DNA of 41,817 bases from NCBI GenBank assembly GCA_001917905.1, contig MNEX01000021.1, forward strand, positions 1-41,817, in the 5' to 3' direction. Source of the stretch: Acidobacteria bacterium 13_1_40CM_65_14 (GTDB lineage: Bacteria > Acidobacteriota > Vicinamibacteria > Vicinamibacterales > CAVVIG01). The notes beneath the pieces are model-generated. The model was not told where the DNA came from and searched no databases. It worked only from the letters and a program-made list of their open reading frames with translations. A program made the position numbers and the translations under genes. This document shows positions 1 to 41,817 of this stretch, piece after piece. Each line of letters begins with the position of its first letter. Position 1 is the first letter of the stretch.

Positions 1-285
1 TTCGAGCTCGACGAGCTCCGACGCGATGACGCTGGGAAAGCGCGGATCGGTGCTGCACGCGGCGACGGCGCACCGCGCGATGACGCGTCCGAGCGGTTCG
101 TTCGCCTCGATGTGGCCGATGCAGCCGCGCAGATCGCCATGGCGATGAATCGTCACGAACGCGCCGCCGGGCTGCGCGAAGACGCCCGTGAGATCGGGCT
201 CGGGCACCGGCTGTCGATGCACCTGCGCGGTCATCGCCTGACGCGCGAGCTGCAGAAGCAAGCGACGATCGGCTTCGCTCGTCAT
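1..285 (-). CDS. amrA: AmmeMemoRadiSam system protein A (AMMECR1 domain), 3' end cut off by window edge
   Basis: The minus strand reads MTSEADRRLLLQLARQAM from an ATG at 285 and stays open for 95 codons to the window edge. The stretch GAFVTIHRHGDLRGCIGHIE (about residues 41-60) is the signature of the AMMECR1 fold, so this is its N-terminal half. In bacteria this domain occurs beside a MEMO1-family protein and a radical SAM enzyme (AmmeMemoRadiSam). The MEMO1 partner is the next gene upstream on the same strand, about 65 bp away, and the radical SAM member would lie beyond the left edge. The biochemical role of the system is not settled. The gene between the two is separated only by a hairpin repeat. 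Identity is confident; function is not. Confidence 0.85.
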   Translation of the reverse strand, partial: MTSEADRRLLLQLARQAMTAQVHRQPVPEPDLTGVFAQPGGAFVTIHRHGDLRGCIGHIEANEPLGRVIARCAVAACSTDPRFPSVIASELVELE

Positions 286-291
286 CGATCA

Positions 292-389
292 AACTCTCCA
301 CCACGGAGGACACGGAGGAAAGGAGGAAAACACTTTTGGGTCTTCAGGATTTCACCTTTGTGTCCCCGTGTCCCCCGTGGTGGAGAGTT
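292..389. repeat. Inverted micro-array, nonamer family A (CCACGGAGG / ACACGGAGG)
   Basis: The left arm (about 292-328) is made of imperfect 9-bp units such as CCACGGAGG and ACACGGAGG. After about 25 bp the right arm (about 355-389) is their inverted complement, TGTCCCCGTGTCCCCCGTGG, so the whole can fold as a long hairpin. It fills the gap between amrB and amrA and supplies the last dozen codons and the stop of amrB. Relatives with the same arms and different spacers occur at 11951-12047, 34272-34361, 36752-36831 and 37926-38016. Confidence 0.9.
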
Positions 390-1215
390 GCGGAAAATTG
401 CCGAGCGCGGCGGCCATGTAGCCCACGACGGCGGATTTGTCGCCGGAGACATCGCCCGAGTCCGCGTAGTTCAGCACCACCGCGTCGCGGGCGCCGAGCG
501 CGTACGCGGCGCGCATGACGGCAACGGTCGGTCCGCCGCCGCACGCGTGATCGGGTTCCGCGTTCAGCGCGTCCTGCAGGCCGTCGGCGTCGAAGCGCGA
601 CACGCAGTCGACGACGACGCGGTCGAGCTCGGCGGCGATCGTCGCGCTGTGGTAGTGCGAGAGATCGGTGCTCGCAATGACGAGTGCGCGCCGGCCGCGC
701 AGGACGCCGGCGAGCGCGTCGCCGAGCGCGCGCGCGGTGTCGGCGGTCTGGTATCCCATCACCAGCGGAACGATCGGGGCGCCGGGCGCGAGATGCTGGA
801 GAAACGGCAACTGCATTTCGAGCGAATGCTCGCGCGCATGCGCCGAAGCGTGTTCCTTCACCGCCGGCGTCGCCTTCAGCAGCGCGGCGGCGCACGGCTC
901 GTCGATCGGGGCGATGCCGAACGGCGTCTCGAATCCGCCGGACGGATACACGGACACGCCGTCGAAGCCGACGAAGTGCGACGGTCCCACGAGGACGGCG
1001 AGGTCGAACTGCCGGCCGCGCAGCAGCCGGTAGGCATGCGCCGCGACGGGTCCGGAGTACATCAGCCCCGCATGCGGCGCGATGAGGGCGACGAGATCGC
1101 CCGCCACGTCCTGCGTCGTGTTCGCCAGGTGACGATCGACCGCCGCCGCGAGTGCGCGCGCGGTACCCGGATACCAGCTGCCTGCGACCGCCGCTTTCCG
1201 GACCTTCGCGGTCAT
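352..1215 (-). CDS. amrB: AmmeMemoRadiSam system protein B (MEMO1 family)
   Basis: The protein begins MTAKVRKAAVAGSWYPG, matching the (R)xxAVAGxFYPG start of the MEMO1 family. It continues with LIAPHAGLMYSGPVAAHAYR, VLVGPSHF, EHSLEMQLPFLQ, ASTDLSHY and DCVSRFDADG, all conserved blocks of that dioxygenase-like fold. About 287 residues is the usual family length. An upstream in-frame ATG at 1236 would overlap the divergent promoter, so the start at 1215 is preferred. The last dozen residues (LSTTGDTGTQR) and the stop codon come from the inverted repeat at 292-389 and are probably not native family sequence. It pairs with amrA downstream. The family has been linked to radical SAM chemistry in prokaryotes, but its substrate is unknown. 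Confidence 0.9.
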   Translation of the reverse strand: MTAKVRKAAVAGSWYPGTARALAAAVDRHLANTTQDVAGDLVALIAPHAGLMYSGPVAAHAYRLLRGRQFDLAVLVGPSHFVGFDGVSVYPSGGFETPFGIAPIDEPCAAALLKATPAVKEHASAHAREHSLEMQLPFLQHLAPGAPIVPLVMGYQTADTARALGDALAGVLRGRRALVIASTDLSHYHSATIAAELDRVVVDCVSRFDADGLQDALNAEPDHACGGGPTVAVMRAAYALGARDAVVLNYADSGDVSGDKSAVVGYMAAALGNFPQLSTTGDTGTQR

Positions 1216-1226
1216 GGGGTTTTCGC

Positions 1227-1236
1227 ATGTTAGCAT
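1227..1236. promoter_or_regulatory. Shared divergent extended -10 between amrB and gatC
   Basis: The plus strand reads TGT-TAGCAT (1228-1236), five bases before the gatC ATG at 1242. The minus strand reads TGC-TAACAT (1235-1227), eleven bases before the amrB ATG at 1215. The near-palindrome ATGTTAGCAT would give each gene an extended -10 from the same bases. No convincing -35 or Shine-Dalgarno is seen for gatC, so a leaderless gatC transcript is inferred. Confidence 0.45.
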
Positions 1237-1241
1237 TCGCT

Positions 1242-1537
1242 ATGGCTGCGGGATTCACGCGCGAACAGGTCGCAGCAATCGCGGCGCTGGCGCATCTCGA
1301 GCTCGACGCCGCGGAGCTGGATCTCTTCGCGCGCCAGCTCGGCGACATCCTGACCGCCGCCGAGGAGGTGCAGCGGGTCGACACGACCGGCGTCCCGCCG
1401 ACTGCGAGCGTTCTCACACGCCATGCGTCGGATCGCCCGGACGAAGTCCGGCCCTGCCTCGATCGCGATGAAGCGCTCGCCAACGCGCCTGATGCGGCAC
1501 TCGACGCCGGCCTGTTCAAGGTGCCGCGAGTCATTGG

Positions 1538-1541
<4 letters not shown>
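1242..1541 (+). CDS. gatC: Asp-tRNA(Asn)/Glu-tRNA(Gln) amidotransferase subunit C
   Basis: This 99-residue protein starts [20 protein letters not shown] and continues [20 protein letters not shown], the typical helical N-terminus of GatC. It ends with the [20 protein letters not shown] block that wraps around GatA. GatC stabilises the GatCAB transamidase that converts misacylated Glu-tRNA(Gln) or Asp-tRNA(Asn). An ATG at 1227 is in frame, but it lies inside the inferred -10, so 1242 was chosen. It overlaps gatA by ATGA, indicating translational coupling. gatB is not in this window. Confidence 0.9.
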
Positions 1542-3037
<1,496 letters not shown>

Positions 3038-4046
3038 AACCCGCGGACTGGGCGGGCTTGAGCGACGACAAGCTGCTCGACGTCCGCATGTGTGACCTCG
3101 GCCTGACGATCGAGGGCACCGACCTCGAGCAGCGGATCGCGCAGCTGAGCGCCGAGCTCGACGCGCGCGGCCTCGTGTTCCGCCCGCACTACTGGCTCGC
3201 GGACGAGTGGTTCACGCCGGACGGCGTGCCCGGCATCGCGATTCCGTTCTATCTCGCGCATCCGCGGCTCGCGCGGCTCGAGCTCGCGCAGATGCTCGAA
3301 GTGGAAGGCGGCGACCCCGAATCGTGTCTGCGCATCCTGCGGCACGAAGCCGGCCACGCGATCGACAACGCCTACAGCCTCCGCCGGCGGCCGAAGCGGC
3401 GGCGGATTTTCGGCAACCCGACGATCGAATATCCCGAGTACTACACGCCGAAGCCGTACAGCAAAAGCTTCGTGCAGCACCTGGATCACTGGTACGCGCA
3501 GAGCCATCCCGACGAAGACTTCGCGGAGACGTTCGCCGTGTGGTTGGACCCGCAGGCGATGTGGCCGACGCGCTACATAGGATGGCCGGCGCAGCGAAAG
3601 CTGGAATACATGGATCGCCTGATGCGCGAGCTGTCGCGCCGGCGCCCGAGCGTGAAGTCGCAGCGCAAGGTCGATCCGCTGCCGCGGCTGAAGAAAACGC
3701 TCGGCGAGCACTACCGGAAGAAGCGCGAGCACTACGGGCTCGATCATCCGGACTTCTACGACAGCGACCTGCGCAACTTGTTCTCGGACTCGCCCGAGTA
3801 CGCGAAGAACCCGACGGCGGCGCGGTTCGTCCGGAAGATCCGGAAAGAAGTGCGAGGCACGGTGGCGAGCTTCACCGACAGCTACCAGTACACGATCGAC
3901 CAGCTGCTCGAGCGGGTCATCGACCGCTGCCGTGAACTGAATCTGCGGTTGGCCGACGGCGAGGAATCCACGAAAATCGATTTCATGGTCTTCCTGACTG
4001 TGCAGACGATGAACTATCTGCACAGCGGACGCCATCGCGTGGCGCT

Positions 4047-4230
4047 GTGACGTTCTGTTCTGGATACGCCCGAGCGCGGCGCCCGCGGCTCGAGCGAGCG
4101 CGAATGCGCGAGCGAGGCGAGTGGGGGTGGGGCCCCCCGAGCACTGGGAAATGTCGCGAGGGCGTCACAGGGCGGGGTCCCCAGCGCGGCAGCCGCGCTG
4201 GGGTGCCCATGTGGGGGTGGGGCCCCACGA
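4047..4230. repeat. GC-rich element with GGGGTGGGGCCCC cores
   Basis: The stretch begins GTGACGTTCTGTTCTGGATACG, overlapping the metallopeptidase stop, and runs through a GCGAGCG-rich arm to GTGGGGGTGGGGCCCCC (about 4119-4135). A second GC-rich hairpin follows (CCAGCGCGGC/GCCGCGCTGG), then GTGGGGGTGGGGCCCCAC (4211-4228). The opening words and the core match copies at 10330-10470 and, inverted, 38472-38542. It occupies the whole gap before the ATP-grasp gene. Confidence 0.8.
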
Positions 4231-4243
4231 GAAACTAAAAACA

Positions 4244-5260
4244 ATGCGTGTGGTCGCGCTCGTTCATCGCCACCTCATTCCGCCCGCCAAGATCGAGGAG
4301 GGCACCGACATCACGGCGGCGCCCTGGCGCACCGAGTACGACGTCATCACGACGCTGACGGCGTTGGGCCACGAGGTCCAGGCGCTCGGCGTCCACGACG
4401 ACCTCGGCGAGATCCGGCGGCTCGTCGAGGAATGGAAGCCGCACATTGCGTTCAACCTGCTCGAAGGCTTCGACGACATCACCATCTTCGACCAGAACGT
4501 CATCTCGTACCTCGAGCTGCTGAAGCTGTCGTATACCGGCTGCAATCCGCGCGGATTGCTGTTGTCGCGCGACAAATCGCTGTCGAAGAAACTGCTCCAC
4601 TACCACCGGATCCCGGTGCCGGAGGCCGAAGTGTTTCGCATCGGCCGCCCGATTCGCCGGCCGAAACGCTTGACGTTCCCGCTCATCGTGAAGTCGCTCA
4701 CGCAGGAGGCGTCGATCGGCATCTCGCAGGCCTCGGTCGTCGACAGCGACGAGAAGCTGAAGGAGCGTGTCACGTTCATTCACGAGAGCATCGGGACCGC
4801 CGCCATCGCCGAGCAGTACATCGAAGGCCGCGAGCTGTACGTCGGCATCCTCGGGAACCAGGCGCTGCAGACGCTGCCCGTGTGGGAGCTGTTCTTCACC
4901 AACATGCCGGAAGGCGCGAAGCGGATTGCGACCGACCGCGTGAAGTGGAGCGTGAAGTATCAGAAGAAGTACGGCATCGACAGCGGCCCGGCCACAGATC
5001 TCCCCGAGGGCAAGGCTGAGGGCATCCAGCATCTCTGCAAGCGCACCTTCCGGGCGCTCGAATTGAGCGGCTACGCGCGCATCGATCTGCGGCTGGACGA
5101 AGCGGGCAACCCCTGGGTCCTCGAAGCGAATCCGAATCCGCAGATTGCGAAGGGCGAGGACTTCGCGGAGTCAGCCGCGAAGATCGGCCTGGCCTACGAT
5201 GCGGTCCTGCAGCGGATCATCAATCTTGGTGTACGGTGGCAGCCGGAGAGCGTCGCGTAA
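4244..5260 (+). CDS. ATP-grasp ligase, D-alanine-D-alanine ligase-like
   Basis: The 338-residue protein starts MRVVALVHRHLIPP. It has the layout of the D-Ala-D-Ala ligase branch of ATP-grasp enzymes: an N-terminal pre-ATP-grasp part with AFNLLEGF, then TGCNPRGLLLSRDKSLSKKL (about 105-124), PLIVKSLTQEASIGIS for nucleotide binding, the EQYIEGRELYVGILG block, and the metal-binding end RIDLRLDEAGNPWVLEANPN. The first ATG after the GC-rich element at 4244 is the natural start; earlier in-frame starts lie inside the repeat. It is unlikely to be the cell-wall Ddl because no mur genes are near. Pairing with the metallopeptidase suggests amide-bond formation on an unknown peptide or amino acid (inference). 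Confidence 0.8.
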   Translation: MRVVALVHRHLIPPAKIEEGTDITAAPWRTEYDVITTLTALGHEVQALGVHDDLGEIRRLVEEWKPHIAFNLLEGFDDITIFDQNVISYLELLKLSYTGCNPRGLLLSRDKSLSKKLLHYHRIPVPEAEVFRIGRPIRRPKRLTFPLIVKSLTQEASIGISQASVVDSDEKLKERVTFIHESIGTAAIAEQYIEGRELYVGILGNQALQTLPVWELFFTNMPEGAKRIATDRVKWSVKYQKKYGIDSGPATDLPEGKAEGIQHLCKRTFRALELSGYARIDLRLDEAGNPWVLEANPNPQIAKGEDFAESAAKIGLAYDAVLQRIINLGVRWQPESVA

Positions 5261-5511
5261 TGAAGCGGCTCATTTCTCGTCTTCCCTGAGGTCGTGGTAC
5301 TGGCGGTGTCGTGCGCGGTGGTGTGGTTTGTCCTCAAACGCCCCGCGGAGCGCGACCATGCGATCGTGCTCGCGCTCGCCTTGGCGATTGGAGCGCTGCC
5401 TTGGATGCACCATAAGTTCCTGGCTCATCGGGGCCGTAATCTGCGCCGCGATCATTGCGGCGGCAGCCGCGGGAGCTACACCGGAACGACCGGCCGCGAT
5501 GCGAGCCTGAC
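5260..5511 (+). pseudogene. Degraded small membrane protein gene (two frameshifts)
   Basis: An ATG at 5260 overlaps the ATP-grasp stop (TAATG). It reads MKRLISRLP and then hits TGA. Removing one base there restores EVVVLAVSCAVVWFVLKRP followed by DHAIVLALALAIGALPWMHH, a two-helix membrane protein. A second one-base shift near 5416 is needed to continue into SSWLIGAVICAAIIAAAAAG and a stop at 5511. Hydrophobic segments in successive frames with intact spacing suggest a recently broken gene. Sequencing errors are an alternative. Confidence 0.45.
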
Positions 5512-5790
5512 AATCGCCCACACGCAGAAGACGAGGAAGGCGAGCGGCAACAGCGGAAGGAGCAGCGCGATAGACATCGCGACCAGCCCGACGGCCAGTC
5601 CGATGATCACGGCGATGAGCACGAAGGGCAGCACGAACAGCGCGACCGCCGCCTTGAACAGCAGCCGCAACAGCAGTAACGGGAGAAACAGCAGCACGAA
5701 GGGAATGGCGAGGAGCGCGAACGGAAGGGCGAGCAGCGCGAACAGGATCCCGAAAGCCAGCCGGAACGGCAACGTCAGAAGTGAAAGCAT
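5476..5790 (-). CDS. Small, extremely hydrophobic membrane protein
   Basis: The 104-residue protein consists almost wholly of leucine, alanine, phenylalanine and valine, with short basic breaks (PFRLAFG, LLRLLFKAA). Three or four membrane helices are likely, for example around residues 10-40, 48-75 and 77-95. No family is recognised. It lies 9 bp downstream of the next small membrane gene and overlaps the broken gene on the opposite strand by 36 bp. The composition and the co-directional neighbours support a real gene, but the low complexity means the exact start is uncertain. Confidence 0.55.
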   Translation of the reverse strand: MLSLLTLPFRLAFGILFALLALPFALLAIPFVLLFLPLLLLRLLFKAAVALFVLPFVLIAVIIGLAVGLVAMSIALLLPLLPLAFLVFCVWAIVRLASRPVVPV

Positions 5791-5799
5791 ACTCAGGAT

Positions 5800-6063
5800 T
5801 TACGTCGGGCCTCCGCGACGAGTTCCGAAGCCTTCGAGCGGATCGGCATGCCCGCGTGGCGCAGTCGGCGGCAGATACGCCATCGGCTGATGGGTCAGGC
5901 GCTCGTCGAGGCTCTTGACGACGGCGGCGGCGCCGCCGGCCGTCTTCTTGGTCTTCGTGAAGCCGACGATCACGCAGAAGCCGATGAAGAGCGCCAGCAC
6001 GAACACGGCGCTGACGGTCAGCCCCTTGACGGCGGCGAGAGCCAGCTGCAGGAACTCGTTCAT
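5800..6063 (-). CDS. Small single-pass membrane protein of unknown function
   Basis: The 87-residue protein begins MNEFLQLALAAVKGLTVSAV and has one clear membrane helix (about residues 14-37, ending CVIVGFTK). A cytoplasmic-looking tail with SLDERLTHQPMAYLPP and a proline/glycine-rich end follows. Its start codon overlaps the stop of the omega-like gene by ATGA, so the two are probably translated together. I do not recognise a family. Confidence 0.6.
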   Translation of the reverse strand: MNEFLQLALAAVKGLTVSAVFVLALFIGFCVIVGFTKTKKTAGGAAAVVKSLDERLTHQPMAYLPPTAPRGHADPLEGFGTRRGGPT

Positions 6064-6317
6064 GAGCCGTCTTCCGGGCGTGCCTTCTTCGGTTCGGGCA
6101 CGTCGTAGTACACCAGCCCGCGGCGGACCTCTTCCATGGCGACGCGCTCGGCCTTCTTCGGCAGATGCTCCGGATCGTCGATGCGGACGCGCGCCCCGCG
6201 CCGCAGCTGCTTGGCGCGAAGCGCCGCTACGTCGACGAACAGGAACCGGCTCTGGATGGGAGGCAGAGGCTCGGGCGGAACGACCGGAGCCTCAGGTGAT
6301 TCGGGAATTTGGGGCAT
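6060..6317 (-). CDS. rpoZ: RNA polymerase omega subunit-like protein
   Basis: The 85-residue product begins MPQIPESPEAPVVPPEPLPP, a proline-rich tail. It then shows SRFLFVDVAALRAKQLRRGA (about 25-44) and RVAMEEVRRGLVYYDVPEP. These resemble the first helix (RFxLVxxAAxRARQLxxGA) and the AxEE(I/V) segment of RpoZ, which stabilises beta-prime assembly. The start is chosen because AAGGA lies seven bases before this ATG on the minus strand; upstream in-frame ATGs lack that. It is coupled to the membrane gene downstream by ATGA. The match is partial and the protein is divergent, so the call is tentative. Confidence 0.6.
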   Translation of the reverse strand: MPQIPESPEAPVVPPEPLPPIQSRFLFVDVAALRAKQLRRGARVRIDDPEHLPKKAERVAMEEVRRGLVYYDVPEPKKARPEDGS

Positions 6318-6440
6318 TATTTCCTTCATCGCGACTAAAAGCCTAACACGCCTCTGAGGAGTCTTCCATCTCATGCCTCGGCGTCGGCGCGGACTTGTCT
6401 TCTCGTTTGATTGACGAGCGCCGCAGGATGGCCAGAAAAA

Positions 6441-6500
6441 CAGAAGGGCGGGAACCCCCTTCAGCCCTTCCCGCCCTTCCAGCCCGCCCGTCCTGCCCGT
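6441..6500. repeat. Nonamer array with a short inverted arm (CTTCCCGCC family)
   Basis: Imperfect 9-bp words CCTTCAGCC, CTTCCCGCC and CTTCCAGCC are preceded by the short inverted word AGAAGGGCGGGA. The array sits between the hsp20 stop and the omega-like gene. A related nonamer array (CCTGTCCCG) is translated within the second ABC transporter gene. Confidence 0.7.
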
Positions 6501-6506
6501 TTATCG

Positions 6507-6896
6507 TTACGCGGCGACGTCGACCTTGATCGACCGCGGCTTGGCTTCCTCACGCAGCGGGAGCCGCACGGTGAGGACGCCGTTCTTGTACTCGGCCGAG
6601 ACCCGGTTCGAGTCGACGGTCTGCGGCAGCGAGAACGAGCGGCTGAACGTCCCGTAGCGCCGCTCGGCGTGGTGGAACTGCTCTTCCTTCACGTCGGTCG
6701 AGACCTTCTTCTCGCCCTTGATCGTCAGCACGAAGTTCTCGATGTTGATGTCGATGTCGTCGCGTGACATATCGGGCAGCTCGGCTTTCAGCACGAGCTC
6801 GTGATCGCCAGTCTGATAAATGTCGACGGGCGGCATCCACGCGTTTGGTGCCGTCAGCCCGAAATCGCGAAACGGATCCCAACGAACGATAGTCAT
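6507..6896 (-). CDS. Hsp20/alpha-crystallin small heat-shock protein
   Basis: The 129-residue protein has MTIVRWDPFRDFG at its start. The alpha-crystallin domain spans about 25-125: PPVDIYQTGDHELVLKAELP, IDINIENFVLTIKGEK, RRYGTFSRSFSLPQTVD and the A-x-x-x-n-GVL signature AEYKNGVLTVRLP. An IxV-type tail (RSIKV) follows. It holds unfolding proteins for refolding by DnaK. A strong GAGGAGG ribosome-binding site precedes the ATG in the 15-bp gap after dnaK, so dnaK-hsp20 looks like one operon. This contrasts with the apparently leaderless dnaK and the other hsp20. Confidence 0.93.
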   Translation of the reverse strand: MTIVRWDPFRDFGLTAPNAWMPPVDIYQTGDHELVLKAELPDMSRDDIDINIENFVLTIKGEKKVSTDVKEEQFHHAERRYGTFSRSFSLPQTVDSNRVSAEYKNGVLTVRLPLREEAKPRSIKVDVAA

Positions 6897-6911
6897 GTTT
6901 CCTCCTCGAAA

Positions 6912-8912
<2,001 letters not shown>

Positions 8913-8970
8913 TTAACCCACAGCTGATCTTGAGGTTAGTCCGACGAGCTGGCGGTTCAGGTCGCCCCTG

Positions 8971-8979
8971 TGCGATTAT
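8971..8979 (+). promoter_or_regulatory. Possible extended -10 directly before the second hsp20
   Basis: TGC-GATTAT ends six bases before the ATG at 8986. No Shine-Dalgarno is present. The hexamer matches TATAAT at four positions, so alone it is weak; it is noted because the same arrangement recurs before other genes here. Confidence 0.35.
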
Positions 8980-8985
8980 TTCGCC

Positions 8986-9444
8986 ATGCGCACTCGCATC
9001 CACGCCGTCGCCCTTCCTTCGGAGATCGGCGATTTTGCCGATGAGGTGCGGCGGGTCTTCCTCGAGTTCGGCCGGGCCTTCGGCGCCGAGTCGCTGGCCG
9101 GCGAGTGCGCCCCGGCGATTGATGTCTACGAAACGGACGACGCGCTCGAAATTGCCGTCGACTTGCCGGGCGTGACCGCCGACGCCGTCCGCATCATGAG
9201 CAAGGGCGACACGATCTTGATCGTGGGCGACAAGGCGCCGCGCCGCGCCGGCCGCGACTCGAGCTTTCATCTGGTCGAGCGGGGATACGGGCGCTTCGCG
9301 CGCGTGGTCCGGCTCGCCCGTGCGTGCGACACCTCAAAGGCGCGCGCCACGCTGGTCGAAGGCGAGCTGCATATCACGCTGCCGAAGATCGCCGACCGTC
9401 GCGGCAAAACGATCACGATCCCGATCGAGATGACGTCCCATTAG
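8986..9444 (+). CDS. Second Hsp20 family protein, divergent from dnaK
   Basis: The 152-residue protein has an N-terminal arm with DEVRRVFLEFGRAFGAESLA. The alpha-crystallin domain covers about 45-145: PAIDVYETDDALEIAVDLPG, DTILIVGDKAPR, ERGYGRFARVVRLARACD, and EGELHITLPKI in the position of the conserved GxLxIxLPK strand. An I-x-I type end (KTITIPIE) follows. It is only distantly similar to the other Hsp20, so the two may form different oligomers. It lies 151 bp from dnaK in the opposite direction. The final His codon and TAG stop are part of the heptamer CATTAGC at 9439. Confidence 0.88.
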   Translation: MRTRIHAVALPSEIGDFADEVRRVFLEFGRAFGAESLAGECAPAIDVYETDDALEIAVDLPGVTADAVRIMSKGDTILIVGDKAPRRAGRDSSFHLVERGYGRFARVVRLARACDTSKARATLVEGELHITLPKIADRRGKTITIPIEMTSH

Positions 9445-9462
9445 CCATCAGCCATTAGCCAT
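9439..9462. repeat. Heptamer array CATTAGC/CATCAGC between hsp20 and ymdB
   Basis: Three 7-bp units (CATTAGC, CATCAGC, CATTAGC) and a partial CAT fill the gap. The first unit carries the hsp20 stop codon, and the array ends three bases before the ymdB ATG. Confidence 0.85.
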
Positions 9463-9465
9463 CCC

Positions 9466-10308
9466 ATGCGCATCCTGTTTGTCGGCGACATCGTCGGGCG
9501 TCCTGGCCGCGATCTGGTGCGACACGGGTTGGCCGCACTCGTCGAGCATCACCAAATCGACTTCGTCGTCGTCAACGCCGAGAACGCCGCCGCGGGCTTT
9601 GGCATCACCCGTGAGATCGGCGATCAGCTCCTCGATCTCGGCGTCGACGTCATGACCTCCGGCAATCACATCTGGGACAAGAAGGAAGCGCTCGATTACA
9701 TCGGCGCCGAGCCGCGACTGCTTCGGCCGCTCAACTATCCCGCCGGCGTGCCGGGCAACGGCAGCTACCTCGCGCGAACCAAGAACGGCGTCAGCGTCGG
9801 CGTCATCAACGCGATGGGCCGCGTGTTCATGTTGAACATCGACGATCCGTTCAGGCGTGTGCTCGAGGAAATCGAGGCGCTGCGGCCGCGGACGCGCGTC
9901 ATCGTGGTCGACTTTCACGCCGAGGCGACGTCGGAGAAAATCGCGATGGGTTGGCACCTCGACGGCAAGGTGACGGCCGTCGTCGGAACGCACACGCACG
10001 TGCAAACCGCGGACGAGCGCATCCTGCCGAAAGGCACGGCGTACCTGACCGACGTCGGCATGACCGGCCCGCACGATTCGATCATCGGCGTGGAGATCGA
10101 GCCGGCGCTCGGAAAGTTTCTCAACGCACTGCCGGCCCGGTTCGAAACGGCGACCGCCAACCCGCGGCTGAACGCCGTGGTCATCGACGCCGACGAACAG
10201 ACCGGCCGCGCGACAGACATCGAGCGTCTGAGCTATAGCGCCGATGAGATCGCAGACCTGGGACGCCTTGTCGCGGATGCGTCTGGCGTTGCTGCGCCCA
10301 AGCGTTAG
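9466..10308 (+). CDS. ymdB: YmdB-family metallophosphoesterase
   Basis: The 280-residue protein matches the TIGR00282/YmdB family, whose characterised members hydrolyse 2',3'-cyclic nucleotides. Metal ligands are visible in MRILFVGDIVGRPGR (D8), VVVNAENAA (E39, N40), TSGNHIWDKKE (N67, H68), VVDFHAEATSEK and VVGTHTHVQTAD. The NYPAGVPGNG block is also characteristic. Length is normal. The start follows directly on the heptamer array, with no Shine-Dalgarno. In Bacillus the gene adjoins rny; here rny is 22 kb away. Confidence 0.92.
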   Translation: MRILFVGDIVGRPGRDLVRHGLAALVEHHQIDFVVVNAENAAAGFGITREIGDQLLDLGVDVMTSGNHIWDKKEALDYIGAEPRLLRPLNYPAGVPGNGSYLARTKNGVSVGVINAMGRVFMLNIDDPFRRVLEEIEALRPRTRVIVVDFHAEATSEKIAMGWHLDGKVTAVVGTHTHVQTADERILPKGTAYLTDVGMTGPHDSIIGVEIEPALGKFLNALPARFETATANPRLNAVVIDADEQTGRATDIERLSYSADEIADLGRLVADASGVAAPKR

Positions 10309-10329
10309 GAGTAGGTCACGCGATTGGCG

Positions 10330-10470
10330 GTGACATCCTGTTCTGGATACGCGCGAGGGCCACGGCGCGAGCGCGTCAGACGTAGAGGGGGCGGTCAGTG
10401 ACGTCCTGTTCTGGATACGCGCGAGCGCCACGGCGCGAGCGCGTCAGGCGTGGGGGTGGGGCCCCACGCG
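10330..10470. repeat. Two tandem copies of the GTGACGTCCTGTTCTGG / GGGGCCCC element
   Basis: Copy one (10330-10397) and copy two (10398-10470) both begin GTGACRTCCTGTTCTGGATA and share a GCGCGAG...GCGCGAGCGCGTCAG block. The second ends in GCGTGGGGGTGGGGCCCCAC, whose core GTGGGGCCCCAC is a perfect palindrome. The copies fill the ymdB-xseA gap up to eight bases before the xseA ATG. The same unit occurs at 4047 and, inverted and translated, at 38472-38542. Confidence 0.9.
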
Positions 10471-10478
10471 GATAAAAG

Positions 10479-11927
10479 ATGTCGGATCTGTTCGATCTGC
10501 CGTTTGAAGAGGAAGAACCGGAGCCGGAGGCACCACCCGCCCCGGCGCCTGCCGCGGTTCGCCGTGTCCTGAGCGTCACGGAGCTCACCGTCAAGGTCCG
10601 CGATCTCCTCGAGGCGGAGTTGTTCGAGGTCTGGGTCGAGGGCGAGCTCTCCAACTGCCGCGTCTGGAACACGGGACATCTGTACTTCACGCTCAAAGAC
10701 GAATCCACGCAGCTGCGTGGATTCATGTTCCGCTCGGCGTTGCGCTCCCTGAAGTTCAAACCGACCGACGGCACGCGCGTCGTCGCGCGCGGGAAGATTT
10801 CCGTGTACGAGCCCAAGGGCGAGTATCAACTGGTCTGCGAGCATCTCGAGCCGCAAGGGCTCGGCGCGCTGCAGCTCGCGTTCGAGCAGTTGAAGAAGCG
10901 GCTGCAGGCGGAAGGCCTGTTCGACGGCGCGCGCAAGCGGCCGTTACCCGCGCTGCCACGCAAGATCGGCATCGTGACCTCGCTCGACGGCGCCGCGATC
11001 CGCGACATCATCAACGTGCTGCGCCGACGCTACGCGAACGCGCATCTCGTCATTCGCCCTGCGCGGGTGCAGGGCGAGGGCGCGGCGATTGAAGTCGCGC
11101 AGGGCCTGCGGCAGATCGGCCGCGTGCCCGGCGTGGACGTGGTGATCGTGGGCCGCGGTGGCGGATCGATTGAGGATCTGTGGGCGTTCAACGAAGAGAT
11201 CGTCGCGCGCGCGATTGCGAAGTCGCCGGTGCCGGTGATTGCCGCGGTCGGCCACGAAACCGACGTGACGATCGCCGACTTCGTCGCCGACGTCCGTGCG
11301 CCGACGCCGTCGGCCGCCGCCGAGCTCGTCGTCTCGCGCAAAGACGAGTTCTTTGGACGCATCGATCGGCTGAGCGATCGCCTGCGTGCGGCCGCGCGCG
11401 GCCGCGTACAGCGATTGAGCCGTCGCGTGCACGTCGCCGACAGCCGGCCAGCCTTCGCTGGGCAGCCGGGCCGCGTGGCGATGCGCGGCCGCCACGCCGC
11501 GGAGCTGACGCACGCGCTCGCGCGTCTGGTCCGCGCGAGCCTCGCCACACGCGATCGACGGTTGCACCAGCTCGAACGCCAGCTCACCACCTTCGATGCG
11601 GGCCGACGGCTGGCAGCGATCCGGACGCGGCTGGTCACGTCCGACGGCCGTATGCGGAGCGCCGCCACGCGCCGGCAGGATCGCGCACGCGCGCAGTTCC
11701 AGGAGACCGCCGGACGGCTCGACACGCTGAGCCCGCTCGCCGTCCTCGGCCGCGGCTACGCCGTCGCATGGAACGCCGACAAAACGCGCGTGCTCCGCGA
11801 CGGGTCGGCCGTCGCACCGGGCGACACCGTTCATGTCACGCTCGCGCGAGGAGAGTTGGAATGCGAGGTTCACTCCAGCGCTGATCGAACACAAGGGCCA
11901 CCAGGGACACAAAGCGAAAAGCCTTAA
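10479..11927 (+). CDS. xseA: Exodeoxyribonuclease VII large subunit
   Basis: The 482-residue protein starts with an acidic/proline-rich leader. The OB-fold follows (about 30-125: VWVEGELSNCRVWNTGHLYF, VVARGKISVYEPKGEYQL), then the nuclease domain with IGIVTSLDGAAIRDIINVL, VVIVGRGGGSIEDLWAFNEE and AAVGHETDVTIADFVADVRA. A coiled-coil C-terminal half ends in LSPLAVLGRGYAV. With XseB it forms exonuclease VII, which degrades single-stranded DNA to oligonucleotides. The last twelve or so residues (TQGPPGTQSEKP) and the stop come from the left arm of the repeat that starts at 11888. Confidence 0.96.
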   Translation: MSDLFDLPFEEEEPEPEAPPAPAPAAVRRVLSVTELTVKVRDLLEAELFEVWVEGELSNCRVWNTGHLYFTLKDESTQLRGFMFRSALRSLKFKPTDGTRVVARGKISVYEPKGEYQLVCEHLEPQGLGALQLAFEQLKKRLQAEGLFDGARKRPLPALPRKIGIVTSLDGAAIRDIINVLRRRYANAHLVIRPARVQGEGAAIEVAQGLRQIGRVPGVDVVIVGRGGGSIEDLWAFNEEIVARAIAKSPVPVIAAVGHETDVTIADFVADVRAPTPSAAAELVVSRKDEFFGRIDRLSDRLRAAARGRVQRLSRRVHVADSRPAFAGQPGRVAMRGRHAAELTHALARLVRASLATRDRRLHQLERQLTTFDAGRRLAAIRTRLVTSDGRMRSAATRRQDRARAQFQETAGRLDTLSPLAVLGRGYAVAWNADKTRVLRDGSAVAPGDTVHVTLARGELECEVHSSADRTQGPPGTQSEKP

Positions 11928-12112
11928 CTTAAAGCGCGTTGCAGAATTACAACTCGCCACCACGGAGGACACGGGGGACACAGAGGCTGTGTACCTTTCT
12001 TTAGGGCTGAACCTCCTGTCCTCCGTGTCCTCTGTGGTGGAGAGGTTGCGGCGGTGATCGTCGAGTAGACCGCTTCGTTGTTTTCCTTTGTGTCCTTTGT
12101 GTCCTTCGTGTT
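11888..12112. repeat. Outer inverted micro-array, nonamer family F (TTTGTGTCC), split by a family A element
   Basis: The left arm begins AACACAAGGGCCACCAGGGA (11888 onward). The right arm near 12086-12112 reads CCTTTGTGTCC, TTTGTGTCC, TTCGTGTT, its inverted complement. The roughly 170 bp between them contain a complete family A element (11951-12047). Single right arms of family F also occur at 13351-13396 and 26680-26717. Confidence 0.85.
11951..12047. repeat. Inner inverted micro-array, family A, nested in family F
   Basis: AACTCGCCACCACGGAGG and ACACGGGGG units on the left are mirrored by CCTCCTGTCCTCCGTGTCC and TGTGGTGG on the right. It lies between the two arms of the family F element, which suggests insertion of one element into another. 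Confidence 0.88.
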
Positions 12113-12128
12113 AACTCAGAGCAGCGAC

Positions 12129-12374
12129 ATGTCCGACACATCGATCAAAGATTTCGAGGCCGCCATTGCCGAGCTCGAGACGATCGTCAAGAAGCTCGAA
12201 GAGGGCGACTTGCCGCTCGAGCAATCGCTGGCGCTCTACGAGCGCGGCGTCCAGCTCTCGCGCTTCTGTCACGCGCGGCTCGAAGAGGCCGAGCGCCGCA
12301 TCGAGATTCTGAACGAGCGCGGCGAGCTGAAGCCGGCGCCCGCGTCCTTTGCCGCCGACGACGACCGTACGTAA
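12129..12374 (+). CDS. xseB: Exodeoxyribonuclease VII small subunit
   Basis: The 81-residue protein starts MSDTSIKDFEAAIAELETIV, with the conserved FExAlxeLExIVxxLExGdLpLExsL pattern, and continues ALYERGVQLSRFCHARLEEA. It is a two-helix partner that binds the XseA C-terminal coiled coil. In-frame starts upstream lie within the repeat (giving FVSFVSFV) and are rejected. The 200-bp gap from xseA is all repeat DNA, so coupling with xseA is looser than the usual overlap. Confidence 0.93.
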   Translation: MSDTSIKDFEAAIAELETIVKKLEEGDLPLEQSLALYERGVQLSRFCHARLEEAERRIEILNERGELKPAPASFAADDDRT

Positions 12375-12378
12375 TTTT

Positions 12379-13335
12379 GTGGCGTCCACCTCGCTCGGGG
12401 ATTTCCTCAACACGGCCCGCATCCAGGTGGACGAGGCGCTGGATCGGTATCTGCCGCGTCCGCCGGTCTGCCCGGCGATCGTCAGCGACGCGATGCGGTA
12501 CAGCGTCTTCGCCGGCGGCAAGCGGCTCCGTCCCATCCTGACGCTCGCCGCCGCCGATGCCGTCGAGCGCGCGAACGTCCGGCACCGCCCCAGCGGTGCC
12601 GGCGAGGCCACGCTCCTCGCGCTCCCCGCGGCGTGCGCGATCGAGATGATTCACACCTACTCGCTCATTCACGACGATCTGCCGGCGATGGACAACGACA
12701 CGCTGCGACGCGGCCGGCCGACACTGCACGTCGTGTACGGCGACGGCATCGCGATTCTCGCCGGCGATGGTCTCCACGCCGAGGCATTCACGCTGCTGGC
12801 GCGCGAACCGGCGAGCGGTGACCACGAGATCGTCTCGCGCAAGCTGCGCGTGCTCCGCGTCATCGGCGACGCCGCCGGGCCCGCCGGCATGGTCGGCGGC
12901 CAGGCGATTGATCTGCAGGCCGCGGGGCAAGCGCCCGGTCGCGCCATCACGCTCGATGGCCAGGGTCTCCGCGCGATGCACGCGCGCAAGACCGGCGCGC
13001 TGATCCGCGCGTCGGCCGTGAGCGGCGCGATCATGGCCGGCGCGACCACCGACATCATCAACGCGATCGATCGGTACGCGACCGACGTCGGGCTCGCGTT
13101 TCAAATCGTCGACGACATCCTCGACGTCGAAGGCAAAGCCGAGCAGCTTGGAAAGACCGCGGGGAAAGACGCCGCGGACGCCAAGCCGACGTATCCGTCG
13201 CTGTTCGGCCTCGAGACCTCGCGGACGCTCGCGGCCGAGTGCGTCGCGCGCGCACGTCAGACGCTCGTCGACGCCATGGTCACCGACGGGTGGCTGGACG
13301 CGATCGCGGAGTGGGTCGTGGTACGTCGAAGCTGA
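12379..13335 (+). CDS. ispA: Polyprenyl (farnesyl/geranylgeranyl) diphosphate synthase
   Basis: The 318-residue protein carries the trans-prenyltransferase motifs: AGGKRLRPIL (about 45-54), the first aspartate-rich motif HDDLPAMDND (98-107) with RRGRPT after it, GLAFQIVDDILDV with the second DDxxD (245-249), and a KTAGKD loop. It condenses isopentenyl and allylic diphosphates for quinones and wall carriers. The GTG at 12379, four bases after the xseB stop, is preferred. A TTG at 12349 would overlap xseB by 26 bases. The loop ANVRHRPSGAGEATLL is longer than usual. The position after xseB is the standard ispA location. Confidence 0.92.
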   Translation: MASTSLGDFLNTARIQVDEALDRYLPRPPVCPAIVSDAMRYSVFAGGKRLRPILTLAAADAVERANVRHRPSGAGEATLLALPAACAIEMIHTYSLIHDDLPAMDNDTLRRGRPTLHVVYGDGIAILAGDGLHAEAFTLLAREPASGDHEIVSRKLRVLRVIGDAAGPAGMVGGQAIDLQAAGQAPGRAITLDGQGLRAMHARKTGALIRASAVSGAIMAGATTDIINAIDRYATDVGLAFQIVDDILDVEGKAEQLGKTAGKDAADAKPTYPSLFGLETSRTLAAECVARARQTLVDAMVTDGWLDAIAEWVVVRRS

Positions 13336-13350
13336 CTCGCGGCGCCGAAT

Positions 13351-13396
13351 CAACACAATGGTTTTATCCTTTGTGTCCTTTGTGTCCTTTGTGTTC
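13351..13396. repeat. Family F nonamer array before tlyA
   Basis: After CAACACAATGG, three 9-bp TTTGTGTCC-type units follow in register (about 13370-13395). The left arm is reduced to the word AACACAA, so the hairpin is asymmetric. It occupies the ispA-tlyA gap, where dxs is often found in other bacteria. Confidence 0.85.
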
Positions 13397-13403
13397 GATC
13401 AGC

Positions 13404-14150
13404 GTGCGTAAAAACAAAACGCGCCTCGACGTCATCCTCGTCGATCGCGGCCTCGCTCCGTCTCGCGAACGCGCGCGGGCGCTCATCCTGGCCGGTCAGG
13501 TCAGCGTCGACGGCCAGGTCATCTCCAAAGCCGGCGCACCGGTCGCCGCCGACGCACGCGTCGAGCTCGCCACGCCCGATCATCCGTACGTCAGCCGCGG
13601 CGGCGTGAAGCTCGCCGGCGCGCTCGACACGTTCGGCGTGGACCCGGCCGGTCGCCGCGCGCTCGACGTCGGCGCGTCCACCGGCGGGTTCACCGACGTG
13701 CTCCTCCAGCGCGGCGCCGAGAGCGTCATCGCGCTCGACGTTGGGCACGGGCAGCTCGATTGGCGGCTGCGCAACGACGCGCGCGTCGTCGTCCGCGAAC
13801 GCGTCAACGCGCGCGCGCTGACGCGGGACGATGTGCCGCATGCTGTCAGCCTCGTGACGATCGACGTCGCCTTCATCTCGCTGCGGCACATCCTTCCGGC
13901 GCTGCCGCCGTTTCTCGATCGTCCCGCCGACATCGTCGCGCTCGTGAAGCCGCAGTTCGAAGCGGGACGCGAGGAAGTCGGCAAGCACGGACTGGTGACC
14001 GATCCCGCGATCCACGACGCGGTGATTGCGCGCGTGACCGAAGCGGCGCTGGCCTGCGGCTTCGCGCGCGCCGGCTTGACGCCGTCACCGATCACCGGCG
14101 CCACCGGCAACCAGGAATTCTTTCTTCACCTGACGCATGGCCGCGTTTGA
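13404..14150 (+). CDS. tlyA: TlyA family rRNA methyltransferase / hemolysin A-like protein
   Basis: The 248-residue protein has an N-terminal S4 RNA-binding domain (KTRLDVILVDRGLAPSRERA ... GQVSVDGQVISKAG, about 4-58). An FtsJ-like methyltransferase follows, with YVSRGGVKLAGALDTF, the SAM motif ALDVGASTGGFTDVLLQ (about 82-98), IALDVGHGQLDWRLR and ALVKPQFEAGREEVGKHG. Characterised TlyA proteins 2'-O-methylate 16S and 23S rRNA. The GTG at 13404 directly follows the repeat and gives the standard N-terminus. The gene overlaps panE by 14 bp. Confidence 0.93.
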   Translation: MRKNKTRLDVILVDRGLAPSRERARALILAGQVSVDGQVISKAGAPVAADARVELATPDHPYVSRGGVKLAGALDTFGVDPAGRRALDVGASTGGFTDVLLQRGAESVIALDVGHGQLDWRLRNDARVVVRERVNARALTRDDVPHAVSLVTIDVAFISLRHILPALPPFLDRPADIVALVKPQFEAGREEVGKHGLVTDPAIHDAVIARVTEAALACGFARAGLTPSPITGATGNQEFFLHLTHGRV

Positions 14151-15081
14151 ACACGTCATCGTGCTCGGCGCCGGCGCGATCGGCAGCGTCTACGCCGCGA
14201 AGCTCGCGGTTCGCCACGACGTGACGCTCATCGCGCGGCGCGAGCACGTCGAGGCGATCAACCGCGACGGCCTGCGCCTCACCGGCCGCGAGGAGGTGAC
14301 GTGCCGCGTGCGCGCGGCGACTCGCATCGACTCGATGGCGCCGGCCACGCTCGTGCTGCTGACGACGAAGGTCAGCGACAACCGCGCGGCGGCGGCGGCG
14401 CTCGCGTACCACGTGTGCGACGACACCGTGATCCTCTGCGTCCAGAACGGACTCGGCAGCGAAGACGTGGTCAAGGAGGTTCTCGGCGATCGGGGCACCG
14501 TGCTCCGCGCGATCACACAATTCGGCGCCATCTTTCGCGAGCCTGGTGTGATCGACTACAAGGTCGCCGGCTACACGCTGATCGAACAGAGTCCGCACAG
14601 CGCGGCGATCGCGAGCCTGTTGACCGCGTGCGGACTCGATGGCCGCGTGTCCAACAACATCAAGGCCGAAGTCTGGCGAAAGCTGATCTTCAACTGCGTC
14701 ATCAACCCGATCACCTCCCTGCTCGGCAGCGACGTGGGCAGCATCGCCGACGCGCGACTCGATCCGCTGAAGCGTCTGGTCGTCGGTGAATGTCTGGCGG
14801 TCGCCCGCGCAGACGGCGTCGACGGCATCGACTACAGCGAGGACTTCGTGCGGACGATCGCCGACGTGTTCGGCGCGTCCCACAACGTCGCCTCGATGCG
14901 ACAGGACTTGTTGAGGGGCAAGCTGACCGAGATCGATTTCATGAACGGCGCGGTCGTCGCGCGCGGCCGGCGACTGGGCATCGACTGTCCTGTCAACGCC
15001 GCGCTCGTCGCGATCGTCAAGGCGATGGAAGCGCACGCGAGTCCTGAGCGACGAGCGCACCCTTCGACAGGCTCAGGGTGA
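14137..15081 (+). CDS. panE: Ketopantoate reductase family protein
   Basis: The 314-residue protein opens with the NAD(P)-binding motif VIVLGAGAIGSVYAAKL (about 7-23). LLTTKVSDN and CVQNGLGSEDVV follow, then the catalytic C-terminal domain with KAEVWRKLIFNCVINPITSL and the helix ending MRQDLLRGKLTEIDFMNGAV. These are hallmarks of ApbA/PanE, which reduces 2-dehydropantoate to pantoate in coenzyme A synthesis. It is inserted between tlyA and nadK, which are usually adjacent. The C-terminal PSTGSG and stop codon come from the REP-like element starting near 15055. Confidence 0.88.
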   Translation: MAAFEHVIVLGAGAIGSVYAAKLAVRHDVTLIARREHVEAINRDGLRLTGREEVTCRVRAATRIDSMAPATLVLLTTKVSDNRAAAAALAYHVCDDTVILCVQNGLGSEDVVKEVLGDRGTVLRAITQFGAIFREPGVIDYKVAGYTLIEQSPHSAAIASLLTACGLDGRVSNNIKAEVWRKLIFNCVINPITSLLGSDVGSIADARLDPLKRLVVGECLAVARADGVDGIDYSEDFVRTIADVFGASHNVASMRQDLLRGKLTEIDFMNGAVVARGRRLGIDCPVNAALVAIVKAMEAHASPERRAHPSTGSG

Positions 15082-15150
15082 GCGAGGAGTCGAAGGGCTT
15101 GTCCTGACGCGAGACGCTCACCCTTCGACCAACGCAGGGTGAGCGTTGAG
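15055..15150. repeat. REP-like inverted repeat (CCCTTCGACAGGCTCAGGG type)
   Basis: The block contains CACCCTTCGACAGGCTCAGG, then GAGTCGAAGGG, then CTCACCCTTCGACC and GCAGGGTGAGCG, giving several possible hairpins. CTTCGACxxGCTCAGGGTGAG words are familiar as dispersed REP-type repeats in many GC-rich bacteria. A degenerate relative ends thiL (34797-34850). Confidence 0.85.
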
Positions 15151-15152
15151 CG

Positions 15153-15161
15153 TGGCACAAT
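15153..15161 (+). promoter_or_regulatory. Extended -10 close to the nadK start
   Basis: TGG-CACAAT lies nine bases before the nadK ATG at 15171, with no Shine-Dalgarno between. The hexamer matches TATAAT at four of six positions. A leaderless or nearly leaderless nadK transcript is inferred. Confidence 0.4.
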
Positions 15162-15170
15162 ATCCGGCGC

Positions 15171-16046
15171 ATGAAGAAAGTCGGCATCGTCGCCAAAACG
15201 CGACTGACGAAGGCGACGTCGCATCTGGTCGAGATCGGCGCGTGGCTCGAACAGCGCGGCGTGGAGCCGGTGTACGAGACCGCGACCGCGGCGCTGATGC
15301 CGCCGGGCGCGGCGCGTCACGTGGCCGACAAGCAGACGCTCGTCAAAAAGGTCGACATGGTCGTCGTCCTCGGCGGCGACGGCACGCTGCTGTCAATGGC
15401 GGACTGCATTGGCGCCGCGGGATCCGGCATCCCGATGCTCGGGGTCAACTTCGGCAGCCTCGGGTTTCTCACCGAAGTGATTCTGCCCGAGCTCTATCCG
15501 TCGCTGGACGCCGCGCTGAGCGGTCGCGCGCCGATCGAAGAGCGCATGATGCTGCACGCGACGGCGATCAGAAACGGTGCGACGTTCGCGGATCACATCG
15601 CGCTGAACGACGTGGTCGTGACGAAGGGCGCGCGTTCGCGGATGATTGATCTCTCCGTGTGGGTCGGCGACGAGTTCATCACGCGCGTGAAAGCCGACGG
15701 CCTCATCGTCGCCACGCCGACCGGATCGACGGCGTACAACCTCGCCGCCGGCGGCCCGATCGTCCAGCCGACGCTCGATGCCTTTCTGCTGACGCCGATT
15801 GCACCGCACACGCTCACCAACCGGCCGATCGTCATTCCCGTGTCGTCGCCCGTGCGCGTGCAGCCGAACATCGAGGACGAGCGCGAAGAGCTGTACGTGA
15901 CGTTCGACGGCCAGGCGGGATTTCAGCTGCAGGCGGGCGATGAAATCCGGATCTGCCGCGCCGATCGGACGCTGCGGCTCATTCGTCCGTCGACGCGGAG
16001 CTACTTCGCGGTACTGCGAGAAAAGCTTAAGTGGGGAGAGCGGTAG
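15171..16046 (+). CDS. nadK: NAD kinase
   Basis: The 291-residue protein has the diagnostic GGDGT motif in VVVLGGDGTLLSMA (68-72), the LGVNFGSLGFLTE block, the ALNDVVVTKG segment corresponding to NE/D, and KADGLIVATPTGSTAYNLAA (the TPTGSTAY nucleotide loop). PIAPHTLTNRPIV follows. It phosphorylates NAD to NADP using ATP or polyphosphate. Length is typical. It is separated from panE by the REP element and has its own -10. Its convergent neighbour is the M20 peptidase, with a hairpin array and a T-run between. Confidence 0.96.
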   Translation: MKKVGIVAKTRLTKATSHLVEIGAWLEQRGVEPVYETATAALMPPGAARHVADKQTLVKKVDMVVVLGGDGTLLSMADCIGAAGSGIPMLGVNFGSLGFLTEVILPELYPSLDAALSGRAPIEERMMLHATAIRNGATFADHIALNDVVVTKGARSRMIDLSVWVGDEFITRVKADGLIVATPTGSTAYNLAAGGPIVQPTLDAFLLTPIAPHTLTNRPIVIPVSSPVRVQPNIEDEREELYVTFDGQAGFQLQAGDEIRICRADRTLRLIRPSTRSYFAVLREKLKWGER

Positions 16047-16087
16047 CTACGCGACATTGCAGTTTCTGACTGCACCCGAGACAAGAC

Positions 16088-16179
16088 AAACACGAAACCA
16101 CGAAGGCACGAAAGCACGAAGAAGACTTTCTTTGTACTGGGGTTCTTCGTGTCTTCGCGTCTTCGTGGTTGCATTTTTT
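16088..16179. repeat. Octamer inverted array (ACACGAAA / TTTCGTGG family B) plus T6, possible terminator
   Basis: The left arm has 8-bp units ACACGAAA, CCACGAAG, GCACGAAA, GCACGAAG. After about 25 bp the right arm reads CTTCGTGTCTTCGCG and TCTTCGTGG. Six T residues follow at 16174-16179, so on the plus strand the hairpin could terminate nadK. The M20 gene converges from the other side. A sister element lies at 28497-28562. Confidence 0.85.
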
Positions 16180-16191
16180 ACTCGGAAGTAG

Positions 16192-17703
16192 CTAGGGCAT
16201 CGTCAAGAGTGCCGCCATCGACTCGATCCCTTCCCACAGATTCTGAATCCGCAGGTTCTCGTTCGGCCCGTGCTGGTTGTTGTCGAAGTTCACGATCGAC
16301 AACCCGAAGGTCGGCACCTTCAGCACGTCGGTGAACACGTAGAAGGGCGCGCTGCCGCCGATCGTCGGGAGCCGCACGATGGGGCCGCCGGCCGCGTCGG
16401 ACAGCGCTTTCGAAATCGCCGCGGCGATCGGCAGGTTCATCGGCGTACGACCGGCCGGGTACCCGCCGCTTCGCGTCACACGCGCGATCCACGGATGCGC
16501 GGCACGAGTCGCCGCGTCCGGCTCTTTGTCCACGATGAAGAAGCCTTGCTTGCGAACGTGGGCGACGAGGCGATCGAACTGCTTCACCGGATCGATCGCC
16601 TTCACGAGCCGGAGATCGAGACGCGCGCTCGCCGATGCGGGGATCACCGTGCGGCCCTGTCCGCCGACGCCGCCGCCCGCGTCGAGCGCGTTGATGTTCA
16701 GCGTCGGCAGGTTGTGCCGCAGCTCGAGCCGCTCCGTGATGGTTTCGGGCTGCGAGAAGCCGAAGGTCTGCATCAGCATCGGGGCGACGTCGGGGATGGC
16801 GTCGATCGCCTGTCGTTCCTCCGCCGTCAGCGGCGTCACGTCGTCGTAGAAACCATCGACCGTGACCCGGCCGCGATCGTCTTTCATCGACGCGAGCAGC
16901 TTCGCGAGGGCCAGCGCCGGATTCGGCGCCCAGTTGCCGTAGTTGCCGCTGTGCACGTCGCGCGCCGGCCCGTACACGGTGACGAGCGCGCTCATGATGC
17001 CGCGCGTGCCGAAGAACAGCGTCGGCCGGCCGCTGGCGTGTCGTGGACCGTCGACCATGATCAGCGCGTCACCGCGGATGCGGTCGCCGTGCTCGCGCGC
17101 GACCGACTCGAGCGACGGCGACCCGGCCTCTTCGTCGCCTTCCATGATCACGCGGATGTTCGAGGTCAGCGCGATGTTCGAATCCTCGAGCGCATCGACT
17201 GCGGCGAGGAACGCGATGATCGGCGACTTGTCGTCCGACGATGACCGGCCGTAGATGCGCCACTCCGGGTCGATCGGACCTTGCCACGATTTCAGCGTGA
17301 GCGTTCGCCCGGCAGGCTCGTGCTCGACGACGATCACCGGCGAGAACGGCGGCTCGTAGGTCCACTCGGTCGGATCGACCGGTTGTCCGTCGTAGTGGAA
17401 GTAGAACGTGATCGTGCGGCGCAGGTTTGGCGAGCGGCGCTCAGCCAGGACGACCGGCGATCCGGACGTCGCGATGCGCTCGGGCAGAAACCGCCGGTGT
17501 TCGAACATCCGCGTCAATGCCTGCGCGTTGCGCTCGATGTCGCCCTTGTTCGCGGCGACGTTGGGAATCGAGAGGAAGTCGAAGAGCTCGAGCAGGATCG
17601 GCTTCTCGTGATCGAGCCGCCAGGCGCGGACGCGCGCCGACGTGTTGTCGGCTGCGCCAAGCGCCAGGACGGCGGTGAACACAAGAAAAGGAAGCCGCGT
17701 CAT
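16192..17703 (-). CDS. Secreted M20 family metallopeptidase
   Basis: The 503-residue protein starts with a signal peptide (MTRLPFLVFTAVLALGAADN, cleavage near residue 18). The M20 zinc ligands follow in order: HYDGQPVD, SSDDKSP, EGDEEAGS and the late HGPNEN histidine. The inserted lid/dimerisation domain (about 230-400) contains FFGTRGIMSALVTVYGPARD and DVHSGNYGNWAPNPALALAK. Members are di- or aminopeptidases and related amidohydrolases. The export signal implies action on peptides outside the cytoplasm. The substrate cannot be told from sequence. It is isolated, with repeats on both sides. Confidence 0.88.
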   Translation of the reverse strand: MTRLPFLVFTAVLALGAADNTSARVRAWRLDHEKPILLELFDFLSIPNVAANKGDIERNAQALTRMFEHRRFLPERIATSGSPVVLAERRSPNLRRTITFYFHYDGQPVDPTEWTYEPPFSPVIVVEHEPAGRTLTLKSWQGPIDPEWRIYGRSSSDDKSPIIAFLAAVDALEDSNIALTSNIRVIMEGDEEAGSPSLESVAREHGDRIRGDALIMVDGPRHASGRPTLFFGTRGIMSALVTVYGPARDVHSGNYGNWAPNPALALAKLLASMKDDRGRVTVDGFYDDVTPLTAEERQAIDAIPDVAPMLMQTFGFSQPETITERLELRHNLPTLNINALDAGGGVGGQGRTVIPASASARLDLRLVKAIDPVKQFDRLVAHVRKQGFFIVDKEPDAATRAAHPWIARVTRSGGYPAGRTPMNLPIAAAISKALSDAAGGPIVRLPTIGGSAPFYVFTDVLKVPTFGLSIVNFDNNQHGPNENLRIQNLWEGIESMAALLTMP

Positions 17704-18075
17704 TTTTTACTCTCTCGCGGGGCCCCACCTACATCTGTCGCGGCGGGGACCCCACCCCCGCCGCTGTTGTTCGGCGCATTCGCGCCTCGCAACGGCTCAA
17801 GGCTGTCGCTCGCTGATGCCTCGCACGCTGCGCGCTGACGCGCTTGCGTGCTGGCATGGCCGCAGGCGCTATGGCCGAGCATTATCCGCCACAAACCGGG
17901 GGACCGCCGGCTCGCCCTGGAAAAATGTCTTCGGCACGCCTTCGTTGTCGATCGTCACCGCGGCGCCTGCGGCCACACCGAGCCGCGGACTGAAAATCCG
18001 CGGCGAGGTGTCAGCGATAGCTCGCGGCGGGGGTGGGGCCCCGCCGCCAGTGGAAAAAAGATGACAGGAGCCTAA
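17704..18075. other. 372-bp gene-free region with GC-rich repeats and a possible coding remnant
   Basis: GGGGCCCC cores flank this gap at about 17718-17727 and 18030-18043, with another GC-rich hairpin word (GGCGGGGACCCC) near 17742. Between them a CGCACGCTGCGCGCTGACGC stretch forms further short palindromes. The minus strand of 17880-18030 can be read as a protein-like tail containing GVPKTFFQGEPAVPRFVADN before a stop, in the same frame as mltG but beyond its stop codon. I do not recognise it. It may be a gene remnant caught between two copies of the GC-rich element. Confidence 0.6.
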
Positions 18076-19110
18076 TCAGGGATGCTCTCTTCTCTCGCGG
18101 AAGTACTCAACCTGGTACTTGTGCACGTTGCGGTTGTGTTCGTCCAGCGTGCGCGCGAACTCATGGGAGCCGTCGTTCCGGCTGACGAAGTACAGAAAAT
18201 CGGCGTCGGCCGGATGCACGGCAGCGTCGAGCGAGGCGCGGCCGGGCGACGCGATGGGACCAGGCGGCAGGCCGGGATAGCGGTAGGTGTTGTACGGCGA
18301 GTCGAACGCGAGATCGTCGCGACGCAAGTTGCCGGTGTAGGCGCCGGCGCGCTGCAGCGCGTAGATGACCGTGGGATCGGTTTGGAGCGGCATCCGCAGC
18401 TTGAGTCGGTTCAAGAAAGCGGCCGCGACGAGCGGGCGCTCCTCAGCTCGCGCGGTCTCCCTCTCCACGATCGAGGCGAGCGTCACCGCTTGACGCACCG
18501 ACAATTGACGCGACGCGGCGGCTTGGCGCAGCTCCGGAGTGAACACGTGCTCGAAGCGCGCCACCATCATGCGAATCAGCTTGTCGGCGTCGGTCTTGCG
18601 CGGCAGGGCGTACGTTTCGGGGAACAAATATCCCTCGAGATCTTTCGCAGCCGGATCGAAATCGCGCACGAGCGCGGCGTTGTTCGCGGCCTCGACGAAC
18701 GCCGACGCGGGACCGAAGCCGTGCGACTCGAAGAGCCTCGCCATCTCGGCGATCGTCAGCCCCTCGGGCAGTGTCAGGTGGATGACGTACACGTCGCCGC
18801 GCGCCAGCTTGTCGATGACGTCGAACGGCGTCATCGCGCGGTCGAAGCGATACTCGCCGGCCTCGAGGTGCCGTCCTTCCCCGCTCAGCCACAGCGCGAG
18901 GCGATAGGTTGCCCGATCGCGGATGACGCCGCCGGCGACGAGGCGATCGCCGATCGACGAGCTGCCCGAGCCGGTGGGAATGTCGACGAACTGTTCGGCG
19001 CCGGCGTATCCGCGATACGGTTGAGTGATGCGTCGATACATCACCGCGGCGCCAACGCCAGCGACGATGATCACGAACACCACGAATGCCAGGAACTTTT
19101 TCACAATCAC
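18076..19110 (-). CDS. mltG: Endolytic murein transglycosylase MltG (YceG family)
   Basis: The 344-residue protein has an N-terminal membrane anchor (about 5-24). A LysM-like part follows (GSSSIGDRLVAGGVIRDRAT, GEYRFDRAMTPFDVIDKLAR), then the YceG catalytic domain with DLEGYLFPETYALPR and LASIVERETARAEERPLVAA. E216 aligns with the catalytic glutamate of the E. coli enzyme, and LQTDPTVIYAL and YNTYRYPGLPPGPI are also conserved. It cuts nascent glycan strands at the inner membrane. It starts with GTG 15 bp after ruvX, the common ruvX-mltG pairing. Confidence 0.96.
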   Translation of the reverse strand: MIVKKFLAFVVFVIIVAGVGAAVMYRRITQPYRGYAGAEQFVDIPTGSGSSSIGDRLVAGGVIRDRATYRLALWLSGEGRHLEAGEYRFDRAMTPFDVIDKLARGDVYVIHLTLPEGLTIAEMARLFESHGFGPASAFVEAANNAALVRDFDPAAKDLEGYLFPETYALPRKTDADKLIRMMVARFEHVFTPELRQAAASRQLSVRQAVTLASIVERETARAEERPLVAAAFLNRLKLRMPLQTDPTVIYALQRAGAYTGNLRRDDLAFDSPYNTYRYPGLPPGPIASPGRASLDAAVHPADADFLYFVSRNDGSHEFARTLDEHNRNVHKYQVEYFRERREHP

Positions 19111-19125
19111 CCGTAGAGTCCGGCA

Positions 19126-19551
19126 TCAGCCGGACCGATCGAGGTAATCCTGCAGGATGATGGCCGCGGCGGCGGCGTCGAGCTTCTGCTTGCGTTTGCG
19201 CCAGTCACGCTCCTGAACGGCGAGACGGCTCTCGGCTTCGCGGCTCGTCAACCGCTCGTCCTCGGTCAGAATCACCACCGGGACGCGCGCGCGCAGCCCT
19301 TCGATGAACTCTACCGTGCGCGCCGTGGCGACGCTCGCGGATCCGTCGAGCTTCACCGGCAGCCCAACCACGACCATGTCGAGCCCGTCGTCTTCGCCAC
19401 GCAAGCGCGTAATCGTATCGGCGACGCGATTCACCGCGTCCGCCGCGCTTTCGATCGTGAGCGTCGTCAGTGGCCGCGCCAGCGTGCGCGATCGATCGCT
19501 GATGGCGAGACCGATGCGGCGCTCGCCGACGTCGACGCCAAGAACACGCAT
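19126..19551 (-). CDS. ruvX: RuvX/YqgF Holliday junction resolvase-like protein
   Basis: The 141-residue RNase H-fold protein begins MRVLGVDVGERRIGLAISDR (catalytic D6). VVVGLPVKLDGSASVATART and LTEDERLTSREAESRL carry the second acid, and KLDAAAAAIILQDYLD ends it, all standard YqgF blocks. E. coli YqgF is essential and linked to pre-16S rRNA processing. The ATG lies eight bases downstream of a minus-strand TATAAC, so its mRNA may be leaderless. It shares this promoter region with the divergent phosphodiesterase. Confidence 0.95.
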   Translation of the reverse strand: MRVLGVDVGERRIGLAISDRSRTLARPLTTLTIESAADAVNRVADTITRLRGEDDGLDMVVVGLPVKLDGSASVATARTVEFIEGLRARVPVVILTEDERLTSREAESRLAVQERDWRKRKQKLDAAAAAIILQDYLDRSG

Positions 19552-19558
19552 ACTCAGA

Positions 19559-19567
19559 TGTTATAAT
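19559..19567. promoter_or_regulatory. Symmetric -10 shared by ruvX and the divergent phosphodiesterase
   Basis: The plus strand has a perfect extended -10, TGT-TATAAT (19559-19567), 21 bases before the GTG at 19589. The minus strand of the same bases reads TATAAC (19565-19560), eight bases before the ruvX ATG. No good -35 is visible on either side. The start codons are only 38 bp apart. Confidence 0.65.
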
Positions 19568-19588
19568 TCCTCACTCCCTACAACGTCT

Positions 19589-21646
19589 GTGAAACGAATT
19601 CTTGTCGGCTTGCTTGTCGTTGGTGTGGCCGCCGCCGTGGCGTGCCGGTCGAGCCCGCCCGAAAAATTCCGTCAGAAGCTCGTCATTCTCGGTTTCGACG
19701 GCATGGACCCCCGGCTCGTCCAGCGATGGATGGATGAGGGCCGGCTGCCGAATTTCAAGAAGCTCGCCGCGCGTGGCGGCGGTGTGCATCCGCTCGAAAC
19801 CACGCATTCACCGGAATCGCCGACGGCGTGGGCGTCGTTCGCGACCGGTGTGAATGCCGGCAAGCACAACATCTACGATTTCCTCGTGCGCGACACCAAC
19901 ACCTACCTGCCGGATCTCGGCATGGTGACGCGCGAGCCGCCGCGCTTCATCTTCAATTACATCCCGATCTCCAGGCCGAAGATCACGTCGATCCGCGGAG
20001 GCACGTCGTTCTGGGTGACGGCGGGACGAAGCGGCGTGCGATCGAGCGTGTTGACGGTACCGGTGACCTATCCACCCGAAGAGGTGCCGAACGGCGAATT
20101 GCTGTCCGGGCTGCCGCTGCCCGATATTCGCGCGACGATGGGGACCTTTTATTACTTCGGGACCGACCTGAGCCGGTACGAAGAAGGCAACACGGAGTTC
20201 GGCGGGATTCTGAAGCGGCTCGTGTTCGAAGGCGACGTCGCACAGACGGAGCTCGTGGGCCCGCCCAATCCGATCGTCAGGAAGCAACTGCGCGAGGCGC
20301 GCGCCAAATCCCCGCTCGGCGAGCTCGACAAGATGAAGATCGCCGAGCTCGAAGCGCGCGAAGACATCCGGCTGCCGATCACCATTCACTGGAACCGCGC
20401 CGGCAAGTCGGCGACGATCGACATCGCCGACACCTCCCTCCGGCTCGCCGAACACGAATGGAGCAAGTGGATCAATCTGGACTTCAGCATCAACCTGCTC
20501 GTGCGCGTGCACGGCATGGCGCAGTTGTACTTGATCGGCGCGGGTCAGGAGCTGCAGCTCTACGTCTCGCCCGTCAACTGGAAGCCGGATAAGCCGCCGG
20601 CGCCGATGTCGTCGCCCCCGTCCTTCTCGGCCGACTTGTACGAACGGCTCGGCCCGTATCGGACGCTCGGATGGGCCGAAGCGACGTGGCCGCTCAACGA
20701 AGATCGCATCGACGAGAAGACGTTCATGGACGATCTCTATCGCGCCTTCGACGATCGCGCGCAGGTCATCCTGCAGCGGATCGATACGCGCCAGTGGGAT
20801 CTGCTCGTCGGCGTCATCGAGTCGACCGATCGCGTGCAGCACATGATGTGGCGGCTCATCGATCCCACGCACCCGATGTACGACAAGGCGCTCGCGGCGA
20901 AGTTCGGCGACGCCATCGAGCGCGTCTACCGCAAGTGCGACGACTTCGTCGGGGAAGTGATCGCGCGCGTCGATCCGAGCACGCCGATTCTCATCGTCTC
21001 GGATCACGGCTTTCACTCGTTCCGCCAGTCCGTGAACTTGAACACGTGGCTCGTGCAGGAAGGCTTCATGGCGATCCAGGGTCAGCAGCCTGGAGAAAAG
21101 ACGCTGCAGGATCTATTCGGCGGCGGCGGCACGTTCTGGGAGAACGTCGACTGGACGCGCACCAAGGCGTACGCCATGGGTCTCGGCCAGGTTTACATCA
21201 ACCTCAAAGGCCGCGAAGGCCGAGGCATCGTCTCATCCGGCGCCGAGTCGAAGCAGGTTCAGGACGACCTCGCCGCGCGGCTGCTGACGATGACGGACCC
21301 GACGACCGGCGCGCGGATCGTCGACGCGGTCTACAAGGCCGACGACGTGTACTCGGGGGAGTTCGTGAAAAACGCCGCGGAGTTGCAGGTGGGCATGGCC
21401 GACGGCTACCGCGTCTCCTGGCAGTCGACGCTCGGCGGCTCGCCGCCCGGCCTCGTGTACGCGAACAAGAAAAAGTGGTCCGGCGATCACGGGTCGTTCG
21501 ACTACAAGTCGACGCCCGGCACGCTGATTTCGAGCGTGCCCGTCGCGGCCGGCAGCGCGACGAGCATCATCGACATCGCACCCACGGTGTTGAAGTATTT
21601 CGGTCTGCCGATACCCAGTGATATCGATGGCAAACCGCTGTTCTAA
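19589..21646 (+). CDS. Lipoprotein of the alkaline phosphatase superfamily (type I phosphodiesterase/nucleotide pyrophosphatase-like)
   Basis: The 685-residue protein begins with a lipoprotein signal ending VAAAVAC, so Cys19 is the likely lipidation site. Metal-site motifs of the superfamily follow: LVILGFDGMDPRLVQRWMDE, HSPESPTAWASFATGVNAGK (nucleophile region), VGVIESTDRVQHMMW, ILIVSDHGFHSF and WSGDHGSFDYKS. The C-terminus IIDIAPTVLKYFGLPIPSDI is typical of such enzymes and sulfatases. It probably hydrolyses phosphoester-bearing substrates outside the cytoplasmic membrane; the substrate is unknown. Longer in-frame extensions upstream run into ruvX and the promoter and are rejected. Its stop overlaps the start of the EnvC-like gene. 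Confidence 0.85.
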   Translation: MKRILVGLLVVGVAAAVACRSSPPEKFRQKLVILGFDGMDPRLVQRWMDEGRLPNFKKLAARGGGVHPLETTHSPESPTAWASFATGVNAGKHNIYDFLVRDTNTYLPDLGMVTREPPRFIFNYIPISRPKITSIRGGTSFWVTAGRSGVRSSVLTVPVTYPPEEVPNGELLSGLPLPDIRATMGTFYYFGTDLSRYEEGNTEFGGILKRLVFEGDVAQTELVGPPNPIVRKQLREARAKSPLGELDKMKIAELEAREDIRLPITIHWNRAGKSATIDIADTSLRLAEHEWSKWINLDFSINLLVRVHGMAQLYLIGAGQELQLYVSPVNWKPDKPPAPMSSPPSFSADLYERLGPYRTLGWAEATWPLNEDRIDEKTFMDDLYRAFDDRAQVILQRIDTRQWDLLVGVIESTDRVQHMMWRLIDPTHPMYDKALAAKFGDAIERVYRKCDDFVGEVIARVDPSTPILIVSDHGFHSFRQSVNLNTWLVQEGFMAIQGQQPGEKTLQDLFGGGGTFWENVDWTRTKAYAMGLGQVYINLKGREGRGIVSSGAESKQVQDDLAARLLTMTDPTTGARIVDAVYKADDVYSGEFVKNAAELQVGMADGYRVSWQSTLGGSPPGLVYANKKKWSGDHGSFDYKSTPGTLISSVPVAAGSATSIIDIAPTVLKYFGLPIPSDIDGKPLF

Positions 21647-22805
21647 ACGTACAACGCAGAACTCGCGGAACACGCAGAGAGTCTTGTGGTCTGCGGTTTC
21701 TGCGGTTTCTGCGTTGATCGTCGTCGTAGGTGCTGTGCTGGTGGGCCAGCAGGCGGACCGCGCGCGGACCGAGGCGCTCGCGCGGCGCGCGGGCGAGCGG
21801 CTGCAGGTGCTTCAGCGCGAAGCGGAGCGTCTCGCGTCGCAGGAGTCGACGCTGCTGAACGATCTCCGCAAGCTCGAGGTCGAACGCCAGTTGAAGGGCG
21901 AAGAGCTGAAGCAACTCGATGCTGAAGCGGCCCGCGTGGGCGCCGAGTTGACCGCCACGACTGAGCGGATGGAGGCGCTTCAGAAATCCGAAGCAGCCGA
22001 GCGCCCGGAGCTGCGCGCGCGCGTGGTCGAAATCTACAAGCTCGGTCGAGCGCGCTACCTGCGCCTGCTGCTCTCCACGCCCGATCTCCGGCGCATCGGT
22101 CAGGCCTCACGCACGGTCGCCGCGATGGCCAAGCTCGATCGCGATCGCATCGCCTCGCATCAGCGCACGCTCGCCGAGCTGGAATCGGCGCGCGCGACAC
22201 TTCAGGAGCGCCAGAAGGCGCTGACCACGGTCCGCGCCGCGGCGGAGAAAGCGCAGGCCGCCGCGCAGCGCGCCGCGCAGGCGCGCAGCGATCTCATTCG
22301 CGACATCGATCGCCGCCGTGACCTCAACGCGCAACTTGCCGGCGAATTGCAGACGGCGCAGCAGAAGCTGCAGCTCGCGTTGCGCGAGATCGCGAGCGGC
22401 ACGCCGCCGGCCGACGTCGCAGCGCTCCCGCTCAAGCCGTTCCGAGGAGACCTCGACTGGCCGGTTCGCGGCGACGTGAGGCGCCGGTTCAGCGGAGGGA
22501 CATCGAAAGGGATTGAGATCGCCGCCACGGAAGGCACCGACGCGGTCGCCGTTCACGATGGGCTTGTGGCGTTCGCGGGCACGTTTTCCGGATTCGGCAA
22601 TCTCGTGATCCTGGATCACGGATCGCAAACGTTCAGCTTGTACGGCGACCTGCTGGACATCACCGTGAAGAAGGGCTCGCATATCGATCGTGGCCAGCCG
22701 GTCGGGTCGGTGGGACCCACGCCCTCCGGCGCCGCCGGCCTGTATTTCGAGCTCCGCATCGACGGTCAGCCGGTCGACCCGCTACAATGGTTGAAGAAAC
22801 GGTGA
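21627..22805 (+). CDS. envC: EnvC-like murein hydrolase activator (degenerate LytM/M23 domain)
   Basis: About 392 residues: a short N-terminal hydrophobic anchor, a long coiled coil (about 40-245), and a C-terminal M23 fold (about 270-392) with GIEIAATEGTDAVAVHDGLV, GNLVILDHGSQTFSLYGDL and LYFELRIDGQPVDPLQWL. The zinc-binding HxGxD and HxH positions are replaced (SKGIE, LYF), as in E. coli EnvC, which activates amidases rather than cutting murein. The start is uncertain: ATG 21627, GTG 21618 and TTG 21684 are all in frame. Residues about 9-30, including SAVSAVSALIV of the anchor, come from the repeat at 21652-21716. The neighbouring S41 gene follows directly. Confidence 0.82.
   Translation: MANRCSKRTTQNSRNTQRVLWSAVSAVSALIVVVGAVLVGQQADRARTEALARRAGERLQVLQREAERLASQESTLLNDLRKLEVERQLKGEELKQLDAEAARVGAELTATTERMEALQKSEAAERPELRARVVEIYKLGRARYLRLLLSTPDLRRIGQASRTVAAMAKLDRDRIASHQRTLAELESARATLQERQKALTTVRAAAEKAQAAAQRAAQARSDLIRDIDRRRDLNAQLAGELQTAQQKLQLALREIASGTPPADVAALPLKPFRGDLDWPVRGDVRRRFSGGTSKGIEIAATEGTDAVAVHDGLVAFAGTFSGFGNLVILDHGSQTFSLYGDLLDITVKKGSHIDRGQPVGSVGPTPSGAAGLYFELRIDGQPVDPLQWLKKR
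21652..21716. repeat. 65-bp inverted nonamer element (TCTGCGGTT family) read as the EnvC N-terminus
   Basis: The left arm is CAACGCAGAACTCGCGGAA and CACGCAGAG. The right arm is TCTGCGGTT, TCTGCGGTT, TCTGCGTTG in 9-bp register. A near-identical 64-bp element lies at 31371-31434. Here the right arm is translated Ser-Ala-Val-Ser-Ala-Val-Ser-Ala, part of the hydrophobic anchor. Confidence 0.9.
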
Positions 22806-22818
22806 GGTGCCTGTCCTT

Positions 22819-23985
22819 ATGAGCTCACGAACCCGCGTCATCGTCATGACCATTTCCGCCCCGGTGATCGCGTTTGCGATCGTGGGCGGGTTCCTCGGCA
22901 AGGCGATGGCCCGCGAGGACACCTATCAGCACCTCAAGATCTTCGACGATGTGGTGAGCTTGATCATGAGCAACTACGTCGAGGACGCGAACGTGGACAA
23001 GGTGATGCGCGGGGCGATGCACGGGCTGGCCGACGGTCTGGATCCCGACAGCGCGTACCTGACGGCCGACGAAGTGAAGCAGGTCGAGAACAACACGCCG
23101 CTCGCGCCCGGCGATGTCGGCATCGATCTCACGCGTCAGTACTATCTGCGCGTCATCGCGACGCGCGACGATTCTCCGGCCGCGAAGGCCGGCATCCGCA
23201 CCGGCGATTACATCCGCGCGATAAATGACACGCCGACGCGCGAGATGTCCGTGTGGGAAGGCGTGCGCGCGCTGCGCGGCGCGCCCGGCTCGAAAGTCAG
23301 CGTCACCGTCATCCGCGGCAACGCGGCCGACCCGCACAACATCGATCTGGTGCGCGCACCGATCCCGACCAACGACGTGACCGGCCGCATCGCCGCGCCG
23401 GGTGTCGGCTACGTGCGTGTCGCCGCGATCGGCAGTGGCACCGCCGGCCGGCTGCGCTCACAGATTCAGGAGCTCACGAAAAACGGCGCCGCCAAACTGA
23501 TCGTCGACGTGCGGCGGACGTCGGGCGGCCTGGCGGAGCATGGAATCGACCTCGCGCGCCTGTTCGTGGCGAACGGCACGCTCGCCATGCGAGAGACGCG
23601 CGGCGGCGCGAAAGAGACGATCGCCGCCGCTTCCGACGACGGATCGATCACGCTGCCGGCCGTGCTGCTCGTCGACGCCGGCACGTCGGGCGCGGCCGAG
23701 CTCTTCGCCTCGGCGCTCGCCGGCAACAAGCGAGCTGAGCTCATCGGCGAACACACCATCGGACGCGCGGCCATTCAGAAGCTCGTGAAGCTGCCCGACG
23801 GCGCCGGGCTCTGGTTGTCCACCGCGCGCTACCTCACGCCTTCAGGCACGCCGCTGCATGAGAAGGGTCTCGAGCCGACCGTCGCGGTCGATGAGCCGGA
23901 CGTCGAGTTCGGTCAGACTCCGCCGCCTGGCGATCCGGTTTTTGACAAAGCCCTCGAGCGGCTCACCGACAAGAAAGCCGCGTAA
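22819..23985 (+). CDS. S41 (carboxy-terminal processing) peptidase homologue with altered catalytic positions
   Basis: The 388-residue protein has an N-terminal membrane anchor (about 7-27), the helical region DDVVSLIMSNYVEDANVDKV, DGLDPDSAYLT, a PDZ domain (about 90-180: ATRDDSPAAKAGIRTGDYIR) and the S41 core. Aligned by eye with CtpA/CtpB, GSASASE reads GTSGAAE, placing Gly at the catalytic Ser. GEKTFGKG reads GEHTIGRA, placing Arg at the catalytic Lys; the downstream Gln is kept. It may therefore be a scaffold rather than a protease, unless the neighbouring Ser acts. It starts shortly after the EnvC-like gene, suggesting joint control of cell separation. An in-frame GTG at 22807 is less likely than ATG 22819. 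Confidence 0.85.
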   Translation: MSSRTRVIVMTISAPVIAFAIVGGFLGKAMAREDTYQHLKIFDDVVSLIMSNYVEDANVDKVMRGAMHGLADGLDPDSAYLTADEVKQVENNTPLAPGDVGIDLTRQYYLRVIATRDDSPAAKAGIRTGDYIRAINDTPTREMSVWEGVRALRGAPGSKVSVTVIRGNAADPHNIDLVRAPIPTNDVTGRIAAPGVGYVRVAAIGSGTAGRLRSQIQELTKNGAAKLIVDVRRTSGGLAEHGIDLARLFVANGTLAMRETRGGAKETIAAASDDGSITLPAVLLVDAGTSGAAELFASALAGNKRAELIGEHTIGRAAIQKLVKLPDGAGLWLSTARYLTPSGTPLHEKGLEPTVAVDEPDVEFGQTPPPGDPVFDKALERLTDKKAA

Positions 23986-23988
23986 GTC

Positions 23989-23997
23989 TGCTATACT
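23989..23997 (+). promoter_or_regulatory. Extended -10 promoter of tRNA-Val
   Basis: TGC-TATACT lies 33 bases before the mature tRNA start at 24031 and just after the S41 stop. No clear -35 is seen at 17 bp, consistent with an extended -10 promoter. Confidence 0.6.
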
Positions 23998-24030
23998 GGC
24001 CGTTCGTTTAACGCCTGTTTTTCATGATGT

Positions 24031-24106
24031 AGGCGCGTAGCTCAGAGGTTAGAGCGCCTGCTTGACACGCAGGAGGTCGGTGGTTCGAGTCCACCCGTGC
24101 CTACCA
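24031..24106 (+). tRNA. tRNA-Val (anticodon GAC), CCA encoded
   Basis: The 76-nt cloverleaf has a 7-bp acceptor stem (AGGCGCG / CGTGCCT with one G-U pair), a D arm GCTC...GAGC, an anticodon stem CCTGC/GCAGG with loop TTGACAC (anticodon GAC), a T arm with GGTTCGAGTCC and the discriminator A followed by genomic CCA. GAC reads valine codons GUC and GUU. It precedes thrS by 19 bp and may be co-transcribed with it. Confidence 0.95.
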
Positions 24107-24125
24107 CGCTCTCCACAATTCCCGA

Positions 24126-26072
24126 ATGAGTCAGGCAGTCAACGTGACGCTTCCGGATGGCTCGAATCGCAGCGTGCCAGCCGGTACGCCCGTGCGCGAC
24201 ATCGCGGAAGGGATCTCGCCCAACCTCGCGCGAGCTGCGCTCGCCGCGCTGGTTGACGGCAAGCTCGTCGACCTCGCGTATCCGCTGCAGCGGGACGCGT
24301 CGGTGCGTATCGTAACGGACAAGAGTCCCGAAGCGCTCGCGCTCTACCGTCACAGCACCGCCCATCTGCTGGCCGCCGCAGTGACGAACCTGTTCCCCGG
24401 CACGCAGTGCGGCATCGGGCCCGCGACCGACGAAGGCTTCTTCTACGACTTCATCGTCGAACGTCCGTTCGTCCCCGAGGACCTCGAGGCGATCGAGCAG
24501 AAGATGAAGGAGCTCGCGCAGCAGGACCTCGTCTACGAGCGTCAGATGTGGCCGCGCGAAGAGGCGAAGGCGTTCTTCGCCAAGCGCGGCGAGCCGCTGA
24601 AGGTTCAACTCATCGACGAGAAGACGGAAGGTCAGAAGGAAGTCTCCTGCTACACCATCAAGGACAAGGAGACGTTCATCGACTTCTGCGTCGGGCCCCA
24701 CGTGCCGTCGACCGGCAAGTTGAAAGCCTTCAAGCTGCTCAACACGTCGAACGCGTATTGGAAGGGCGACGCGAAGAACGCCCCGATGCAGCGGATTTAC
24801 GGCACGGCGTTCTTTTCGGAAAAAGATCTCAAGGCGCATCTCACGCAGATCGAAGAAGCGAAGAAGCGCGATCACCGGAAACTCGGTCGCGAGCTCGGCC
24901 TGTTCACGTTTCATCCGTGGGCGCCGGGCGCCGCGTTCTGGCAGGACAAGGGCACGACGCTCTACAACACACTCGCGAACTACATGCGCGACGTGCTGCT
25001 GCCGAACGGCTACGTCGAAGTGAAGACGCCGATCATCTACAACAAGGCGTTGTGGGAGATCTCCGGGCACTGGGCGCACTATCGCCAGAACATGTTCCAG
25101 GTTCACGGATCCGAGGGCGAGGACATGGCGTTGAAAGCCATGAACTGCCCCGGCCACTACCTGCTCTATGCGAGCGACGTGCACAGCTATCGCGAGCTGC
25201 CCATCCGCTTCCACGAGCAGACGCCGCTGCACCGCAACGAACTGGCCGGCGTGCTCTCAGGCCTGACCCGCGTCCGGCAGTTCTCGCAGGACGATGGGCA
25301 TTGCTTCGTCATGCCGGAGCAGATTGGCGGCGAAGTCGAGCGGCTGCTCAAGCTCGTTCGCCGTGTGTACGACGACCTGGGGATGGCGTTTCAGCCGAAG
25401 CTCGCGACGCGGCCGGCGGAATACCTCGGCGACAAGTCCACGTGGGACCAGGCCGAGGCGCAGCTTCGCAGTGCGCTCGAGAAGGCCGGCGAGACGTACA
25501 CGGTCGACGAAGGCGGCGGGAATTTCTACGGGCCGAAGATCGACTTCGACGTGACCGACGCGATCGGGCGGAAGTGGCAATGCGCCACCATCCAGCTCGA
25601 TTACCAGATGCCGGAGCGCTTCGATCTGAAGTACATCGGCGCCGACAACACCGAGCATCGCGTCGTCGTGATCCATCGCGCGATCTTCGGCAGCTTCGAG
25701 CGGTTCATCGCGATCCTGATCGAGCACTACGCGGGCGCATTTCCGCTCTGGCTCGCGCCGGTGCAGGCGATCGTGCTGCCGATTTCCGATCGCCATCTCG
25801 CGTACGCGGCGTCGGTCCGCGACCGGCTCGTGGCGGCCGGGCTGCGCGCCGAGCTCGACGAGCGGCAGGAAAAAGTCAACTTCAAGATTCGGGAAGCGCA
25901 GCTGCAGAAGATCCCGTATATGCTCGTGGTCGGCGACCGCGAGGCCGCCGAAGGCACGGTGGCGGTGCGTGAGCGTTCGGGCGGCGACAAAGGTGCGAGC
26001 TCGATCGACAGCTTCCTCGCGTCGGCGCGGGAAGAAATCGAGCACAAGGGGAAAGCCACTGTTTCAGCATAG
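24126..26072 (+). CDS. thrS: Threonyl-tRNA synthetase
   Basis: The 648-residue class II synthetase has the N-terminal TGS domain (1-62). The editing domain follows, with [11 protein letters not shown] and the [10 protein letters not shown] block. The catalytic core has [20 protein letters not shown], the zinc ligands in [38 protein letters not shown], and motif 3 ([20 protein letters not shown]). The anticodon-binding domain runs from about 545. It charges tRNA-Thr. Its TAG stop overlaps the infC Shine-Dalgarno, so thrS and infC are tightly linked, as in many bacteria. No T-box leader is present. Confidence 0.98.
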
Positions 26073-26083
26073 GAGGACTTATC
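26071..26083 (+). promoter_or_regulatory. Shine-Dalgarno AGGAGG with rare ATC start codon of infC
   Basis: AGGAGG (26071-26076) is followed by ACTT and then ATC at 26081. This opens a frame reading [20 protein letters not shown] into IF3. No ATG, GTG or TTG lies at that position. Rare AUU/AUC-type starts on infC allow IF3 to repress its own translation in bacteria where this has been studied. Confidence 0.75.
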
Positions 26084-26671
26084 GCCTTTACTAGCGGTCC
26101 CCGCCGTGATGATCGCGTGCGGGTCAATGAACGCATCCGCGTCCGCGAAATCCGCGTGATCGACGACACCGGCCAGCAGCTCGGCATCATGCCGCCGCCG
26201 CAGGCGCTCGCGATCGCCAAGCAGAAGGGGCTCGACCTGGTCGAGATCTCGCCGACGGCCAATCCGCCGGTCTGCCGCATCATGGATTTCGGGAAGTACC
26301 AGTACCAGGAGCAGAAGCGCGCGCGCGAGGCCCGGCGGCACCAGAAGGTGATCGAGGTCAAGGAGATCAAGTTCCGCCCGAAGGTCGACGAGCACGACTA
26401 CCAGTTCAAGAAGAAGCACATCGAGCGCTTCCTCGAAGACGGCGACAAGGTCAAAGCGACGATCTTCTTCCGCGGCCGTGAAATGGCCCACCCGGAGATC
26501 GGCCGGCGCATCCTCGAGCGGCTCGTCGACGAGCTGCGCGACGTCGCGATCGCCGAGACGATGCCGCGGATGGAAGGCAACCAGATGCACACGATCCTCA
26601 GCCGGCGTCCGCAGAGCGGCGGCGGCAAGGCGAAGCCGGGGGCCGCGAAGCAGACGGCGTCAACGACGTAA
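26081..26671 (+). CDS. infC: Translation initiation factor IF-3
   Basis: From the ATC at 26081 the product is 196 residues. The N-terminal domain contains [40 protein letters not shown] and the [20 protein letters not shown] linker. The C-terminal domain has [40 protein letters not shown] and the conserved [12 protein letters not shown]-3 binds the 30S subunit and proofreads start codons and initiator tRNA. A GTG at 26117 would remove the conserved basic N-terminus and has no Shine-Dalgarno. It is followed by rpmI and rplT, the standard IF3 operon. Confidence 0.95.
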
Positions 26672-26679
26672 GAGCGTTC

Positions 26680-26717
26680 CAACACAATTCTTTGTGTCCT
26701 TCGTGTCCTTTGTGTTG
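26680..26717. repeat. Family F nonamer array before rpmI
   Basis: AACACAA is followed by three 9-bp units (TTTGTGTCC, TTCGTGTCC, TTTGTGTT). It fills most of the infC-rpmI spacer, where the operon often carries leader structures for L20 autoregulation. Confidence 0.85.
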
Positions 26718-26741
26718 ATTCAGCGGAGCAAAGCAGGCCAG

Positions 26742-26948
26742 ATGCCGAAGAAGATCAAACTGAAAACGCACCGCGGCGCCGCCAAGCGCTTCAAGCGGAC
26801 CAAGAACGGAAAGTTTCTGCGCGGGAAGGCGTTCAAGCAGCACATCCTGAGCAGCAAGACGACCAAGCGGAAGCGCGCGCTGCGCGGCACGGCGCTCGTC
26901 GCCAAAGTCGACGTGCCGAAGCTCGCGCGGATGCTGCCGTACAAATAG
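26742..26948 (+). CDS. rpmI: 50S ribosomal protein L35
   Basis: The 68-residue basic protein starts [20 protein letters not shown] and continues [28 protein letters not shown] and LARMLPYK, the full L35 pattern. Longer in-frame extensions pass through the repeat and are rejected. rplT follows after 12 bp with an AGGAG ribosome-binding site. Confidence 0.97.
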
Positions 26949-26960
26949 GAGACTGTCGCG

Positions 26961-27329
26961 ATGCCTCGTGTCAAAAGAGGAACGGTCCGGCGCGCCAAGC
27001 GGAAGAAGCTGCTTGGGCTCGCGAAGGGCTATTACGCCAACAAGAGCAAGCTGTATCGCGCCGCGAAAGAGTCGGTCGACACCGCGCTGAAGTACGCCTT
27101 CGTCGGCCGCCGCCGAAAGAAGCGCGATTTCCGCCGTCTGTGGATCATCCGCATCAACGCCGCCGCGCGCGAGCACGGGCTCACGTACGGGCAGTTGATC
27201 AACGGTCTCAAGAACGCCGGCGTGACGCTCGATCGCAAAAGCCTTTCGGAGCTCGCCGTGAGCAGCCCCGCCGCCTTTGCGTCGCTGGCCAAACAGGCGA
27301 AGGGCGCCGCTAAAACCGCTCGCGCTTAG
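26961..27329 (+). CDS. rplT: 50S ribosomal protein L20
   Basis: The 122-residue protein starts [20 protein letters not shown]. It has the [20 protein letters not shown] block, [20 protein letters not shown] and [20 protein letters not shown], all canonical L20. L20 binds 23S rRNA early in assembly and in several bacteria represses the infC operon. It ends at a long heptamer hairpin. Confidence 0.98.
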
Positions 27330-27330
27330 C

Positions 27331-27420
27331 AAGTCTGAAGTACGAAGTCTGAAGTACGAAGTCTGAAGTCTGAAGCTTCGTACTTCAAACTTCGTACTTC
27401 AAACTTCAAACTTCATACTT
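27331..27420. repeat. Heptamer inverted array (AAGTCTG/AAGTACG and CTTCGTA/CTTCAAA)
   Basis: Left arm: AAGTCTG, AAGTACG, AAGTCTG, AAGTACG, AAGTCTG, AAGTCTG in perfect 7-bp register. Right arm: CTTCGTA, CTTCAAA, CTTCGTA, CTTCAAA, CTTCAAA, CTTCATA. The arms meet almost without a spacer, so a hairpin of about 40 bp per arm with mismatches is possible. It spans the entire rplT-pheS gap up to two bases before the pheS ATG. Confidence 0.95.
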
Positions 27421-27422
27421 CC

Positions 27423-28496
27423 ATGACCCTTCCCGATCAATCCGCTGTCGCGGCACATCTCGCAGCCTTCGAATCCGAGCTCGCACAAGCCAAGTCGGCC
27501 CGCGATGCGCAGTCGGTCCGCGATCGCTATCTCGGTCGCAAGAACAGCGTCGTCGCGTCGTGGATGCAGCTGATTGCCAGCGCGCCGGCCGATCAGAAAA
27601 AAAACATCGGCCGGTATGCGAACGAGCTGAAGCAGGCGGTCGAAGCGCGCTGGGCGCAGCATCAGGAGAGCGCGAAGTTCCTCGACGTCCCTGCGGGCGC
27701 GGTCGACGTCACGCTGCCCGGCCGCGTGCCGCTCCTCGGTCACCGTCATCCGCTGACCGTCGTCCGCGACGAGCTCGAAGAGATCTTCACGCGCATGGGA
27801 TTCACCGTTGTCGAAGGTCCTGAAGCCGAAGACGAGTGGCACTGCTTCGACGCATTGAACATGCCGGCGGAACACCCCGCGCGCGACATGCAGGACACGC
27901 TGTACCTCGCGACGCCCCTGAAAGGAGAGTCGGGCGAATCGGGACGTCCAGACGATCTGCGGACGCTGCTGCGGACGCACACCTCGTCGATGCAGATCCG
28001 CTACATGCAGGCGCACGAACCGCCGATCCGCATCGTCGCGCCGGGACGCGTGTACCGCCGCGACAATCTCGACCTGACGCACTCGCCGGCGTTCTCGCAG
28101 ATCGAGGCGCTCGTGGTCGGCGAAGGGATTTCGCTCGCGGATCTCAAGGGCACGCTCCTCGCGTTCGCGCGTCAGATGTTTTCGCCGAAGGCGCGCGTGC
28201 GGTTCCGGCCGAGTTTCTTCCCCTACACCGAGCCGAGCGCCGAAATCGATCTGAGTTGCTGGCAGTGCGACGGCGCGGGCTGCGCGATGTGCAAGAAGAC
28301 CGGCTGGATCGAGATGGGCGGCTGCGGCATGGTGCACCCGGCGGTGTTCGAAGCGGTCGGCTACGATCCCGAGCGCTACACCGGCTTCGCGTGGGGCATC
28401 GGCATCGAGCGCGTCGCGATTCTGCGGTATCAGGTCGAAGACATCCGGTTGTTCTACGAGAACGACCTGAGATTCCTGGAGCAGTTTCCGTACTAG
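27423..28496 (+). CDS. pheS: Phenylalanyl-tRNA synthetase alpha subunit
   Basis: The 357-residue protein has an N-terminal coiled coil (about 1-85). The class II catalytic core follows, with HPLTVVRDELEEIFTRMGFT, DTLYLATPL, RTHTSSMQIRYM, RIVAPGRVYRRDNLDLTHSP, RFRPSFFPYTEPSAEIDLSC and GIGIERVAILRY. A CxxC-x4-CxxC cluster (CWQCDGAGCAMC) before KTGWIEMGGCGM is known in many PheS proteins. It forms the alpha2-beta2 enzyme with PheT and charges tRNA-Phe. The ATG lies immediately after the heptamer hairpin and there is no Shine-Dalgarno. Confidence 0.98.
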   Translation: MTLPDQSAVAAHLAAFESELAQAKSARDAQSVRDRYLGRKNSVVASWMQLIASAPADQKKNIGRYANELKQAVEARWAQHQESAKFLDVPAGAVDVTLPGRVPLLGHRHPLTVVRDELEEIFTRMGFTVVEGPEAEDEWHCFDALNMPAEHPARDMQDTLYLATPLKGESGESGRPDDLRTLLRTHTSSMQIRYMQAHEPPIRIVAPGRVYRRDNLDLTHSPAFSQIEALVVGEGISLADLKGTLLAFARQMFSPKARVRFRPSFFPYTEPSAEIDLSCWQCDGAGCAMCKKTGWIEMGGCGMVHPAVFEAVGYDPERYTGFAWGIGIERVAILRYQVEDIRLFYENDLRFLEQFPY

Positions 28497-28562
28497 CCAC
28501 GAAAACGCGAAAACACGAAAGGCCTTTTTGTCTCGTGGTTTCGTGGTTTCGTGCTTTCGTGG
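28497..28562. repeat. Octamer inverted array (TTTCGTGG family B) between pheS and pheT
   Basis: The left arm CCACGAAAACGCGAAAACAC is mirrored by 8-bp units TCTCGTGG, TTTCGTGG, TTTCGTGC, TTTCGTGG. It starts directly after the pheS TAG and ends about ten bases before the pheT ATG. A sister element lies at 16088-16171. Confidence 0.92.
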
Positions 28563-28572
28563 CCGATCACAT

Positions 28573-30651
28573 ATGCGTCTGGTTCTTTCCTGGTTACGTG
28601 AATTCGTCGACGTGTCCGCGCCGGCCGAAGAAATCGCCGAGAAGGTCGGCCTGCGCGGATTCGAAGTCGCCTCCATCGAGAAGCTGGACGATGGCGATGC
28701 GGTCATCGATTTCGAGATCACCGCGAACCGGCCCGACTGCCTGAGCGTGCTCGGCCTCGCGCGCGAAGTCGCGACGGTGTACGACAAGCCGATCACGCTG
28801 CCGTCCAGCGATCCGCGCGCCAAGATCGCGCTGAAGCCAGTCACGATCGGTTCCTCCGATCGCGTGAAGGTGACGATCGACGACGCGGAGCTCTGCCCGC
28901 GGTACGCGGCGGCCGTGGCGGACGTGAAGATTGGACCGGCGCCGGCGTGGATGACGGCGAGACTGCATGCCGCCGGCGTGCGGCCGATCAGCACCATCGT
29001 CGACATCACCAACTACGTGAACGTCGAGATCGGCCAGCCGATGCACGCCTTCGACCTCGCGAAGCTGGCCGGACCCGAAATCCGCGTGCGGCGCGCGAAG
29101 CCGGGTGAGACCATCAGGACGCTCGATGGGATCGACCGGAAGCTCGAGGCCGACATGCTGGTCATCGCCGATCGCGATCGCGCGCAGGCGATCGCCGGCG
29201 TGATGGGCGGCGCGGCGTCGGAAGTCTCCGCGTCGACGAAGCTGGTCGTGTACGAGAGCGCGTACTTCAAACCAGCCTCGGTCCGCCGCACGAGCAAGCG
29301 GCTCGGCCTCAAGACGGAAGCCTCGTCGCGCTTCGAGCGTGGCGCCGACATCGGGGCGCAGGTCGTCGCGCTCCAGCGCGCGATCGCGCTGATGGAACAG
29401 ATCGGTGCGGGGACGGCGATCGGCCCGGTGATCGATTGCTATCCGCAACCGCGCAGTCCGAAGACGCTGCACCTGCGTCGCGACCGACTCACGCGGCTGC
29501 TCGGCGTCTCGGTGCCGGACGCGGAAGTCGTCCGGATTCTCACTCGCCTCGGCCTGCGGGTAACCTCGACGCCTGACGGCTGGGACGCGGTCGCCCCGAC
29601 TTTCCGCGTCGATCTGCTGCGCGAGGTGGATCTCATCGAGGAAGTCGGACGCCACTACGGCTTCGATCGGCTCGAGGCGACCTTTCCAGTCGTGACGACC
29701 GCGGCGCCGCCGCCGGACCCGCGCATCCTGCGCGATCGACTCGTGCGCCGCGTGCTGACGGCTGCGGGCCTCTCGGAAGCGGTGACGTTCGGCTTCATCG
29801 AAGCAAAGGCGGCCGAGCCGTTCGCGACTGCCGGACACGCGTCCATCGCCGTCGCCAATCCGCTGTCGGCCAAGTTCGACACGCTGCGGCCGTCGCTTCT
29901 TCCAGGCCTCGTCGATGCGGTCGCGCACAACCGCCGGCATGGCCGGAGTGATGTCCGCCTCTTCGAAATCGGCACGCGGTTCGCCGCCGACGGCGAGACA
30001 CGAGGCGTCGCGGTCGCGTGGACCGGGAACGGGTCGGGCGATCACTGGTCGGGCGGCAGCCGCGAGGTCGATTTTTTCGACGTCAAAGGCGTCGTCGAGC
30101 AACTGTGCGGCGTGCTGCGCGTGCCGGTCGACTTCCAACCGGCGTCTGAGTCGTATCTCATGCCCGGTCAGACCGCGTCGCTGGTCGTGGCCGGCGGCCC
30201 CGCGCGCGGCGAACCGGCCGGCCTGGTCGGCCAGCTGCAGCCCGCCATCGCCGACGCCCGCGGGTTGCCAAGTAAAGATCGTGTGTACGTCGGCGAGCTG
30301 AACCTCGACGTGCTCTCGCGCGCGCGCGTCGCGGCCAGCGACGCGACGCGTCCGCTGCCCCGGCATCCGTCCGTCGTCCGCGATCTGTCGATCGTGGTCC
30401 CCGACACCTTGCCTGCGGCGATCATTCGTGGCACCATTCAATCCGCCGCCCGCGTGCTCGCGGCGCCGCTCGTCTCGATCAGCTTTTTCGATCGCTATCA
30501 AGGCAAGGGCGTCCCCAGCGGATCGGTCAGCGTCTCCGTGCGATTGACGTTCCAGGCAGACGATCGCACGCTGACCGACGCGGAAGTTCAACAGAGCTTC
30601 GACACAATTCTCGCGGCGCTCGTGCGCGACCACGGCGCCGTGCAACGGTGA
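28573..30651 (+). CDS. pheT: Phenylalanyl-tRNA synthetase beta subunit lacking the N-terminal OB-fold domain
   Basis: The 692-residue protein begins MRLVLSWLREFVDVSAPAEE and passes from LRGFEVASIEKL directly to VIDFEITANRPDCLSVLGLA. The usual EMAP-like tRNA-binding domain (about 105 residues, GxVxxxxxHPxADKLxVCxV) between these blocks is absent. The B3/B4 editing region (PISTIVDITNYVNVEIGQPM, YESAYFKPASVRRTSKRLGL), B5, the core and the C-terminal FDX-ACB domain (PRHPSVVRDLSIVV ... QSFDTILAAL) are present. A start within the upstream repeat is rejected. The shorter form explains the length difference from the roughly 795 residues usual in Proteobacteria. Confidence 0.95.
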   Translation: MRLVLSWLREFVDVSAPAEEIAEKVGLRGFEVASIEKLDDGDAVIDFEITANRPDCLSVLGLAREVATVYDKPITLPSSDPRAKIALKPVTIGSSDRVKVTIDDAELCPRYAAAVADVKIGPAPAWMTARLHAAGVRPISTIVDITNYVNVEIGQPMHAFDLAKLAGPEIRVRRAKPGETIRTLDGIDRKLEADMLVIADRDRAQAIAGVMGGAASEVSASTKLVVYESAYFKPASVRRTSKRLGLKTEASSRFERGADIGAQVVALQRAIALMEQIGAGTAIGPVIDCYPQPRSPKTLHLRRDRLTRLLGVSVPDAEVVRILTRLGLRVTSTPDGWDAVAPTFRVDLLREVDLIEEVGRHYGFDRLEATFPVVTTAAPPPDPRILRDRLVRRVLTAAGLSEAVTFGFIEAKAAEPFATAGHASIAVANPLSAKFDTLRPSLLPGLVDAVAHNRRHGRSDVRLFEIGTRFAADGETRGVAVAWTGNGSGDHWSGGSREVDFFDVKGVVEQLCGVLRVPVDFQPASESYLMPGQTASLVVAGGPARGEPAGLVGQLQPAIADARGLPSKDRVYVGELNLDVLSRARVAASDATRPLPRHPSVVRDLSIVVPDTLPAAIIRGTIQSAARVLAAPLVSISFFDRYQGKGVPSGSVSVSVRLTFQADDRTLTDAEVQQSFDTILAALVRDHGAVQR

Positions 30652-30657
30652 CACGCC

Positions 30658-30936
30658 ATGGCGAAGACCGCGACCCGCAGCGTTGATCTCGAACCGATCG
30701 ATCGCCTCGAGGAGAAGGTGAAGCTTCTCGTGAGCCTGGTCGATCGCCTCAAGGCGGACCAGGCGCGCGCCGCGGATGAAAATCAGCGCCTGTCGCGCGA
30801 GCTCGATGCGCTGCGGGGACGCCTGTCGGCGAGCGACGGCCTCGCGTCCGAGCTGTCGACGCTCAAGGAAGAGCGTGACGTGATCCGCACGCGCGTCTCC
30901 GACATGCTCGAACAGCTCGAAGCGCTGAACTTGTAG
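30658..30936 (+). CDS. Small coiled-coil protein, ZapB-like
   Basis: The 92-residue product is almost all heptad-type helix (about 15-90: IDRLEEKVKLLVSLVDRLKA, DENQRLSRELDALRGRL, LKEERDVIRTRVSDMLEQLE). The position just before zapA and the size match ZapB-like division proteins, and DVIRTRVSDMLEQLE resembles the end of such proteins. Sequence identity to a named family cannot be proven by eye. It follows pheT by six bases and probably shares its transcript. Confidence 0.65.
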   Translation: MAKTATRSVDLEPIDRLEEKVKLLVSLVDRLKADQARAADENQRLSRELDALRGRLSASDGLASELSTLKEERDVIRTRVSDMLEQLEALNL

Positions 30937-31011
30937 TCGTTGGTTGTTGGTCGTTGGCCGACCGCAACCATAGACGAACAATCAAGGACCAAGACCAAAG
31001 ACCAAGGACCA
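30936..31011. repeat. Heptamer inverted array (GTCGTTG / AAGGACC family E) before zapA
   Basis: The left arm GTCGTTG, GTTGTTG, GTCGTTG follows the stop of the coiled-coil gene. The right arm has AAGGACC, AAGACC, AAAGACC, AAGGACC and ends two bases before the zapA ATG. The right-arm words equal those translated inside gatA. Confidence 0.88.
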
Positions 31012-31012
31012 C

Positions 31013-31306
31013 ATGCCCGAAGGCCGCGTCATCCCTGTCGAAATCGCCGGGCAGCGGTACCCGATCCGCAGCACGCTCGATCAGGAGTATGTCGCGCGGC
31101 TCGCGCGGTACGTCGACGAGAAGATGCGCGCGGCAGCCGACTCGACGCCAACCGGCGATACGCTGCGCCTCGCCGTCCTCGCCGCGCTGAACATCGCCGA
31201 CGAGCTGTTCCGCTGCCGCGACGCGAACCGCGATTGCAACGGCGAGATCGCGCAGCGCGCGGGCGAGATCGAGCGTCTCCTCGATCGCGTGTTGATGGCC
31301 TCGTAA
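31013..31306 (+). CDS. zapA: Cell division protein ZapA
   Basis: The 97-residue protein starts [20 protein letters not shown] and continues [20 protein letters not shown], with [20 protein letters not shown] and a C-terminal helix. This is the ZapA layout: a short beta globular head and a coiled tail. ZapA bundles FtsZ filaments at midcell. The order zapB-like, zapA, 6S RNA, rny is a familiar bacterial arrangement and supports the call. Confidence 0.88.
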
Positions 31307-31309
31307 CCA

Positions 31310-31462
31310 CTCGAGAACGCGAACCACCGCCAAGACCGCAAGGAAAGCCCTTCTTTGCGGTCACGACGTTCAACGCAGAACGCGCGGAAACCGCAGAGAG
31401 ATTCTGCTCTGCGTGTTCTGCGATTTCTGCGTTGATCGTTCTTTACGTTTTTGCGTTCGACC
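31310..31462. repeat. Compound repeat: GCGAACC/GCGGTC words around a 64-bp TCTGCGTTG element
   Basis: GAACGCGAACCACCGCCAAG and GACCGCAAGG are paired with CCTTCTTTGCGGTC (about 31350). Next comes a complete CAACGCAGA...TCTGCGTTG element (31371-31434), then TTTACGTTTTTGCGTTCG, which complements the leftmost word. This suggests nested elements. Confidence 0.75.
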
Positions 31463-31506
31463 GGCACCGTGGCAGACCGGCTACCCGCGCTCACGTCCAA
31501 ACCTTC

Positions 31507-31743
31507 ATGTTCAAAGACCTTCGCTACGCCGTGCGGACGCTCGTTCGCACGCCCGCGTTCACGCTGACGGCCGTCTTCACCCTCGCGCTCGGCCTCGGCG
31601 CCAACACGGCCATGTTCAGCGTCGTCAATGCCGTCCTTCTGCGGCCGCTCCCCGTTGCCGACCCTGACCGCCTGGTGCTGGTCTTCAGTGACCACCCTGC
31701 GAATGGAATGACCAATCTTGACCGCGCTCGGCCCGGAGACTAA
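31507..31743 (+). pseudogene. N-terminal fragment of an ADOP/MacB-like ABC permease
   Basis: [20 protein letters not shown], then [20 protein letters not shown] and [14 protein letters not shown], is the hallmark N-terminus of acidobacterial permeases of the MacB/FtsX type, normally about 800 residues. Similarity stops after about 65 residues. The frame then runs by chance into the 6S RNA promoter (giving LDRARPGD) and stops at 31743. No remainder is seen downstream, so this is a remnant left by recombination. It supports the acidobacterial assignment. Confidence 0.75.
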
Positions 31744-31746
31744 GAT
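31718..31746 (+). promoter_or_regulatory. Promoter of 6S RNA
   Basis: TTGACC (31718-31723), a 17-bp spacer and TAAGAT (31741-31746) precede the expected 6S RNA 5' end near 31753. Confidence 0.65.
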
Positions 31747-31752
31747 CCTTTC

Positions 31753-31945
31753 GGAACTTGAGTTCCCTGCTTTGCGCGTGATGGCGGCAGGCTCGTTTGA
31801 GCCAACGTATCACCAAAGTGAGTCGCGACGCCGCGTGGTGTGCATGCCTCTGTAGCGAGGAAGCCTGAAGCGCGGCTTTTTGAGCGGTTCCACCTGTTAA
31901 TCGCAGGTTCATCGACCTCCCCACACGGCAAAGCGGGGCCTTTAC
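31753..31945 (+). ncRNA. ssrS: 6S RNA
   Basis: Conserved 6S words occur in order: TTGAGCC (31797-31803), a GTG...GCG region, GCCGCGTGGTGTGCATGCC (matching CCGCGG-TTGGTGAGCATGC of E. coli) and GAAGCCTGAA. A closing stem of 11 pairs joins CCCTGCTTTGC (31765-31775) to GCAAAGCGGGG (31928-31938), giving the expected length of about 185 nt. 6S RNA mimics an open promoter and sequesters sigma-70 RNA polymerase in stationary phase. Location after zapA is typical. The exact ends are approximate. Confidence 0.88.
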
Positions 31946-31970
31946 CGGCGCTTCTGTTCGAAATACTAAG

Positions 31971-31995
31971 CGGGCCGTTCCGTTGGAACGGCCCG
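31971..31995 (+). terminator. Perfect 11-bp hairpin after 6S RNA
   Basis: CGGGCCGTTCC, a GTT loop and GGAACGGCCCG form a perfect stem 26 bp after the 6S 3' end. No T-run follows, so it may end or process the 6S transcript without being a classical terminator. Confidence 0.4.
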
Positions 31996-32144
31996 AACAC
32001 TGCGGTTCAAAGGCTCGATGTGGGTCCCATCACCTTCTGTTGATACGGTCCACTAGTATCCCTCCCGTCTCGTAGCGCGGCGAAAAGTTGCTGGCTCATG
32101 GCCGACAAGGGGGCTGACCCCGACGGCGGACAAGGACGTCACGC

Positions 32145-33719
32145 GTGTTGCCGAGCTTGGGATTGCTGATCAACCTCATCGTCACGGTGGTGGCGGCGGC
32201 GGCCGTGTACGCCGTGTGGGTCGCCAACCGCAAACGCATCGCCGCCGAAACCGTCGGCCGCGCCGAGGAACAAGCACTCCGCATCATCAAGGACGCGGAG
32301 CGCGACGCCGAGACGCGGAAGAAAGAAGCGCTGCTCGACGCGAAAGAGAAGGCGCACGAGGTCCTGGTGGACGCCGAGAAGCAGGCGCGTCAGGACCGGC
32401 AGCAGGCGGCGACGCTCGAGCAGACGCTCACGCGGCGCGAAGGGACGCTCTCCGAGCGGCAGGGCGCCATCGACCGGCTCGAAAAAGAGCTGAACGCGCG
32501 CGACCGCACCGTCAGCGAGCGCGAGAAAAGCGCGGCGGCGGCATGCGCCAAGTACGACCAGCTGGTCGCCGCCCAGCAGCGCGAGCTCGAACGCGTCGCC
32601 GGCCTGACCGGCGAAGAAGCGAAGGAGCTGCTCGTCAAGCAGATGGAGAGCGAAGCGCGGCACGATGCCGCGAACCTCCTCAAGCGCCTCGACGCCGAAG
32701 CGCGCGAGACGGCCGTCGACAAGGCCAAGCAGTACATCACCGAGGCGATTCAGCGCTGCGGCGCCGAGCACGCGATCGAGACGACGGTGTCGGTCGTCGA
32801 TCTGCCGAGCGACGATTTGAAAGGCCGCATCATCGGCCGTGAAGGACGCAACATCCGGGCGCTGGAGCTCGCCACTGGCGTCGATCTCATCGTCGACGAC
32901 ACGCCGGGCGCCATCATCCTGTCAGGCTTCGATCCGTATCGCCGCGAGATCGCCAAAAAAGCCATCGAGCGCCTCATCGCCGACGGCCGCATTCACCCCG
33001 CGCGCATCGAAGAAGTCGTCCAGAAGGTGAAGGACGAGACCGACGACGAAGTGCGCAAGGAAGGCGCGGCGGTCGCGTTCGAGCTCGGACTGCACGATCT
33101 GCATCCCGAGATCCTGCGCTTGATGGGACGGCTGAAGTTCCGCACCAGCTACGGGCAGAACGTCCTGTCGCATTCTGCCGAAGTCGCGCGGCTCGCGGGG
33201 ATCATGGCGAAGGAAGTCGGCCTCGACGCGCACTGCGCCGTCCGCGCCGCGTTCCTCCACGACATCGGCAAGGCGATCGATCGCGAGATGGAAGGCACGC
33301 ACCTCCAGATCGGGATCGACTTCCTTCGCAAGCACGGCGAGAGCGAAGCCGTGGTGATGGCGATGGCGGCGCACCATATGGACATCGACTGGCCGTCGCT
33401 CGAAGCGATGATCGTGCAGGCGGCCGACGCGATTTCCGCCGCGCGTCCGGGTGCGCGCCGCGACATCCTCGAGTCGTACGTGAAGCGGCTCGAGAAGCTC
33501 GAAGGCATCGCCGACTCGTTCAAGGGCGTCTCGAAGTCCTTCGCGCTGCAGGCGGGCCGCGAGATCCGCATCATGGTCGAGAGCGAGAAGATCACCGACG
33601 AGGAAGCGGTCTGGCTCTCGAAGGACATCGCCCGCCGCATCGAGAACGAGCTCGAGTACCCCGGACAGATCAAGGTGACGGTCATTCGCGAGACGCGGGC
33701 GGTCGATTACGCGAAGTGA
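32145..33719 (+). CDS. rny: Ribonuclease Y
   Basis: The 524-residue protein has an N-terminal membrane helix (about 7-26) and a long coiled coil (about 30-205). The KH domain follows, with [20 protein letters not shown] (227-246), then the HD domain with [26 protein letters not shown] (H372-D373) and AAHHMD. RNase Y is a membrane-bound endonuclease that starts mRNA decay. The start is GTG 32145 or the next TTG; AAGGA lies ten bases upstream. The 150 bp between the 6S hairpin and rny shows no other gene. thiL overlaps its stop by GTGA. Confidence 0.97.
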
Positions 33720-34855
33720 CCATTTCTGACTGCAGCGAGCGCGAGCTCATCGCGCGCATCCAGGCTCGTCTGCCCCCGCCTCCGGACTGGCTGCTCGTTG
33801 GCATCGGCGACGATGCCGCGGTCGTCGAGCCGGAGAGACATCGGGCCGAAGTGCTGACCGTTGACGCCCTCGTCGAGGGCGTCCATTTCGATCGCGCGTT
33901 CGTGCCGCCCGACGCCATCGGCCACCGCGCGCTCGCCGTCAATCTGAGCGATCTGGCCGCGATGGGCGCGGCGCCTCGCCTCGCGCTCCTGTCGCTCGCG
34001 CTGCCGCCCGGCCTGCTCATCGCCGACTTCGACGGTCTCGTCGCGGGCATCGCGGCGCTCGCCGAACGTACTCGCGTTCACGTCGTCGGCGGGAACCTCA
34101 CGCGATCGACGGGCCCGCTGATGATCGACATCAGCCTCACCGGCACCGTCAAACCACGACAGGTTCTCAAGCGCAGCGGCGCGCGTCCGGGCGATACGTT
34201 GTACGTGAGTGGTACGATCGGAGCCGCTGCGGTTGGGCTGATGATGCTGAGGAATTCCACCACACACCCCAAACGCTCCACCACTGGGGACACGAAGGAC
34301 ACGGAGGAACAATCGCGTTCCGGAAACGTTTTAACCTCTGTGTCCCCCGTGGTGGAGCGTTGCATCCAGCGATATCTTCGGCCCGAGCCCCGTGTGCGAC
34401 TCGGCCTCATGCTCGCGCGGAATCGCGCGGCCAGTGCGTGCATGGACCTGAGCGACGGACTCAGCGACGCCGTGTATCAGATCGCGGCGGCGAGCGGCGT
34501 CGGCGCGCGCATCGACGCCGGCGCGCTGCCGATCGAGCCATGCGCGCGCGAGGTGTTTGCGGCGCGCGGCGCCGATCCGGTCACCGAGGCGATCACCGGC
34601 GGTGACGATTACGAGCTGCTGGTCGCGGTCCGGCCGCGCACGCGAGGCCGGCTGGCCGCGGCAATCCGGCACGGCGGGGTGCCGCTGACCCGCATCGGCG
34701 TCTGCACCGAGGATCGCGCAGTCGTGTTGAGCCGCGATGGCGGCGACACGCCGCTGCCCGGCGGAGGGTACAGCCACTTCCGCTCGGCTGAAGCCTCGTC
34801 CCTCGACCACGCTCGGGACGACCCTGCGCGTGTCGAAGGGTCGCGCGCCACATGA
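33716..34855 (+). CDS. thiL: Thiamine-monophosphate kinase with an in-frame hairpin-repeat insertion
   Basis: The 379-residue protein carries ThiL motifs: [14 protein letters not shown] (metal/nucleotide aspartates), [55 protein letters not shown] and [14 protein letters not shown]. It phosphorylates TMP to thiamine diphosphate. Between [10 protein letters not shown] and [15 protein letters not shown], where ThiL has a short variable linker, about 30 residues ([13 protein letters not shown]...SVSPVVER, about 186-216) are encoded by a family A inverted repeat. The last 18 or so residues ([19 protein letters not shown]) resemble a translated REP element. GTG start overlaps the rny stop. Confidence 0.93.
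34272..34361. repeat. Family A inverted array inside thiL
   Basis: AACGCTCCACCACTGGGGA, then ACGAAGGAC and ACACGGAGG units, are mirrored by CCTCTGTGTCCCCCGTGGTG and GAGCGTT. The 90-bp element is a multiple of three, contains no stop in the thiL frame, and gives the same STTGDT ... SVSPVVE peptide as the copy in the ABC gene at 36752. Confidence 0.92.
34797..34850. repeat. Degenerate REP-like element at the thiL 3' end
   Basis: CCCTCGACCACGCTCGGGA and GTGTCGAAGGGTC recall the CTTCGAC/GTCGAAGG words at 15055-15150. It is translated as the ThiL C-terminus. Confidence 0.6.
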
Positions 34856-35358
34856 TTCATCTCACGAAGGCGCTCGTCCGGCGCTGGCTCGACGTTCTGC
34901 TGCACATCGCCGACACGCCGGAACGGACCGCGGCGGCGTTCGCGCTCGGCGTGTTCTTCGGCTTTTCGCCGTTCCTGGGATTGCACACGCTGCTCGGAAT
35001 CCTCTTCGCGTTCCTGCTCAACCTGAACCGTGTCGCGGTCCTGCTCGGTGTCTATTCGAATCTGCCATGGGTCATCGCGCCGTACTACGCGTTTGTCACC
35101 TGGCAGGCGGCGAAGATCACCGGCCACAGACTTCCACCGGGTTTCAACGCACAAATTCGTACGCTCTTCGAGATGTCGCTGTTTCAGGGGGATTTCTGGC
35201 ACCAGGTCATCACAATTTTGAAACCGCTGCTCGTGCCGTACGTTGTCGGCTCGACGATCGGCGCGCTCGTCCTGACCGCGATCGCGTACCCGGTCGCGCT
35301 AGCCTTCGTGACAAGTCGTCGCCGTATTCATGACATCATGACCCACCATAAACATTGA
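34852..35358 (+). CDS. DUF2062 membrane protein
   Basis: The 168-residue protein has the DUF2062 pattern TPERTAAAFALGVFFGFSPF followed by LGLHTLLGILFAFLLNLNRV, then NLPWVIAPYYAFVTWQAAKI and a C-terminal helix pair (LKPLLVPYVVGSTIGALVLT). Three or four membrane segments are expected. The molecular function of the domain is unknown. Its ATG overlaps the thiL stop (ATGA), making it the last gene of the rny-thiL-DUF2062 unit. Confidence 0.85.
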   Translation: MIHLTKALVRRWLDVLLHIADTPERTAAAFALGVFFGFSPFLGLHTLLGILFAFLLNLNRVAVLLGVYSNLPWVIAPYYAFVTWQAAKITGHRLPPGFNAQIRTLFEMSLFQGDFWHQVITILKPLLVPYVVGSTIGALVLTAIAYPVALAFVTSRRRIHDIMTHHKH

Positions 35359-35360
35359 GG

Positions 35361-35390
35361 GATTGCACAGGATTGCAGCGTTGCAATCCT
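35361..35390. repeat. Small GGATTGC hairpin
   Basis: AGGATTGCA (35369-35377) and TGCAATCCT (35382-35390) form a perfect 9-bp stem with a 4-base loop, preceded by another GGATTGCA. The word is that of the larger heptamer array at 35878-36042. Confidence 0.8.
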
Positions 35391-35406
35391 ACCCTCCTCC
35401 AAAATC

Positions 35407-35889
35407 ATGATCATTTCAGGGTCCTTCTGGCGGAAGAGCGTTGTGACGACGGTTGCGGTGGGCTGCTTCGTGTCGATGTACGAAGTGACGGCGCCGGCGC
35501 CCGGCGCGCGCCTCGCGTTCAGCGCGACCGCCTACTGCAAGGGCCTCGAGACAGCGTCCGGCGTCGCGGTCCAGAGCGGCATCGTCGCGTCGGACCCCGA
35601 GTTGCTGCCCGTCGGCTCGGTCATCGAAATCGATTCACTCCCGGGGCGTTATAACGGCATCTACACGGTGCTCGACACAGGCCCCGCCGTCCAGGGACGC
35701 CAGGTCGACGTGTACATGTGGAGCTGCAACGAGGCGTTGCAGTTCGGGCGCCGCCCGATTCATCTCAACGTGCTGCGCCTCGGGTGGAATCCGCGCGCGA
35801 CGACCCCGACATTCTTCGATCGATTGTTCACACGTCCGGAACCGCCGCCGCTCCCGTCGCGTCCGCTGCCGCTACGCATTGAGGATTGA
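35407..35889 (+). CDS. 3D-domain protein with double-psi beta-barrel fold
   Basis: The 160-residue protein has an N-terminal hydrophobic segment (about 10-26, signal or anchor). A 3D domain follows: FSATAYCKGLETASGVAVQS, GIVASDPELLPVGSVIEID, YNGIYTVLDTGPAVQGRQVD and VYMWSCNEALQFGRRPI. The three aspartates for which the domain is named are in ASDPELLP, VLDTG and VDVYM. The fold occurs in MltA-type lytic transglycosylases and in Sps/YabE-like wall proteins, so a role in the cell envelope is likely. The final IED and TGA stop lie in the heptamer array that follows. Confidence 0.82.
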   Translation: MIISGSFWRKSVVTTVAVGCFVSMYEVTAPAPGARLAFSATAYCKGLETASGVAVQSGIVASDPELLPVGSVIEIDSLPGRYNGIYTVLDTGPAVQGRQVDVYMWSCNEALQFGRRPIHLNVLRLGWNPRATTPTFFDRLFTRPEPPPLPSRPLPLRIED

Positions 35890-36042
35890 GGATTGCGGAT
35901 TGCGGATTTATTGTTGATTGTTGATTTGGGGAGTTATCGATCCACAATCAGCACTGAAACCGGCAAATCGGTAGGAATCCGCAATCGTCAAGTAATCCGC
36001 TATCATCAATAAATCCGCAATCCGCAATCCTCAATCCGCAAT
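35878..36042. repeat. Heptamer inverted array (GGATTGC family D) shared by two convergent gene ends
   Basis: Left arm: GGATTGA, GGATTGC, GGATTGC, GGATTTA, TTGTTGA, TTGTTGA. Right arm near 36008-36042: AATCCGC, AATCCGC, AATCCTC, AATCCGC. The interior has related ATCCGC words and an ACAATCAGC. Both converging genes take their stop codon from it (IED-stop and IAD-stop). Confidence 0.9.
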
Positions 36043-37917
36043 ACTCTCAGTTTGTCGCTCAGTCTTGTATTGCAGCTCGAACAGCTTGAAGTAGATCCCC
36101 CGCTTGGCGAGCAGCTCCTGGTGTGTGCCGGCTTCGCGAAGCCGCCCTTTGTGCAGCACGAGGATCTTGTCCATGTCCTGAATCGTCGACAGGCGATGCG
36201 CGATGGCGATCGTCGTACGGCCGGCCATCAGCACGCGCAGCGCGTCGCGGATGACGATTTCCGTCTCGGTGTCGACGCTCGAGGTCGCTTCGTCGAGAAT
36301 CAGGACGCGCGGATCGAAGGCGAGCGCGCGTGCGAAGGACAGCAGCTGCTTCTGGCCGACCGACAACGTCGATCCACGTTCCGCCACGGCGCTCCCATAA
36401 CCGTCGGGCAGTCGTGAAATGAACGGCTCGGCGTGGACGGCCTGCGCCGCGCGCTTGAGACGCTCGTCGTCGATCGTCTGGCTGCCCAGGCGGATGTTGT
36501 CGGCGATCGTGCCCGAGAACAGATGTACGTCCTGCAGCACGAGGCTGAACAAGCCGCGCAGGTCCGCCAGATCCAGCGTGCGAATGTCGACGCCGTCGAC
36601 GGTGATGCGCCCGCGCTGCACGTCGTAAAAGCGCAGAAGCAAGTTGATCAGCGTCGTCTTGCCCGATCCGGTCGCGCCGACGATGCCGACGCGCTCGCCG
36701 GGGCGCACCTCGAAGCTGATGTCGCGGAGTACCCAGTTCTCATCATCTGAGCTCTCCACCACAGGGGACACGGAGGACACGGAGGAACAACTACTTTTCC
36801 TCCTGTCCTCCGTGTCCCCCGTGGTGGAGAGTTTCCCGTCGTACGCGAACCACACGTTCTCGAAACGGATATGCCCCGCCGCCGGCGCAGGGCGACGAAC
36901 GGGTTGGACCGGCGCCTCGATCGTGACCGGCTCGTCGAGCACCTTGAAGATGCGCTCAGACGACGCCATCGCCGCCTGCAGGATGTTGAACTTCTCCGAC
37001 AGATCGCTGATCGGCCGGAAGAACCGCTGCGAGTACTGGAGGAACGCGACGAGCGATCCGATCGTCAGCGTTCCCGCCATCACGCTGAGGCCGCCGTACC
37101 AGATGATCAGCGCGGCCGCGAGCGCGCTGATCGCTTCGATCGCCGGATAGAAGACCGCGTAGTAGAAAATCGAGTCGACGTTCGCGTCGCGATGCTTGCG
37201 ATCGATTTCGTCGAAGCGCTCGAAATTCAGCGCCTCCCGCCGGAACAGCTGCACCGTCATCATGCCGGTGATGTTTTCCTGCAGGAACGCGTTGATGCGG
37301 GCGATCCAGCCGCGGACGACCCGGTAGGTGTCGCGGACGTTGCGCCGGAACCACTGCGCGACCAGCACGATGAGCGGAAGCACGCAGAACGCGACGAGCG
37401 CGAGCCGCCAGTTCATCCAGATCATGATCACCATGATGCCGACGAGCGGCAGCACGTCGCTGAAGACGGTCACGACGCCCGACGTGAAGAGATCGTTCAG
37501 AACGTCGACGTCGGAGGTGACGCGCGTCATGAGACGGCCGACCGGATTGCGGTCGTAATACTTCAGATCCAGCCGCTGCAGGTGACCGTAGATGGCCATC
37601 CGCAGGTCGTACATGATCCGCTGCCCGGTGAGCTGCATCGTCCAGGTCTGGATGTATTCGGCCGCGAACGAGATGACGAGGAGCGCGAGATAGACCGCCG
37701 CCAGACGGTCGAGGCCCGCGAGGCGTCCGGTGGCGATGTAGCGGTCGATGGCAATCTTCATCAGGTACGGCTGCGCCAGCGACACGGCCGCGCCGATGAT
37801 GATGACGACGAACGCGACGAGCACCGACCGCCAGTACGGCCGCAGGTATTGCAACAGCCGCCGCATCAGCCGCGCGTCGTAGGCTTTGCCGAGGATTTCG
37901 TCGTCGTGAACGGTCAT
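36031..37917 (-). CDS. ABC transporter half-subunit (permease-ATPase) with repeat insertion in the ATPase domain
   Basis: The 628-residue exporter half has six membrane segments (about 25-310), then an ATPase domain with A-loop VWFAYDG, Walker A GATGSGKTT (about 413), LVLQDVHLFSGTIADNI, signature LSVGQKQ and Walker B VLILDEATSSVD, H-loop AIAHRLST. Between the A-loop and Walker A, about 27 residues (LSTTGDTEDRRK ... SVSPVVES, about 362-389) come from an in-frame family A repeat. An adjacent half-transporter gene upstream on the same strand suggests a heterodimeric exporter for lipids, drugs or peptides. The ATG at 37917 is chosen because further upstream lies repeat DNA. Confidence 0.92.
   Translation of the reverse strand: MTVHDDEILGKAYDARLMRRLLQYLRPYWRSVLVAFVVIIIGAAVSLAQPYLMKIAIDRYIATGRLAGLDRLAAVYLALLVISFAAEYIQTWTMQLTGQRIMYDLRMAIYGHLQRLDLKYYDRNPVGRLMTRVTSDVDVLNDLFTSGVVTVFSDVLPLVGIMVIMIWMNWRLALVAFCVLPLIVLVAQWFRRNVRDTYRVVRGWIARINAFLQENITGMMTVQLFRREALNFERFDEIDRKHRDANVDSIFYYAVFYPAIEAISALAAALIIWYGGLSVMAGTLTIGSLVAFLQYSQRFFRPISDLSEKFNILQAAMASSERIFKVLDEPVTIEAPVQPVRRPAPAAGHIRFENVWFAYDGKLSTTGDTEDRRKSSCSSVSSVSPVVESSDDENWVLRDISFEVRPGERVGIVGATGSGKTTLINLLLRFYDVQRGRITVDGVDIRTLDLADLRGLFSLVLQDVHLFSGTIADNIRLGSQTIDDERLKRAAQAVHAEPFISRLPDGYGSAVAERGSTLSVGQKQLLSFARALAFDPRVLILDEATSSVDTETEIVIRDALRVLMAGRTTIAIAHRLSTIQDMDKILVLHKGRLREAGTHQELLAKRGIYFKLFELQYKTERQTESIAD
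36752..36831. repeat. Family A inverted array inside the first ABC gene
   Basis: CTCTCCACCACAGGGGACA and ACACGGAGG units are mirrored by CCTCCTGTCCTCCGTGTCC and GTGGTGGAGAG. It is read without a stop in the ABC frame and gives the same peptide phase as the thiL copy. Confidence 0.93.
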
Positions 37918-37925
37918 AAAAGCCG

Positions 37926-38016
37926 CGCCACCACGGTGGACGCGGGGGACACGGAGGCGCAATCGGGCTCACATCCAGGATTGAACCTCCTGTCCCCCGT
38001 GTCCACCGTGGTGGAG
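37926..38016. repeat. Family A inverted array between the two ABC genes
   Basis: GCCACCACGGTGGACGCGGG and ACACGGAGG are mirrored by CCTCCTGTCCCCCGTGTCC and ACCGTGGTGGAGAG. It fills the spacer, ending nine bases before the downstream gene's ATG on the minus strand. Confidence 0.92.
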
Positions 38017-38029
38017 AGAGTCGCCATTC

Positions 38030-39916
38030 TCATGATGCCGCCAACTCCTCCTCCAGCAATTGCTTCTTGTGCAGCTCCGCGTAGAGCCCGTTGTGGCGAA
38101 TGAGCTCGTCGTGCGTGCCGCGTTCGAAGATGCGGCCCTGATCGAGCACGAAAATCTGATCGGCGTCGCGGACCGTCGAGATGCGGTGCGACACGATGAT
38201 CGAGGTCCGCTCGCGCATCACGTCGCGCAGCCGCGACAGGATTTCTTCCTCGGTATACGTGTCCACGGCCGACAGCGCGTCGTCGAGAATCAGGATCCGC
38301 GGATCGATGGCGATCGCGCGCGCCAGCGCGGTCCGCTGCTTTTGGCCACCGGAAAGGGTGATACCGCGCTCCCCCACCATCGTCTCGTAGCCTTTCGGAA
38401 AATCCTCGACGTCCTTATCGAGACGAGCCACCGACGCCGCATGGACAATGCGGTCGTGCCTTTCTTGATTTCCGCGGGGCCCCACCCCCGCGGCTGACGC
38501 GCTCGGGCAGTAGCCCTCGCGCGTATCAAGAACAGGACGTCCAGGATCTCCGTCGGCCCGTCCTGGCTGTCCCGCCTGTCCCGCCCGTCCCGCCTCTCCT
38601 GCCCCGGCGATCGCATCCAGCCCGAACGCGACGTTATCCGCGAGCGTGTCCGAGAACAGAAACGGCTCCTGCGGCACGAATCCGATTGCGCCGCGGAGAA
38701 CCGCGAGCGGCATCTCGCGCACGTCCACGCCGTCGATGAACACCGTGCCGGGCGGCGGATCGTGCAGCCGCGCGAGCAGCGAAATGAGCGTCGATTTTCC
38801 CGAACCGGTGACGCCGACGAGCGCGACGGTCTGGCCCGCTTCGATCTTGGCGGACACGTGATTCAACACCGGCGTTCCGTTGAAACCGAACACGAGATCG
38901 CGAAATTCGATCGCTCCGCGAATCGACCATGAATCCGCAATCCGCAATCCGCGATCCGCAATGGCTGGCTCTGTATCGAGGATCTCCAACATCCGCTTCC
39001 AGGACGCCATGCCGCGCTGCAGCATGTTCGTCACCCACCCGAACGCGATCATCGGCCACGCGAGCATCGTCAGATACGCGTTGAACGCGACGAACTGACC
39101 GAGCGTGATGCGGCCGCGGATCACCTCGCGGCTGCCGAGCCACAGCACCAGCAGCGCACCGAGGCCGAGGAAAAACGACATGCTCGGGAAGAAAAACCCC
39201 TGGAGCACAATCAACCGGCGGTTGCGCCGCAGATACTCCTCGTTGGACTTCCGGAAGCGCTCCAGCTCGGCCGCTTCCTGCCGGTAGGCGCGCACGACGC
39301 GGGCGCCGGACAGCGCTTCCTGCGTCACCGCACTCACCTCCGACAGCTGCGCCTGAATCTGCTCGAAGCGTTTGTGAATCTCGCTGCCGAAATACCACAC
39401 CGAGATCGACACAAACGGCAGCGGGATCAGCGAGAGCAGCGTGAGCCACGGATCGATGGCCAGCATCATCGCCAGCGCGACGACGAAGGTCAGCATCGTG
39501 TTGGCCGAGTACATGACGGAGGGACCGATCATCATCCGCACGGCGTTCAAGTCGTTGGTGGCACGCGACATGAGGTCGCCGGTCCGGTGACTCTGAAAGT
39601 ACGCGAGCGGCAGCTTCTCCAGGTGCGCGAAGAAGTCGTTCCGCATGTCGTACTCGATGTCGCGGGACGCCCCGATGAGAATGCGGCGCATCAGGTATCG
39701 AAACAGGCCGCCGACGATCCCGATGCCCAGAAGGAGGGTGGCGTACTCGATCAGCTTCGCGCGCGTGACACCGCGGGTGAGGTCGTCGATGGCGTACCGG
39801 AGTACCATGGGCGACGCCAATGCCACGCCCTGTGTGATGACCACACACACCAACCCAACGAGGAAAGCCTGCCGATACCGGAGCACGTAGCCCAGCAGAC
39901 GTCGAAACGGTGACAC
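38030..39916 (-). CDS. ABC transporter half-subunit with three repeat-derived inserts
   Basis: The 628-residue exporter half has six membrane segments (about 15-300) and an ATPase domain with Walker A GVTGSGKST, GFVPQEPFLFSDTLADNVAF (Q-loop), signature LSGGQKQRTAL, Walker B ILILDDALSAVD and the H-loop IIVSHRIST. In Walker B, Asp replaces the usual catalytic Glu, as in one site of asymmetric heterodimers. Three inserts are encoded by different repeats: RGLRIADS (about 318-328), GEAGRAGQAGQPGRA (about 436-453) and a GC-rich element (about 458-481). The last two lie in the helical subdomain between Q-loop and signature. The start is GTG, seven bases after a minus-strand TATACT. Confidence 0.92.
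   Translation of the reverse strand: MSPFRRLLGYVLRYRQAFLVGLVCVVITQGVALASPMVLRYAIDDLTRGVTRAKLIEYATLLLGIGIVGGLFRYLMRRILIGASRDIEYDMRNDFFAHLEKLPLAYFQSHRTGDLMSRATNDLNAVRMMIGPSVMYSANTMLTFVVALAMMLAIDPWLTLLSLIPLPFVSISVWYFGSEIHKRFEQIQAQLSEVSAVTQEALSGARVVRAYRQEAAELERFRKSNEEYLRRNRRLIVLQGFFFPSMSFFLGLGALLVLWLGSREVIRGRITLGQFVAFNAYLTMLAWPMIAFGWVTNMLQRGMASWKRMLEILDTEPAIADRGLRIADSWSIRGAIEFRDLVFGFNGTPVLNHVSAKIEAGQTVALVGVTGSGKSTLISLLARLHDPPPGTVFIDGVDVREMPLAVLRGAIGFVPQEPFLFSDTLADNVAFGLDAIAGAGEAGRAGQAGQPGRADGDPGRPVLDTREGYCPSASAAGVGPRGNQERHDRIVHAASVARLDKDVEDFPKGYETMVGERGITLSGGQKQRTALARAIAIDPRILILDDALSAVDTYTEEEILSRLRDVMRERTSIIVSHRISTVRDADQIFVLDQGRIFERGTHDELIRHNGLYAELHKKQLLEEELAAS
38472..38542. repeat. GC-rich GGGGTGGGGCCCC element inside the second ABC gene
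   Basis: The reverse complement reads GGACGTCCTGTTCTTGATAC at its start and ends GCGGGGGTGGGGCCCCGC, matching the 10398-10470 copy almost word for word. It is translated in frame as part of a roughly 50-residue insert. Confidence 0.9.
38556..38607. repeat. Nonamer array CCTGTCCCG inside the second ABC gene
   Basis: Units CCTGTCCCG, CCTGTCCCG, CCCGTCCCG, CCTCTCCTG in 9-bp register code for Gly-Gln-Ala/Gly-Arg-Ala type triplets on the minus strand. It sits directly beside the GC-rich element. Confidence 0.88.
38932..38962. repeat. Heptamer array AATCCGC inside the second ABC gene
   Basis: Four 7-bp units (AATCCGC three times, GATCCGC) followed by AATGG. The same word builds the array at 35878-36042. 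It is translated as Ile-Ala-Asp-Arg-Gly-Leu-Arg-Ile-Ala-Asp, in the linker between the membrane and ATPase domains. Confidence 0.9.
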
Positions 39917-39923
39917 CCTCGCG

Positions 39924-39929
39924 AGTATA
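39924..39929 (-). promoter_or_regulatory. -10 element of the ABC operon, predicted leaderless
   Basis: Minus-strand TATACT lies seven bases before the GTG start at 39916, with no Shine-Dalgarno. No convincing -35 is seen. Confidence 0.5.
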
Positions 39930-39961
39930 GCGTGCGAGACCGCCAGCGCCTTTACGACTTC

Positions 39962-39991
39962 TTCACTACGACGCTAACGTGCTGGTAGAAT
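39962..39991 (+). promoter_or_regulatory. Promoter of cstA, predicted leaderless
   Basis: TTCACT (39962-39967), 18 bp, then TG-G-TAGAAT (39983-39991), an extended -10. The cstA ATG at 40000 follows after eight bases, with no Shine-Dalgarno. Confidence 0.6.
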
Positions 39992-39999
39992 GGCCGCTT

Positions 40000-41817
40000 A
40001 TGCGCGCCCTTTACATCATTGTTCCTATTCTGTGCATTCTGGTCATCGCGTACCGCTACTACAGTGCCTTCATCGCCGCCCGGTTGTGGGTGATTGACGA
40101 AACGCGGACGACGCCGGCCCACACGAAGTACGACGGCGCCAACTATTTTCCGACCACCCGCTGGGTCCTCTTCGGCCATCATTTCGCGGCGATCGCCGGC
40201 TCCGGTCCGCTCATCGGGCCGGTGCTGGCGGCGCAGTTCGGGTACGCGCCCGGGCTGATCTGGCTCGTCGGCGGCGTGTGCCTCGCGGGCGCGGTTCAGG
40301 ACTCGTTCTGGCTGTGGGCCTCCACGAGGCGCGGGGGGCGATCGCTTGCGGATATCGCGCGCAGCGAAGTCAGCCCGCTGGCCGGCATCACCGCCGCCAT
40401 TGCGATTCTGCTGATTCTGATCATCGCGATGGCGGGTCTCGGCATCGCCGTCGTCAACGCGCTCGCTGACAGCGCGTGGGCCACCTTCACGATCTTCATG
40501 ACGATTCCGCTCGCGCTCGTGATGGGCTTCTACATGTTCAGGTGGCGCAAGGGCCACGTGAAAGAGGCGACGATCGTCGGCGTCACGATCATGTTCCTCG
40601 GCGTGGTCTTCGGGAAGAACGTGGCCGAATCGTCGATGGGCCACTGGTTCGTCCTGACGCACCATCAGATTGTGATCGCGATGGCCGTCTATACGGTCGC
40701 CGCAGCAGTGCTGCCCGTGTGGATGCTGCTGACGCCGCGCGCCTATCTCAGCACGTTCATGAAGATCGGCACCGTCGCCTTCCTCATCCTGGGCGTGATG
40801 ATCGTGAATCCGACGCTCCAGGCGCCGGCGTTCTCGCAGTTCGTCAGCGGCGGCGGTCCGATCATTCCGGGGCCGCTCTTTCCGTTCGTGTTCATCACGA
40901 TTGCGTGCGGGGCGATTTCCGGCTTCCACTCGCTCGTCTCGACGGGCACGACCTCGAAGATGATCGATAACGAGCGCGACATCCGGCCGATCGGGTACGG
41001 CGCGATGCTCGTCGAAGGGGTCGTCGGCGTGATTGCGATTATCACCGCCGCGTCGCTGAACCCGGCCGACTACTACGCCATCAACACCTCGCCGGCGGTG
41101 TTTCACAACCTTGGCCTCTCGGTCGTCAACCTGCCCGAGCTGCAATCGGAGGTCGGCGAAATCGTGGCGGGACGGCCCGGCGGCGCGGTCTCGCTGGCCG
41201 TCGGGATGGCGCACATTTTCAGCGGCCTGCCGGGCATGCGCGGCCTGATGGCGTACTGGTATCACTTCGCCATCCTGTTCGAAGCCGTCTTCATCCTCAC
41301 GACCATCGACTCGGGCACGCGCATCGGGCGGTTTCTGCTCCAGGAATTCATCGGACGTGCGTGGAAGCCGTTCGGCCGGACTGACTGGCTCCCCGGCACG
41401 CTCATCTCGACGGTTGCGATCGTCCTCTCCTGGAGCTACTTCATTTGGACCGGCAGCATCAGCACGATCTGGCCGATGTTCGGCGTCGCGAACCAGTTGC
41501 TGGCGGTCGTCGCGCTCGCAGTGGCGACGACGGTCATCATCAACATCGGCCGCACCAAGTACATGTGGATTACCTTCGCGCCGCTGTGCTTCATTTCGAC
41601 GACGACGCTGACGGCCGGATTCATGAACGTGACGGACAACTTCTGGCCGATGGCGGTCGGCGCCGATCCGGCGCTGCACGTGCAGGGCTACGTGAACTCG
41701 ATCTGCACCACGATCATGCTGGTGTGCGCCGTCGTCATCCTCGCGTCGACGGCGATGCGCTGCCTGAAGGTGCTGACCGGACGGCGGCCGGTCATGACGT
41801 TGGCGGAAGCGGAAGCG
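40000..41817 (+). CDS. cstA: Carbon starvation protein CstA family transporter, 3' end cut off
   Basis: The open frame runs 606 codons from ATG 40000 to the window edge. It begins MRALYIIVPILCILVIAYRY and shows CstA-family blocks: TKYDGANYFPTTRWVLFGHH, FAAIAGSGPLIGPVLAAQFG, GGVCLAGAVQDSFWLWAS, RRGGRSLADIA, GAISGFHSLVSTGTTSKMID, RPIGYGAMLVEGVVGVIAII and LTTIDSGTRIGRFLLQE. At least a dozen membrane helices are expected. Characterised members import pyruvate or peptides under carbon limitation. About 60-100 residues are missing at the end if length is typical. It is divergent from the ABC operon, with about 80 bp between the starts. Confidence 0.95.
   Translation, partial: MRALYIIVPILCILVIAYRYYSAFIAARLWVIDETRTTPAHTKYDGANYFPTTRWVLFGHHFAAIAGSGPLIGPVLAAQFGYAPGLIWLVGGVCLAGAVQDSFWLWASTRRGGRSLADIARSEVSPLAGITAAIAILLILIIAMAGLGIAVVNALADSAWATFTIFMTIPLALVMGFYMFRWRKGHVKEATIVGVTIMFLGVVFGKNVAESSMGHWFVLTHHQIVIAMAVYTVAAAVLPVWMLLTPRAYLSTFMKIGTVAFLILGVMIVNPTLQAPAFSQFVSGGGPIIPGPLFPFVFITIACGAISGFHSLVSTGTTSKMIDNERDIRPIGYGAMLVEGVVGVIAIITAASLNPADYYAINTSPAVFHNLGLSVVNLPELQSEVGEIVAGRPGGAVSLAVGMAHIFSGLPGMRGLMAYWYHFAILFEAVFILTTIDSGTRIGRFLLQEFIGRAWKPFGRTDWLPGTLISTVAIVLSWSYFIWTGSISTIWPMFGVANQLLAVVALAVATTVIINIGRTKYMWITFAPLCFISTTTLTAGFMNVTDNFWPMAVGADPALHVQGYVNSICTTIMLVCAVVILASTAMRCLKVLTGRRPVMTLAEAEA

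Follow-up and report, generated by a model that had tools for sequence, protein, structure and literature searches.

The N terminus of an EnvC-like protein of a soil acidobacterium, encoded within the 41,817-nucleotide stretch of DNA analysed here (the window), coincides with a palindromic repeat that also occurs elsewhere in the genome. This raises the question of whether the repeat is translated and, if so, what it contributes to the protein. The best explanation, to which we give a probability of about 0.88, is that a copy of a dispersed repeat is translated after an ATG overlapping the upstream gene and read as a predicted secretory signal, in a segment that turns over among repeats.

The EnvC-like gene (21627 to 22805, plus strand, 392 amino acids) lies in a frame running from GTG 21618 or ATG 21627 to 22805. 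The ATG overlaps by 20 nt the upstream phosphodiesterase gene (PF01663; 19304, a provisional start, to 21646, plus strand), whose last codons, GAT GGC AAA CCG CTG TTC TAA, hold the EnvC start in the +1 frame. An S41/PDZ C-terminal processing protease is encoded 3′ of it in the same apparent operon (22807 to 23985, plus strand), and a tRNA is found at 24031 to 24103. The EnvC-like product consists of a coiled coil and an M23/LytM domain without the HxH motif, and its closest PDB matches are EnvC proteins (E. coli, Pseudomonas, and others). As in EnvC, a LYFE motif stands in for the metal-binding HxH, and KGIEI and LYFEL of the product align with KGMVI and LYFEI of E. coli EnvC. It thus resembles EnvC of E. 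coli and Pseudomonas (PDB 6tpi, 4bh5, 8hd0) in having a coiled coil and a degenerate LytM domain, with substituted catalytic residues, ending in LYFE(I/L)R. Unlike these proteins, however, it scores only 86.5 bits against the NCBIfam EnvC equivalog NF008644 (cut-off 270), and we therefore call it EnvC-like and claim no formal equivalog.

The repeat element spans 79 bp (21646 to 21724; a palindrome, given without strand), and each of its arms is made of three 9-bp units. On the plus strand, a left arm (21647 to 21678) is followed by a loop that differs among copies (21679 to 21689) and a right arm with three TCTGCGGTT-type units and TTGATCGTC (21690 to 21721). RNA folding predicted a hairpin with a 27-bp stem and an 11-nt loop (−40.8 kcal/mol, z = −5.3 against 200 dinucleotide shuffles). 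A second copy in the window (31363 to 31441, likewise without strand) is intergenic, 5′ of a 78-codon MacB-like gene fragment (31507 to 31743); a 6S RNA (RF00013, 78.7 bits; 31761 to 31943) lies just 3′ of that fragment. The preliminary description had located the element in frame in the EnvC-like gene, which was borne out with a full extent of about 21646 to 21724, and had called it nearly identical to 31371 to 31434. That match is real, but the wording was a little strong, with 55 of 65 columns identical (85%).

In the same genome, a fragmented draft, BLAST returned at least 78 strand-hits at no fewer than about 40 sites, and the core pattern of the element occurred 227 times at ≤2 mismatches, compared to 9 times for a reversed-pattern control. 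An alignment of 29 copies gave the consensus ACGACGTTCAACGCAGAACnCGCGGAACCCGCAGA, loop, TCTGCGTGTTCTGCGGTTTCTGCGTTGATCGT, with 94% of stem cells paired and a loop varying in both length and sequence. The element carries terminal inverted repeats, as expected of a MITE, and it is a dispersed, multicopy palindrome with copies both intergenic and in frame inside genes, as described for RPE-like inserts. A search for a plasmid origin found no match. The element belongs to a palindromic repeat family dispersed through the genome, of which it is a single copy, and its copy number together with the reversed-pattern control excludes a chance origin.

The window holds further repeats. Another palindromic family (CCACCACGGAGGACACGGAGG ... 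CCTCCGTGTCCCCCGTGGTGGAGAG), with paired arms around short unique loops, was found at 291 to 390, 11953 to 12046, 34274 to 34361, 36752 to 36833, and 37924 to 38020; at another locus, L110, a signal peptide (MTTRSTRGTKKNTRNLILFLCALGVLSAP) seems to be translated from a similar element. A third family, with 9-bp units (TTTGTGTCC), lies at 12072 to 12119, 13364 to 13411, and 26685 to 26723, and there are arrays of GATTGAGGATTGCGG (35878 to 36042) and AAGTCTGAAGTACG (27331 to 27420). The repeat GTGACRTCCTGTTCTGGATACGCGCGAG is present as two neighbouring copies (10330 to 10391 and 10398 to 10459) and one inverted copy 28 kb away (38473 to 38541).

Translated in the EnvC frame, the left arm encodes the polar, basic residues RTTQNSRNTQR, followed by the hydrophobic stretch SAVSAVSALIVV. 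The right arm supplies the bulk of this core (SAVSAVSALIV), while its part VVGAVLVG falls outside the element. The order of a basic n-region and a hydrophobic core is that of a Sec signal peptide, and the predicted signal peptide MANRCSKRTTQNSRNTQRVLWSAVSAVSALIVVVGAVLVG (21627 to 21746, plus strand) would leave a mature protein from QQADR (21747). The Ser-Ala-Val repeats of the preliminary description could be confirmed, the right arm reading S-A-V-S-A-V-S-A-L-I-V-V in frame. Its "membrane anchor" is indeed an N-terminal hydrophobic segment, but is better taken for a secretory signal peptide than for a fixed anchor, given that the orthologues have a clear AXA-type site directly before QQxDR. 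We nevertheless considered whether, in this species, the segment is translated but kept as an uncleaved N-terminal membrane anchor. Membrane-tethered M23 proteins exist, and the candidate sites here (L-V-G|QQADR or V-G-A|VLVG) are weaker than in the relatives, the site before QQADR being LVG, with no AXA. However, SAQ, AFAQQ, LFAQQ, VAAQQ, and similar sites occur at the same point in the orthologues, and Gly, the residue at −1 of the putative site, is small and tolerated there by signal peptidase I. An uncleaved anchor therefore seems unlikely to us.

We compared the interval with that of related genomes (acidobacterial "gp6" and Vicinamibacterales, nearly all metagenome-assembled). It reads FAAFAAFAF in G001, a member of the same genus as the window's genome (G000), WWLVAGGWWL in G026, with a similar stretch in G003, and CILAFVHSCILAF in G018, which shares its genus with G026. 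G060 has RTVTVTVIAGLLAITVTVTV, G016 has GGWGLGAGAWGLRRK, and G021 has RTTKKQPRSTRRPRR-MLVSAICAVLAV. These segments, and those of G010 and G006, are themselves repeats, being matched again in their own genomes at least 23 times in G021, 42 in G010, 74 in G018, 40 in G026, 81 in G060, 47 in G001, 17 in G006, 13 in G016, and 15 in G003 (all lower bounds, which include both palindrome strands and, for pooled queries, related segments). At least five repeat families are found at this site, and the repeat changes even within a genus (G018 versus G026; G000 versus G001). At the envC signal segment, relatives in other genera and congeners carry repeats of unrelated families, and these are in frame in every case. 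The G011 segment was rejected as a multicopy repeat; it has the look of a GTAG-type REP, but only one other weak match was found in that genome. REP-like hairpins (TCCGGCTTCAGCCGGA, AAGGTCCGC) lie in or at the envC signal region of G015, G049, and G011 (loci L051, L061, and L041). The EnvC N terminus of L089 has GGGTGAGGCGAGTGGGGCGGGTAAC ... ACCCGCCCTACC repeats (RRVRRVGRVTRVI ... YPPNPPYLPYPP), and the phosphodiesterase tail was not found upstream of it. Two further loci, titled "Bifidobacterium breve" (L091, CALQBJ020000079.1) and "Clostridiales" (L120, JARYMI010000014.1), encode an acidobacterial-type EnvC, and these titles are probably wrong.

This variety also bears on whether the element owes its retention to an RNA or DNA hairpin, acting in transcript stability or in coupling or attenuation between the two genes, with the signal peptide as a by-product. 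The stability of the hairpin and the pairing of its stem across the 29 copies would fit such a role. However, covariation in the stem of the 29-copy alignment did not exceed that of shuffles, no Rfam family matched at the element, the relatives have one-arm repeats (G003, G001) or none (L084, L092) at the same place, and the frame is maintained throughout. We regard a hairpin function as very unlikely.

A signal peptide built from the repeat presupposes that translation starts 5′ of it. In-frame starts before or within the element had been noted previously, although four are present and not three: GTG 21618 and ATG 21627 before it, TTG 21684 in the loop, and TTG 21714 at the end of the right arm. 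The choice among them was addressed at 36 distinct related loci with the phosphodiesterase gene directly upstream of EnvC, where the last Asp-Gly of the phosphodiesterase is encoded either as GAT-GGN, which makes an ATG in the +1 frame, or with another Asp codon, nearly always GAC. The frame was open into EnvC at 19/19 loci with the overlapping ATG compared to 1/17 without it (Fisher P = 2e-9, a generous value given that the loci are phylogenetically related), and the single exception, L113, has a TTG at the adjacent codon. The retained frame is informative because almost nothing else is shared among the loci from the ATG to the mature protein, their signals being about 19 to 53 residues long. 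L092 and L084, which are repeat-free, begin MGSRSFSLALSLVLALAAQ and MARRCFSLALGAWLAVTTGAVAAQ, respectively, each a complete short signal exactly from the overlapping ATG. G010 cannot use the upstream GTG, since a TAG stands immediately ahead of the ATG. The co-occurrence of ATG and open frame, together with the repeat-free signals of L092 and L084, points to a start 5′ of the repeat in this EnvC family, which would make the repeat coding. ATG 21627 has no clear Shine-Dalgarno sequence, and translational coupling therefore has to be assumed. In these phosphodiesterase genes, GAT is the less frequent of the two Asp codons (31%); because the 19 loci were defined by its presence, however, this speaks for selection on the ATG only indirectly.

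The preliminary description had itself pointed to a start 3′ of the repeat, leaving it non-coding, as the outcome that would speak against its reading. Translation would then begin at TTG 21714 or GTG 21735/21741, with the repeat as an untranslated leader and the open frame a coincidence. Other copies in this genome do end before the start codons of cytosolic genes, among them those for a TPP enzyme, malate/lactate dehydrogenase, and ribosomal protein L9, and it has been cautioned that many N-terminal REPs may be extragenic owing to misplaced starts (PMC3733652). However, such a start disregards the 19/19 versus 1/17 distribution, which points upstream instead, and it would remove the basic n-region altogether and reduce the hydrophobic residues to about 10, while in G018, G026, and G060 almost nothing hydrophobic remains 3′ of the repeat. 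We hold a downstream start to be highly improbable. The conserved upstream start and the other in-frame repeats of the relatives instead support the earlier proposal that the repeat replaced or remade the signal region. Growth of the hydrophobic repeats in place by expansion of a 9-bp unit, with no dispersed element, can be set aside almost entirely. The right arm is a 9-bp tandem, and G001, G003, and G026 show right-arm-like tandems only, but the whole 79 bp, with both arms and boundaries, matches at least about 40 other sites in the genome, and those other copies do have the left arm and the boundaries.

Why a palindrome should resemble a signal peptide is evident from its arms, which run from A/purine-rich to T-rich in either orientation. 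The consensus left arm reads RRSTQNSRNPQ or VQRRTRGTRR in two of three frames, and the consensus right arm reads SACSAVSALIV in one. Signal-like frames, defined by a basic first half and a hydrophobic end (with thresholds chosen by us), made up 12% of all frames for the 29 copies in both orientations and three frames, compared to 0.6% after shuffling and 0/87 with the arms swapped. Among 20 repeat-built N termini from three genes, the frame used was the most hydrophobic in 19 and the n-region was positive in all 20, although any signal peptide would show this in part. The shape of a signal peptide is intrinsic to the palindrome, and since its arms always run from A-rich to T-rich, a copy in the right frame is a ready-made export signal.

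According to the favoured explanation, the element would have landed between the envC start codon (the overlapping ATG 21627) and the mature-protein sequence and would be translated there, its A/purine-rich left arm giving the polar, basic n-region and its T-rich right arm the hydrophobic core. The polar-then-hydrophobic order would follow from the palindrome whichever way the element inserted. The start codon and the mature protein would be under selection, whereas of the segment between them only a basic-then-hydrophobic character would be required. This segment turns over, and related genera and congeneric species have rebuilt it from unrelated repeats. The element with its copy number and frame, the conserved start codon, the turnover, and the like arrangement in other exported proteins are observed; we infer which start is used in the cell, that the protein is exported and cleaved, and how the repeats arrived, be it by transposition or gene conversion.

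The same element occurs at other genes. Most of the 29 copies examined in this genome are intergenic, several of them ending just before the starts of cytosolic genes, while 5 are in frame with the N terminus of an exported or membrane protein, EnvC included. The clearest further cases are a lipoprotein after hslU, where the element gives the signal VRRGRSRRSTQKPQNPQSRFCSAFSASSALTVVCVFTLAC|GKSGPP, and a membrane protein after larE, resembling a mannosyltransferase (match just below the Pfam cut-off), where it gives the first helix, VNTYDVERRTRRARRNIFSADSAVSALIVVLAIGFLAF; hslU and larE were identified from their sequence, without a family search. Each of these two starts overlaps the upstream stop by 4 nt, which fixes it, and the orthologues retain the overlapping start with or without a repeat. 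In the lipoprotein orthologues, which keep the GTGA start, the signal is again repeat-like in G016, G003, G011 (read by eye and left out of the 20 N termini above), and G010, less clearly so in G006, and short and repeat-free in G001, G013, G017, G028, and G031. L018 (HupE/UreJ), with the element in a different frame (LRV), and L019, where a start after the element (MFLTLAPLPAAAA) is possible, are weaker cases. With genes sorted by hand, copies were fused in 5/8 exported or membrane proteins compared to 0/6 cytosolic ones (P = 0.03), an association that is only suggestive.

Short palindromes that are both intergenic and in frame in protein genes are known as RPEs in Rickettsia (Ogata 2000, reviewed in PMC2229807), and the present element is like them in these respects. 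RPEs, however, are found at different places in a large number of proteins, which are held simply to tolerate the insert, whereas here the insert is at the signal peptide, its arms match the n- and h-regions, and many families rather than one are found at the same gene. In Yersinia, a YPAL/RU-2 MITE is predicted to form the signal of YPO1552, whose homologues elsewhere have unrelated signal sequences (Delihas 2007, PMC2759123). While that case is an isolated prediction for one small, putatively exported protein, the present one concerns a conserved EnvC-like gene in many genera, with at least five repeat families and a comparative start-codon test. REPs, or GTAG- and CGTC-tagged palindromes, are high-copy, beside and sometimes inside genes, often N-terminally, and Acidobacteria carry related tyrosine transposases (PMC3733652). 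We rejected membership of the element in this class, since REPs are stem-loops of 20 to 40 bp with a terminal GTAG or CGTC tag, whereas the consensus has 79 bp with three 9-bp units per arm and no GTAG, and CGTC ends only some copies. Moreover, the sole Y1_Tnp match (G000:C103:122-460), in a gene at a contig edge, has no copy of the element in its 1960-bp locus. A different palindrome (GTCACGAGTCGGAGTAGAGTCCGACTC) lies 3′ of this only Y1_Tnp gene found in the genome (L209, 1085 to 1149). We looked in the literature outside subscription journals for previous accounts of signal peptides recruited repeatedly in this way, and only the Delihas and REP papers came up. Palindromes read in frame and a single predicted signal derived from a MITE are already known; the new findings are that one gene has recurrently had this segment replaced by repeats of many families, and the logic of arm polarity. 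By comparison among loci, the envC case answers the caution about misplaced starts, and it adds recurrence, several repeat families, and a structural reason.

When start codons are called, a frame that stays open through an intergenic repeat should, on these results, not be cut back automatically. Signal peptides diverge fast and the source of new ones is seldom visible, while here the raw material can be identified: different repeats have been fitted to one gene several times over, and the basic-then-hydrophobic reading of a palindrome offers a simple, testable reason. We think it somewhat more probable than the reverse that the palindromes of Vicinamibacteria are a standing supply of export signals, in which copies arriving after overlapping starts would become signals or first helices, and that the renewal of N termini in this way may be general and continuing.
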